Positions 1 through 64,000 of a DNA stretch of 64,000 bases are shown in pieces. Source of the DNA: Apophysomyces variabilis. Lineage: Eukaryota > Mucoromycota > Mucoromycetes > Mucorales > Mucoraceae. The stretch is taken from assembly GCA_002749535.1 (NCBI GenBank), contig MZZL01000387.1, positions 265,249-329,248 of the forward strand, written 5' to 3'. Under the pieces are notes generated by a model. The model was not told the DNA's origin, searched no databases, and was given only the letters and a program-made list of their open reading frames with translations. The position numbers and the translations under genes were made by a program. Numbering within the stretch: position 1 is the first letter of the stretch; each line of letters starts with the position of its first letter.

Positions 1-75
1 TTGAAATGTTCCCTAAGCCATGTTTTTACGTTAGTATGACCCAAAAACGGGTATTGATTCATGTATCCGTCCTGA

Positions 76-1425
76 TCTTCCATTCTCACCCACTTGTCTG
101 GACTCTGGGTAACTCAGAAGAATATAGCCACTTTGGATGTCCGAACTCACACGAGGATTAGCTTCGGTTATGTTGCTCTGGCGGGTGCAAGAGGAGCGGC
201 CATGGTCAGCCAATTGACAGGTGACTGGTATGTTATACGTGGGAGAAAATGAAAAGAAGAAAAAAAAAGGCCCCAAAAAGCCGTGGAGCTTCCTTAATTT
301 AATGCAAGCTTCTCTTTTCCAGGTCAACCGAATTCAATAGCGGAGTGGGAATGAACAACGGCACAAGTCTGGCTCAACATAACAACGAAGTTCGAATGGC
401 CATATGTAATAATGATCACACCGTCAAGATTTATTCCGTACCCAGCATGGAACGAATTGCAGTTCTCAACTTCACATCTCCCATTAACCATGGTAAGACA
501 AACGTCATTTAATACAACTGAGCATGGGAACTCATCATCCGGGTGCGGGGGGTGCGGTTTTGATACGGTAGCTTCTACAAGTCCAGATGGCCGCAAGATG
601 GTATGTGTCAGTGACACTGGCAATGTTTATCTGTACGATATCCGGGCATCGGATTATCAGCTCATGGCTACTATGAAAGGTAAAAAAATATAAGGGAAAC
701 AAACAAAAACCAAAGAGAAAAGATGAGTTTAAGCTCAAAGTTTATGTTGCTGTTTGGAATTATCAGCCTCGGAGGAAGCAGCACAATGTTGTGGATGGAA
801 CCAATCCTCCGAAATCTTTGCCGTGACCAGTCAAGATGGTTACGTGAATGTATGGGATATCCGACATGCGCAAAACCTTTGTCAACTAGGCTCTGCCGAG
901 GTAAAGCAAAGCAAAAGCGGGCGGGGGAAGAAAGCTGAGTAGAACTGATCGCTCCCATTTTTAGACTCGAAATACGAGAAAAGCAGCACGTAGCATACAG
1001 TTTAGCAAAGGCCCTCTCGACTTATTAGCTTATACTGAGGTATGTCTTATTTTTTCTTTTCTTTTCCCCAAGAGGAGAAGAAGGAGAAGAAGAAGGGGGC
1101 GGGGAAAGAAAGAGAAGCAAGTACCTAAATAGGCAATCTTTTGGGACATAGCACGTCTCTCATGTGAACATTGTTGATACACGAACGTTTGAATCGAGAC
1201 AAGTTGTACGACTTTCACCTGCCGAAATGGATTACCATATTGCTGGTTTCTCGTTCTCTCCAGATAATCGATCCTTATTTGTGGGTAAGTGCATCTATTG
1301 AAATCTTTTTTTTCTTTTATGTTCACTCACAATGGAGCATAGGATTGGAACATTCAACGGTAGAGCTTGCCGTGGATGTGAACAGTCGCCGTCAATTCGC
1401 AGGGGGACGCTTGTCTTACCTCTAA
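76..1425 (+). CDS. WD40-repeat protein with C-terminal DUF2415-type motif (5' partial)
   Basis: Seven exons can be read: about 76-227, 323-492, 572-679, 767-900, 965-1039, 1152-1284 and 1343-1425, all joining in frame at GT..AG sites. The start is not resolved and may lie left of the window. WD-type blades are visible (NNDHTVKIYSVPSMERIAVL, DTGNVYLYDIRASD, SQDGYVNVWDIRHAQN). The C-terminal part, VDTRTFESRQVV followed by HIAGFSFSPDNRSLFVGLE, matches the short fungal DUF2415 motif that closes WD40 proteins of unknown function. A beta-propeller scaffold is the safe inference; no partner or process can be named from sequence. The last exon ends in SYL and a stop, and no gene follows for 3 kb. Confidence 0.72.
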
Positions 1426-4400
1426 ATGCACATTATACCATTACTACATAACAGCATCTTTCCAGTTTCTTTTTCACTTTCTATATATTGTTTCCACCTT
1501 GCATTACATATATTTCTCATTTTTTTTGCATTCTTGATTAAAACAGAGATAATTAGCCATCTTAGTATTTGTTACTGTTTCTTATATTGTCTCGCAATCT
1601 TTAAGAAGATTGCCTTTCTTATCTACGGAAGATGCTCAAGTTTAGATCATGAAAAACCTAACGTTATCGGTTATCGGACTAATGCCAAATATGACTCATT
1701 CTAGATAAAACGAACGTATTGATTGCGCAATGCAAGAAATAAACCTCGGAAAATTCATAACTTTATCAAAGCAAGGTTTTGCATGAGAAGGAAAAATTGA
1801 TAACCTAAAGTCCATTTATTTGTTAGACGCCCTTGTATACCATCTCGATCGCTAGACCCTCCCATGTCTATTGACTTTGCCAATACAGCATGGTGGATGT
1901 TATTGGGCCCCAAACATGCTCATCGGATCACCACACTGAATCCATAGATAGATATTTTTCAGCGCTTTAAAGGGTCTTTGCGTATTAATCCCAAGTATTC
2001 GGAGAGTTTGATATCTATTTGACAGTAGCTTGAACGAAGTTTTACGTTACTCTCTCTTAGTTGTAGAGTTCCATCTCCTGCCATCTCTTGTTTTCTTTTT
2101 TGGGCCGATAGCAAGCTATGGTACATTCAACTTATCTGATATAGTAAAAGAAATCCGATTGTGTCTTGCCAAACTTCGATCAACTATGTCTCGATTAATC
2201 TCATTGGTGTCATGATGTTTAATTTTTCTCACGGTACTTTGATCGCCTTCCGCTGTATATGGACTAAGGCTGAATAAGAAGTCAATTCACATCAAAGGGC
2301 AAGAGAGAAACGATCGATGATTTCTATGTATCGGGCTTTCTCACATAGCCAAGTCCAAAACGAGCTACTTATTTTTGATTCCTGAGTAGTTGCTGGTATC
2401 AAATAGTATTCCTTGCTTATAGTCATGCATTGATTTTGGCCATTTTATGCTTTCTGTATCGATAGGGACCCCACAACGTGGGTTTGTATGTGCCTCTTAA
2501 TAACAATGATGTTTACGCGAATAAACAGGCATGATATAGTCCTTACCACTATCAGACACCCGCTGTATTGTTTTATGCTTTGGTTATTCCACAATCTGTT
2601 CGCATTTTCACGGTGACTGGTATGGATGAGTGATTGCCATAAGAGGAACGACCTTTTCTTCATCCCACTACGATAATGGTGATGATCTCGATACTAGCCG
2701 CAACTGGGTCAGGCTCCCTTTCAATAGTTACAAGTTCATACTCAAATGAAATAAAAGAAAGATGCATTGTCCGTAGTGTTGTTGTTTTCTTATAATAGCA
2801 TATGGGAGCAGTTCGTCGGGGTGAACAGTGACAGGGGAACTGAAACATGGCGACGGTGATCACAGCCCCTGAGATGAGTAACAGCACCCATTCTGAACCA
2901 TAAACGACATTACACGTTAATTATTCTCTGCTACTGGATTGATGGAGAGAGAAGTCAACTATTAGTATAATGTGGGAGAAGCGTGCGATCCAACTTATCA
3001 TCAACAAAAAAAATAGCGATAGCTAACAATCTCTCTATAAGTATACGTTTAAAATTTGTTGGTTTTATTTAACGTCTCTATTTGAGCACAGCGTCTGTGC
3101 CAGACATATTTGCTCGAGACAGCTCAATTGCAGGGTGAATGTACAGACAAGAGAAAAGCATGCTAACTACGACGACAGACCACAATGATAGAACAAATTT
3201 AGCCAGAGGTGGATTTGATTTGAGACACAGGTAGGGAAGCGACCACGGGAATAGCTGATTTTGCATAACACGGTAGAGAGCGAAGTTGAGACTGCGGTAA
3301 AAACTCTTGCGGCGGAACGAATCGGACCAGTGGTTCTTGCATTGGGAATCGTGGCGTTTAACTACACCGGCAGGGGCCGAAGCCCTCTATAAGTATACTG
3401 TATTTTCAAGCAATTTTGCGCGCAAAAACATTTTGCCGGTATTACAAGCAGTTTAGTGGAAGCTGGTTCGACCGTAGTACTCTTTAGTTGATATATAGAA
3501 GTCTTTATTTAGGAGAAAAGAGTACGTCCAGAATGAAGTAGAGGAATAGATTCGTTAAGAGTTATTGTCTGACGCTTTCGAATAAGGCCCAAAGGGTCGA
3601 GTTGCTCTCAGTAGCAATTTGGCAGGTGGGTGCAATCTTGATGTGTGGGTCAAGAAAGTTGAGCTGCAATAAGTGGGTAGAATAATATCAAGAAGATCAT
3701 TAAATAGGGATTCGTGTAAAAATTTCAGCAGTAGTGAGAAGGATCAAGTGTTTGCCAAAGTGCAGCGAGTAGTTGAATATATTGTCTGATTGACCTTCAC
3801 CCGTTTTATATATGACGAAATTGTTCAATGATGGGATCCTTATATGGAGAACTATTGCTTTGTTCATCTAGGCATGTACCTTCAGTGAACACTGTCAATT
3901 TATTTCTGTTTCTTACATATTCTATTACTAACAGAAGTAACCATTCCTATGCTAACTTTGTCATTCGCTCTGTATTTTTTCAACGTAAGATCAAGGTCCA
4001 TAAGCTATGTTATACGAGGCAGGTACTTAGGCTTCAAACATTCATTCTGCTCTTCTTTTGCCTATCTGAAATTGTTACACACAAGAGATACTGGCTTATT
4101 TACGTTCTTATATCTCCAGATAGTTTTTCGCGTTTTAGACTATTTATCTTAATTGGTGCATCTTTATTTCACAACAGCATATCATATCAGTCACTTACGT
4201 ACACCTCTTGAGTATCTTACATTAAAATGAGGACTCCATTTTTAGCAATATCTTATGTTAACGTAAACATATGCTAGAAGTCGCCACAAATTCATTTCCT
4301 GCAGCCGCACGCGGCTGTAACGGAAGGAGCAAAGCGAGTGCAGAAAGACTATTGGTATTTACTGTGTTTTTCCTATTTGTCTGCGTGTTTCTACTTCTGC

Positions 4401-4510
4401 ATGATTAATTTAAATATTTGCGGTCAGACTACCCTTCTTTGCGTACAGTCGTGTCCATGTTCACTATTTACTGAGATAGTTTATTTCAAACCACAGCAAG
4501 ACGAGTTTAT
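1426..4510. other. Gene-free spacer, about 3.1 kb
   Basis: AT-rich DNA with only short scattered reading frames, none with recognisable domains or splice-linked extensions. The 14-mer CTCTATAAGTATAC occurs twice (about 3031 and 3383), and a small hairpin-capable stretch CAGCCGCACGCGGCTG lies near 4302. I see no tRNA, rRNA or convincing gene. Confidence 0.5.
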
Positions 4511-4888
4511 TTAAAGAAGTGGTTCTCTATTTTTGCATCTAACGAAAAAGCTCTCAGCGTGTCTGACCCACCCTTGATAGTCTGAGCGCTTTACTTTTCG
4601 CGCTGCTTGAACAATACGCTCTTGAAGGCTATCGTCAACTCGTAAGGGGTTCCTTCTTACCCCAGCCTTCACTTTGGGCCCAAAACTCTTCTATTGCGTT
4701 GAGAAGGGAGAGTAGAGAGGATAGAGACATTTGTATCCTCTTTCTTCGACCAATTGCTTAACCTTGACTGATGTATTGATGGGCGCATTATCTATGACAA
4801 GGTAATAACCGTTCATTCCGTGGCAATCCAATCTTTTGTGATTGCCTGATAGACAAAGTTTAAGATATAATAGAAGAAAGGAGAACAT
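4511..4888 (-). pseudogene. Relic of an IS630/Tc1-like DDE transposase (C-terminal part)
   Basis: The minus strand encodes the last catalytic region of a Tc1/mariner-type transposase: YYLVIDNAPIN carries the second Asp, then KQLVEERGYKCLYPLYSPF. The frame breaks just before the expected NxIEEFW box and resumes in another frame as NAIEEFWAQ, then as KVKAGVRRNPLRVDDSLQER and the tail GWVRHAESFFVRCKN. At least two frameshifts separate these pieces and the N-terminal half is absent. The tail resembles the intact transposase at 55370-56839 (KVKAGVRRSQL, GWIRHSLSFFERC), so both derive from one family. No terminal repeats were found, and it is not expected to be functional. Confidence 0.75.
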
Positions 4889-5509
4889 AGCTACATTCAG
4901 GGAAAATAAAAGTGGAATATAAGGTAATACAATTGAGCAGAACCGAAATTCGGTACCATTGCCCTGACAGGTTCTGATATCATCACTGACAGAAACGGAT
5001 ATAACATCATCAATGACGTATGGAAAGGAGCGAAGAGGGTTTATTTCATCTATAGATGTTCCATTCTGTTCAAGACCTTCTGTCAGACTGAGTCCATTTT
5101 TACTTCTTGGGAGAATCGTTGTCTTATCTCTGAACTGCTGTCATCCATAAGACATCCATGATTTTTGGTTTCAGTAATCCCGTACTATTTAAACACATCT
5201 TTTCAATTCTTTGGCTCTGTTATCCAAAACATCCCCGGTATTACTTCGCATTGATTATATGTACAGAATGACTGATGTCCCGGTTCTGTAACCTTTAGCC
5301 TGCATGACCTCTGTCCCGAACCACCTTGGTTGTGTGAGTAAGCTCCCTGCACTCCACTAGGTAAGTGAAAAATAAATGTTGTCTTTTTATGCACAGTGTT
5401 ATTCATTATCTTCTGCTTCCAAGTCCTCGCCAGGTGTTGCATCGCTTCAAGTCCTCTGCGGTGCGTTACCTTCGACCGGCCACTCATGGAAGCCGTGTCT
5501 CTCTCTCGC
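4889..5509. other. Gene-free spacer
   Basis: Short minus-strand frame at 5203-5487 has no recognisable domain and no splice partners. It may be further transposon debris next to the transposase relic, but nothing in the sequence proves this. Confidence 0.35.
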
Positions 5510-5784
5510 CGCCCCCACCGATACAGGTGCGGGGCCGGCCCCTACCTTTGGGTAGGATTACCCTTCGGGGGTAAGTAAAAAAAGATGTCAAGCTATCCTT
5601 CCATTTACTAACCATGAACATTCTTTTACGCTGCTCGATTGAATTTTGTGTCCACGGAAGGACCAAGTTCACGTAAGTAAAATATATTTCCGGCATAATC
5701 CATTTATTAATGAAGCTTATTCATATCCTTTTTAGCGCAAACTTGATCCTTGCATGGACGCAAATTGATTTAGAGTAGCGTAAA
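5510..5784 (-). repeat. Dispersed repeat, copy 1 (inverted relative to the copy at 28.8/33.1 kb)
   Basis: On the minus strand this reads from TTTACGCTACTCTAAAT through CATGCAAGGATCAAGTTTGC, CATGGTTAGTAAATGGAAGG and CCCCCGAAGGGTAATCC. The same order of blocks, in plus orientation, is found at 28779-28812 continuing at 33090-33320 after removal of the DIRS element. It is non-coding in both copies and shows a GC-rich hairpin-prone end (GGGGCCGGCCCC at about 5531-5542). It could be a MITE, a solo LTR or part of a larger element; ends are not defined. Confidence 0.6.
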
Positions 5785-5837
5785 AATTTGATCAAAGTTT
5801 ATTGTTCGATTTTATAACCGTGAGTGCTGCGTTCTTA

Positions 5838-7262
5838 ACATGTCCACTCTGGTTCAGTCTCAGAGAAAAAGAAATAAAAAAAACCCTTGCGGGCAAAGGG
5901 AAAAAAGGAAAAGGCAAAAAGGTCAGGTTAAGAGGGGAAGAGAACAAAGGAGAGTAAGAAGCAGAAAGAAAAGAAGTCTGGGAAGAGGTCAGAAATCAGG
6001 GACAAGGGGAGGGGAGAAAACGAGAACACGTCTATGGGAGGGTGGAAGGGGACGATATCCAGAGGAGGAAGTCGTTGGCCGGAATGCGCTTCGCGAAGGA
6101 ATTAGTAAGCAATGTGCCTGGTGCATGGCAGAGTTGATCGAGGTGGAGAAGAAGGCGGGAGAGGGTAGGCCAAATGGTCTGCCAGTAGGCGATGATACGC
6201 GGCTGTCGGGGCCGGGAAGTGGGCAGTCGGTTTAGAACGAAAGAGATCGGATCTAACACCACCACCGGGACTTGCTGGAGACGGTGGGTTTCGAGACAGA
6301 CTAGAGCGTGTTGGCGGCTGAGATTGGCCGCGTCTTGACAGTTCCGGCATTGCCATGGTTTACCACTGGGCATCCAGCCTAGGCGCCATCGGATGCATCG
6401 GCTGTGCTCCTCTCTCGACAACGGTAGCCACAAGACGAGGTCCACTTCAGGTTGTCCACGGCAGGCGCGTAGCAAGACCGTGTTATCGCCCTGCAAACGG
6501 GTGGCGAATTGTTCAAACAGGAATTGGCGGATTTGTCTCTGGAAAAGTTTGTGAGTGAGGTTTCCAATAGGGCGTGGCAGCTGTGTCCAGAGTTGTGTGC
6601 CCGACAGTTGGCGGAAGCGACTCGTCTGTACGGCACGCAATCGTGGGAGCAGGGCTGTGAGCAAGGCATCAGGGGGGAGGTCACTGGCGCGAAAGAGGAA
6701 CTTTGCCTGCAGAATAGAAACTCTGCTGGCCATCGTAGGCAGGTTGGCGAGGTGGTGCATCACAGTGGTAGAGCTTCGTACGTTGCGGCATCCATAGATT
6801 TTCCGGAGACATATTGCTTGCGTTTTCGTTAACAGCTTTGTTTGTTTCGCGGTCAGGCGTTGGATGGCTAGGCCATATTCCATCTGTGGACGGATAAACT
6901 GCTGGTACATTCGAGTAGCAAGAAGGCGAGGAAAGCCAGAGGGACTGATGCTTAGCGAGCTGAGAGTATAGAGGGTACGGAGGGCTTTTTTCGTATTTCG
7001 CTCCAGCAAGAGCTGGGCATCCATTCCACCAGCAGCAGTGAATGGTATACCTAAATAGGCAAATGACGATGCTTCTGGAATCGCGGTGTCATATAGTGAC
7101 AGAGAGCAGTTGGCACGGACGGGAAGAGGAGTCGGGCGCACGAGGACACATTTTAGAGGGTTCCAGCGGTACCCAAGTTTATAGCGTAAAAAATTGTTCA
7201 ATAAACAGTATATGTCTCTAGCCAACGTAATACAAAGAATACTGACTGTCTCTTCAATGGGT
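5838..7262 (-). mobile_element. 5'-truncated LINE (non-LTR retrotransposon) with its 3' end
   Basis: The minus strand holds the C-terminal part of a LINE reverse-transcriptase protein followed by about 190 bp of 3' UTR. The coding frame is open from about 7262 with no upstream palm domain (no YADD box), so the copy is 5'-truncated as is usual for target-primed integration. The 3' end contains a hairpin-like CCCTTTGCCCGCAAGGG followed by a T run on the minus strand. The same 3' tail recurs alone at 54281-54360, which helps fix the element's end near 5838. Confidence 0.75.
6032..7225 (-). CDS. LINE reverse transcriptase, C-terminal fragment
   Basis: About 397 codons of a LINE ORF2. The start of the fragment corresponds to the end of the RT palm/thumb: RYKLGYRWNPLKC, then SSFAYLGIPFTAAGGMD and the thumb segment ATRMYQQFIRPQMEYGLAIQ. 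Near the C-terminus CRNCQDAANLSRQHALVC is the Cys/His knuckle typical of fungal and plant LINEs. The reading frame is uninterrupted to its stop at 6032, so the copy is young or simply short. It lacks the endonuclease and the YADD catalytic box and cannot move by itself. No ATG is expected at the 5' end because the frame enters from a truncation. Confidence 0.75.
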   Translation of the reverse strand: MARDIYCLLNNFLRYKLGYRWNPLKCVLVRPTPLPVRANCSLSLYDTAIPEASSFAYLGIPFTAAGGMDAQLLLERNTKKALRTLYTLSSLSISPSGFPRLLATRMYQQFIRPQMEYGLAIQRLTAKQTKLLTKTQAICLRKIYGCRNVRSSTTVMHHLANLPTMASRVSILQAKFLFRASDLPPDALLTALLPRLRAVQTSRFRQLSGTQLWTQLPRPIGNLTHKLFQRQIRQFLFEQFATRLQGDNTVLLRACRGQPEVDLVLWLPLSREEHSRCIRWRLGWMPSGKPWQCRNCQDAANLSRQHALVCLETHRLQQVPVVVLDPISFVLNRLPTSRPRQPRIIAYWQTIWPTLSRLLLHLDQLCHAPGTLLTNSFAKRIPANDFLLWISSPSTLP

Positions 7263-8226
7263 TCAAGGCTTACTCATGTTACATGAAAAGGAACATATAT
7301 AGGGAGAAGACCACCTGTTTCTACCGCACGAATCTTTATTTATTTGTGACAATGGAAAGGTGGCAGCAAACAACATGACTATGTGACCTTATGTTACGGT
7401 ACAGTGTAGATGCTAACTCGTGCAATATTATGTTGACTGCGAGTTTTTAAGCTTGCTTTATCCTGTGGATACAATAAATAGATTACGCTTGCTCTAATAA
7501 TGACACTCCATTCTTTCTTTTAAAATCCTTCTTTTTTATTCCTTTGCTGCGATGAAGTCCATACTCTCTCAGATAAGCACACCAGCAAGGGGTTTTTGTT
7601 CATGTTCAGCGTTTTCTGTACATCTAGGTATGCCATCATTGTCTTATGACATTTGTGCTTTGCTTGTCTGAGGGTCCACGTTATATTATTTAGGAATCGA
7701 TGAACTGCTTTGGTTTATATGAGAATTTGTTTCCTGATGTATCTTGCTTATTTTACTGATTTTTTTTCAGTAGCCTTAATACGCAACCGAGAAGTAAAGA
7801 AGAACAAGCGCATAAATAACTTTTTCCAAAAGGTATTGTATTGCTATGGCTTGACCTATTTTTGCCTGATCTGCTTCAAACGTAGTTTGCTCTAACACGG
7901 GAAAGATCCGTAAGCAACTGTTTGGACCGATAACAAGTCAATACGGCGCCTAGTGTTTGCTTATTTCATGGAACATGAACGGGTTGCTTTGTGAAAGGCT
8001 GCCATTTCTCGATGATATTCCGAGAAAAAGATGTTCTCCCTCCTTTAACGTGATGCCCATAGGATCAACCATCCAATCATTTGCCAAATGCGTCACTTTC
8101 ACTGCATCCCGCCTATTGGGCTCCGCTTCCCTCCGTTTTTTGGGACTGGCGTCCTTTTCTTTGACCTTTACCCTTTTTTCCTTTTGGTCTTGCGATTCCC
8201 CCAGGAATTTACGTCTACGCCTTCTG
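7263..8226. other. Gene-free spacer upstream of the Osh gene
   Basis: No supported gene. The last 250 bases contain CT-rich stretches (CTTTGACCTTTACCC near 8160) typical of a fungal 5' leader for the lipid-transfer gene that starts at 8227. Confidence 0.4.
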
Positions 8227-9863
8227 ATGTTCGGTCGACCTGCCAATGAAGAGACAAATAATACTGAGGAACTTGAGGAAGGGTCCCGCAGTATCCTGTT
8301 AGGTATTGCCGCCCAGTTAACCAAAGGCATGGACTTGGTAAATCAGCATAAGTTCCTTTTTCTTCGACCCCATTTTTGCTGATCTTATTTTCATAGCAAC
8401 GAGTGACCTTGCCAACATTCGTTCTGGAACCACGAAGTATGTTGGAACGTATTACAGACTTTATGTCTCATCCTGATCTCGTTCTAAAGTGAGTTTTCGG
8501 AAAGTTTCTTCTTCATTTTCTGATTTGTCTTTAAAGTGTGGGAAAAATCGATGATCCACTCGAGCGATTTATTGCTGTAGTACGCTATTACCTATCTGGA
8601 TGGCACATCAAGCCAAAGGTTAGTAGACTTTTGAAAAAAGCGCAAGAGTGAAGAGGGAAAAGAGAAGAATGGAAAGAGATGTTGATCTGTTAGTTTTAGG
8701 GCGTCAAAAAGCCTTACAATCCAGTGCTGGGTGAATTCTTCCGTTGCCGGTACCAATATCCGGATGGAACCGAAGCATTTTACATTTCCGAACAAGTATC
8801 CCATCATCCACCGATTTCATCTTACTTCTATACCTGCCCCGAGCATCATCTCGTTATTGCTGGCGACATTCGACCCAAATCACGATTTCTAGGCAACAGT
8901 GCAGCTACATTGATGCAGGGCGCTTCTCATATCATATTAACCGATAGACATAACGAACGTTACGATATCGTCATGCCTAACGTCTATGCACGAGGCATTC
9001 TGTAAATGTCCAGCTGAAAAAAAAAAGAGAGAGATCGGCTAATTAATAGATAATCGGTAGGTTCGGAACGATGACTTTGGAACTGGGAGACAATTCATCT
9101 GTTCGGTGTATCTCGAGCGATTTGACATGCGAACTGGAATTTAAAACGAAGGCAACTAATTTAGAAAGTTCGAGACCGCAGATGATAAACGGTAAATTTT
9201 TCCATAGGGCTTTTTCTCTGGTCAATGGAATTCGGTGGTGGGCAAGATCAAAAAGGAATCAACCCAAGAGCTTCTTTGTGAGATTACTGGACAGTGGTCC
9301 AATGAGCTTCATATCAAAGATTGCAAGGTGAATCAACCCCTTTTTGGTGCGCAAGAATGCAGCAACTAAACATATTTGGGAAGCAGACATCCAAAAAAGA
9401 TTTGTTGTTTGACGTGAAAACGTCGTCTATTTTCCCAAAGACAGTCGTACCGGAGGATGACCAGGAAGAGTACGAATCAAGACGGTAAGTAGGGTTTGAT
9501 TCTTTATCTCTGTCTCTCCTGCTAATTGTCGGCAGACTTTGGAGTAAAGTTACCACAGCGATCAAGAACCGAGACCAAGATGCCGCGACTCAGGAGAAAT
9601 CCACCATTGAGGACACACAACGTCACAATGCACGAGTCCGAGAAGAGGAAGGCATAGATTGGCATCCTCGATATTTTGACGAAGATAACGACGAGTATCG
9701 TTTCAAGGGTCTAGCCCAGTAAGTGATCACGGTATCCTAAAGAATTTCGTGCGCTAAATAATTTTTTGCCTGTAGCGTTGATTACAATGACCCGATAAAG
9801 ACGAAAGAGTACATGGAGAAGTTTATCTTTGAAAAACATCCCTTGATAGACAAGAAGAACTGA
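8227..9863 (+). CDS. Oxysterol-binding-protein-related lipid transfer protein, Osh6/Osh7 type
   Basis: A short ORP consisting almost only of the lipid-binding barrel, about 395 residues over nine exons. The signature EQVSHHPP is at about 8790-8815. The context [51 protein letters not shown] and [18 protein letters not shown] follows yeast Osh6/Osh7 far better than Osh4/Kes1. Osh6/7 exchange phosphatidylserine for PI4P at ER-plasma membrane contacts; that role is inferred from the family. There is no PH domain, ankyrin repeat or FFAT motif. The start MFGRPANEE is chosen because upstream sequence in the frame is CT-rich and unlike ORPs. One intron (9152-9207) appears to use a GC donor, needed to give FKTK-GFFSG in frame. 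The C-terminus [10 protein letters not shown] ends at 9863. Confidence 0.85.
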
Positions 9864-11758
9864 AAACTATGCCATGATTTGATCTGGTTTTCACCATTTA
9901 TACCAGGTGGACTGAGCCAATGGTTGAGCGTTGGTCTCCGTAGAAGAATTAGTCTCGGTTATGCCATTTGAAGCTTAGAGACGGTAGCAATAAAATATTT
10001 TTGGGCTGAAGACTTCCCCGTCATGCGGGAATAAGAAAGTGATTTTTTATTACAAGATAAGCGCCTTTGTGTCAGGCAAGGCTAAATCATATCGTTAGCT
10101 TTTAGGGTCACAGTCTAACACGCCGTTCGGACGAAAGGAGATATGCAGGAAGTTAGAGCTTTGCACAACCCCGCAAAAAAAAGAAAGAAAAGGAGGAATG
10201 ACATTGTTTTCTTATCTAACATATGTGCGATGCAATGGAGAAGAACAAGTAAGATATTAATCTTTGGAGGGTGAGTGTTGTCAATGTCTTGTATTAAACA
10301 CTAGCCCTATGTTTTAGGGTAACGATCGTTGTGCTCGGCCACTTTTATGATCCTGCTAGGTTTCCTTTTTCATTTGTCGTGCAGGATGCATCCATGGAGA
10401 GGGCACGTTTTTCTCCTGAGATGGGGCAATCACAACGTGTAATTGGTTCGGCGCCACACGCGCCCTTTAGTTCTTTGCCCGTCGGTCACTGACCTATGAT
10501 CGAGAAGTGGGTCTAAAAAGCGGAGAGAAAATATTGATAATTCAGACGACCTTATCGTGGAACTTGCAGGACAAGAAAGAGCTGACTCTATTCAATGACA
10601 TGCAATAGCGAATATGAGGTACTTGCTCAGGATAAGAAACGCGTAATTCTCTGAACTAGATATCCTCCGTTGCTCTTGTAAAGCAATCTACGGTACGATT
10701 CGCCCAAATCTCGGTAGGATGATTTTGGTACAATGTCCGACAAAGAGGACAACAGAAGAAAGGAAAGATATATGGTTATTGCGGGTTTCAGCAGAAAATG
10801 GACTTGCCATATCAGTATTATTGCTATTTCTTGTGAATCGGCGTGCAAGAAACGTATCAAATATTTACGGAGTACTGCTACTGATATAGTAATAAGCATT
10901 TTGCTAACTAATCAAAAGTCATTTGCTTCTATGACATGTTGTCCTCGCCGTTCCGTATTATAATGGTGATGGTCCTTTGTTGATGCAATCAACATCTCTA
11001 TTCGATTATTTATTCTAGTCTTCAGTTTATCGTATCTTTGGAAGCTTACCTTTCTGAGTTCTATATCATTTTCGCCAATTATTGGTATTTAAAATATTCG
11101 CGCTGATGCATAGAATAACATGTGCGTTCCCTGAATATATGTGCTCTCTCGGTTACATAATGAAGTATGCATTGCTTGACAACGCCCAGTAATTAGAAGC
11201 GTGCGTTCTTTTGCTTCGATTTGAGGACGTGTGTTTCTTTCCGATGCCAGCTGTTCACATAAGGTGTGATGTTGTCTCGAGTGTATATTTGATGGATTAT
11301 ATATTATTGCTTCATAACAGCGTCTCTTGTTGCTGGGTTGTCTTTCTATAAACTTTCCATCGATTACCCTTGTACTGCGTAGCCAGGCCCCTTGAGCATA
11401 AGCGAAGACATTGAATATCCATAGATCAATTTCATGCTGCTCCGATGAATGTTACTTCCACCGAAGGATTCAAGTGCATGCCAAAAAAGATATGCTTCCA
11501 GCGCAATTGAATTAATAATTAACACACAATTTACGTCATCTTTAACTCCTTTTGCTAGACACGAAGTTTACTTAGAGTAGCGGCGAAATTTTCTTCAATA
11601 AACATTATCACTTCCAACCCAATAAGTTAATTAAAGCCCTCCAACTTCATGTTCTATTGAAAGCCCGCGCAAATGTCATGTGTCTCTTTGAATGAATCCA
11701 ATCAACTTGCAACCCCTTCGCCCTTCTTCCCAACTTTCTGTGATTTTCATCTTCGGCC
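9864..11758. other. Gene-free spacer, about 1.9 kb
   Basis: No supported gene; frames near 10.6-10.9 kb lack conserved features. At 11568-11612 the sequence TTAGAGTAGCGGCGAA with TTCAATAAAC nearby resembles the end motif TTTACGCTACTCTAA of the dispersed repeat at 5.5 and 28.8 kb in inverse orientation, and may be a fragment of it. The last 100 bases are CT-rich and lead into the eIF4E gene. Confidence 0.4.
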
Positions 11759-12980
11759 ATGACCAATCCCACGGATGCTGCAGATGGCGTAGCACATAAA
11801 TCAACGATTTCCTTGTCTCCCGCTGTTTCTGCATTCCAGTTTAAACCTCAGGCACCTGTTCGGTCCGATGGTGATTTGGGACGCTCCAGTTCGCCACAAC
11901 CACCTCGGAGTACCATCATCAAAGATGGTTATGTATACAAAGATGAAGTCGTGATCCTTGACCAAGAAAAAAAGGAAGAATTGTTAAAGGTCGGTACCAT
12001 TGCCTTACAAACGGAGTGGACGTTCTGGTATGACAAGTAAGTTCTTTGTCAATCCTCTTTTCGCCTCCTTTTTTCCTCAACCTCTTTGTTTGTTAAACAA
12101 TTTTTAACACTCGAAAAAGATACGTACCTAATTTACCGGCAGCGGAATATGAAGCCAATCTTCAAGTGATTTCTACAGTGGGATCAGTTCAGGTACGGGA
12201 AACCAGAAAATGACAGACTTGGAAATGGGATGGAAGAATCAAACCCCGTTTTAAATTATGTCAAACAAATATTAGAAATTCTGGTCGGTATATAATAATA
12301 TTGATGGTCCAGAGAAGCTTGGATTCCGAAGCAATTTGCATTTCATGCGGAAAGGCATCAAGCCAATTTGGTAAACGCAAGCAAACAACGAAGCTGTCCG
12401 CTTTTCTTAAAACGGCGCATACCCTTAGGGAGGATCCTCGAAACGAATATGGTGGCTCATACAATTTCAAGATTCCCAAGCATCACTCCCCTATGGCATG
12501 GCGAGATTTGTTAGTTTTGTTAATCGGTGAAAAGGTGGAAAGCTGGATAGGTGACACGGTGTGTGGTGTGTCAGTGTCATCGCGTCAAAACTGTGACAAC
12601 TACCAGATCTGGACAGCACATGCAGACCATACCGCTCAAGATGTCGAAATCCGAAATCAATTGACAGATTTACTGAAACCGGCAGAGATCCAATCCTTCT
12701 ATTTCAAAAGTAAGCAGTTTTTTCGATCCTTGCGCATGCTAACTCGCCAAATGCAATAGTGCATAAAAATCATGCTGCATTTCAGAAGCCAAAGGACAAA
12801 TCGTCCTGGCAAGAGGAGGCAAACGCTTTGCTAAAGGGCACATCACTACTAAGACCGATTGAAATGCGGAGAAAAATTACAGAAGAAAGCATCGAGAGAG
12901 TGGTAGCTGATATTGAACGATTGAGCATGAAGCACAAGGAAAAGCAACAACGAATGATGATGAATAATAATGTTACATAA
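11759..12980 (+). CDS. Cap-binding protein eIF4E, class II (4EHP/eIF4E2-like)
   Basis: Five exons (11759-12036, 12120-12195, 12276-12370, 12429-12709, 12760-12980) join in frame to 316 residues. An eIF4E fold is clear: TEWTFWYDKYVP, KFWSVYNNID, FMRKGIKPIWEDPRNEYGGS and WIGDTVCGVSVSSRQ. The first cap-stacking Trp of canonical eIF4E (human W56, in TWQANL) is replaced by Tyr in AEYEANLQVI, and the WTFWY start of the core matches 4EHP. The second cap Trp (PIWED) is kept. Class II members bind cap weakly and usually repress or modulate translation rather than recruit eIF4G; that is family knowledge. An 85-residue Ser/Pro-rich N-terminus and a long charged C-terminal helix rich in Lys/Met extend beyond the core. 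Confidence 0.87.
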
Positions 12981-13947
12981 TTTTACCCTATGCAAAAACC
13001 CCGGTTGAAGCCCTGTCAAATTATGTTGATTTTTAGACTATCTGTAATCAAAGCATTGTGATTCCCAGGGATCTTCACGCTAATCAATACTAACATAACT
13101 AGGAAAAGAAAAAGGAAAAGAAAAAGGAAAGACAAAGGGCAGATGTCCATCTAGCCTCAGCAATTGAAAAAATTCCCGTTTATAAGTAAAGAAATAAGAA
13201 ATGGAAGTGATCTAGGTTGTCAGTATGAAATCAAAAACGGGCTGATTGCAATTCCCTGTCTACCAAGCTCATTTTTCCTAGTGTTTATCTTGGACTGGAT
13301 ATGGTTATTGAGAAAGCAGCAAAGAACTTCGATGTCTATGCTGTAAATGTCAGCATCCAAAGAAAGAACAAGCTGAAACAAAGGGGCTCTTAACCAAAGC
13401 GCTCTTCGAAATGCATAACAATCATGCTAAGAACTTGATCACACTTTATTACCCTGCTGTGCTCCCTCGGGATAAACAAAGCAGCGGAAAAGGAAAAGAG
13501 AAGTAAGCCAGTAAGAAAGCCAGATGTGGTCAGTGTCCACAATCATAGAAAAAAGCGATCGGATTTTCTCTGGGTGCATGATTGATTTTGTATGGGCAGA
13601 CAGTAGCGGAGGGAACCATTATCAGTAAGACGTATATAAGCGTAGAAGGAGTAAGGGGAGTGTAAGGGCATTTGGTTGAGTGGCTGGATCAAGCCATACC
13701 GAGGCCTACTCAAGGGAGAACGGCGTCTGACAAAAGGGAAACCAAGAAGCAGCTGGCAGCTTAGAAGAGATTGAATTTGTACTCAATTGCCTATTGGTTA
13801 GGTAGGGATAGTCACGACGGTCTCTTTTCCTTTTTACTGCGGCATGGTTCGTGTTCTTTCCTTTCTTCCCTTCTTTCTCTTTCTTACTGAGTGAAATAAA
13901 CTTACCCTATCTGTTCTTCCTCTCATTTTCTACCTTTTTCATCTTCT
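12981..13947. other. Intergenic region upstream of CTP synthase
   Basis: No gene seen. A stretch near 13694 matches a tRNA A-box by chance but has no B-box. The last 130 bases are strongly CT-rich (CTTTCCTTTCTTCCC near 13858), typical of the leader of a well-expressed fungal gene. Confidence 0.45.
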
Positions 13948-15819
<1,872 letters not shown>

Positions 15820-17090
15820 TTTACTTTAACGCGATAGTCATGAAAAGAATAGTCCAACATATGTAAAAGTTTAATATAGGTGATCTTATTCTGATAAATT
15901 GTGTCGCAGTTCTTGTAGCTTTCGCTAAAGAAAACTTCTACAAAAGCAGCATTATGCGTTCCAATGACAATACGAACGGAGGTTGCCAAATTGCACATAT
16001 TCTTTCTCCTTTTTTTTCCTTGATTTCTGCCTTCACAGGGGTCTACAACAGATGAAATCAGTTGCTCATCTTTTTACCATCACTTGCTGCTAGTAATGTG
16101 TAAGATTCATCGTATTGCAAGTTAATCAGTCTGCAATTATAGAAGCGATAACATGGCCATTAGTTTGCTTGCAGTTTTTTATGCTATTCGTTTAACCCAA
16201 TTAGACACGTATAATACGGGTTACATGAGCAGAAAATGACATATCGATGAATAGGAGATGTAAGGAATGGAAAAAAGTTAGTGTCTCTTTCGCTATAGAT
16301 GAACGCAGATATTAGGACACATGGAGAAATGTAAAAAGAAAGAAAAAGTACACAAGAATTATATAATGCATGTAATTAGCATTGACGCAGTACTGTTCAA
16401 TTTAAGACCGTGGTAAAGAGCGCTTACACAAATACATTTACAATTCGAAACGTATTATGGTGTGTACCTATGATCAACGATATGCAGGGTTACGATAACC
16501 TTAGGATCCATTGTATTGAATAGAACAGGTCTGACAAAACAGCTTTTCGTGTTTTAAAACGTTCCGTTATTGGTCGATAGCATACGACGTAATATTGAAT
16601 GTGAACTTCTCGGTGCGATAGGACTTGGTCGGTGTTCAGTACAACCAGAAGCGCTTCTTTAATTTTGTAAATCAAGCGCTCCATTTCCCATACCATTGTC
16701 CAGACCTTACATTGGTTTTCTGGGTGATGACTTGATGGATTGCTCTATGTAACAAGCTCATTGTATCAGTGATATGGTCATATACACGAAAGATCTGATT
16801 TTCCTTCGAAATAATATCCTGTTACAGCATCTATTGGGTTCAATAGACGTATCCCGCTTTTCATATCCAGACAGGATAACTGTTTTAATGTTACACACTA
16901 CCCAGACCGAGTGATAAAAGACCGTCAACGATCCCTTTTTTTTTCCAGACGCTGCAATCCTCCCTCTTAATCTTCACACCCTAACTTTTGATCGCTCCAA
17001 TCTACCATCTCCATTTGACCGTTCGGCTTACCGTCATCATCACACTTTTGCCTACTGTGCTAATTCAGCATCACTTTAAGCTGCTTCATC
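15820..17090. other. Gene-free spacer between CTP synthase and the PAK gene
   Basis: About 1.3 kb, AT-rich. A frame at 16490-16696 on the minus strand has no recognisable features. A CT-rich stretch with TTTTTTTTCCAG near 16939 probably belongs to the PAK promoter or leader. Confidence 0.4.
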
Positions 17091-19743
17091 ATGACGGAAA
17101 TCATAAAAGACGGCTATCTTTCTGTAAAGGAAGACGGTTTAAGGGCATGGATATGGTCAAAACGTTTCTCAGTTTTACGTGACCAAGCTTTGACTTTTCA
17201 TCGTAACGAGGTAGGCTGATATCCTCTATGAGAACAGATGCATGTACTACATAGAGTTCAGCAAAACAGGAACGATTACTTAGCTCTTTTATTTTTTCGT
17301 GGATTCTATAGCAATCCGGCCAATGTGTCGCGCTTATCTTCTTAAAAGAAATCACATCTGTTGCGCGAACAGATCTAAAGCCTTATTGCTTCGAGATAGG
17401 CACAAAGGACAAAACATACTATATTGCTTGTAAAAGTGATGAAGAGCTATACGGGTGGATGGACGAAATATACACAGTGGGTTGTTGCACAGCAAAACGG
17501 TTTAGCGCGCTGACTCCTTAATTTTTTGTGAATTTCGCCCAATCTTCAGCGCTCCCCACTTGGCGCATCAGGTCCGACGAATTTTGTCCACGAGGTGCAC
17601 GTTGGTTTTGATCCCATTTCTGGCGCATTTACTGTAAGAGAACGATAGACCCAAGAGATCCTTCCTTGGACATGTGTTAAATTTTTTTCTTTTTTTTGTA
17701 GGGTTTGCCTGACCAATGGACACGTCTTCTAAAAGGGTCTGCTATTACTGCAGAGGATGCCGCAAAGAATCCACAAGCTGTGTTGGACGTCCTCGAGTTT
17801 TATACCGAGCAGACCAAGAGAGAGGCCGAAGAATATGGATCATCCAACCTTCAGGGCGCAGTCGAGCGTTTAAGCGACGATCGATGGGCTAACCTCATGC
17901 ACGAATCTAAATCAACACCATCACCTGCCAGAAACGCGCCACGACCAGCACCCCCACCTCCTATTAACCCTAGAAGACCTGAACGAGACATGAATGAAAT
18001 GATGAATGACCTCTCAGTGGGTCAGATGGTAAAGTAGTCCAAAATCAGAATGCAAACAGTTAATGCAGAATGAACAGGACCGCAAACAACCACCTAAACT
18101 TTCATCCCCCAGATCTCCTAATGCAAATGACGGTCGAGTAGCTCCCTTGTCTCCTGCTACGGTAAGCCTTAGATAAATTGCTGGACTGCGTAAATTCAAC
18201 TGGTGAACCATACTGTAGGGATATCCTCGTTCACCTCGTGATGCGGCTCCATCAAGTCCACGTCAACCCTATCCAAAGTCCTCTCATCCTCGTCCCGAAC
18301 CCTCTAAATCTCATGGAATGTCACCTTCCCAAAGAATGCCTGCTCGTTCAAGTAGCGTGACCACGTATGATGATCGTCTTTTCTATGAACGAGAAAAAGA
18401 ACGAGAAATGCGAGAACGTGAACGTGAGCGTGAGCGTGAGCGAGAGCGCGAATTGCGTGAACGGGAGAGAATTCAGCGCGAGAAAGAAAAAGAAAGAGAA
18501 CGGGAGAGAGAACGAGAGCGACTTCATCGTGAAAGAGAACGCGAAAAGGCTGCTGCTCAGGTCTCCTCAACCAAGAAGAAGGTGGAGCAAAGAATTAGCA
18601 CGATGACAGAAGCACAAATCATGGAAAAATTACGTAAGTGAATTAGCCTAGTTGATCTTAAAACAAGAAACTGCAGGGATTGACCTTATTTTATTCAGGA
18701 TCGGTTGTCTCTCGTGGAGATCCTAACGAGCTGTATAAGAGAACAAAAAGAGTCGGACAAGGGTAAGTGACCTATCGGATGGCCAATTCAATCCGATGTT
18801 TACAGTGAACCTCTAGTGCTTCTGGTTCCGTCTATGTTGCTACCTCCCTTGCCACCAATGCTAAAGTGGCTATCAAGCAAATGGATCTTGCTCTCCAACC
18901 ACGAAAGGAACTTATTGTGAATGAAATTCTGGTTATGAAGGAATCTCAGCACCCGAACATTGTTAATTTCCTCGATGCATTCCTTGTTAAAAACATGGAA
19001 CTTTGGGTGGTGATGGAATACATGGAAGGTGGTGCCTTGACAGACGCGATTGACAACAATACCATGACTGAACAACAGATTGCCACTGTCTGCCTTGAGG
19101 TATGGCTAAAAAAAAACCGAGTTAATTTACCTTGTACAATGAACTAAATCATTCTTTTTCCTCTTTAGACCACTGCAGGATTGCATCATTTGCATTCACA
19201 GAATATCATTCACAGAGATATCAAATCTGACAATATTTTGTTAAATGCTCACGGTCAAGTGAAGATCAGTGATTTTGGTTTCTGTGCCAAGCTCACAGAC
19301 CAAAAGAACAAGCGTGCTACCATGGTCGGAACCCCTTACTGGGTATGTGGATTCGTAAAAGTTACCTGGTCCAAGGGTACCATGGATCTAACTTTAATTT
19401 TTAATAGATGGCTCCCGAGGTTGTGAAACAGAAGGAGTATGGTGCCAAGGTGGATATCTGGTCTCTTGGCATTATGGCTATCGAAATGATTGAAAATGAA
19501 CCGCCTTACCTTGATGAAGAACCGCTTAAGGCTCTTTATCTGATTGCTACCAACGGTACACCCACATTGAAGAACCCTGAGAAACTCTCGCGTGAGTTGA
19601 AGGGATTCTTAGCTGTGTGTCTTTGTGTGGATGTACGATCTCGAGCCACTGCTGCCGAATTATTGGAGCATGAGTTTCTCAAGAAGGCAGGTCCTTTGGA
19701 GATTCTGGCACCCTTACTTAAATTCAAGGCTGGTAAACATTAA
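17091..19743 (+). CDS. p21-activated protein kinase, Cla4 type (PH-CRIB-kinase)
   Basis: Ten exons (17091-17210, 17312-17476, 17550-17633, 17702-18028, 18069-18161, 18219-18633, 18699-18762, 18817-19099, 19169-19342, 19408-19743) total 2061 nt, exactly 686 codons plus stop. Order of domains: PH (residues 1-95, [16 protein letters not shown]), CRIB binding Cdc42/Rac (about 100-150, [15 protein letters not shown]), Pro-rich linker, a strongly charged Glu/Arg helix (18380-18560), then the STE20-family kinase with [34 protein letters not shown] and GTPYWMAPE. PH plus CRIB places it with Cla4/Skm1 rather than Ste20. Family role: Cdc42 effector in polarity, septins and cytokinesis. All catalytic residues are present. 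The Glu/Arg helix is longer than in yeast Cla4. Confidence 0.93.
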
Positions 19744-20019
19744 TATTAAATGTCTAACATCTTTTTATTGTTCTAAACCGGAAAAGAAAAAGAAAATAAA
19801 TTATTTTTCTTTGTTTCAAGAGTTGCTTTAAAACATAAAGAACGACGTAAATGTTGTGGTCAAACCATTCAATAAACAGTAAAGCTATTGACAGAACGAT
19901 CCTTGGGTGGTCGGGGGATCATCTCAATTTTTTTCCCGAAGCTTTTTTGTCCCTAAGAATTTGCTTGGAAAGAGACGTAATTTCTCCTTTTCCTTTATTG
20001 TCGAGCAGTGGGGACAAAC

Positions 20020-21533
20020 ATGGCAAATACGATGATGCTCGTTAAGAAGGATCTGTCCTTCACACCTTACGATGTTCAGTGGATACCTTTTTCCGCACGA
20101 ATCTGCGCCATTGGTGCCACTGGACGAAGTACTGGCCAAATCAGTGTATACAGTTTGGAAGGAAAACAATTGCAGTTCACAAACGAAGTATATATACACT
20201 CGTTTCGAATGGGCCATTTTACCTTTCACAACTTAATACCAAATATTTTATCCAGACAGAGGTACCATCCATTGTACGATGCGGGACATTTGGCGCGGCG
20301 GAATCACATACGCGTCATTTGGCCACAGGCGATTTCGATGGCCAGTTGCAAATCTGGTAAAAAAAAAAAAGAAAACGAAATGCGCTAGTTTTCTTAGTTT
20401 TCCCTATGGCATCGCTTTTTTTTTGTCCTATGAACTAACCGAATTTTTTGCATGTGTTTTTTTGGGGGATATTGGATTTTCTGGTTGTAAAGGGATACAA
20501 GTCAGTTCGAACTTCCTGTGGTCTCTGTCAAAGCACATGAAAGCATTATCAATGCCATCAGTGGTTGCAACCACGGAGCACGCGAAATTGTCACCGGCAG
20601 TCGAGATGGTAAATCAGCTACTTTGTTTAAAAAAGCCATGTCTTCGTTATCTTTCTCATACAGACCTCACTCTCTTTCTTTGCCTTTTTTTTTCCATACA
20701 CAAAAAAAGGAGCGGCGAAAGTTTGGGATACCCGACAACCTAAATCTGCAGTGTTTACAGCGCGGTCAAAGGAAAAAGCACAGGATATATGGGCAGTGGC
20801 CTTTGGTAAGCAAATTGGATTTTGGATAGAACAAACTTGGCATCTCTCTTTCTCTCTCTATATATATGTCTACATGTGACTCAACTGATTTTTGTGGTAA
20901 AAACAGGGGATCTGGGTCATGCGGAACAGCGTCTGGTTGCTGTGGGCTACGATAATGGAGATGTCAAACTGTTTGATTTGGCAGCATCACAGTATGTATG
21001 GGAAACTAATGTTGGTGCTGGGGTATGTTTATTGATATGAAAATGAGAAAAAAAAAGGAAATGAGGCATATCATATTAACGATGGAAGCTTATGTTTTAG
21101 GTGTGCTCATTGGATTTTGGTACCAAGAGTCTAGCGGCTGGTACGCTGACCGGTACATGCATCATTCAACTGGACTCGGGCACTGTATCCAAGATTCCTG
21201 TAAGTCTGCTTTTTTTTTTCTGTTACCCGGGACGAATCTGGGCACTTAGCGCGCTTTCTTTCTTTCTTTTTTTTTTTTTTTGTTCCTTATCAGTCCTCCG
21301 GCGCTACCGTCTGGTCTGTTCGTCATATGCCTCAGGACGTATCCTATTTTGCTAATGCCAATGGCAATGGCGATATCACTGTTCTTCACAATGCAACCAC
21401 CGACAAGCCATCTGTGATTTCCGTCTCACAGCATCCCGTCACATCATTCGATTGGCATAAAGATAAAAAGGGATTGTTTGCTTGTAGTGCTTTTGATCAA
21501 ACCATAAGGATCGGTCTAGTACAAGGTATTTAA
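20020..21533 (+). CDS. WD40 protein WDR92/Monad (DNAAF10) homologue
   Basis: Seven exons can be joined in frame (20020-20187, about 20256-20356, 20493-20608, 20710-20804, 20908-21021, 21101-21198, 21293-21533). The protein follows WDR92 along its whole length: YDVQWIPFSARICAIG, CGTFGAAESHTRHLATGDFD, AHESIINAISG, EIVTGSRDGAAKVWDTRQP, VAFGDLGHAEQRLVAVGYDN, VKLFDLAASQYVWETN, VCSLDFG and TSFDWHKDKKGLFACSAFDQ. It should form a seven-blade propeller. In animals and algae WDR92 works with the R2TP/prefoldin-like chaperone in axonemal dynein preassembly. Mucorales have no flagella, so a different R2TP client is likely here. ATG 20020 is the first ATG in frame. The gene is convergent with the next, 43 bp between stops. 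Confidence 0.85.
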
Positions 21534-21576
21534 GAGGATGTAGTAATAATAATATGCAACACATGAGAAAAAAAGA

Positions 21577-22621
21577 CTATTTCTTTCGATCGGCCTTCCA
21601 CTTGTACACAGGTAGACCGTGTTTGTCTACGCCAATCTTCTTTCTTGCACCTTTTGTCTATATTAGAAAACCCCAATGCCGTTAGACTCTATATTACTTT
21701 CCCCTATCTGGTTGAATAAATACCGTAAGTGCCTTCTGTATTTGTAATTCCCGTTCTGCATGCGAAAGCTCTTCTTCACGTTTTGCTCGCGAGGCCAGTT
21801 CTTTGTATTTCATCTCTCTTTCTCGTTTCAATTCCTGGACAAAATTTTATCCCATCAGCGATATGCCACTTAATCCATTCTAATTCCTTGCTTTGTTTAC
21901 CTTTAATGAGCGATTGTCGTCTGGGGCAGCAATGGTAGCATTTCGCAGGGTATCCACGCGCGGTCGGTTAAACTTTCGATTGACCAGCTCGGGCAACGTG
22001 TCTAAATGTTTTACTGGATCGAAGTTTTTTGCTTCTATTTCTGAATCGACGAATACAATATGATTTGATTTCTTTGCTGGTGCCACTTCTTCTTCATCCT
22101 CGTCCTCGTCCTCATCTGCATCCAAAAAATGCAGCGACTCCTTTAACTTCTCCATTTTCTACCGCAATGTTGGGATTAGGAACCAAAGAAAGAAATGCGT
22201 TATTCCTTTCTTCTTATTTGTTATCTCACCTTTTTGCTGAGATCACGTTGGAGTTTAATGTAGTTTTTGTCTTGCGATTTCATTAATCGCACCATTTCTG
22301 GCGGAAGGGCTTCATTACGTTGTTGGATATGCACACCATTCTATCATAAGTTGGATCGGTCAGATATCTAGTGTCAACATTTCTCTAAGCGATCGGATCT
22401 ACCTTTGTTTGGGTGCTGATCATTTTAAAGTAAAATTCATCAGGATTCCTGAATAAAGCCTTCTCTCGTAAGGCCTTCAAGCGTCTCTCCTTGCTATGAT
22501 AATCTTTGGCACGCAAAAGGTAATCTTTCTTTTTCTCGAGCAAACCTAAACGCTCACGGCCAGCTAACTGACCACGTTCTTTGTGGTTTCGTCTTTGGAC
22601 AGAATTTCGTAGTGAAGACAT
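21577..22621 (-). CDS. UTP11: U3 snoRNP / SSU processome protein UTP11
   Basis: Five exons on the minus strand. Exon 1 (22621 to about 22404) encodes [19 protein letters not shown] and [20 protein letters not shown], the invariant Utp11 start. Next come [20 protein letters not shown] with [16 protein letters not shown] (about 22340-22240), then [39 protein letters not shown] (about 22155-21900), a charged helix [20 protein letters not shown], and a last exon ending [15 protein letters not shown] at 21577. The protein acts in the nucleolus in early 18S rRNA processing. An acidic Asp/Glu run is inserted after LHFLDA relative to human UTP11. It is tandem with the downstream-coordinate gene uL10m. 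Confidence 0.92.
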
Positions 22622-22823
22622 GGTGAGTTAACTCCAATTTGGAAAGAGAAGGGGGAAAAAAGGCAACTCCCTTTTTGGAGAAAGGCAAAGGATAAAGTCA
22701 AGTCACAGTAAGCCACTCAGTTAGGTGAACCATCCGGTTTGCATTAACGCAATATTACTTTTCCCCTTTTTCCCAATACTGTTTATCTCTTTTAGTATAG
22801 TTGTTATAATACAAGTCAAGACT

Positions 22824-23580
22824 CTATTCAATTCTTCTATCAAGAACGCTATGTAATTGCGATGCAGGGGACTCCAGCAAGCGCAAAAGCTGTCTTGGAG
22901 GCGCTTCGATGGTGCCCAATAACTCAGCACGAAGCTGATCCAGACCAGGTAACTGAACAATGTTGTTCACGTCGGTTTGGTTCAACAGCGTGTTATCCAT
23001 CTTTCCACCGAGGAGCACCAGTTTCTTATTCTTATTTAAAACCTCAGTCACTTTCTTCAATAATTGCGGATACTCGGCGTCGTTCGCATTGGTTGAAAGA
23101 ACACAAGTTGGGCCTGTGATTAAAGGTTCGAGATTGGCAAATTTTGTACTGCGCAAAACCGAATTGAATACGCCAGAACGTAAGACAGTCAATTTAGAAG
23201 GACCTTCCACTAGGGAAAGTTCTTGTCGCAGCTGTGTGAATTCCTTTACAGATAGATTGTTGTGTTGAAAGACAAACAAGACGCGGTTATCGTTAATAAG
23301 AGACTCGTACTGCTGGTGAAGGTAGGTACGTCGGGGAGGATGAACTCTTTTCTTAGCGGTCGTAGCATCTAAAACGGGACCATTTTTTGTTAGGAGACTC
23401 GGTAACCGCTTGCGTTTTGCAGTGTCACTTACATTGACGAGCCTGCATGGCGTTTAACCCGCGGCCAAAAGAGCAGGCTGCTGTAAAGAAAACAAGTATA
23501 TAGGATTAGGACTTTAATTGTTCTAGTTGAATGCAACCCATTGCAGGGTTACATGTTGCATTACCTGTTCTCAGCGACAT
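22824..23580 (-). CDS. Mitochondrial large-subunit ribosomal protein uL10m
   Basis: Three exons: a 16-nt first exon (MSLRT at 23580), a short second exon (AACSFGRGLNAMQARQ) and the main exon from about 23369 to the stop at 22824. Phases join exactly (CAA-TAT-GCT). The product is about 200 residues: a short basic presequence-like N-terminus, then ATTAKKRVHPPRRTYLHQQY, NRVLFVFQHNNLSVKEFTQL and KKLVLLGGKMDNTLLNQTDV, which follow fungal MRPL10/MRPL11. It would form the base of the L7/L12 stalk of the mitoribosome. The lysine-rich start supports import into mitochondria. Confidence 0.85.
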
Positions 23581-24910
23581 TATTTCGGTGGCGAATGGAA
23601 AACAAGGGCTGCCCTACCAAACTTGCAAAAAAATCTGCGCCACCCGAAAAGTACTTCTGCGTCAGCGAATAGGAAGCTTTGCGTTGATTGGAAACGAAAC
23701 AACTATCACCCCCGTCTGAGGAAAGTCATAGTGCCACGTCGCCCTTCTCTATCCCCTTATTACTCGAATGACAGCCGATCTACTTTATATTTAACTTTCG
23801 AATAGGGAAATAAACTTTTCTCTTATTTTCTTCTATAAGTCAACCAATCTTTGGTACTACATAAAACAACAGAAAGCTAGTATGGGGATGTGGATGGCAA
23901 TTATAACAAGATTAGAGGCGTAATCTGTATTTAGGAACGCTAATCATACCATGATGTCGCAGAAAGGAAGTGGAACGCTAACCAAAAAATGGAAGACTTG
24001 AAATCTGCTAAATATGAACATGTTTTATTCGCGAATTCGAACCGGAGGTGTATATCAAAGAAGGTCCTATGCTTCTCATGGTGGAAAAGGTGATCAATGT
24101 GCACTGTACTGGTCAAGTAAATGACGAACGTATGAAGGATAGTACCAGCAGTCTTTCGTAGCACGGAACATTTAGAAATTGCATTGTATGATAACCCTTT
24201 TTATCACACTTCCACACAAAAATAATAATCAATAATTATTTGTAATGCTAGAGATGGTTTTTGTTCGTCAACTTAACAAGTCTAAGACAACCGTCCATAT
24301 AGTAGACCATGGACTTGCTTATTGGCGCTGACATAGTACCGTAGCAGAGTGCTCGATGTCAAAAACCAAGCAAGCCAGTATACAGTAATTTCGAAGTCCG
24401 AGCATCGCTGGCGTTGGGAATCGACTTTTTCCAGCGAGATAGGAAACACACTAACGACAAATTAGCTACATTAACAAAGAAGAGGAGCAATATTAATGCT
24501 TGTAGGCCTAATTAGATCGTTTATCTAAGGATAGAATAATTCCTATTTTGAATTTCCAATAGAACGTACGTATGTATCATAACACAGAGCTTTCTTTTTC
24601 TTTTTTTCACTGGGTTATGTGTGTAAAGGATCGTGCAAAACCTCGTTTACTATGGTAAGCAACGCTTTTAGTCCCTCGTATTGTACTATTTGAAGGATGG
24701 TGTCGAAAGGGTTAGTGATTGTTTTTGCAGCGCATTCTCATGAACAAAAACCAACACCAAACGGACATAAAAGGAAATGTTGGAGGGGTGACCGTACCAA
24801 AGTTGTGAAATTCAATATGACTTCCGACGCATGTTCTTTCATTCATTGCATTTAAGCGTTTTGACATTAGAAAAAGAGCGATAAAAAAATAGAAAGTGGA
24901 GGGTGGAAAG
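23581..24910. other. Intergenic region between divergent genes
   Basis: About 1.3 kb between the minus-strand uL10m gene and the plus-strand gene at 24911. It should hold both promoters. No reading frame with recognisable content was found on either strand. Confidence 0.4.
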
Positions 24911-26505
24911 ATGTCTCAAGACAGCGACGATGAATATGGTCCAGTTGTAGCTGCGTGGGGTAGTCAAGCGGGAGCTGCTACTACTGGAGTCGATGCATGG
25001 AAAACACTAGTTGATCCTAATGTGAAAATCAAAGCCAACGGTTTGGGAAGCGGAAATCTTCATCGCCGTGGCCCAAATTACAAACCTATTGAAGAGCAAG
25101 CTATTCTTGATCAACGTCTAGGTCTCAATAAACCCAAGCCTAAATCGGATCGGAAAAAAACATCGAAAAGAAAGCCGCAACAAGCTTCCGCGCCTCCTAC
25201 AATTCCCTCGACACCCAATCATGCAACACGCAATGAAAAATCTACGTCAAAATTTTCGGTTAAAAAAGAGGTCAAAGCATCGGAGGCCGTCAAGGCCCCT
25301 ACACCTCAATCGTTAAGCACGTTACGACCTCCACCCGCTGGTGGGGGTTATGTATGGAAAGATCAGCCTCTGATGGAACGTCCTTTCTGGGAAGCACCCT
25401 CGTTAAATGTAAGTAAATTGTAGCGAAATGCATACTTTTTGGATGATTAAAGCTTGTTCTGTCTAATATAAAGAATGGAGAGTCCACGACGGAAGAGAAA
25501 TCAAATAGTCGTTATAGTAGGTCCCGACAGAATGGGTCGTATCAAGAAAAACCAACATCCAATGATAATAACCAAAGGCAATCCTTCCCTCGTCCGAGTA
25601 CTGATAATTTCGCAGAATCAAGTCAGCGTGCCAAGCAGCCAGCAAAACAAAACTGGACTATCGGTCAAAGCAACTATAGCAGATCACAAACAGAAGATTC
25701 AAAGTGGCCTGGCAACGATAAGAGCCAATCGTCACGGGGATGGTCCGATGACTTCAATTCGCAGGCGTACAGTCTTTCATCAGCACCTGTGTCTGCAGAC
25801 TCATCGCGTTGGAACAACCAGAGCCGGAACAAAAGTAACGGCAACCGGGCTCAGCAGAATGGCTCATCGCGTGCAAATGGTACAACAACCGGAAACCAGG
25901 GCAATAGGGGAGGAATACCATCCTCCTGGACGAAACACTACAGTCAATTGTCTTCGTTATCGTCCAATAGTAAGAGTGTAGGAGGAACTGCCATACCATG
26001 GAATGACGGTTCCAGCGATTCCATGGATGAGAGTGATACAACCCAATGGGGTCCTTCAAAGGAGTGGAGTGAAACAAGGTCCGCACCTACCCCTTGGGAT
26101 TCCCTTAGTGAAAGCAGCACTCTTATCGAAGAGCATCATCATCAATCAAGTTCACCTACACCTGGTCGCTTCTCTGTTCAACATCGAACAAAATACTCCA
26201 GTTATGGTAACAGCAATTCGCCTATGCCCATCAATTATCGTCCGCAGGATACACCTCGTAAAATGTCCGTCGCCCCGCCTCCTCCATCGGAGAACCCTGT
26301 GTTGATGATGATTAACGTCAAGCTCAAAGCTGATGAAACGATACCCGTGAGCATACGTTTGCTGGATAGTGCAGAGACGCTTGCTGATCGGTTCAGCAAT
26401 GAACACAATATCACATCGCCTAGCATCCGGAAAGCCCTTTACAATCTATTCAAAGAGCAAAAAGCTCTCATCATGAAGAAACGCAACGTATACAGCAGAC
26501 GTTGA
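24911..26505 (+). CDS. Unrecognised Ser/Asn/Trp-rich protein with a small folded C-terminal domain
   Basis: Two exons (24911-25410 and 25474-26505; LN joins NGES in frame) give about 510 residues. The N-terminus MSQDSDDEYGPVVAAWGSQA and GPNYKPIEEQAILDQRLGL looks like a conserved short block. A Lys/Pro-rich part and then a long disordered Ser/Asn/Gln/Arg/Gly region with repeated Trp-containing patches (NWTIGQ, SKWPGN, RGWSDD, SRWNNQ, TQWGPS, TPWDSL) follow. The last 65 residues (MMINVKLKADETIPVSIRLL, LADRFSNEHNI, IRKALYNLFKEQK) look like a compact alpha/beta domain, possibly ubiquitin-like. The overall style is that of an RNA-granule protein, but I do not recognise the family and assign no function. 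Confidence 0.7.
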
Positions 26506-27323
26506 CCTGTCTGACATCTTTTCTTTCCCTTTGCGCATTGGCTTTTTCTTTCTTTGTTGCCTTTTCCTTTCCTCATTTTTTTCTTATACATATTGTCTGT
26601 CCTTTTTATTTGCTTTCACATTATTGTACTTGTTTGATCTTCCTATTTCTTATTCCCTATTTCCTTCTTTGTTTTCCTCTTGTTGTTGGTAAGGCAAATA
26701 ACCATATAGTTGTGAATGACCTAAATAATGCAAGCCACAGCAGGTAAATCAGACCACATTTTTCAATTGTGACATTACCATAAGATGAAGGTTCTTCTGG
26801 TTTTATAGAAACAGAGATTGGCACTGCGAGCACATAGGATATAATTTGCATGGATTAACTATCGTTTGGATTAATTAGATTGCTATTTTGAGTGGTACTA
26901 TTTAACAAGTGTACAGTAGATGGTTTTTGGATCCATATTGTGCGGTATCATTCCTACGTAAAATATCACGCCATGTCCGAAAAAAAAAGGCGGGGGCAAG
27001 CCCTGCATTTGGACGAAAATGGTAATCGTCGGGCCACATGTCTAGCCCACATAACTAGTCCAAAGGGTTAACCATTGTTTAAAAGCAGGAAGGTTTATAA
27101 AAGCAATTTTATGTCATATTACCATTCATCATTGGTAAGGATTCCTTTTACATTGGCGGGTTTTTTCCCATCATATTGCATTGCGCAGCCAAGTATGGAA
27201 CTGTCGTTGGCTGGCATTGAATGATTTGTCAGATCTGTAACATTGGAATCATGGAATCCAGTCCATTTAATGTATATAAAGAGCAACAGATCGAACCAAA
27301 AAACGTTCCATTCTTTGTTCCTT

Positions 27324-27356
<33 letters not shown>

Positions 27357-27405
27357 ATTATTATTGTTATTATACTACTATTGCCGCTTATTCCTTGTTT
27401 CTTCC
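26506..27405. other. Intergenic region with CT-rich tracts
   Basis: The first 200 bases downstream of the previous stop are CT-rich 3' UTR sequence. No gene seen. The end carries the CTT microsatellite listed separately and the promoter of the bHLH gene. Confidence 0.4.
27321..27353 (+). repeat. (CTT)11 microsatellite in the bHLH leader
   Basis: Eleven uninterrupted CTT units, then TATTATTATTG. It lies 53 bp upstream of the bHLH start codon and so probably within the 5' UTR or core promoter, where length variation could alter expression. Confidence 0.9.
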
Positions 27406-27909
27406 ATGTCGCCAATCACATCTTCCTTTCAAGACCGTCTTATTATCTACGGACCAGAAAGTATGGCACGACGATTAAATGAGAGCACCAAAGCAAAACG
27501 ACAACAGAACCATGAAAAATTGCTAGTCAACGGTGTGAACATCCTAAATAAAACGAGTCTTGATTGTAACACGGTGATGCATCGAATTATTCAACGTCGA
27601 GAAACCCATAATCGAGTGGAGCGTCGAAGAAGAGATAAAATGGTAACATGTCTAACTTAGGCAAAGAAAACCGGACCCTAACTGCTTTTCCCATTATAGA
27701 ATAACTTACTAAAAGAGCTGGCACAGGTTCTGCCGGTTCAGGGTGAGCCGCACAGGGCCAATGTCCTTCGACAGGCCATAGATTACATTCAGTCCATTCG
27801 AACCGAAAATCACTCATTGAAAACACAACTGAGCCGTGTGTCTCCCCCACCATCTCCTTTGGCTAGTAATGAGAAAAAGACATCCAACCTTGCTGTCCAG
27901 TGTGATTGA
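27406..27909 (+). CDS. Small bHLH transcription factor
   Basis: Two exons (27406-27642, 27700-27909) give 148 residues. The basic region RRETHNRVERRRRDKM has the His, Glu and Arg (H5/E9/R13 pattern) expected for CACGTG-type E-box binding. Helix 1 is NNLLKELAQVLP and helix 2 HRANVLRQAIDYIQSIRTEN. The intron falls inside the bHLH domain right after KM. There is no long leucine zipper, only a short helical extension. Class B fungal bHLH proteins of this kind include regulators of phosphate, lipid or nitrogen metabolism; the targets here are unknown. ATG 27406 is preferred; the internal Met at 27464 would remove 19 residues without touching the DNA-binding domain. Confidence 0.85.
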
Positions 27910-28778
27910 CAAGACCCGGTCCTTCTGAATCCCATTACACGCATTCTCCCCACCTCTCCTCCTCCTTCTCCCTCCGTGCACCTCGGTACAGTCTGAAGAT
28001 AAGCTTCCTACCTTCAGCTGCTTGTTTTATAGTCATGACTGAAAATCTGTTTGTGGACAAAGCTCGTTTATGCCATATTGTACAGCCTAAATGGAATTAA
28101 TCTTTTTCCTTGTTTTAAATATACAAAAAGAAAATGGCACGCCTACTATTGGAATCTCAAAAAAATATCTTTTAGTATCACTTTTGGTTGTGCGAAACTT
28201 TTAACTCGAGCACACGTTTTCATATAACCTGCAACCATCTATGGGCTGAGTCAATTGCGTGTCTAGCTTGATACTGTATTTGCTCAGGCATTTGAGCTTC
28301 CTTTTTGCTTCTAAACAACGAAGATCACTTATGGTTGTCCTTGCGTCCTGGACAAGGAAAATGCCCACCGTTTCTTACGATATCACAACGAGGTTTAAAG
28401 GGCGAGATTGGCAGATTGAATCAATCCCATCCTAATTGCAGTATTATCAAAATCTTGACCGCTCTTGGGACATTACAGATGGAGTTTACAAAATTCTTCC
28501 CGTTCCTTTGTCAAGATCCTAGAGTTCTTGGTACGTGAAATGAAGATTATGTTGTTGATCGAAAAAATCTGATCAATTATGACTTGAATTCAGTGTAGTC
28601 GTTCTTAGGGAAAATTGTAGTACTACCAAGTATAAGCAATGAATAAATGACATTTTAGCAGGATATGGGGGTAGAAGATATAGAAGCTTCAGGGTCAATG
28701 ATTTAGCAGTCACGATACCGATTCAACAATACCAGAGTTCCCATTGATCCGGATACTTTACTGTTTATTGAATATTAG
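27910..28778. other. Gene-free spacer left of the DIRS insertion
   Basis: Contains the bHLH 3' UTR and an isolated plus-strand frame at 28305-28538 that ends in a donor-like GTACGTG but has no recognisable domain or partner exon. I cannot support a gene here. Confidence 0.35.
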
Positions 28779-28812
28779 TTTACGCTACTCTAAATGAATT
28801 TTGCGTTCATGG
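28779..28812 (+). repeat. Dispersed repeat, copy 2, left piece (split by DIRS insertion)
   Basis: TTTACGCTACTCTAAAT and TTTTGCGTTCATGGAAGG match copy 1 at 5.5 kb (minus strand). Copy 1 continues directly into TCAAGTTTGCGC, which here appears only at 33090 on the far side of the DIRS element. Confidence 0.65.
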
Positions 28813-28843
28813 AAGGGCAAGGGTTGCCGAAGAGAAGACGAAA

Positions 28844-28933
28844 GATGTGGTACAATCCCCCAAAACCGCGCTTTATTCGTAGAAAAAATCTATATAATAA
28901 AAAAAAACTTTCCATCTACTGAAACTCATATCT
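28844..28933. repeat. DIRS left inverted terminal repeat
   Basis: From GATGTGGTACAATCCCCC through CGCGCTTTATTCGTAG to CTACTGAAACTCATATC. It is repeated in reverse complement at 32951-33039 with near-perfect identity. Confidence 0.9.
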
Positions 28934-28984
28934 CAAAGACGCGCAACAATCGATTTTTTTTTTTTTTGTGGGAAGGGGAAGATG

Positions 28985-31900
28985 TCAGAAGAAACGCCTG
29001 AACCAGGGAGGGTTTTGTACCACATCTTTCGTCTTCTCTTCGGCAACCCTTGCCTTAACGTTCGTTCCTACGCTAAGTCCGGTTGCCTCCGCTTCGACTC
29101 CAGATGTGGTACCTTTTTCCGCATTGAAAAAAATCGATTGATTGATCTCTGCACTCAAAGACGTCTTGTGGCTGGGTTTGTAGTAGTAACGCTCCAATGT
29201 ATCCCCTGCTAAACTCCAATGGGCATGTTCTTTTACTTGTTGCAGGGAGAAACCTAGCTGAATGGCCTTTGTGCTGCTTGCTGCTCGAATCGTATGTGGT
29301 GGGAACTTCGTCGTGTCGATGCCTGCTGCCTTCATATTGGATTTCACAATATTTGCAACCGTAACTGGACTGATACTCTTACACTTGCTCTTATCGTTGA
29401 TATAGGCTAGGAATACTGAATGGTCCTTTGATAGCTCTTGGCGAAGGTGTTGCGTTCGATCGAGAAATTTTTTTAAGGTGTGAACTGGACATATGGAACT
29501 GTCGGCAAGAACGCCCAGTCGAGATGACTTATACTGCGATTCTTTCGGTGTACGAATGAACAGTGTTACTCCTTGGAGATCTTTGGTCTCTTCGCTATAG
29601 AAGAAGTGCACATCTCTGGTTTGAAGGGTACCCACATCTGATCTTGGACGCCACATGGTCGCAACACATAGTAGTAAAATTGTCTTTTCTTGCAACGCTT
29701 CCAGTGAGAGTTGTGAGTTATACTTGTAGTTTGAGCGAATAAACTCGATTAGGATGTCAATGTTCCAAGTTTCTAACTTGTGTGGAGCGGGGATTCGTAT
29801 TTCTGATTTTTCCTTGGCTTTAAAAAAGTCTTGAATGTCCTTGTCTTGTGTAATTGGAGGTTTCTCTTTGTGGATTTGTCTGAAAACAGAAGAAATGGAA
29901 GCACGTAATAGTTTTAGATAAGAAGAAGAGTCGTTCTTACGATCTAGCAGAAACTGCAACACGTTCGAGACATTGTACTCGGTTGGGTCCTTCCTCGGTT
30001 GTTGATCCTGACACCATCTTACCCAGACTCTCCAACTGCGATCGTAGACCTCGTGTGTACGCTTTCGGTGGCCTTGCAGTAGGAAGTGGATCGTCTCCTC
30101 GTCTTGCCCTTGTTGCCGCCTGCTGTCCCTGATAGCTTCCAAGCGGCTAATTCCCATCTCTTGCCTATTTTCATTTTCAAGGGTGGCTCTTTGCTCATCT
30201 GCAGTATCATCGGGAACCAAAACTGCGTCGGCCAGTAGGGAGTCACAAGCACTGCACTCTTCGTCTTCTGGGATCGTAACCTTTGGATAACCTTGGGGAT
30301 TAATCTCCAGGGTGGATGCAAATAAAGTCCCTTTTCCGGCCAACTCTGTCTGAATGCATCCACTGCGGATGCTCCCGGATCTGGACGTAGACTCCAATAT
30401 GTTCGTAGCTGTGTATTGTGGTATGCGGCAAAGGCGTCTATTTTCAGACCGCCCCAACGTTGCTGAATTTGTTTGAAGTATTTTCTCGGTAGCTTCCATT
30501 CGTATAATGGCGTTGTCAACCTGCTCAGGTAGTCCGCTTGGATGTTCTGGACTCCTGGTATATGTGAGTACTGGACTGTTATGTTGTGTCGGTTCAGAAG
30601 GTCTTGTATTTGGAGGGCTAGGTCCTGTAGGAGTGGTGAAGAAGTCCCCCCACTCTTCCTTACATACTTCAGTGCCGTGATATTGTCGGACAAGATCTCG
30701 ATATGTGAGTTTTCTGCGCTTTTGGCATGGAGCTTCAAGGCGAATAGTATGGTCTTCAATTCCCGAACATTTATCGATTCTTCTTTTTCTGCTGCTCTCC
30801 AAAACCCTGCTGTGCGAATCACCGATGACTGAATGCCCCACCCCGTGTTCGATGCATCCACATAAATCGTGAACTTCGGGACTGGATGTTGTATGTTCCT
30901 CGTGTGTATGGGCATTCCGTTCCTTTCCTGTGCCCAGGTCTCCCACCAGTCTAACTCCTGTATACTCTTTGTTGACAATGGACACTTGCTGTCCCAATTC
31001 TGTGCTGTCCTCCTCAGATTCTGTGCCAGGTCTCTCTGCAGAAATCGGACATGGAGAAGAGCTTCCCCTAAAGCTGGAATCATCGAGGTCATCTTTCCCA
31101 GGAGACCTGCGATCCAACGGCATGTTCTTGGTTGTGTTGATCGCTTGATTTGCCTGATACGGGACAACAATTTTTGAAACTTGGCTTGTGGAACCTTGAT
31201 CTTCATGTTTCGTGTATTGAACTCGAAGCCCAGAAACTCCTGTACTTTCTTTGGGGTAAGGTCGCTCTTTTCCCAGTTTATTAGGAAACCTAGGCTGGAC
31301 AGGTGATTCAACACCCGTTCGGTTGATCTGGCCATGTCGTCTTTCGATTTTGCGAGAATACAGATGTCGTCCAAGTAATACACTAATCGCAGGCCTTCTT
31401 TTCTTAATGGTTCGATGGCATACCGCATTAACTTTGAGAACACTCTTGGTGCCACGCTGAGACCGAAGGCGAGAGATCGATACTGGTAGACCACGTCTTG
31501 GTGTTTGAAGGTTAAGTACTTTCTCGATTCCGGATGGATCGGGACCACCACATAAGCGTCCTTTAGGTCCACCTTGGCCATATAGTCGTCTTCTTCTATG
31601 AGATCTCGTAGAGCTGGCACTCCTTCCATCTTGAAGTGATGGCACTGTAGAAAAGAGTTTAGTGTTTGACAATCTAAGATTGGTCTTCTCTTTGACTTCT
31701 CTTGTATAGTGAAGAAATTTGACAGAAAGTCTGTGCTTTGAGACGGGGAATGTTCTATGATTCCTGCGTCTAAAAACTTTGTTACTGCCGAGTCGATTGC
31801 TTGTACTTCTTCTTGAGACAGGCGCATCTGCCTGGTCTTCCAAGGCCTTGGAGGTTTCTGCCATTGTAGTTGATACCCCTGGGACACTATAGACAGTGGC

Positions 31901-32932
31901 CAAGGATGGGTTGTCATTTTCTTCCAATTCTCCTGGAAGTGTTTTAGTCTGCCACCCGGTTGAATTCCATCCTCCGGAGTCGAGTAATGTTCGAGACTTT
32001 TCTGCGATCTTCTTTCTGTCTCGATCTGTGTCACCTTCGGCCAGGTCCTGGGATCGCTGACACTCAGTGTCTGTGTTACTATTGGTTGCTGGGAGTGGAG
32101 TTGGACGAGGTTTGCGACGTCTCGTTTGTCTTGGGTTGTTGGCCTCGGCCAAAAAAAGAACGCCCTCTCTGTCCTCGGGAGAAATTGAAGTTTCCTCGGC
32201 CTGAGGAAGATCGTCCACGTCCATACTGTCCTCGCTTTGTCGCACCGATCGCACTTCTGATAACTGCAGCTTGGTACCTGGCTTGGTTGATCTGTTCGAC
32301 AATTTCGGGAGCGAATGCCAGCTTCTTTTCGCTGGAATAATCCTCCTCAAGGTGTCTAACTGTGTCTGGTAGTCTGAGGGCTTTAGTAGCCAACCCTTTT
32401 GCTTCGGAATCGATTTGCTTCGCTGTAGCATAACCATAGATCGCCAATCGCCTAAGTTTTTCCAGACATTGCCGGAGAAGTTCCTCATCAGACGGGTCTC
32501 CACCTCGTTCAGTGACAAATTTAAGTTCTTCATACACTTCGGTGGCTCCTCTGGCTGCTGTGCGCATCCTGTCTGCATCTTTGTATTGAATTGATACCGC
32601 CTGGAAGCTGTCAACGTTGTAACGTTTGAGGTCAGGGATGAAGGTTTTGTTGATGGTCTCTGCCATCGTCCATTTGCCTCCTTCATAACGCTGGAGGTCC
32701 CTTGAATATCGCTTGAGATTACTTTCAAGTTCGGTCTTGGAAGCTTGGTCCAATTCATCGAGTATCTCTTCTGGAAGGAGCGCTCTATCTGCTCGTTCTT
32801 GTCTTGACTGTTCTTCAATTCTAAATCTTCGAGCGAACTCTGCATATAGTTGTTGGAATTGTACTTCTGTAAGAGGGATTTCGGGCGAGGGAGTGGTTTC
32901 CACATCATTGGTATTCTGCATAGTTTGACCAC
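28985..32932 (-). CDS. DIRS tyrosine recombinase (C-terminal ~390 codons) in a 1315-codon open frame
   Basis: Only the last third (about 30150 to 28985) looks like a real protein: an N-terminal SAM-like domain (VYDRSWRVWVRWCQDQQPRK, LLRASISSVFRQIH), then the catalytic domain with the first Arg in ATMWRPRSDVGTLQ, the HxxR box FPPHTIRAASSTKAI, the His/Trp in EHAHWSLAG and the nucleophile Tyr in LERYYYKP. It would integrate the circular DNA copy. The same frame remains open across all of RT and gag for a further 2.8 kb, overlapping them in a different frame; that part has the composition of an antiframe and is probably not a functional domain, though the absence of stops is striking. The C-terminus is encoded inside the internal complementary region. 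Confidence 0.8.
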   Translation of the reverse strand: MVKLCRIPMMWKPLPRPKSLLQKYNSNNYMQSSLEDLELKNSQDKNEQIERSFQKRYSMNWTKLPRPNLKVISSDIQGTSSVMKEANGRWQRPSTKPSSLTSNVTTLTASRRYQFNTKMQTGCAQQPEEPPKCMKNLNLSLNEVETRLMRNFSGNVWKNLGDWRSMVMLQRSKSIPKQKGWLLKPSDYQTQLDTLRRIIPAKRSWHSLPKLSNRSTKPGTKLQLSEVRSVRQSEDSMDVDDLPQAEETSISPEDREGVLFLAEANNPRQTRRRKPRPTPLPATNSNTDTECQRSQDLAEGDTDRDRKKIAEKSRTLLDSGGWNSTGWQTKTLPGELEENDNPSLATVYSVPGVSTTMAETSKALEDQADAPVSRRSTSNRLGSNKVFRRRNHRTFPVSKHRLSVKFLHYTREVKEKTNLRLSNTKLFSTVPSLQDGRSASSTRSHRRRRLYGQGGPKGRLCGGPDPSGIEKVLNLQTPRRGLPVSISRLRSQRGTKSVLKVNAVCHRTIKKRRPAISVLLGRHLYSRKIERRHGQINRTGVESPVQPRFPNKLGKERPYPKESTGVSGLRVQYTKHEDQGSTSQVSKIVVPYQANQAINTTKNMPLDRRSPGKDDLDDSSFRGSSSPCPISAERPGTESEEDSTELGQQVSIVNKEYTGVRLVGDLGTGKERNAHTHEEHTTSSPEVHDLCGCIEHGVGHSVIGDSHSRVLESSRKRRIDKCSGIEDHTIRLEAPCQKRRKLTYRDLVRQYHGTEVCKEEWGDFFTTPTGPSPPNTRPSEPTQHNSPVLTYTRSPEHPSGLPEQVDNAIIRMEATEKILQTNSATLGRSENRRLCRIPQYTATNILESTSRSGSIRSGCIQTELAGKGTLFASTLEINPQGYPKVTIPEDEECSACDSLLADAVLVPDDTADEQRATLENENRQEMGISRLEAIRDSRRQQGQDEETIHFLLQGHRKRTHEVYDRSWRVWVRWCQDQQPRKDPTEYNVSNVLQFLLDRKNDSSSYLKLLRASISSVFRQIHKEKPPITQDKDIQDFFKAKEKSEIRIPAPHKLETWNIDILIEFIRSNYKYNSQLSLEALQEKTILLLCVATMWRPRSDVGTLQTRDVHFFYSEETKDLQGVTLFIRTPKESQYKSSRLGVLADSSICPVHTLKKFLDRTQHLRQELSKDHSVFLAYINDKSKCKSISPVTVANIVKSNMKAAGIDTTKFPPHTIRAASSTKAIQLGFSLQQVKEHAHWSLAGDTLERYYYKPSHKTSLSAEINQSIFFNAEKGTTSGVEAEATGLSVGTNVKARVAEEKTKDVVQNPPWFRRFF
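29017..29112. repeat. DIRS internal complementary region
   Basis: Bounded by GTACCACATC and GATGTGGTAC. Its left part (29017-29056) is the reverse complement of the left end of the element, its right part (29054-29112) that of the right end. It overlaps the 3' end of the recombinase frame, as in other DIRS elements. Confidence 0.9.
30019..32034 (-). CDS. DIRS reverse transcriptase / RNase H / MTase-like protein
   Basis: About 670 codons. The RT palm shows KVDLKDAYVVVPIHPESRKY, AFGLSVAPRVFSKLM and the catalytic YLDD in LVYYLDDICILAKS. RNase H follows with TIYVDASNTGWGIQS, ELKTILFALKLH and EILSDNITALKYV, closing at QADYLSRL. The C-terminal segment (KIDAFAAYHNTQLRTYWSL, LVTPYWPTQFWFP) matches the methyltransferase-like domain of DIRS elements. 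No ATG opens the frame, and it stays open upstream into the end of gag. Translation probably depends on frameshifting or a fusion with gag, which is inference. All catalytic acids visible are conserved. Confidence 0.88.
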   Translation of the reverse strand: MTQIETERRSQKSLEHYSTPEDGIQPGGRLKHFQENWKKMTTHPWPLSIVSQGYQLQWQKPPRPWKTRQMRLSQEEVQAIDSAVTKFLDAGIIEHSPSQSTDFLSNFFTIQEKSKRRPILDCQTLNSFLQCHHFKMEGVPALRDLIEEDDYMAKVDLKDAYVVVPIHPESRKYLTFKHQDVVYQYRSLAFGLSVAPRVFSKLMRYAIEPLRKEGLRLVYYLDDICILAKSKDDMARSTERVLNHLSSLGFLINWEKSDLTPKKVQEFLGFEFNTRNMKIKVPQAKFQKLLSRIRQIKRSTQPRTCRWIAGLLGKMTSMIPALGEALLHVRFLQRDLAQNLRRTAQNWDSKCPLSTKSIQELDWWETWAQERNGMPIHTRNIQHPVPKFTIYVDASNTGWGIQSSVIRTAGFWRAAEKEESINVRELKTILFALKLHAKSAENSHIEILSDNITALKYVRKSGGTSSPLLQDLALQIQDLLNRHNITVQYSHIPGVQNIQADYLSRLTTPLYEWKLPRKYFKQIQQRWGGLKIDAFAAYHNTQLRTYWSLRPDPGASAVDAFRQSWPEKGLYLHPPWRLIPKVIQRLRSQKTKSAVLVTPYWPTQFWFPMILQMSKEPPLKMKIGKRWELAAWKLSGTAGGNKGKTRRRSTSYCKATESVHTRSTIAVGESG
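32079..32921 (-). CDS. DIRS gag-like protein
   Basis: 280 residues starting MQNTNDVETTPSPEIPLTEV at an ATG 30 bp inside the right inverted repeat. The middle is helical (LKRYSRDLQRYEGGKW, LEKLRRLAIYGYATAKQIDS). The C-terminus is an RGG-like basic tail (RGQYGRGRSSSGRGNFNFSR), probably nucleic-acid binding. There is no Cys-knuckle. The reading frame is intact. The RT frame overlaps its end and lacks an ATG, so gag is likely the first product of the element's mRNA. Confidence 0.8.
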   Translation of the reverse strand: MQNTNDVETTPSPEIPLTEVQFQQLYAEFARRFRIEEQSRQERADRALLPEEILDELDQASKTELESNLKRYSRDLQRYEGGKWTMAETINKTFIPDLKRYNVDSFQAVSIQYKDADRMRTAARGATEVYEELKFVTERGGDPSDEELLRQCLEKLRRLAIYGYATAKQIDSEAKGLATKALRLPDTVRHLEEDYSSEKKLAFAPEIVEQINQARYQAAVIRSAIGATKRGQYGRGRSSSGRGNFNFSRGQRGRSFFGRGQQPKTNETSQTSSNSTPSNQ

Positions 32933-32950
32933 GAATGCGCGGCTTTGAAA

Positions 32951-33039
32951 GATATGAGTTTCAGTAGATGGAAAGTTTTTTTTTATTATATAGATTTTTT
33001 CTACGAATAAAGCGCGGTTTTGGGGGATTGTACCACATC
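32951..33039. repeat. DIRS right inverted terminal repeat
   Basis: Reverse complement of 28844-28933. It is followed by an outer extension (33040-33089) that matches the internal complementary region but not the left end. Confidence 0.9.
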
Positions 33040-33089
33040 TGGAGTCGAAGCGGAGGCAACCGGACTTAGCGTAGGAACGAACGTTAAGG

Positions 33090-33320
33090 TCAAGTTTGCG
33101 CTAAAATTAAAATAAATATGCATCTTTAGTAAAATCAATTATGCGGCGATATATTTTACTTACATCAACTTGGTCTTCCAGTAGAACACAAAATTCATTC
33201 GAGTAGCATAATATTATATTCATGGTTAGTAAATGGAAGGATAACTTGACATCGTGTGCTTACCCCCGAAGGGTAATCCCAACGCATGGGTTGGGGACCG
33301 CGGCGCACCCAGTCCAGGAT
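33090..33320 (+). repeat. Dispersed repeat, copy 2, right piece
   Basis: Continues the repeat interrupted at 28812: TCAAGTTTGCGCTAAAA, ATATATTTTACTTAC, CATGGTTAGTAAATGGAAGG and CCCCCGAAGGGTAATCC occur in the same order as in the inverted copy at 5510-5784. Similarity fades at about 33320. Confidence 0.65.
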
Positions 33321-34815
33321 GGCCAATGGTATTCAGATTTTTTATATAAACTAAGTAAAAACTTGCTAAAGAAAAAAGCCACCAGGAACTACAGATGGAA
33401 AAGAAGAATATTGTCAATATGTAATTGCTCATTCAACAAAAGATAAGGTACGTACAGACACCTTATCCCAATCCAGGGCATACGCACTCCGCGAAGAGGC
33501 GCTGGTGCTCATCCTGGGGCGAGGGAAGAAGAAAGAAAGAAAAAAAGTGGGAGCGGGAGGGCCATAGAGGCGAAGGCACCTCGACCGCATCAACCACGAG
33601 AACACTGTCCAACGTAAAGTCAGTCTAGGTCAAAGAGTACAATTACAAAGCGCGTATACTTACCGACAGGGGGACTAGTCCTGGCACAAGAGAAAAGAAG
33701 TCCAAAGAAGAAAAGAAGGCGACAACAATTTCACATGCGTTGATAAGGGAACGTATCTGAAACATCGTCATGATCTCTTACCCAACACCATCATGGGAAG
33801 CTCTGTAACACACTTATCAACAATAAAGAATTGACAAACAAAAAGATCGGTTTGACTCGTTATCAATTGGGAGTGCGATTGTCCGTACAGTGGAGATAGT
33901 ACATAAAGAAAAGAGGTACAACATGCTATCCAAATATATGGGAACATCACACGAAGAAAATGGTCTATTACCAACATAATGCTGGCTACGTATTTTTTTT
34001 TCAATCACTGCAAGGTGCTCATGTCATGAAGATAAGACAACTGTCTCTGTTTGCCTGAATTGATGGTTATAGTGCAAGACAAAAGAGATGAAACCAAAGA
34101 TATCGAATAAAGCCAGGATGAGGTACATTCACCAAAGTGTTACTCACACGTCGGTCAGCCAACGCATACACGACCATTCAGTTGAAGCAAAATCATTCGA
34201 AACAGGCGCAAAATAATGTTTAAAATATTGCAAATATGCTTAATAAGATTTCTGATGGACGATATCATAGGTGAAGAGATTCTCAACATATATTCTGGCC
34301 TTCATCATGTGTTTCCATTGCAAAATCAGCGCGGTAGCGGAGGAATTCTCCCATGGCAGCAAGGTGGGAGCAAGCGTATCAACATCCCAATAATTTGGCA
34401 CATGGTAAACAAGGATTGATTTGGCAGATGACAGACCAAACAAAGAATGGGTCCAGCTTAATCGAATTGGCAAGCATGGTACGGAAGAAACAGTGAAAGA
34501 ACCAGCATGGCAAAGCAAAAAGACGTAATCCCGAATACGGGCATTGCATTACCACTGACTGTGACTTTGCATGACGTCGTGTTTTTTGGGAAAGTTTTTT
34601 CTTTTTTAACTTTTTTTTTGTTTCAGCTTGTCATTTGCCGACGACGCTTTGGGTGCACTTATTAATCTTCCTTATAAACAGCACCACCCTAAAAATTAGT
34701 GAGTGAGTTCTCTCAAACTACGCATTTTGATTAGGTTACTAATCCATTGCTTCTCATTAACAAAAAAGTCATTATATAAGTCCTACTGGGATATGCACCT
34801 TCAGAAATCCAACTA
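33321..34815. other. Gene-free spacer and eIF4G promoter
   Basis: About 1.5 kb with no recognisable gene. A CRE/ATF-like core TGACGTC is at about 34572, and TTATAAACA at about 34673 could be a TATA element for eIF4G. A short purine-rich block lies near 33530. Confidence 0.4.
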
Positions 34816-37800
34816 ATGAATAGAACGCCAAATACGAACGAAAAAACCAACGCAAAGTCGACTACACAACCAGTGTTCAACTACGCACAGGCTGCAAAGA
34901 AAAGCTCCCAGAATTTGGATACACAGTCCCAAAAGTCCAAGACCGGCTCATCAACATCAGCATCAAATATTAACACATCTCATAACACTTCAACATCGGC
35001 CACCGCTCATGAATCAACCAATGCATCCTCAAAAGCATCTTCAAATGGGAACTCAAGATTAAACGGCTCGCAGTCGCCAGAACCTAACTCTAGCAAAGCC
35101 ACATCGTCAACCTCTTTTGCGGCTGCATTGGCCAAGAACGCACAACCTAACTTGTATCCTTTTGTATAGTCTGTCTTGAAGTGCATTCTAATATCAATGG
35201 GAAAAAATTATTATTACCTTGACTTTATTCTCTATTATTGCGCAGAACAACATCCAGACAAAACTTTTCACAGTCGTCAGCAGCGCCTGCTGCAAAGACT
35301 GGTAAGAATGCCTCCGTCCAATTACCGAGGGCGCCACCCGCCGATGCTGGTAAGGTCTTGTTGTACAATATTACGAGTCTATGTCAAGGTTGGGCTGTCT
35401 AAACGTTTATCCCGTAGCTTCCATCCAGTTCGGTTCAATTAATCAAACTGAAGATATATCTGTGAAGGAGGCATCTGTATCCGCAGATAACGCAGCACCT
35501 GTGCCCAACGCGGCAGAAGTCGTGTTTGGCAGCTTGGGCCCCACAGAGGCTTCACCGGTAGGTGAATGTTAGGATCATTGATGCGCTTTGTTATTGACGG
35601 CCTGCTTTGTGATATTAGGAGACTTTAGAAGGACGTGATTCAACGGCTACTGCCGGTGTTCAACCTCAATCCCCATCACAACCCAGCCAAGCTGGTCGTA
35701 CTCATGGACATGGTGCCGCCAAATCCCCAAATATACAAAGCAGTCAGGCTAGCTTTGCTCCTCATCACCAGAAGAAACCAGCTTCCCCTCATATGGTTTC
35801 GCCATCTTCTCCATCAATGAATGACCAAAATACTTCCATGGCCCATTCTTGGACGAACTCAATACCAGGACAATACGTAGGTTACTAGCATTATATAGCA
35901 ACGCTAAACAGCTTTAATAATTTTTTTGAATGCAGTATCCGTCGCAAGGATATAAGTCCCAGTACTATGCCCCACCCTATCAGTTATCCATGCCTCCGTA
36001 CGTTGCCTCTTCTCAAACATTTGTTGCCCAGCCACGTGGAAGCAAAGCAATTCCTATCATCAATCCCGAAACTAGAGCGCCAGTGATTGCAGAGGATGTG
36101 ACTTCCTCTACCTCTTCTAGCACCAGTAACTCGAAAGACTCAAAGCGTGATGACAAGAAAGAGAAAGAAATTAAGCGTACAGCGTCGCCATCGCCGTCTC
36201 GTGCTATTCCGATAGTGGATCCAGCGATCCGAGAACGCGAAGAGCGGGAAAAACGCGAGAAGGAAGAAGAAGCTGAACGCCAAGCAAAGGAGGAAGCTGA
36301 GCGTAAGCAGAGAGAGGAAGCTGAGCGTAAAGCTAAAGAGGAAGCTGAGCAAAAGGCTAAAGAGGAAGCCGAACGCAGAGCTAAAGAAGAAGCCGAACGT
36401 AAAGCTAAGGAAGCGGCTGAACAAAAGGCGAAGGAAGCGGCCGAACTAAAGGCAAAGGAGGAAGCCGAACTAAAGGCAAAGGAGGAAGCCGAACGTAAGG
36501 CTAAGGAAGAAGCCGAGCAAAAGGCGAAAGAGGAAGCTGAACGTAAGGCTAAGGAGGAAGCCGAGCAGAAAGCCAAGGAGGAGGCTGAAAAGAGCCTTGC
36601 TACTGAGCAGGCGGCAAAGCCTTCTAGTGAAGCATTAGTAGCTGCAGACAAGGATGGAAAGACCGAAGAACAACGTGTCGCTGCCATTGCAACGGAGAAG
36701 GCCGGCAAAGCTCCTGGACGTTTGGATATGTCAGCTATTCCTCCACATGTCAGAGATGAGCAAGTATCCTCTCCCCGACCATTGCAGCCGGCACCTACTC
36801 CCAAGCGTAAAATTGCTGACTTGAGCAACGTCAAATATCCGCCTGATATTAAGGCTCCTAAAGTTGGAAAGGATCCCGTTAGTGGCAAGATTCAGTACGA
36901 TCGCGAATTTTTATTGCAATTCAAGTCGCTTTGCCTAGAGTGTTCGGAGGATCTATCTGCCTTCCAGAACGTCGGTGATGAGCAAAACGATAGAGGCTCG
37001 CGTGGTGGAATGCAGAGGCGACAGACTTCCGAGCGTGGACGCCCACGAACCCCTGGTTCGCCAATGGAAATGGGCATGTTCAAGCATGGATCGAGAGAGA
37101 GCCGTATGGAAATGGGCAAGTTCATGGGTGGTCGACCTATATCCCATCGCTCTGGCAGTGGAAGCCATGGTTTGCCATCGCCTGGCTCGCCAGGTGGTAT
37201 GCAACGTGAGGGCTCTCACGGTGGTCGCAGCCGTAGCGGTCGTGGAGGCAAAGGTCGTCATCCTCCTAGAGAACAGCAAGGTGGTCCTACGATTCCTTTG
37301 GACCAGGTGGCGCCTTTGGAGAAGAGTGAAAACCGCTGGGTTCCTACTACGCTTACCTCGCAGCCACAGGCAACTCCAGAAGATGGATTGATTCCCCAAG
37401 ATGTTATTATTCGTAAAGTGAAGGCTTTGCTCAACAAGCTTACACTTGAAAAGTTCGACTCCATTTCTGACCAGATCTGGGAATACGCTCATCAATCTGC
37501 CAAAGAGGAGGATGGCCAATCGTTAAAGACAGTTATTCAACTTATCTTCGAAAAGGCTTGTGACGAAGCTCAGTTTGCTCCAATGTGGGCTCGTCTTTGC
37601 CGAAAGATGTACGATCATATGTACGAGAAGGACGATATCAAAGATGTGAATATCAAGGATAGTAAGGGCAATGTTGTGTCTGGCTTCAGTCTTTTCCGAA
37701 AGTATCTGTTGAATCGTTGTCAGCAAGATTTCGAACGCGGTTGGAAGACTCGTATTCCCGAGCTTGACGAGTCTAATCCTGACGTTATGTTGAGCGATGA

Positions 37801-39359
37801 ATACTACGCTGCGGTTAAGGCTAAACGCCAGGGTCTTGGTCTTGTCCAATTGATTGGTGAACTTTTCAAGCTTAGCATGCTTACGGATCGTATCATGATT
37901 GAATGTCTCACAAGACTTTGCAGCAAACCTTCCGAAGCTGAAGACGAAGAGACTGAAACAATGTGCAAGATGTTGACAACCATTGGCAAGGAGTTAGATT
38001 CCAGCAACCGAAGAAACAAGGAGTGGCTTGATACCTACTTTGAAAGAATGAAGGAAATGCTTAACAGCTCGACCTTGAGTTCTCGAGTGAAGTTCATGAT
38101 CATGGACGTATTTGATTTGAGAAAGAACAAATGGGTCCAGCGTCGTGGTAATCAACCAGCACCAACGACCATTGCACAAATCCGTGAACAGGCGCAGAAG
38201 GCAAAGAACGAAGAGAAAGAAACAATGAAACGTTCCGGAAGCTCTCGTGGTCATGTGTCGCACCCAGTATCAAGACAGAGCTCACATAGAGGTGCAGCCC
38301 GTGAGATTCAGCGCGAAGGGTCCGGTAGTGGCAGCCCTACAACCACGGCTGATGGCTGGAGCACAGTCGGCACAGGCTCTCCCACGAGTTCCACGAGAGG
38401 GCGCACGAACGAGCTCGCTAACTTTGGCAAAGCTGAACGCAGCAAGTCACGAAGCAGTGTTTTGGGTCCTTCTAACAGTCCGTTCGCAAGCTTGACTCGA
38501 TCCGGCTCAAAAGCGGGTAGTGATAAAAAGATCGCTCCTTCTGATGGTCGTGCAAGTCCTGCCTCTACAATGTCCAACATGTTTAGGTAAGTTCGTTAAA
38601 ATTAGACCCAAGTGTCGTCATCTGAGATATTTATGATGGTTATATTAGCGCATTGGGCGGTGATGGTGAGGAAACTGAGCGAGCAGCTCCAGCGGAACGC
38701 AAGAAACTTCAGTTGTTGCCTAGAGGTTCTACCACACCAATTGCTGACGAGTCAACAGCAGTAACTTCAACAGAAGAGAAACCCAAACTGAGTGATGAAG
38801 TTGTCGAGCGCCGAGCAAAGAACACATTGGATGAATACTTCAGTATTCGAGACAAGAAGGTATGCTAGCTTAGTGGCATTTGAAGGTTGAAAACCTTGCT
38901 GACCCTTTGATGGTAGGAATTATACGAGTGTGTCAAGGAGCTGGATCATCCTGATTACCATGTCATTCTTGTCAGCAAAATGCTGGGTGTTGTTGAAAAG
39001 AAGGCTGAAGATGTTGATCTTGTCTGCGATATGATTAAGGACTTCTACGAGCAGAAACTGGTTGAGAAGGAAGCTTATGTCAAGGCGTTGAAATCCTTCA
39101 TGGAGGGTTATGAGGATCTCATCATCGATGTTCCTCAGGCACCGAAATACGTTGTCAAGATCTTATTAGCTGCAGGCGTCGACCCGTCCGAAGTTACTCC
39201 TGAGGAAGAAGAAGACGACTCTGGCTATGTTTCGTCTTTCAAACGATTAAACGAAGATTACAAAAAGGCATCATCAACAGATGAGGTTAGTCATCCATAC
39301 ATAAGGTACTTTTGATCCACTGTGAATACTAATATTATGATATTTAGAAGGCTTCATAA
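34816..39359 (+). CDS. Translation initiation factor eIF4G with MIF4G and MA3 domains
   Basis: Eight exons, about 1,360 residues; one exon of 2.65 kb (35936-38587) carries the core. N-terminus MNRTPNTNEK with FNYAQAAKK is low-complexity. Then comes a long Lys/Glu/Ala/Arg repeat (36245-36590) predicted to be a single alpha-helix. The eIF4E-binding box YDREFLLQF (YxxxxL-hydrophobic) is at about 36897-36923, followed by an RG/RS-rich linker and MIF4G from IIRKVKALLNKLTLEKFDSI to about 38110 (FEKACDEAQFAPMWARLCRK, FRKYLLNRCQQDFERGW). The last exons encode an MA3 domain (RRAKNTLDEYFSIRDKKELY, LVSKMLGVVEKK, CDMIKDFYEQKLVEKEAYVK). It bridges eIF4E, eIF4A and eIF3 at the mRNA cap. Yeast eIF4G lacks MA3; animals and some basal fungi keep it. 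Confidence 0.94.
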
Positions 39360-39765
39360 ATAATGAATCATTTGCTAAAAACTTTCTATATTATATTTGT
39401 ACTTTTTTCTCCGCTGCAAAAAAAAAAGAATACACATTACGATCTAGCATGGTCTTGAGGACATTCACAAGATACAGTTTCTATATAAGATTTTTGAATA
39501 TATCGAGTAATAAGCTCGCTCAGCTTTTTATTTTAAAGTTTCTGTTTGTGGCGGTTTTGTGTAACTATAATGGGTTTCTGCCCAAATTTGGGCAGATCGG
39601 TGGATTGTTTGTTTTACGGCCCCGGTGATATTCGGCCAATTTCAGACGAAAGTGGTAAAAATATCGCTGAAAATAAATAGACGTCGTAACCGATAGTTGA
39701 TTTCATTTTTCCTTTGTTGTCTCATTGTTATTCTCTTTGTTAGAAAAGCGCGTTATAAAACACCA
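39360..39765. other. Intergenic region upstream of the P450
   Basis: Short spacer with the eIF4G 3' UTR and P450 promoter. The palindrome-like CCCAAATTTGGG lies at about 39581. No gene. Confidence 0.4.
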
Positions 39766-42156
39766 ATGGAATTATTGAATCTTCTGAAGAACTTTGATAT
39801 TGAAAAAGCTATTAGACGAACGGATCTGCGATCGTCCATCGGTATCACTACCGCTGTCTTATTGACTACTTATGCTCTTAATCGCGCATTTTCAAAGGTA
39901 TAGTGGCGAATGTGCATTTTAGCAGGCTGCTGTCAATGGACCACTTGGTTTGTGTCGTGCTTTTCTAACTCGTTCTGGATTAGCGTGACCCAATCCCAAC
40001 GGTGCCTTACACATTCCCCTTTATTGGTTCCACTTTCGCTTATGCAAAGGATCCGTCTAGATTTGTGCAAGATGTAACAGCGAAATACGGTTCGGTATTC
40101 CGCGTAAACCTCCTTGGCAATGTAAGTTTATTCGGAAATTGTAGACCTAACATTAACAGCACTCCCTTTTTTTTTTTCTGCTCTTTATTCTCATTAGATC
40201 GTTACGGTAGTCGGAGGTGACCAAGCACATGAAGTATTCACGCATCCTAACCTCAGTTTTTTGGAAAGTCAGCGGAAGGTAAAAAGACAGAAAAAAAAAG
40301 TATACGATTGAAAGTAGGATAATCTATGTCATCTGAACGGGAATCTTACTTTAGTTTCTTGATTTTGGTTTACTATTGGATTTTTCCAACTATAAACTGC
40401 CTCCAAATGGCATTGGCTCTGTTATTTTGAAACATCTCATCCCCAACCTCAGTACATATACGCCTAGAGGCTACTGTCAGGTAAGAAGTCTTATCTCAAT
40501 CTTCAAACAACAAAGCATCGTTCTCCTTAATTGATAACTGTTTATTTTGTTCCCACACAATAGTATGAGAAAATGGGTGATGAACTTTTCGGTATTCAAG
40601 GAGATGAAGCTGTCACATTACCGGACTTTCAGCCCTACATCCGGAAACTTATTGCTCGATCAAGTGCAGCTGCCTTTGTGGGACTGGACCTTTGCAAAGA
40701 TACAGAACTATTAAATAGCTTTGAAAACGTTGTTTCCGAGGTGTCAAAGGAATTATTCCCTGGTCCATTCAGAGCAATATTCCCTTGGCTTAACAAACTG
40801 TACATGAAGTAAGTTTCCTGTTTTTGAATATCCATCGTTAGCCCAGTACAAATGAATCTTTTCTTTCCCGTGCGTCTCACCTGTACTTTCTAAATACTTA
40901 GAATCGTTTACCCACGAGCAACCGCTGTTCGACGCCACAGAGAAAATATTCGTAGAGCCATTGAACCAGAAGTACGAAGAAGAGTTGCACTAATGAAGCA
41001 GAACCCGGAAAGCAACATGCCTGTAAGTATTTGCATATATGTACATGTCTCTGTCTCTCTGCGTGTAAGGGAGAGAAAGAGAGGAATAGCAATGCAAAGC
41101 GAGCGGGACTATTAAATGTTATCCACCTTACTCATTGTAATACTCACTTTCTTCTTTTTTACATTCTAGGAGGATGTTTTGCAATACATCATCAAGACGT
41201 ATCCTAATGAATTGGATGATGCCTATTTTGAAACCCTGAGTACTTTGTTTGTGATTCTGGTCTTTGTCGGTATCCATACGACATCGGAGGCAACAACGTA
41301 TGTAGTATATCAATTGATGACACATCCAGAGTACATAGAAGAACTCTGGAAAGAACAAGAACAAGTGTTACGTGAAGAGGCAGAAGCGAGAGGCATTGTC
41401 TACGATCCGCAGATGGCTTCAAAAGATAAGCTATTTTGTCCTGACACCTACAAACGAATGGTCAAGCTCGATAGCTTTATTCGTGAGTCCTTTCGTGGCC
41501 GTAGCCGAGCCTTCCTACATGCACATACACATGTAGGAAATCAAGATATCGTCTTAAAAAGTGGAGCAATCATTCATCCTGGTAAGCAAGTCGAAAGAAA
41601 GCATTACGCTTCCTTTCCTTGAAAGCAAAAAGAAGAAATACCTGTTTTCTGATGATTATGATCTATTGTAAATAATATAGGTGAAGAGGTCTATATCAAC
41701 ATGTGGCATGTTCATAATGACAAAACTGTCCAAAAGGCAGCGAACGAGGACCTCGACAAATTTGTACCTTTTCGTTACGTTGGTTTGGACAAGCCAGCTA
41801 CCAAAATTGGAGATGACTTTGTCACATTCGGCTTAGGAAGGTAAGAAATTGTTCAGGAGAAAAAAGTGGAAACTCATTACTTTGATTATTCGTTTGTTTA
41901 TACGTTATAAAGACATGCTTGTCCTGGTAAGTGACTACCCTGGTCTGTGTTTCCTTACTCAATAGACTAATACTGTGCTATGACTTCCTGTTAAAAAGGT
42001 CGATGGTTTGCCATTCAGCAGGTTAAAAGTGTTATGTTGTTCCTTATCCGCAACTATAACATGGAAGCGGCGGAAGCAATTCAAGTACCCGGTATCGGAA
42101 ACAATCTTCGACTTCCAAAAGGCAAAATTAGAATAGCAAAGAAGCAGTTTTCATAA
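39766..42156 (+). CDS. Cytochrome P450 monooxygenase, membrane-anchored
   Basis: About 500 residues over at least ten exons. An N-terminal anchor (SSIGITTAVLLTTYALNRAF) is followed by a Pro-rich hinge (RDPIPTVPYTFPFIGSTFAY). The I-helix oxygen motif is VGIHTTSEATT, the K-helix ExxR is ESFR, and the haem loop FGLGRHACPGRWFA contains the Cys ligand. The Cys lies in a 14-nt microexon (41913-41926). All the key P450 motifs are intact. It resembles fungal microsomal class II P450s with a HACPG loop and is not a CYP51; substrate and family number cannot be assigned. ATG 39766 gives the normal anchor length. It is convergent with the RhoGAP gene, 121 bp between stops. Confidence 0.87.
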
Positions 42157-42277
42157 AGGAAGCCGATAAAGGACCAAATATTATGTTTATAAAAAATAGA
42201 ATGGAATACTCGGTCTGATTTGATAGTCTGGTGAAAACTGTATCTCAACAGAATTTAATTTGGAAATTCTTATTTTC

Positions 42278-45200
42278 CTATGATATCTCGGACGAAGAAT
42301 GCGACCGTTGTACGGGGCCTGGAAATACAGGCATGGGATGGACAAGCGAAGCGTCCGTTGACGATGGAGAAGATGGAGTATCAACCGGAGAAGAAGAGAA
42401 ATAGGAATGAGGTGAAGCATGAGTCTCCAATGCAGTTGGTGACATCGGGCTAGGTGTACTTGGCCCAGTAGATACCGCTGCAGGTGATGAATGCTGCCTA
42501 TAGAAACCCGGAGGCGCAATGTCTCCACCTGAAGGGGATCTTTTCAACTTCATCACTGTTTCACATTTCTTCAAGATATGACGCACGTTAAGGTCCATAT
42601 CGCTTTCGGCATAGGTCAGATTCTGCAGGAGTGGCACAAAATCTTCAGGTACCTATCGTATCCAATGTTTGAGCATCAAGATACGTCATTGTAGTTCATA
42701 TTCTTACGCTGGCGAATTCCTCTTGGTATTGTAATAGCATACGGACTGCTTCAATGGAGCAAAATGAGTCATCTTTCATAGGATCCTTGCTCTTCGAATA
42801 AAGAATGTTGGGAGCTAAAACTGTTGCCAAATTCGTTACGTCCATTTTACTACCGGCATCCTCTCCGATAAAAGCAAAAGTCGCGACCCATTTCATAAAT
42901 AAAAACAGAACTTCCATCGTATCTCGGTTAGGTTTGGGTAGCAAACAGCATGCTAAGTGAGTTACTCTTTTCCTATCAGCTTCGGATTCCAGTTCTGGAG
43001 AACAAAATCAGCGTCCGTAACAAGAATCTACTTTCGCTTACTTTGAGCAGTAATAAAAAGTTTGTGCAGCTTGAATGTCAACAAAGGGTCTGGCAGCTCA
43101 CGCAAAAACTTTTTGATCAAGGCGGCCACTTGGACTGGTGTTTCATTCATAAGGTTGAAAGTATTGGGGTTTCGATCAATTTCCTCGCTGAGTTCCTTCA
43201 GTCTGCGAATATTGCCGTTCTTGCGGAAAATACCCTCGATAGACATGTCTGCAGCAAGGTCAAGTCAATGTAACCCCAAATTTCCCCGCCTTTTACCTAC
43301 CCATTTGTTTCATGGCGGATATGCTTTCATCGATGAAAGTGGGTATCTTTATCCGGGTTGGACCAGCCCCTAGATTGGATTCAATCCCATCCTTGTCAAC
43401 AAGGACATCCAGAGGTACACCAAAAGTCCCTTCTGCTTAAACGAAGTACATGTTAGATACATCCTGATCAATTTGATTCGTACCTTTTGGACGGGGCGCT
43501 TTCTTGTTTCCTGCTTTGAGGCCCATTACAAATTTCGTCCATAACGTCGAATTCTTGTTTTCATCGATTAGGTCTGCTAGATCCTCCAGACTAAAATGGT
43601 CCTTGAGTAGCTCTGCAAGATACAACACTGCAATATGTTTCAACATAAAATGATCGAGGGCGCCTAATTCCGCAAAATAATAACATTTAGCCTTGGGCTT
43701 TGCCTTTGTATAGTTCTGATTTGGTGTCTGATATTGAGCAGCAATGATTTGTGATAGGTCTTGAAGGTTGATGATATTTTCTTTTCCACCAAGGGTCTCC
43801 GGAACTGGCGATCCTATATCAGACCTTGTGGTATCCTCATTTCCAGCGGGCTGTAACTGCTTGTTCTCCTCTTCTGGTGAGTTAGTGACATATGCGGTAG
43901 TTGGACTGGGCGTCTCCATGAGTGTGGATCGCTTTGCCACGCGCTGGGAATCCGTCGTCTTTCGACCTGTATATGTGGACTTCATTCGCTTGATATCTTG
44001 AAGATGTATGGCTTCATTCGGCCCTGCTTCCGATGAAGAACTTGCCTGTTGAATAGCTGCATGCTGATTACTTATCAAGTGATTATGTCCTATTACAGGT
44101 TCTACAGAAGCTAATTAGTATAGAAATTTCTGAGAATCTCCATACCAGGCACATTGAGTAGATGATATAGTCTTTTCAAGGACATGCGTAGCAAGAACGA
44201 CAATTGCTGCAGTTGGGTGACTTGCTTGAAACCTTTCGTGACATTGGTCTTCTTGCCAGCGCATTGCTTACAATAAAGTAGTAAGCTGGAGTTGTCTAAG
44301 AAGGCATCCTGGTGTTCATTGCGAAGAGGTACACAGCACTGTGAACAAGCAAAACAGCTATCATGCCATCGATGGTTATTTAATTCAAAACATTGCTCCT
44401 CGCATGCTTTCGCGCACATTTGGCAGAGCTCTGAGCTCGCTGTTGTTTCTTTTTGACTGAACTGGTCCCGTTGCTTATTGGCAAGTTCCATCAAGTTACT
44501 GAGAAAACGACTTATAGCAGCTGGCTTGACATTGTATTTCCTTTCCTAGATTTGAGGGGTCAATATTCATATATATTTGATGAACGATTATTTACCAGTT
44601 TAAGAGCGCCTGTTAGTCCAATACGAATAAGCACTTTCAAGTAATGTGCCAAGCCCGTCACCAACGACAGAAGTTCCTGAGTTACCCCAATTCGGCGCAA
44701 ACCATTCTCTTGCGTATGAGATAGCAATGTAAAAAAGGTTGTCACCTTTTTACACAGCATCTTGGCTTCGCGATCGTAAAACAGCTCTTCCTTAGTTGAT
44801 ATTTGATATTGGTTGGCAAGATCGTCTATAGCACCAAACAACACATGCACGTGTGTAATAAAATACTCGGCCATTCTTAAACCATCCATGTAGGTTCCTT
44901 CGGAAACGTGGACGAGAATATCGGAAATACATGCAGCGGCAGATTCTGCAAAGGGAAATGTGAGCAATCGTAGCCTGTACGTGGCAAACTTACCCTCAAA
45001 AGCTGAAAGTACGGTCCATATGCGGTATACTTTCTCTTCCATGGCTGTCTGGATCTCTTTAAGATGACTAGCAGTCATTTGACTAAGGTCTGAAATAAAA
45101 CTTCAGTTACAGAGACCAAAAAAAGTGAGTTTATGACGCTACCTGTGCCCTGTTTGGCTTGCTCTTCAGTACCAAAGTTTTCAGCAAGCTTTACGTTCCA

Positions 45201-45842
45201 AAACTGAAGGATCATGTTAGATGCCATATAAACAACGAAATAATATATTGTACCTTGTGAATCATATAGCATTCCGGATGCCAATGTTCATCAATATTGT
45301 TTCTATTTATCTCCACAAATTGTTTTAAAATTGCTGTTTGGCATCCAACACATTTAACTGCGAACTTGATAGAATAATGGTAATGGCAGTATACGTTGTC
45401 GTCATGTTCGTAATATGAAGCCTCTGCACCAAATACATCTCCGCATACACTGCAACAGAAGTGTTCCAAATGATACTTCTTGTTCACTGCAGTAATGTAG
45501 GAACCACGCAGAGCATCTCCACAATGATCGCATACAAGATTGAGTCTTCGAAAATAATCTCGCTCACAGAGCGGTTTTTGAGAACCATCATAGGCTTCGA
45601 TGGGGAAAAATTTTGCAGCAACAGGCTCATGGCAATCCTACAGTAGGTGGGTTAGGAAGAAAGCAATAGTAAACGATACGACATCCTACCAAGCAAGTGA
45701 AACATTCCCAGTGGAATGTGCCTTCGAGCGCACGTAGATATTCGCCTTCAAGCGGTTTTTGGCAGGCAGTACAGGATGATGAGATTCCGTTTGTTGAATT
45801 CGGAGAGTGGGGTGATGGATTAGCGGGAAGCGTCCCTTGCAT
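42278..45842 (-). CDS. LIM-domain Rho GTPase-activating protein (Lrg1/Rga1 type)
   Basis: A large multi-exon gene of about 980 residues. It begins at MQGTLPANPSPHSPNS (45842; the upstream in-frame codon is TTG). LIM domains: CTACQKPLEGEYL with HWECFTCLDCHEPV; CDHCGDALRGSYI with HLEHFCCSVCGDVF; CVGCQTAILKQF with HWHPECYMIH; and a separated one, CQMCAKACEEQCF with HDSCFACSQC. The RhoGAP domain is at about 43370-42700: GIFRKNGNIRRLKELSEEID carries the arginine finger, then VAALIKKFLRELPDPLL and NLATVLAPNILYSK. The C-terminal tail is Ser/Pro-rich. In yeast Lrg1 turns off Rho1 in cell-wall synthesis; this is family knowledge. Confidence 0.88.
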
Positions 45843-48025
45843 AGCGTAACTTGTTGGCAACGAGAAAGCGAGAGAAGGAATGGAGAGGGGTTAAAAGGGA
45901 AGCAAAAGGAGTGATGCTAGTGCGTCGCTCGGCAACTTGACACTTGATACACGTAATTCAAAGAGTGAAAGTTATTGTTATTGATTGACCTGTCAACCAA
46001 CCATAAGAAATGGGGAGTGAAGATTTGTCTTCGTGTAATAAACGAGTTGGAAAGAACGAGCGAACCTAACAATAGGTGCGATGTTCCGCTACAGAAAGTT
46101 TGCGTACGACTCTGTTCACACTCCGACCCAAGCACCTGGATGGGGCTCGTTGGAGCAAATATATTATATTTCTTCCCCTTTTCTTACCCCTCTTCAACTA
46201 TGAATCTGGATGTAGAAGTAAAGAGAGATATTCACCTCGGTGAAAGCATAGATATACATGAAATGCTTATTAACTGCCTGACTCTCTCTTTTCATGACAA
46301 ACCTCGTGCTAACCATTGCCAAGGTCTTTTTCAGGGTTACAATAAATCCTTGGCACTCTTACCAATTCTTTTATCTCATTCCATATTTTTTTTATCTTAC
46401 TCTAGGTTACATTTGCCATAATGAGTTTTTGCTTGCTTTTCCTAGTATTGCTCTCTTTAGCAATTCATGCTTAAACAGCCATAAAGTCTTCGCTTAACTG
46501 ACTGAAGTAGTCGATATTAAGGCAGCATAGTTTGATTGTAGAGAGTTTACATCCTTTGATTGACTCTTACACAATACTTTACACCTATTAATTTGTGCTG
46601 AAAACCCATTTATAAAGAACCATTGGTTAATTGGATGTCATTTATCTAGGTGATGAGATTTCTGGGGTGGAACTTACGCCCCAGGGCAGAAGGTCAAAGG
46701 GGCCGAGCCCAGTAACCAGCAGGTATCTCTGTTTCTGCGATGGCCAACGGCTGAGTCCAGTAATCGGTACCTATCTATGTTTGTTTGGAAGGAAGGGACA
46801 ACAAAAATTGGCCGTTCTTTCAGCTATTAACCAGAGGTAGCTATGAAAACGATGCATTGCAGAATAGTCAGGGTGTCATATCTATTGCAAAGCATCGACA
46901 GTTGCGTAGAATCAATGAAAATCATGCTTTACTATGGTTTATTCCATTGTATGCTAATGTTTCCTCGGGGGAACTGGGGTTGCTGATGGATATTGCTAAC
47001 TTGTTTTGATATCTGCCATGGCAAGGCAACACAGCGCTGATGTTCCTCGGCTATGGTCTCATAAACCGTGTCTCAAAGTGGATCAAGGCGCATGCTCTTT
47101 CCGTAACCTAGCTTGTCAAACAGGTCTCTGCAACGGTACGCAACTGATGTGTGGAACATTAATATCTCATATTGGAGGCAGAGATACCCGTTGGCAAACT
47201 AACCTGTCAGATCGCCTGACGCTCTTCGGTTTATATTTTACCGTTTCTTTAATAAATCAACTAATCACCAAATTAATGGATGCCTCGAAAATTTATGCGG
47301 AACGTATTTGAAGCTTCAACGCTAATATGATGACACACAGTGGGTTTTTGGGCTAGTGTTCCGTTGGCGGAGAAACCTCTTACTTCGACCAAGCTAAAAG
47401 CAAAGTACAATAATGCAGTGATCTGGAGCATCGGTATGAAGCTTCAAGTGTGTTTATAGCTGTGGCTGACAATCCTTGTTTACCGTACCGACTTTGCACG
47501 AGTACTACTACCAAGTACTACTCCATGTGTGGCTACAATTGTGTTAAACTAGCGACGGAACAATAGGTGTATACCGAGTCCGAAACCAAAGTTTTGATTG
47601 GCAATACCCAATCTCTCAAAATGACTGATCTGTAGAAGGTTCATTGACTCTGAGCAGTATATTATGTAGCTACAAAACGATTACTGAGTTTTATAACAGA
47701 ATTCTGGGCTAGGATTGCCGTGATATTTGCCATTATTAACAAGCCTCTACGTAAGAGGTCTAAAATCTTAAAGGGGGGGATAGAACCAGGTCCGTAATAC
47801 ATTCTGCAGCGCCTTTCTTTGCTTAAGTATTCAGCATTTGGTATGTATATTTTACAGGTAATCTGTACTATTTTTCCAGTCAACGTAATGTGTAATTGAT
47901 TGCTTTTTTTTTTCTCTCGATCCAGCAGAAAAAAACCCCTCTCAGAGTACATTCTAATTATCGACAGTGATCTTCTATATAATGATATGAATATTGCGTC
48001 AGTTATTTTAGGATAACACGGCAAG
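45843..48025. other. Gene-free spacer, about 2.2 kb
   Basis: No supported gene on either strand. Two imperfect tandem copies of a roughly 47-bp unit sit at about 46700-46795 (GCCGAGCCCAGTAACC and GGCTGAGTCCAGTAATC). The 5' end contains the RhoGAP promoter. Confidence 0.4.
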
Positions 48026-49109
48026 TTATAAATCCAAGTCATCGTCCGGATCCTCATCGTCAAAGTCGTCAGCAGCATCTGGCTCATAGTAGATATTTCC
48101 GCTGTTAGAAATTTCCTTTTCGACTTCTACTGTTCGCTGTGCTTTCATATAAGGAAGCACAATGCTCTCTTTTGCTTTGCGCTGCTCGTCAGTTAAGGAT
48201 AGATTAAAGGACAAGTTTGATATAACATCTGGCTGCTCTTCACTAGTTTCCTTGCCATCGTCAACTTTTCTCGTTTCCATTCCAGTCAATCGTTCAGGCG
48301 GCACCACTATCAACGAGCCACTTTCCAGATAAAAACCATTCGATTCATACTGAACTTTCCCACTCTTGCGCCGCCATTCAATCTTGGCAATACCACCTCG
48401 ATCAACTTGATTACTTGTCGTAGTCAGATAGGAAAACGCTTCTTGAGGGATGAACCCGGTGAGCAACGCTTGTGTCTCGTAGTACGTCCGTTCTTTAAGC
48501 GCTTCAACCGTAATGATAACTGAGGCTAACCGATCGAGTGCATCTGAGATGGCTGGTAAACCTGGTGGAGTTGTTGGTTGAATATCTGAATGATGTATCA
48601 CCACTAAACGAATAGCGTCTGCAATTGTGGTTAGTAGCCGTAAAAGACCTCGAATGGCTACCTGTTGTCAATGATTCCAGAGCTTTCAGTATTTGGTACG
48701 TTTTTGGTTGAGATAGCATTATAAAAGAGGAGATAGAATCAATTAAGATCGTGCATCGAGTCAAATCCTGTGTTTTCTGTAAGATAGGCTCCAGAATGGA
48801 TTGTTCCATATTGTTAATATCCCGTACAGAAAAGACATTTTTCTGTGATACTGGTTCGTCCCAACCCAGCGGATCAGAATAAGCGTCGATTATGTAAGTG
48901 TTGGCGCTCTTCGGATGCTTAAGCCTGTCGTGCCATTGAGCTGGAGACATTTCGGTAAGAACGACGATGAGTGAATGGTCTTCGTCCAACGCGCGTGTGC
49001 CAAATTCAGCAAGCAGAGTGAGTGCTGAGAGCTTCACAGTATCATTAAGTAAAATGAATGGGGCTGATTTCCTGTTGTTGAGTAGCTGATCCAAGCATAA
49101 AGAAGCCAT
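48026..49109 (-). CDS. ELP5: Elongator complex subunit Elp5
   Basis: Two exons separated by a 44-bp intron at about 48619-48662 give roughly 345 residues. MASLCLDQLLNN starts a RecA-like ATPase fold without Walker A (LIVVLTEMSPAQWHDRL, CTILIDSISSFIMLSQPKTY), continuing as DAIRLVVIHHSDIQP. The C-terminus has LSLTDEQRKAKESIVLPYMK followed by IYYEPDAADDFDDEDPDDD, the acidic tail that is a hallmark of Elp5/Iki1. It forms the Elp456 subcomplex that helps Elongator modify wobble uridines in tRNA. The acidic end is complete and the stop is at 48026. It shares an intergenic region of about 130 bp with the divergent transporter gene. Confidence 0.9.
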
Positions 49110-49242
49110 CGCGTTTAAGTTTGTTTTACAGTGAAACGGAGAAGGCGGAGAAATCCAAGTCACCTATGGCGTATGACAGGAGTCAAGAAATTCATTTGGA
49201 TGTCCGCCTTTGTAAGAGCACCTCTTTTCCCCAGTTACACCG
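49110..49242. promoter_or_regulatory. Compact divergent promoter (ELP5 / SLC35 transporter)
   Basis: Only 133 bp separate the two start codons, so both genes must share core promoter DNA. No TATA box is evident on either side. Confidence 0.6.
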
Positions 49243-50865
49243 ATGAACGAGTTCTCTGAAATAACAGGACAGAACGCCCTTCCTTCTAATGACGAGAAAA
49301 AAAGGCGAAGTGGTGAATATACAGACAACAATGAATTTACTTCGGTTTCCACGCCGGCGCCTCCCTCTACTAATCCATTGAAATCCACCGGATTGAAAAA
49401 GATACCAACATCATCACCATCGGTGGATGCATCGTCAAGTAAACCTAAACGTTACCTACACAGCAGAACACAATCAATACATACTCATCATGTAACCGTG
49501 AAAAAGCCTCATGGAAGACGTGGCTCATTACCACCTTTGCACGTCGGCGTGACGAACAAGCTTGGCACTGCAGAGTTTTCCTCGCCAGCCAGATCACCCT
49601 ATTTCTCAGCAGCCTCCATTCCTCCTCTACCCGAGAAAGGTGCGATATCGATTCAGATCGCAAATCCCAAGTCTGATTTCATTAATTTCCATATTATGAA
49701 ACACGAAAATATCATCAAAAACGCGATATATATCCTGTTGTGGTACTTTTTCTCCACAACACTTTCTTTGTACAACAAAAATTTGATGGGAAGGGATCGG
49801 TTTAATTTCCACTTTCCGCTGCTTGTTAGCGCCATTCACGCCGGTCTATATTCAGTGATCACCTTTGCGATGATATCATTTGGTGGTGACCGCTGGAACT
49901 CGCAGAAGTCAGGTCAAGCTATCACAACTTCCAACTATCTTGCTAAAGTGGTAAGTCTAATTATATAGTTTATACAAGTTAAACATTTGACGTGGTATCC
50001 AGGTACCATGCGGTATTGCTGCAGCTTTGGAGATCTGCTGCTCCAATGCCTCACTAGTTTTGGTCACCCTTTCTTTTTATACCATGGTGAAATCGAGTAC
50101 ACCAATATGGGTTCTGTTGTTCTCGTTCATATTTGGTTTTGAGAAACCACGAGTTATTCTTATTACTATCATACTTTTGATGGTTGCCGGGGTTGTCTTA
50201 ACCGTCGAAGGTGAAACAAAGTTTGACACTCTGGGATTCTTGCTTGTTCTGGTGGCAGCAATAGTGTCTGGTCTCCGATGGAATTTAACTCAGCTTTTAT
50301 TACAACAAGATCAATTTGGTATCAACAACCCCATTGCTACCTTATATTATCTGAGTCCTGTTATGTTTATCACCATGTTGACATTAAGCTTTATTTTTGA
50401 GAGTCCTATCCGCCAATTTAGGCATTCTGAACACTTTGACAGCGTTTTCCATATCCTCGAGTCTTTTGGTCTTATGGCCATCGGTGGCGTTCTTGGTAAG
50501 ACAGCGAGCGACCGATACTTCAGGAACTTATCATGTACTAGCATTTGCAATGACGCTTGCCGAACTGTATCTGATTAAGAATACAAATACTGTCACATTG
50601 AGTGTTGCTGGAGTGAGCAAGGAAATTGTCATCATTACCCTATCTGTCCTGATTTATGGTGATGTTCTCACTTCAAAGAATTTGTTAGGGTACAAATTTC
50701 GAAGGGCATTTTGCATAGGCTGTACTTACTTTGTTGATTAGTTTGTTCGTCTCGATCATTGGCATTATATCCTACAATTATTACAAACTTGGCAAGGAGC
50801 GACATGCGGAGAAAAACCAGTATCAGATGCTTCCCATGCATTTAAACAGCAAACTTGAGGATTGA
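49243..50865 (+). CDS. Drug/metabolite superfamily transporter, SLC35C2-like (TPT family)
   Basis: Four exons give about 490 residues. A Ser/Pro-rich cytosolic N-terminus of about 140 residues precedes ten predicted membrane helices. Recognisable TPT-family parts: IYILLWYFFSTTLSLYNKNL, FHFPLLVSAIHAGLYSVITF, LEICCSNASLVLVTLSFYTM followed by VKSSTPIWVLLFSFIFGFEK, and the last helices SKEIVIITLSVLIYGDVLT. The KSSTP segment and the FEKPR loop favour SLC35C2-type Golgi transporters over GDP-mannose carriers. The tail is short and hydrophilic with no KKXX motif. Substrate is unknown; yeast relatives are also poorly defined. ATG 49243 lies right at the compact divergent promoter. Confidence 0.82.
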
Positions 50866-51575
50866 TTCTGTAATTATACCCGAAAGTCTGCGGTTTTGTA
50901 ATTAAAATAAACGATAAATGATCAATGAATTCTCCTACTGTGCTACATGCGAATTGAGCTGCCAATTCGCTTCATAGATTGTAACATCTTGCTGCTTTTG
51001 AAATAGATACCTTGTCCAACAACAAGAATTATGTTTTGACACAGTTATTTGAAGCTTCAACAAGAGGCATTAAAGACTTCAGCATCTTCTCGTCACACAA
51101 AAAGAAAGATTGCAGATCGCGAATTCAGTTGGCGTATTTGGAAAACTGAGCTTGACGCTCGCAAACCAAGCGTAAGGCAACTAATTGTGCGAATAGGAAT
51201 GATAAATCATACATTGCTCTTGCATTAGTACCTATTTGATTGACTTCTAGCGCAAAGTCCCTTTTAGTTGTACGCAAACAACTATTCTGTTGGCGCAAAT
51301 AATTCTTGAAAAACCAGTAAAGCAGAGAAAGAAAACGTCCATCTTTCGCATGTTACAGACGCGACCCTTTCGGATTTCGAGCGGCGCAAATAACGATTGA
51401 AAACCCCGATAATCATTGAATTCGCTGTCACAGGGGACGGCTTATCTTTTTTCTTTTCTTTTTTTTTTCGGAAGCAGCAAGGTGTCAGGTCGAGCAGACT
51501 TTTCCAGTGTAAGATCCTCTTGTGTTCTATTCTACAACGACAACAAAACTAACTATTGGCTCAGTTATAATCACC
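50866..51575. other. Intergenic region upstream of NOG1
   Basis: No gene seen. The T-rich tract at about 51447-51471 is probably part of the NOG1 promoter or leader. Confidence 0.4.
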
Positions 51576-53903
51576 ATGTCATTGTACAACTTCAAAAAGA
51601 TCGAGCCTGTACCGTCGTCTACCGACTTCATCGATATTATTCTGTCCAAAACGCAGAGGAAAACCCCTACGGTGATCCACAAAAACTATGCTATTGGCCG
51701 TATTCGACAGTTCTACATGCGCAAAGTCAAATTCACCCAAGAAAACTTTGAAGAGAAATTTAAGTGTATTCTCGATGAGTTTCCGAAACTTGAAGTATGA
51801 CCAGAGTTTGGAACGAGTATGTAGTTGACCCTTCATGATAGGATATCCACCCATTCTACGCTGATCTGATGAACGTACTTTATGACAAGGATCATTATAA
51901 GCTTGCCCTCGGTCAAATTAACACTGCTCGTCACTTAATTGATCAAATCGCAAAAGACTATGTTCGTCTATTGAAGTTTGGTGACTCACTGTACAGATGC
52001 AAACAGCTTAAGAAAGCTGCTCTTGGAAGGTAGTTAGGAAAAAAAAAGGCAAAATTCAAGTAGCTGATATTTTGCTGTAGAATGGCTACAGTTATGAAAC
52101 GCCAAAAAGATAGTTTGGCGTATCTGGAACAAGTCCGCCAGCATTTGTCACGTTTACCTTCTATCGATCCCAATACACGCACACTTTTGATTTGCGGTTA
52201 TCCCAACGTAGGAAAATCCAGCTTTATTAACAAGATTACCCGCGCAGACGTGGACGTCCAACCATATGCATTTACCACCAAGTCTCTCTTTGTTGGACAC
52301 ATGGACTACAAATATATGAGGTGGCAAGTGATCGACACCCCTGGTATTCTAGATCATCCATTAGAAGAGCGTAATACGATTGAAATGCAGTCAATTACGG
52401 CAATGGCCCATTTGAGATCCTGCATTATGTACTTTATGGATTTGTCTGAACAATGTGGCTACAGTGTGGAGGATCAGGTACGGAAAGAAACAATTCGTCC
52501 GGTCTTTTACTGACTCATCTGCTAGATTAAACTGTTTCACAGCATTAAGCCGTTGTTTGCAAACAAGCCAATTGTCTTGGTTATCAATAAGATCGATCAA
52601 GTTAAACCTGAGGACCTGCCAGCCGAGCAAAGAGCATGGATTGAGGAAATTGCCAATCAGGACAATGCCACGGTTGTGTCGATGTCGTGTTACTTGGATG
52701 AAGGCGTTATGCAAGTGCGAAACACCGCTTGTGATAAGTTGCTTGCAGCTCGTGTTGAAATGAAGATGAAGGGCGCCAAGATTAATGATATTATTAACAA
52801 GATTCATCTTGCCCAACCTGTCGCAAGAGATGGCATTGTATGTAAAATCTGATACCGTACGAAGCACAAAATACTCATTTCGATCCGCTAGGCACGCTTA
52901 CCTAATATTCCAGACGGTGCAAAGGACAGAGTCAAGTTCGACATCAACGATCCTAACCGTCCCAAACTCGAAAAGGACCTTGAGATTGAAGGTGGTGGTG
53001 CTGGTGTTTATAACGTGGATTTGAAGAGTAAGGTCCGGAAAAAGCGAATGTCATAAACTAAGTTCTGTTCATTAGAGAGATACCTCCTTGCTGACGATGA
53101 CTGGAAGTATGACACTATTCCTGAGTTCTACGAAGGACATAATGTCAACGATTTCATTGATCCTGATATTGAGGAAAAATTGGATGCCTTGGAGCGGGAA
53201 GAAGAACGCCTGGAGAGTGAAGGTTTCTATGATATCAAGGAGGATATGGTAAGAAAAAATCCGATAAAGAGATCTAAACTAACGGTTTTCTTAGGTTGAG
53301 TCCGACGATGAAGAGATCCAGAATGCAGCCGACGCTATCCGTGAACGTAAGAAGATAATTGTTCAAGCACATCGTGCTGCCACTGGTAGAAACCGACCTG
53401 TCCTTCCTAAGAAGGTTGCTGCTAAGGTAAATTAAAATCATGATTATTCCAAGGATTATTTGCTTACTCCCTAAAAACAGAGCTCCACCGTGGAGCGTAT
53501 GAATCAGCAGCTCAGTGAGATGGGAATTGATGCAGATGCCGCAGTGGATCGTGCTCGTTCAGCAGCGGCGGGTCGCAAGCGCACACGATCCGAAGCTATA
53601 CCAGACGAAGCAGTCAAGGATGCCGATGCATCTGAACGTGATGAAGCTATGGCTTTAGAAATGAGTAACCTTGGGTTCCGTAACGTCAAGGTATTTATAT
53701 AATGGGCAGCATCATCATGTTCTGTTTACTTATTCCATTCATTCTTCTAGCAAAAACTGGAAGCAGACAAGCAGAAGAAGCTCGTTCAGAAGCAGTCGAA
53801 CAAGTTTGGTAAGCGTGGCGAAGCCGACCGTGGTATTCAAACCAAGATGCCGAAGCATCTGTTCAGTGGAAAGACCTCGATGGGATCTAGAGACCGACGG
53901 TAG
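51576..53903 (+). CDS. NOG1: Nucleolar GTP-binding protein NOG1
   Basis: Eight or more exons, about 640 residues. The N-terminus [20 protein letters not shown] and [20 protein letters not shown] is the invariant NOG1 four-helix start. The GTPase follows with G1 [11 protein letters not shown]2 within [14 protein letters not shown]3 [14 protein letters not shown] and G4 NKIDQVKP. Downstream, [29 protein letters not shown] and the basic tail [18 protein letters not shown] complete the family profile. It acts in nucleolar and nuclear 60S assembly. All nucleotide-binding motifs are intact. The ATG is preceded by TCACC and is the first in frame. Confidence 0.95.
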
Positions 53904-55149
53904 ACGGTTCAATAGTATTAATACAATGTTACAATATCTATGTTTTTTCTTTCATTTCCTTTGCATTAAAAAATGATACAATTTCTGCACGAAGAAGCCT
54001 TTCCATACCCGCCTATCAGTTTAGTAGACAAGCACAAGCATGTTTAAAATCAGGTTATACGACGAGCCTATCTAGAACGGATATGGTTTCGGTCCTCTAG
54101 CCACGCTTTATCTCCAATCTATCGTAGTAAATTCGTTAATCCTGAATCGCGTGCCTAAGTCCTTACACTCTGGTCTAGCAACTGTTTGATATTTTCCAAC
54201 GGATAGGTTATTTGCGAAACGTAAATTAACGGTGAAGACTACTTTATGATGATGCAAATAACCTTCAGTACGGCATTAGTAACATATACACCCTGGTTCG
54301 GTCTAATTGAAAGAAGAATTTAAAAAAAACCCACTTGTGGGCAAAAGGGGAAAAAAAAAAGCAATTACTTTTAAAATCTACACAGAACGGAAAAAGCATA
54401 AAATAACATTCAATAAACAGGGAAAGAACTTTTACAATACTTTCAAAGATTTGCTTATTCTTTTACGCTGACTTAATTTGTACTTTGCATTAGGCCCAAG
54501 AATTAAATATGCAGTACCTGACGATGTATGTTGTTTGAAGGTTGTCTTTCTTTTGTTTCAATTTGCAAAGCATTTTTCTTTCTTTTTCTATGCTAGTTGT
54601 TCACATAGAAGCATGATGTTTCTTTGTTCTATTCATCCATTCACTAGACTAGCTGCTTGGTTTATAAAATCTCTTTCTACTGTTGTTTCATGTCGCTATA
54701 AACCATCCATTGCATCTCCTTTAAATGACCGCATTTAATTGGGTTCGGTGATCCGAACTACTAAATCGAAGGGACTACTTCCATTTCAGCTTTGCATGTT
54801 TCAGTCCCTGGTATACATCCCATGATTTGTAGCTTACTTAAATTGCCGAGAAGGACGCCTTTGCTTTGATCTCTACTATTTCCACCTACTCTTTCTTTAA
54901 TTTCATTAGACCAGGAAAGTATTTCCTAGGTCCTTACACGCTATGCACGCTATCTATTGGTGCGCAATTATCTATCCAGCGGATATTCTGTTTGTTGAAA
55001 TATAAAAGTAGCCAACATCTCTTCATTATTGCCACGCCTTATGAATCTTTTATTAAGCCATCGCTTACCCAGACAAGATACAGTGTTTTCAAAAAGTAAA
55101 GTCGCAGGCTCTGAAAATCCATGTCACTGCTTTAAAAATGTCTGTCGCA
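53904..55149. other. Gene-free spacer left of the transposon cluster
   Basis: Contains NOG1 3' UTR, a solitary LINE 3' tail (listed separately) and short meaningless frames. No gene supported. Confidence 0.4.
54281..54360 (-). repeat. Solo LINE 3' tail
   Basis: In plus orientation it shares, in order, AACATRTMCA-like start, CTGGTTCGGTCT, an A run, ACCCACTTGTGGGCAAA and a second A run with the 3' end of the LINE at 5838-5907. On the minus strand CCCACAAGTGGG is a perfect hairpin followed by eight T. It is probably the severely truncated remnant of a second insertion. Confidence 0.6.
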
Positions 55150-55151
55150 TA

Positions 55152-55287
55152 CCGGATTTTTCCTTTGATTTAGCGTGCAAGAGAAAACTTTTGGCGTGCA
55201 AATAAAAAGGGGTGTGCACGCGAACCATTGATGGTGCACGCAAACCATTTTTGTGCCACGCGCAGATATATTTTTCATGCGCGCACA
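55152..55287 (+). repeat. Left terminal inverted repeat of the 5.6-kb element
   Basis: Starts CCGGATTTTTCC after TA. It contains two GCGTGCA words (about 55173 and 55194) and two TGCACGC words in the opposite orientation (about 55216 and 55232), a layout like transposase-binding subterminal repeats. Confidence 0.8.
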
Positions 55288-55369
55288 TTGATTTATTCAG
55301 GATGGACCATCTTATCGGTAATAACTCTGTCTGCAAATAAATGCTTTTCAAACCCACGCTACTTTTTTA

Positions 55370-56839
55370 TTATAAATCTTTTTCTTTTGCTAAGCATCGT
55401 TCAAAGAAAGATAGCGAATGCCTTATCCAACCCATACAATCTGTGGGAGTCACCAATTTGGTCGACTCTACAAGACGAGGTGTGAGGGAATCGTTTTCCG
55501 AAAGTTGGCTCCTTCGGACACCAGCCTTGACCTTAGACCAAAACTCCTCGATCGGGTTTAAAAATGGTGACCATGGAGGAAGGAACATTGGCTTATAGCC
55601 GCGATTTTGGATGGCTTCTTTAATCTGAGGTGACTTGTGTATAGGAGCGTTATCCATCACCAGGTAACGGCCTTTCATGTTCTTGATGTCCAGGACGTCC
55701 ATCACTGCTTCGATAAATGCAAGGTAATCATCTGTCCTTGTGCCGACTTTGGTTACGACGGTCTTTCCATTCTTTTTAGCTGTGCACACCTTAGGTTTGC
55801 GTAGCATGAGTGACACTACACCTCGTTCGCAGATCGCGCCCATAATGGTAATATTGAGTCCCTTTTGTGTTGGCACAACTGCTTTGGCTGGTTGACCTCG
55901 GGGAGCCCAGCCAAACCCACGCTTAATGTGCAGGTTGAATCCAGCCTCGTCAATGAAAACGCAAGTAGTAAGATAATTGAAGTCTTGTAGCTGGAGCCAG
56001 GATAAAATGGTATCGTGACGTTGATCAATAATACGGTCTGAATTTCGGACTGCAGGCAACTTGTTCAGCTTCTTCAAACTAAGACGACAATGCTTGACAA
56101 GATGCTTTTGTAAGCCAGAGAGCGTAATCGTCAAGCCAGGAAAGTTGGCAAGAAGCTCCTCCCTAGCTTGAGCAAGGGTGAACTCAACGTGATCCTCGAA
56201 ATATTTGATCAGGAATTGTGAGTGCTCTTCAAACAGTTTTCGATTACCGCATTTCCGCCCAACAGTAGGAACTGGTAGTTTTTGTTGAGTATCCTGTCGG
56301 TACTTATAAACATACTGTTGTGCGGTTCTTTCCTTGATGCCTACTTTTCGTGCAGCAGCAGCAGCTGTCATTCCTGAATAATCAAAGAGAATGACTGGTC
56401 AGTGCCAATTGCTTTTAAACAAAATCAGGCATTTACCTTGCTCAATCACCAAGGCAATTAATGACTGGACCTGTTCAAGTGTATATTTTCGATATGCTCC
56501 TCGCTTGTTTGTGAGTGGAACATCGATAACCGGTATTTTCGTCGTTGGTGTAGCTTCTTGGCCTTCTTGTGGGTGGAACTGGATTTGTTCGTATTCTATA
56601 AGAGTGAGAAGCAGACCTGTGTCTCGTTGCTGTTTCTCCCAGTCAGCCTTAGCGATATTGTATTGCTTGAATTCAGCCTGATCAACGTCCATCAAAGCAG
56701 GACCATCTCCACCAGCCAGATGGCTAATAGGGTTGGTTTCAAAAATATCAATCATACTCGACAAAGAAGCGCATTCGCTTTCTGTGTCAGTAGTATCATA
56801 GCTGTCGCTAGTGTTGCCACGGTGAGACCAAGGATCCAT
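55370..56839 (-). CDS. Intact IS630/Tc1-like DD34E transposase
   Basis: Two exons (56839-56437 and 56373-55370; GAGCAAG joins GAATGACAG) give 468 residues. The N-terminal 120 residues are acidic and unordered. The HTH begins at RKYTLEQVQSLIALVIEQG and continues across the intron as MTAAAAARKVGIKERTAQQY. The DDE core has CVFIDEAGFN (first Asp), YLVMDNAPIH (second Asp) and LNPIEEFWS (Glu), with 34 residues between the last two. There is no internal stop, so the protein could be active. The stop is 82 bp from the inner edge of the left inverted repeat. It shares a 137-bp divergent spacer with the HTH gene. Confidence 0.92.
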
Positions 56840-56976
56840 TATAGTATGCTACAGCAATAGAGTTGATCTTTTGTTAAGGTATATATAATTTTACGACTAC
56901 AAAAAGTTCCCGTGTAGTGCAGAATGCGAGTATAATTTAATGGGGCCTACTAACATTTTACTACACCATTTATTCT
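56840..56976. promoter_or_regulatory. Divergent promoter of the transposon genes
   Basis: 137 bp between the start codons of transposase and HTH protein. TATATATAATTTTACGAC near 56879 may serve as TATA element in one or both directions. Confidence 0.5.
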
Positions 56977-57489
56977 ATGTCATTCCAGAACAGTAACAAT
57001 CAGTACAACAATATCTTCGGTTCAGTCAATTGCATGGAGATTGATGCGACACAAACTGACCATCCAATGCCGCAAATGAATGTTGGAGGCACCACAACGG
57101 AAACGCCACCGTCGCAAACACAAGATGTAGTAGGAATATCAACACCACTTGGTATAATTCCACGCCATGAGATCGCTCCATCTACAGGTTTACAAGTTAG
57201 GACAAGGGCTATACGTCCACGTTCGTCTGGTTCCAGTGTAGACTTCCAGCGAGTGGCCAAATGTGGAAGGAAACCCATAAGCAACAAGTTGAAATACAAG
57301 ATATTCTACGAGTACTTTTTGTCCTCTGACAAAGAGCGTTCAGTGGACCAAGTCGCACGGCTACTGGGTATGAGGCATTCAACTGTCGGCAAATATGTGA
57401 AATTGTTTCGCGAAAATCCCCCCCTGGATATAGTTCAAGAAGAAAATCCTGAACTGTATTCACAGTTTTCAAATGAACGAACACAATAA
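56977..57489 (+). CDS. HTH protein of the 5.6-kb element
   Basis: A 170-residue single-exon frame. The first 95 residues are Asn/Thr/Pro-rich and contain no clear fold. Residues 95-150 (RKPISNKLKYKIFYEYFLSS, RSVDQVARLLGMRHSTVGKY, VKLFRENPP) form a helix-turn-helix of the kind that opens IS630/Tc1 transposases, but no DDE core follows. It may be an accessory DNA-binding protein, a repressor of transposition or the truncated start of another transposase. The intact frame and shared promoter with the transposase favour a working accessory gene; this is inference. Confidence 0.6.
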   Translation: MSFQNSNNQYNNIFGSVNCMEIDATQTDHPMPQMNVGGTTTETPPSQTQDVVGISTPLGIIPRHEIAPSTGLQVRTRAIRPRSSGSSVDFQRVAKCGRKPISNKLKYKIFYEYFLSSDKERSVDQVARLLGMRHSTVGKYVKLFRENPPLDIVQEENPELYSQFSNERTQ

Positions 57490-57628
57490 ACAAGTTCTAC
57501 TGCATTTATTTTCATTGAGTCATACATAGTGTTTCCTGTGTCTACAACAGGTCAGGCACAAATACATGCATCACCTTGTTTTTCTTCGTCCGTGCCGCCA
57601 GCATTTTCGTAAAATCGCACAAACCAAT

Positions 57629-57754
57629 TTGTCGTACAAGATTGTGCATGGGGCTGTTTCACACGTCGCTGCTATCCATAAACCGTCCATTAACCATCTA
57701 TAAACCCATTTGTCGTACAAGACCGTGCATGGGGCTGTTTCACATGTCGCTGTC
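57629..57754 (+). repeat. Two copies of an 81-bp unit
   Basis: TTTGTCGTACAAG plus GTGCATGGGGCTGTTTCACA appears at about 57629 and again at about 57710, spaced by 81 bp with a few substitutions. A degenerate third copy may begin at 57834 (TTTGTCGCATAGCCCCAT). Confidence 0.8.
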
Positions 57755-57831
57755 ATCTATAAACCATCCATAAACCATCCATAAACCATCCATAAACTAT
57801 CCATAAACTATCCATAAACCATCCACAAATT
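57755..57831 (+). repeat. 11-bp minisatellite (ATCCATAAACC), seven copies
   Basis: Seven head-to-tail units with single-base variants (ATCTATAAACC, ATCCATAAACT, ATCCACAAATT). Confidence 0.9.
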
Positions 57832-57937
57832 ATTTTGTCGCATAGCCCCATTGTTTTTGTTTCACACACAAGCTTTTTAGAACACGTTACAGTTCACTGC
57901 AGATCGCACTAGGCGCATTTTTTCTGAAATTATTGGC

Positions 57938-58126
57938 GCATTGTAACTGTTAATGCATCGCTTGCCTGCTGTGCTGTCGGCTGGGCGCAGATAAGGGCAG
58001 CAACGTGGCACACGTTTGATGACGGCATGTCGCATTGTAACTGTTAATGCATCGCTTGCCTGCTGTGCTGTTGGCTGGGCGCAGATAAGGGCAGCAAAGT
58101 GGCACATGTTTGATGAAGGCATGTCG
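57938..58126 (+). repeat. 94-bp direct tandem duplication
   Basis: The block from CATTGTAACTGTTAATGCAT through GGGCGCAGATAAGGGCAGCA to GGCATGTCG is present twice in a row, period 94 bp, with few differences. It lies 70 bp upstream of the degenerate transposase gene and could be part of its promoter. Confidence 0.9.
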
Positions 58127-58194
58127 CCTTGTTTCATTTGTTTTAGTCGTATCCTCGTTTTCTTTTTCGTCTCTTTATATTATTGTTTCTTACA

Positions 58195-59091
58195 ATGAAA
58201 AATCACACAACTGATACAAAAAATAAGGTCGTCAGCTATGTGATAGAGAAATGTGTTTCAGCCAGAGCAGCAGCAAAAGTATTTGATGTGCCTGTCCGAT
58301 CAGTCCAACGGTGGGTTAAAGAATACAATACGGGTAAACGAAGAACGACTCAAAATCGCATCAACAAACAGCATCTTTCTGGTGAACATAAATCATATAT
58401 ACGGAATTACATAGACAAAAATCCGGAAGCATCAATCGATGACATTCAGAAGAGCCTTATTCAGCAATTTGAGAATTTGCAGATTACAAAGTCATCTGTT
58501 GACACCTTATTGAAGAATGAGTACAATATCTCGTTTGAATATATGCCGAAGTTGAATTGTGCCAACGGCGAAGATGAGTTACACGAACGGGACCTTTTTT
58601 TAAAAGATTGGACACAACCCGATTTGGATTACACGCGCAATTGCATCTTCATCGACGAAGCAACTTTTGCTCTGTCTATGAGGGTCTCAAGGTCTTGGTC
58701 CTCCAAGGAAAAGATAGCAAACGTTCGAAAGCAGACACGTAAAATGCTCGTGGCATATTGTGCAATCGGGGTTATAAACATCAAGTTGCAGCTACCAAAT
58801 TATAAGGAAGGCCATCAAATGCAATATTTGAAGTTTGTAAACGAAACGTTGACAATAATGGGTCAGCACAATGTGTTTGCGGGATGTTATATCCTGGCAA
58901 ATAATGTACCTTTAGATGATCAAGCTACTGTTCAATCAAGGTTCGTCGATCATGGGTATAAGTATCTACGAATCCCGCTTATCCCGTGTGATTTGCATCN
59001 ACTACACTACTACTTGGAATCTTTTGTGCAACGCATAATGACATCTTTTCTACCCTTATTTTTCCTCCAGGGGTCGTTTGTTTCGGAATAA
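58195..59091 (+). pseudogene. Transposase-derived protein lacking the second catalytic Asp
   Basis: 298 codons from ATG 58195 without an in-frame stop. The HTH region (KVVSYVIEKCVSARAAAKVF, VPVRSVQRWVKEYNTGK) and NCIFIDEATFALSM with the first catalytic Asp match the transposase at 60924-62213 (KIEKCISASAAAKQL, NCVFLDESAFHINM). The second catalytic box is changed from MDNAPIH to LANNVPLDD, losing the Asp, and the NPIE box is replaced by LHYYLESF. An unresolved base lies at 59000, so the last part may contain an assembly error. Either a decaying copy or a domesticated DNA-binding protein; the long open frame keeps the second option alive. Confidence 0.65.
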
Positions 59092-59532
59092 GGTACACAC
59101 ACTCTCACATACTATGTTGCCAGATACCCTCAAAATTATACGACGGAAAATATAGCAAACAAACATTTGCCTCTCTAAAAGACAAGTTAAAGGTTTATCG
59201 ATCAATAATTTTAGCATAGATATCTCGATACTTACGGAGCTTCTTTTGCCAAAGGGGAAGTCCCAATTTTCAATTACCGACATACTCATATTGAAACCAT
59301 GGTTTCACCGCTTCACTGTTGCCATCCTTGATGAACGAGCATCAACCGCCCCACTCCAACGATTTATTTTCCAATGTTGTGACAGCAACGAACTTTTCCG
59401 ATAATTTCTTGTTTGACAAACATAGTCTACAAGATCAGCCTAGGGACATGGACATGCTATATCGTACGTTTTACCCTCAAAAATGATATTACAGTGAATG
59501 GCAGGCTCATGACAGGAAAAGAAAGGGATTCC
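59092..59532. other. Spacer upstream of the bZIP gene
   Basis: May contain the bZIP promoter and decayed remains of the preceding transposase. No gene seen. Confidence 0.4.
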
Positions 59533-60381
59533 ATGGAGGCCAATACCTCTCATAGCGAGGGTGACAGTTCAAGTATGTTCATGTTACCTTGATACTGTCA
59601 TATAGTCTGCTGAAATATCTGACGATTGGCTTATCTGATGCTTAGCTGAAGATATGATGACAAACCAAAGCAATCCATTTGCTCCTCACCAAGTAAGTAC
59701 AGGAGAGTATAGAAACGATTAAAGTATGAAAATCAATAGTTTTCTGTCGATCAACGACAACGCCGTAAAGAACAAAATCGCGTGGCACAACGTGCTTTTC
59801 GTGAACGAAAGGAACGCTATGTCAAGGAGTTGGAACAAAAAATTAAGAAAATGGAAAAGGACCACGCAGAAGATACCGATGCCCTTCGAAAAGAAAACGA
59901 TCTGTTGCGGTCATTGATGAAGCAAATGGAATCAGAGATGTATACTCTGAAAGGTGCTGCGTTAGCGTTTGAATTGTCCATGAAAAAGCTGCGTGAAGCT
60001 GGTATAGAGGTGCCTGATATACATGGCCATACCCGACAGCATCCATTCAGGCAAGCGGAATTAGATACTGGTGTTGTCGATCAGTCTCTGGCGCCGTCAC
60101 CATCCGTATCATCACGAGCTGATGAGTTTGCAGAACCTGGAATGGAACGGTTCGATCACACACCTGATCCAATCACCCTGACCGATGCCAAACTTATCCC
60201 GTATTCAAAAGTCTGGGAATTAGTATCAGAACACCCAAGATTTGATGAATTCGATCTAGAAGAACTATGTGAGGAACTCAAAAAGAAAGCTAAATGTTCA
60301 GGCACGGGACCAGTGATAGAGGAAACAGAACTAAACAACGTGCTCCAAAGAATGGACAAAGGTCATGTAACCAGTATATAA
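59533..60381 (+). CDS. bZIP transcription factor, Yap1/Pap1-like
   Basis: Three exons (59533-59572, 59646-59692, 59740-60381) give 242 residues. The basic region RRKEQNRVAQRAFRERKERY has the fungal AP-1 signature (NxxAQxxFR), followed by a leucine zipper (VKELEQKIKKMEKDHAED, LRKENDLLRSLMKQM). The C-terminal helical part (SKVWELVSEHPRFDEFDLEE, LCEELKKKAKCSG) resembles the C-terminal region of Pap1-type factors but has only one Cys in the place of the Cys-rich domain that senses oxidants. Oxidative-stress control through the c-CRD is therefore doubtful. The three introns-and-exons structure shows it is not a processed copy. It lies inside the inverted repeats of the 5.6-kb element, 260 bp from the right one. 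Confidence 0.85.
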
Positions 60382-60396
60382 TCAAAGTGTCACTAA

Positions 60397-60398
<2 letters not shown>

Positions 60399-60431
<33 letters not shown>
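60399..60431 (+). repeat. Poly(A) tract, 33 A
   Basis: Begins 17 bp after the bZIP stop, directly after CACTAAATA. It could be a slippage-prone homopolymer in the 3' UTR or the scar of a retro-insertion. Confidence 0.9.
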
Positions 60432-60432
<1 letters not shown>

Positions 60433-60640
60433 ACCTGAACAGTGTGAGTGTTTGAAAGAAGAGTGCCCGAAAGTGAGATTGCCCGAAAGTGGGAGTGCGC
60501 GAAAAAAGTGCTCGTAGCAATTCCCCTGAATTATGCGAGTGTGGTGATATTGTACTACTGATACTGGAGATGGAATATGCGCCTTACCTCCCGTACTGCG
60601 CTGGATGTACTTGAGCTGAATAAGAACCAAATGAATATGG

Positions 60641-60775
60641 TCTGCGCGCACGAAAATATGTCTGCGCGTGGCACAAAAATGGTTTGCGTGCACCACCATT
60701 AGTTCGCGCGCACACACCTTTTTATTTGCACGCCAAAAGTTTTCTCTTGCACGCTAAATCAAAGGAAAAATCCGG
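60641..60775 (-). repeat. Right terminal inverted repeat of the 5.6-kb element
   Basis: Reverse complement of 55152-55287; ends GGAAAAATCCGG followed by TA. The outer 59 bp are identical to the left copy; differences lie towards the inside. Confidence 0.8.
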
Positions 60776-60923
60776 TATTTTAAAAATAGATGGCGCTCTG
60801 CCTGGAAATCAAAATGTCGCATGCTGAGAATAAATTTGTCGCGGAGTAATTCTTGGCACTTCTGGTTATATATGTTGACGCCACTGCTCTTTTGCTGGTT
60901 TTTACTACTTTACAATTTCAAAC

Positions 60924-62213
60924 ATGAGTGCACAATTTTTATACGAAGATGGACAAGGAAATGTTGTCGATGAGAATGGTAGACCTGAGCCTATGGACTA
61001 CATTGTTGACCAGGAACAATTTGCTCTTGAGACGATTAGTTCGCATGCTCAATACTTGCAAAAGAAACCTGCTGAAAAATCTCAAACTAACGTGATGCAT
61101 GTAGATAGGCCTAGATATGAGGATTATCGTATGAGAGAGGCAACCGAAAAACGTACGTATACTTCTTACACTCCTCAGGATAAGGCTAGATTGTTTAAGG
61201 TGAAGATTGAGAAATGTATAAGTGCTTCTGCTGCAGCGAAACAATTGGGCATTCATGTTTGTACAGCCAAGAGATGGGTTAAACAGTATGAGGAATGTCC
61301 TGATAGCATCTTTGATACCGGTAAAAGGAAAGGTCGCAGACGCATTCTGACTGAGGAACACGTAAAGGCTGTTATCGACTTTATTGATGCTAATCCCTCT
61401 GCTGTTGTCGCTGACGTGATTGAGCATTTAATACAGCAATTTGATGGTCTTAAGGTCACGAATAGCACTGTCTATAACATCATGAGAAGAGAATGTAACC
61501 TTTCTGTGACGCAAGCAGAGTTTCATTCTGTGGAGAGAAATAGCCCAGAAAAGATTGAGGAACGACATGATTGGGTTCGCAAGTGGAAACAAACTGATAT
61601 GAAGTTCTTGACCAATTGTGTGTTTCTTGATGAGTCTGCATTTCATATAAACATGAAACGCACAAGAGCATGGTCTAAGAAAGGCACTCCTGCTATTGTT
61701 ACAGTGCCGACTACGAGGGCAAAGACTACGACTATATTGGGTGCCATCTCTGCTTCAGGTTTAATTAAAGTAAGCTTGAGGATACCAAGACCTGTTAAGA
61801 AGAGAAAGACTGGACAGGAATCTAGATATGTGAGTAGTGGCATTGTTACGGGCCACTATATTAGCTTTTTAAAAGACACTTTGGATGAAATGAACCAGTA
61901 TCCACATATGAAAGGTCACTACCTCATTATGGATAACGCTCCCATTCACAAGTCTGAAGACATTGCGAAGTATATTACGTCCCGAGGTTATCGCTGTGCT
62001 TATCTTCCTTCATATTCTCCTGAACTCAACCCAATTGAGCAATTCTGCTCTGTAGCTAAAAGTAAACTTAAGCGTCATAGATTTCTGGAGAAAGAGACTT
62101 TATCGACCAGAATCAGCGATGCTTGTAACAGCTTAACGTTGAGCGATTTCTGCAGTTTCGTTTCTCATTCACGTAATTGCTGGGATAAATGTCGTAATAG
62201 GGAGAAAATGTGA
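60924..62213 (+). CDS. Second intact IS630/Tc1-like DD34E transposase
   Basis: A single-exon frame of 429 residues from ATG 60924. The HTH part is KIEKCISASAAAKQLGIHVC followed by TAKRWVKQYEE. Catalytic boxes: NCVFLDESAFHINM, YLIMDNAPIH and LNPIEQF, with 34 residues between the last Asp and Glu. It is distinct from the transposase at 55370-56839 and closer to the degenerate one at 58195-59091. It starts 149 bp beyond the right inverted repeat of the 5.6-kb element, so it belongs to another element. I could not find its own terminal repeats in the flanks. All catalytic residues are present. Confidence 0.9.
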   Translation: MSAQFLYEDGQGNVVDENGRPEPMDYIVDQEQFALETISSHAQYLQKKPAEKSQTNVMHVDRPRYEDYRMREATEKRTYTSYTPQDKARLFKVKIEKCISASAAAKQLGIHVCTAKRWVKQYEECPDSIFDTGKRKGRRRILTEEHVKAVIDFIDANPSAVVADVIEHLIQQFDGLKVTNSTVYNIMRRECNLSVTQAEFHSVERNSPEKIEERHDWVRKWKQTDMKFLTNCVFLDESAFHINMKRTRAWSKKGTPAIVTVPTTRAKTTTILGAISASGLIKVSLRIPRPVKKRKTGQESRYVSSGIVTGHYISFLKDTLDEMNQYPHMKGHYLIMDNAPIHKSEDIAKYITSRGYRCAYLPSYSPELNPIEQFCSVAKSKLKRHRFLEKETLSTRISDACNSLTLSDFCSFVSHSRNCWDKCRNREKM

Positions 62214-62512
62214 TGTTGTAAGGCTTCAATAACAGCCAAGAATGTACAAACATGTAAGACATTTATTTACAACGTAAACAATACATAACTAGGTACAGTG
62301 TGATATTTTGATATCTAAGCGGCAGTACTAGTGTTTGCATATCGTGTGATATTAGTTAGTTACTAGTTGTCAGGTAAATTCTTTGGTACCCATATTCTCT
62401 TAAACTGGAAACTATGGACTATGTCGTGGGCCGATATGGATATCGTAATCTCAACTGGATTGCATAAACACACAAGAATGGTGTTTATATTATGATACGA
62501 TTCAGTCCAATA
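62214..62512. other. Spacer after the second transposase
   Basis: About 300 bp, AT-rich, no gene; expected to hold the 3' end of the transposon, but no inverted match to the 5' flank was found. Confidence 0.4.
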
Positions 62513-62628
62513 GATGGTACGGATGGTATGGATGGTACGGATGGTATGGATGGTACGGATGGTATGGATGGTACGGATGGTATGGATGGTACGGATGGTA
62601 CGGATGGTACGGATGGTACGGATGGTAC
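62513..62628 (+). repeat. 9-bp minisatellite (GATGGTACG/GATGGTATG), about 13 copies
   Basis: Alternating GATGGTACG and GATGGTATG units, then a run of pure GATGGTACG. It ends directly at the stop codon of the nuclease pseudogene. The same 9-bp motif is present in inverted orientation at 63827-63866. Confidence 0.95.
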
Positions 62629-62629
62629 C

Positions 62630-63785
62630 TCACTTTGCTTTATCGCTTTTCTTATACTTTTGATATTGAACTCTTAGACTTTCACCACTACCATAAGATG
62701 TCAACTTTCCCTGCTGAACACCTTCTTGCCAACAGGCATTCCAATTCATTTTACCAATTTTCCTTTTCATGTAGTCTTCGACAAACTTCATTGCCTCACT
62801 ACCGGGATTGGCTGGCGTTTCACCTATGTTCTTCTTGCTAGAGCTAGCTATTGGAGGTGGTTGCTCCATAGGCGTTACGCTTTCCGCATTTTCCTCTACA
62901 TTGTTCAGCACTGCTTCTTGGTATGTTCTTTTGAGATGTCCCGTGTACTTCAGGCCATCTTCAACATAACGTAGTGTTTTCGATGATTGTGGTATCTCTG
63001 CCTTGAGCCGATCGTATATCTTCTGAAATTGCGCTTCTGTCACTTGACAAACTGTTTTCAGCGCTTCAAGCTTTTCATCTTCTCCTTGTCTTATATGCTC
63101 AAATATGGCTTTCGCAATTTAATATAAAGCTACAATCGTCGGGTCATCCCATCTGTCCAACGTCATGATACACCTCTGTTTGTATGTCAAAAACATGTTT
63201 AATGCCACCAATGGGTCGAGATTGCCATTCTACGTTAGCAAAATGCTCGATAGTACTTTTTGAGACGAGAAAACAGTGCTGAGCCCAGAAATTGCTTGAT
63301 GATTGACGCATAAACGGCTTGTCACAGCAAACCGTGAAGGAGTCCATCAAACGGCATGGTGACAATTTTTCAGTGCAAACAATCAACAAGACGGGGAGGA
63401 CTTTGTACCTGCGGTATACATGGAGACAGTACTGGATTGCACGGTTCATGAAATCTTGATTCACCACTGATTGAATCTCTACCATAACAGGAGGTAAAGT
63501 CCCATTGAGAGCCAGATGAGGCAAGTACAGGATGTCACAACGTGTATTGTCTGGCCATTCCGTCTCAGCAGTTGTATATGTGTTATCGCTCACGTTTAGC
63601 AAAGCTTTTGTAACTAGGTCGACCACAGCCTGGTGCTTAGCAACACCTTTACTAAGTTTGTCACTACCGGGGCGATAAGTATCTGGCAACTTGAAAAGGA
63701 GTAACTCTTCTGGGACTACGTGGACAATTAGATGGACATATTGAATGCCAATGTCGAGTACCTTTTTCCATGTGCCTTGACATTT
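62630..63785 (-). pseudogene. Broken PD-(D/E)XK-like nuclease with C-terminal DNA-binding-like domain
   Basis: One ancestral gene of about 380 codons, now split. The N-terminal part (63785-63144) contains WKKVLDIGIQYVHLIVHVVP, HQAVVDLVTKALL, then the nuclease-like core NTRCDILYLPHLALNG and PPVMVEIQSVVNQDF (Asp, then E-x-Q) and YRRYKVLPVLLIVC. A one-base frameshift near 63150 and a TAA at about 63119 follow. Homologous sequence continues as AKAIFEHIRQGEDEKLEALK and runs to 62630 with LRYVEDGLKYTGHLKRTYQE. The C-terminus (KMNWNACWQEGVQQGKLTSY, LRVQYQKYKK) looks like a Myb/SANT-type helix bundle. No intact start is seen. The fold assignment is by motif pattern only. Confidence 0.6.
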
Positions 63786-63826
63786 AATTAAGCCTCAGTA
63801 GCTGCTGGTCAGCTGATCTTGGTACT

Positions 63827-63866
63827 GTACCATCCGTACCACCCGTACCACCCGTACCATCCGTAC
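63827..63866 (-). repeat. Inverted short copy of the 9-bp minisatellite
   Basis: GTACCATCCGTACCACCCGT and the following units are the reverse complement of GTACGGATG/GTACGGGTG repeats, four to five copies. Confidence 0.9.
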
Positions 63867-64000
63867 AAACCCTTGTGCAAATCGACTACTACTGCCATGG
63901 AAAACCCTGCCCTCCATTTGACCCTGCCCTCGGACTCCCACTTCTGAAGTGGCTGGAAGACACTCCCCCTTGACCCGTCTTTATTATGATTATTAAAAAA
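63867..64000. other. Right edge of the window
   Basis: 134 bases, partly C-rich (ACCCTGCCCTC twice), without a recognisable gene. Confidence 0.4.

Follow-up and report, generated by a model that had tools for sequence, protein, structure and literature searches.

Transposons of the Tc1/mariner superfamily usually measure 1.3-3 kb and carry one gene. An arrangement of three open reading frames (ORFs) is documented in the TBE elements of Oxytricha, themselves Tc1/mariner elements (PMC4724952). The locus considered here lies in a stretch of 64,000 nucleotides from Apophysomyces variabilis (hereafter the window; C71:265249-329248), whose numbering is used throughout unless a contig is named. It contains a real DNA transposon of the Tc1/IS630 type, about 4.8-5 kb long, that encodes a DD34E transposase, a small HTH protein and a transposase-like protein devoid of two catalytic residues. 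Searching the open-licence literature by title and start of abstract yielded no description of this element family. A preliminary description of the locus had proposed that the transposon captured a host bZIP gene, introns included. The analysis below leads us to drop this claim: the bZIP cargo is almost certainly not a real feature. Searches were made against 38.7 Mb of genome sequence in 126 contigs, and the genome counts given are lower bounds.

A Tc1-like element inserted at a TA inside another repeat

The element is bounded by inverted repeats of 126 nt (55149-55274 and 60653-60778) that are 95% complementary. Their outer 59 bp plus the TA make 61 identical outer bases, and the identity stops at the TA, in agreement with the preliminary description. 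The left terminal inverted repeat (55150-55274, plus strand) starts with the target TA; the right one (60653-60777, minus strand), delimited by comparing the inverted repeats, ends with TA. A pattern made from the terminal 25 bases, with up to three mismatches allowed, occurred twice in the window as against zero times in 100 shuffles. When the genome was searched with the left end, related sequences were found in at least 22 places; apart from the facing pairs described below, many of these are single or truncated ends. TA precedes every end listed at up to five mismatches, with the one exception of a decayed end on C25, which is preceded by TG. Terminal inverted repeats were also seen in other two-ended copies.

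An empty TA site, whose existence the preliminary description had proposed as a check, was found on both C80 and C111 (96-98%). When the left flank was joined to the right flank at the TA, 6 of the 13 matches passed through the join: C80:521609-521792 (98%), C111:70667-70856 (96%), C80:512785-512960 and C80:505785-505960 (98% each) and, more weakly, C80:390086 (86%) and C62:120576 (78%). The alignment with the uninterrupted C111 copy crosses one single TA. Since the joined flanks match elsewhere through the join, the inverted repeats bracket one insertion, and the two outer halves of the scaffold do go together. The element occupies a TA at the upstream end of a second Tc1-like repeat. Judging from the known superfamily, it would move by cut-and-paste at TA. 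The repeat that received the insertion is a separate Tc1-like unit with an intact ORF (60924-62213) for a DDE_3 transposase of 429 residues (from the ATG) showing D-34-E spacing; uninterrupted relatives of it are present at three places on C80 and one on C111.

A larger unit was also considered, which would end at a third copy of the end beyond the window (C71:329558-329702, corresponding to window positions 64308-64454; a 9.3-kb pairing). It was rejected, as the flanks that adjoin each other in the empty sites are those at 55151 and 60778. The third end copy itself (64308-64454, L074:308-454) is 97% similar to the left end; no other part of the element accompanies it in the sequence examined. 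Inside the window, positions 62492-62644 are occupied by a minisatellite with a 9-bp unit, part of which recurs in inverted orientation at 63827-63875.

Genes of the element and its relatives in the genome

Transposase 1 (55370-56839, minus strand) is of the DD34E type and, in its spliced reading, has one intron between exons 56839-56437 and 56373-55370. The Pfam domain DDE_3 matches 55370-56398 on the minus strand (E 1.9e-28), and 34 residues separate the second D from the E. A copy of this gene on C92 is 98% similar, with the frame open. Divergent from transposase 1 lies a small gene (56977-57489, plus strand) designated HTH from weak matches, below the curated cut-offs. It gave nine matches in the genome (on C71, C92, C36, C76 and C25) and was seen only in copies of the element; no protein relatives were found at E 1e-3 among 25 candidates. 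The third gene, transposase 2, was identified by domain search and comparison with copies; its 5' part (58195-58999, plus strand) is cut off at an assembly gap. It combines an IS630-type HTH with a faint match to DDE_3 (E 0.037, below the curated cut-off). Among 842 candidates, no protein relatives were found at E 1e-3, and no phage record matched, a fungal element being hardly expected in such a collection. The intact DD34E transposase, the divergent HTH gene and the degenerate transposase of the preliminary description were all recovered, both as ORFs and as domain matches.

Transposase 2 retains the first catalytic D, but has N in place of the second D and no E at the third position. The residue N is present in the five recent copies examined (C71, C92, C11, C76 and C36) and in an old decayed relic on C89. 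The third position can be read in C92, C11, C76 and C36; in C71 the gap N at 59000 intervenes. Its reading frame extends over all 330 residues in C11; in C71 it stays open as far as the gap, in C92 it lacks 36 residues at the end, and in C76 and C36 it is disrupted. Among recent copies, substitution counts gave no pair with p < 0.05 for the HTH gene (6 pairs) or for transposase 2 (10 pairs); for transposase 1, two of the 10 distinct pairs reached p < 0.01. Comparison with the old relics, which are decayed, by simple counts with single-test p values, gave an omega of 0.76 for transposase 2 (p 0.047), 0.79 and 0.70 for transposase 1 (p 0.17 and 0.057) and 1.07 for the HTH gene (p 0.65). The simulated chance that a neutral frame would show no stop drops from 0.39 after 20 substitutions to 0.007 after 120, and hinges on the substitution number assumed. 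It is conceivable, if doubtful, that the family is a three-gene Tc1-like transposon that keeps a catalytically dead transposase 2 as DNA-binding partner or brake of transposase 1, plus the small HTH protein. A regulatory role for transposase 2 is conjectured from its anatomy.

Facing pairs of ends within 12 kb of each other are found on C71 (5.6 kb), C76 (4.8 kb), C36 (7.2 kb), C74 (1.38 kb) and C35 (1.31 kb). The C74 and C35 copies are internally deleted, the C36 copy has another insert of about 2.2 kb, and the C92 copy has lost its left end as well as the outer portion of its right end. The right inner part of the element (60432-60652, plus strand) is 95% similar to C76 and C36 and 99% to C91. 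The insert in the C36 copy (L076) is unrelated to the element; by eye, its frames resemble a reverse transcriptase and a tyrosine recombinase, presumably of the DIRS/Ngaro sort. Also on C36, roughly the final 250 bp of the element interior (L076:521-773) constitute a dispersed repeat, possibly a small non-autonomous transposon, which is the sole part matched in 22 of 32 genome-search rows. On C41 (L007, 1501-1706), 0.2 kb of the element survive with both ends, and the right flank of this remnant is 89% similar to the flank of the C91 copy (L008, from 1501), as if a single insertion, or a shared target repeat, lay at the origin of both.

Two relics bear on the history of the family. The one on C89 combines transposase 2 with a right end that is 80% similar across 49 bp; the one on C25 has the left end, transposase 1 and the HTH gene, and transposase 2 was not found in the next 3 kb. 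These relics indicate that each half of the element is older than the present copies. All three genes are seen together in recent copies only, and the whole element may be a fusion of two older elements.

The bZIP block and its edges

The bZIP gene (59509-60381) has the three-exon structure attributed to it in the preliminary description (59509-59572, 59646-59692 and 59740-60381), with bZIP_1 and PAP1 domains. It is part of a block (59001-60431, plus strand) made up of 508 bp of upstream DNA, the gene and a poly(A), in which 1431 of 1431 positions are identical to C95 (L073:2378-3808), a contig of 3,993,377 bases; the identity extends to the introns and the upstream DNA. The left edge of the block is the first base after a lone N at position 59000, and its right edge is a run of 33 A residues (A33, 60399-60431), neither of which had figured in the preliminary description. 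C95 continues leftwards for 2377 bases without a gap, and rightwards with A224 followed by N; in the window, A33 is followed by element sequence. A retrocopy, suggested by the poly(A), was rejected because the block retains the introns and the 508 bp of upstream DNA, with no difference from C95.

The other copies of the element are without the gene. Of 20 matches obtained in the genome with the bZIP sequence, two are at 100% (the window and C95), and none of the remaining 18 exceeds 67%; the further bZIP-containing copies that capture of a mobile gene had led one to look for were not among them. At the C95 locus the gene stands in the same genome without the element repeats, and C95 is absent from the at least 22 places with element ends. 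Conversely, the same two ends pair without bZIP on C76, C36, C74 and C35. These two observations correspond to the outcomes that the preliminary description had named as refuting its view, here obtained within this one genome. Between the equivalents of positions 58999 and 60421, other sequence is found in C76 (819 bp) and C36 (871 bp), including the end of transposase 2, and about the same amount of element sequence is found in C11; C11 and C92 also are without bZIP. At the position of A33, C76 has A10, C36 an interrupted A-rich tract and C11 A13, while C91 has an N beside the place.

With an N at one edge of the block and A33 at the other, the contiguity of the bZIP sequence with the element is doubtful on both sides, and an uninterrupted connection of the gene to both ends was not found within the window. 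Taken together with the structure of the other copies, these edges suggest that the bZIP sequence stands in for real element DNA. Judging from these sequence comparisons, the bZIP gene is very probably no part of the transposon, but was placed there by a poly(A)-mediated chimeric join during assembly. The short-read assembly would have produced, from the host bZIP locus on C95, a contig with a long poly(A) at its end and joined it to the element's A-rich tract, A33 being the probable join point. The chimeric contig would then have been scaffolded to the left part of the element across the one-N gap, with the bZIP sequence replacing a real 0.8-0.9 kb of element that includes the 3' part of transposase 2. 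How the single N at 59000 arose is something we infer; it is read as an assembly join by reference to the contigs abutted around an N on C36, where two identical 102-bp stretches have one N between them. The latter arrangement indicates that such single Ns mark contigs set end to end and left unmerged. The loci examined contain eight distinct single Ns, four of which lie inside copies of the element family (C71, C28, C36 and C91); the seven other than the C36 case were tested and were without such an overlap. Four distinct homopolymers of 16 or more bases occur in the loci scanned for them, and all three besides A33 touch gaps (one on C95 and two at a gap on C82). On C82 (L026/L028), near a bZIP paralogue at 67%, a 606-N gap is flanked by A20 and A28, a second case of poly(A) at a gap.

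The published assembly of A. variabilis NCCPF 102052 was made with SOAPdenovo2 from Illumina paired-end and mate-pair reads and totals 39,387,571 bases in 431 scaffolds (PMC5604411). If the match to PMC5604411 is right, the genome searched here is a part or a trimmed version of that 431-scaffold assembly, made with SOAPdenovo2 from Illumina reads. Some points count against an artefact. A very recent real duplication would equally give 100% identity; the outer halves of the scaffold belong together, so that the scaffold is not wrong as a whole; and the available part of PMC5604411 makes no mention of GapCloser or of the origin of single Ns.

A real and very recent capture would have copied the bZIP locus, with introns and upstream DNA, into one copy of the element, for example through template switching at the A-rich tract or through ectopic repair, and the gene could now be mobile with the element. 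In favour of such an event, the element has genuine ends, a genuine TA and a genuine empty site, and the gene is complete and identical to C95. However, the left edge of the block coincides exactly with an N and the right edge lies within a homopolymer, in the only copy to contain the gene, and the event would also have split transposase 2 in two; we regard this course of events as very improbable. It is exceedingly improbable that the two ends belong to different insertions, with the scaffold joining parts of two element copies across the N: the N does separate the ends, and half of the distinct single Ns do fall in this family, but the flanks joined at the TA align across the join with four places at 96-98% and, less closely, with another two (86% and 78%). 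Even so, the inner left and inner right parts of the element could come from different copies.

Had the cargo been real, a Tc1-like element would be carrying a host regulator about. As it stands, the locus is a warning that short-read scaffolding can mimic a gene-capturing transposon where a one-base N and a poly(A) tract come together.

Comparison with known systems

The gene in the block is an ordinary member of the PAP1/Yap1-type bZIP genes of Mucorales, with relatives across this order, and comparison with these genes brought out no difference. Its best relative is A. ossiformis EC973_008061 (94%), and A. sp. BC1015 has one at 78%; each of these clusters is listed with one contig, which counts in favour of the chimeric join.

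The carrier is a real, modestly unusual variant of Tc1/IS630 elements. Its placement in the IS630-Tc1-mariner superfamily, DD34E group, follows the TA at both ends (a single TA in the C111 copy), the terminal inverted repeats and a DDE_3 transposase with D-34-E spacing; together with the empty sites, these features bear out the earlier view of a Tc1/IS630-like element, longer than usual and with several genes, inserted at TA. It differs from the usual Tc1/mariner element in its size of about 4.8-5 kb, its three genes and a second transposase that has lost catalytic residues. This apparently dead transposase 2 may merit a look of its own. The likeness to the Oxytricha TBE elements (PMC4724952) lies in the combination of a transposase with two further ORFs, one of them opposite in direction, between inverted repeats. 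It extends to a region of short tandem repeats between two ORFs, to be compared with the repeats at 57672-57840 here. The extra genes, set side by side by description, differ: TBE elements have a 22-kD ORF of unknown function and a 57-kD zinc-finger/kinase ORF (PMC4724952), whereas the A. variabilis element has an HTH ORF and a paralogue of the transposase.
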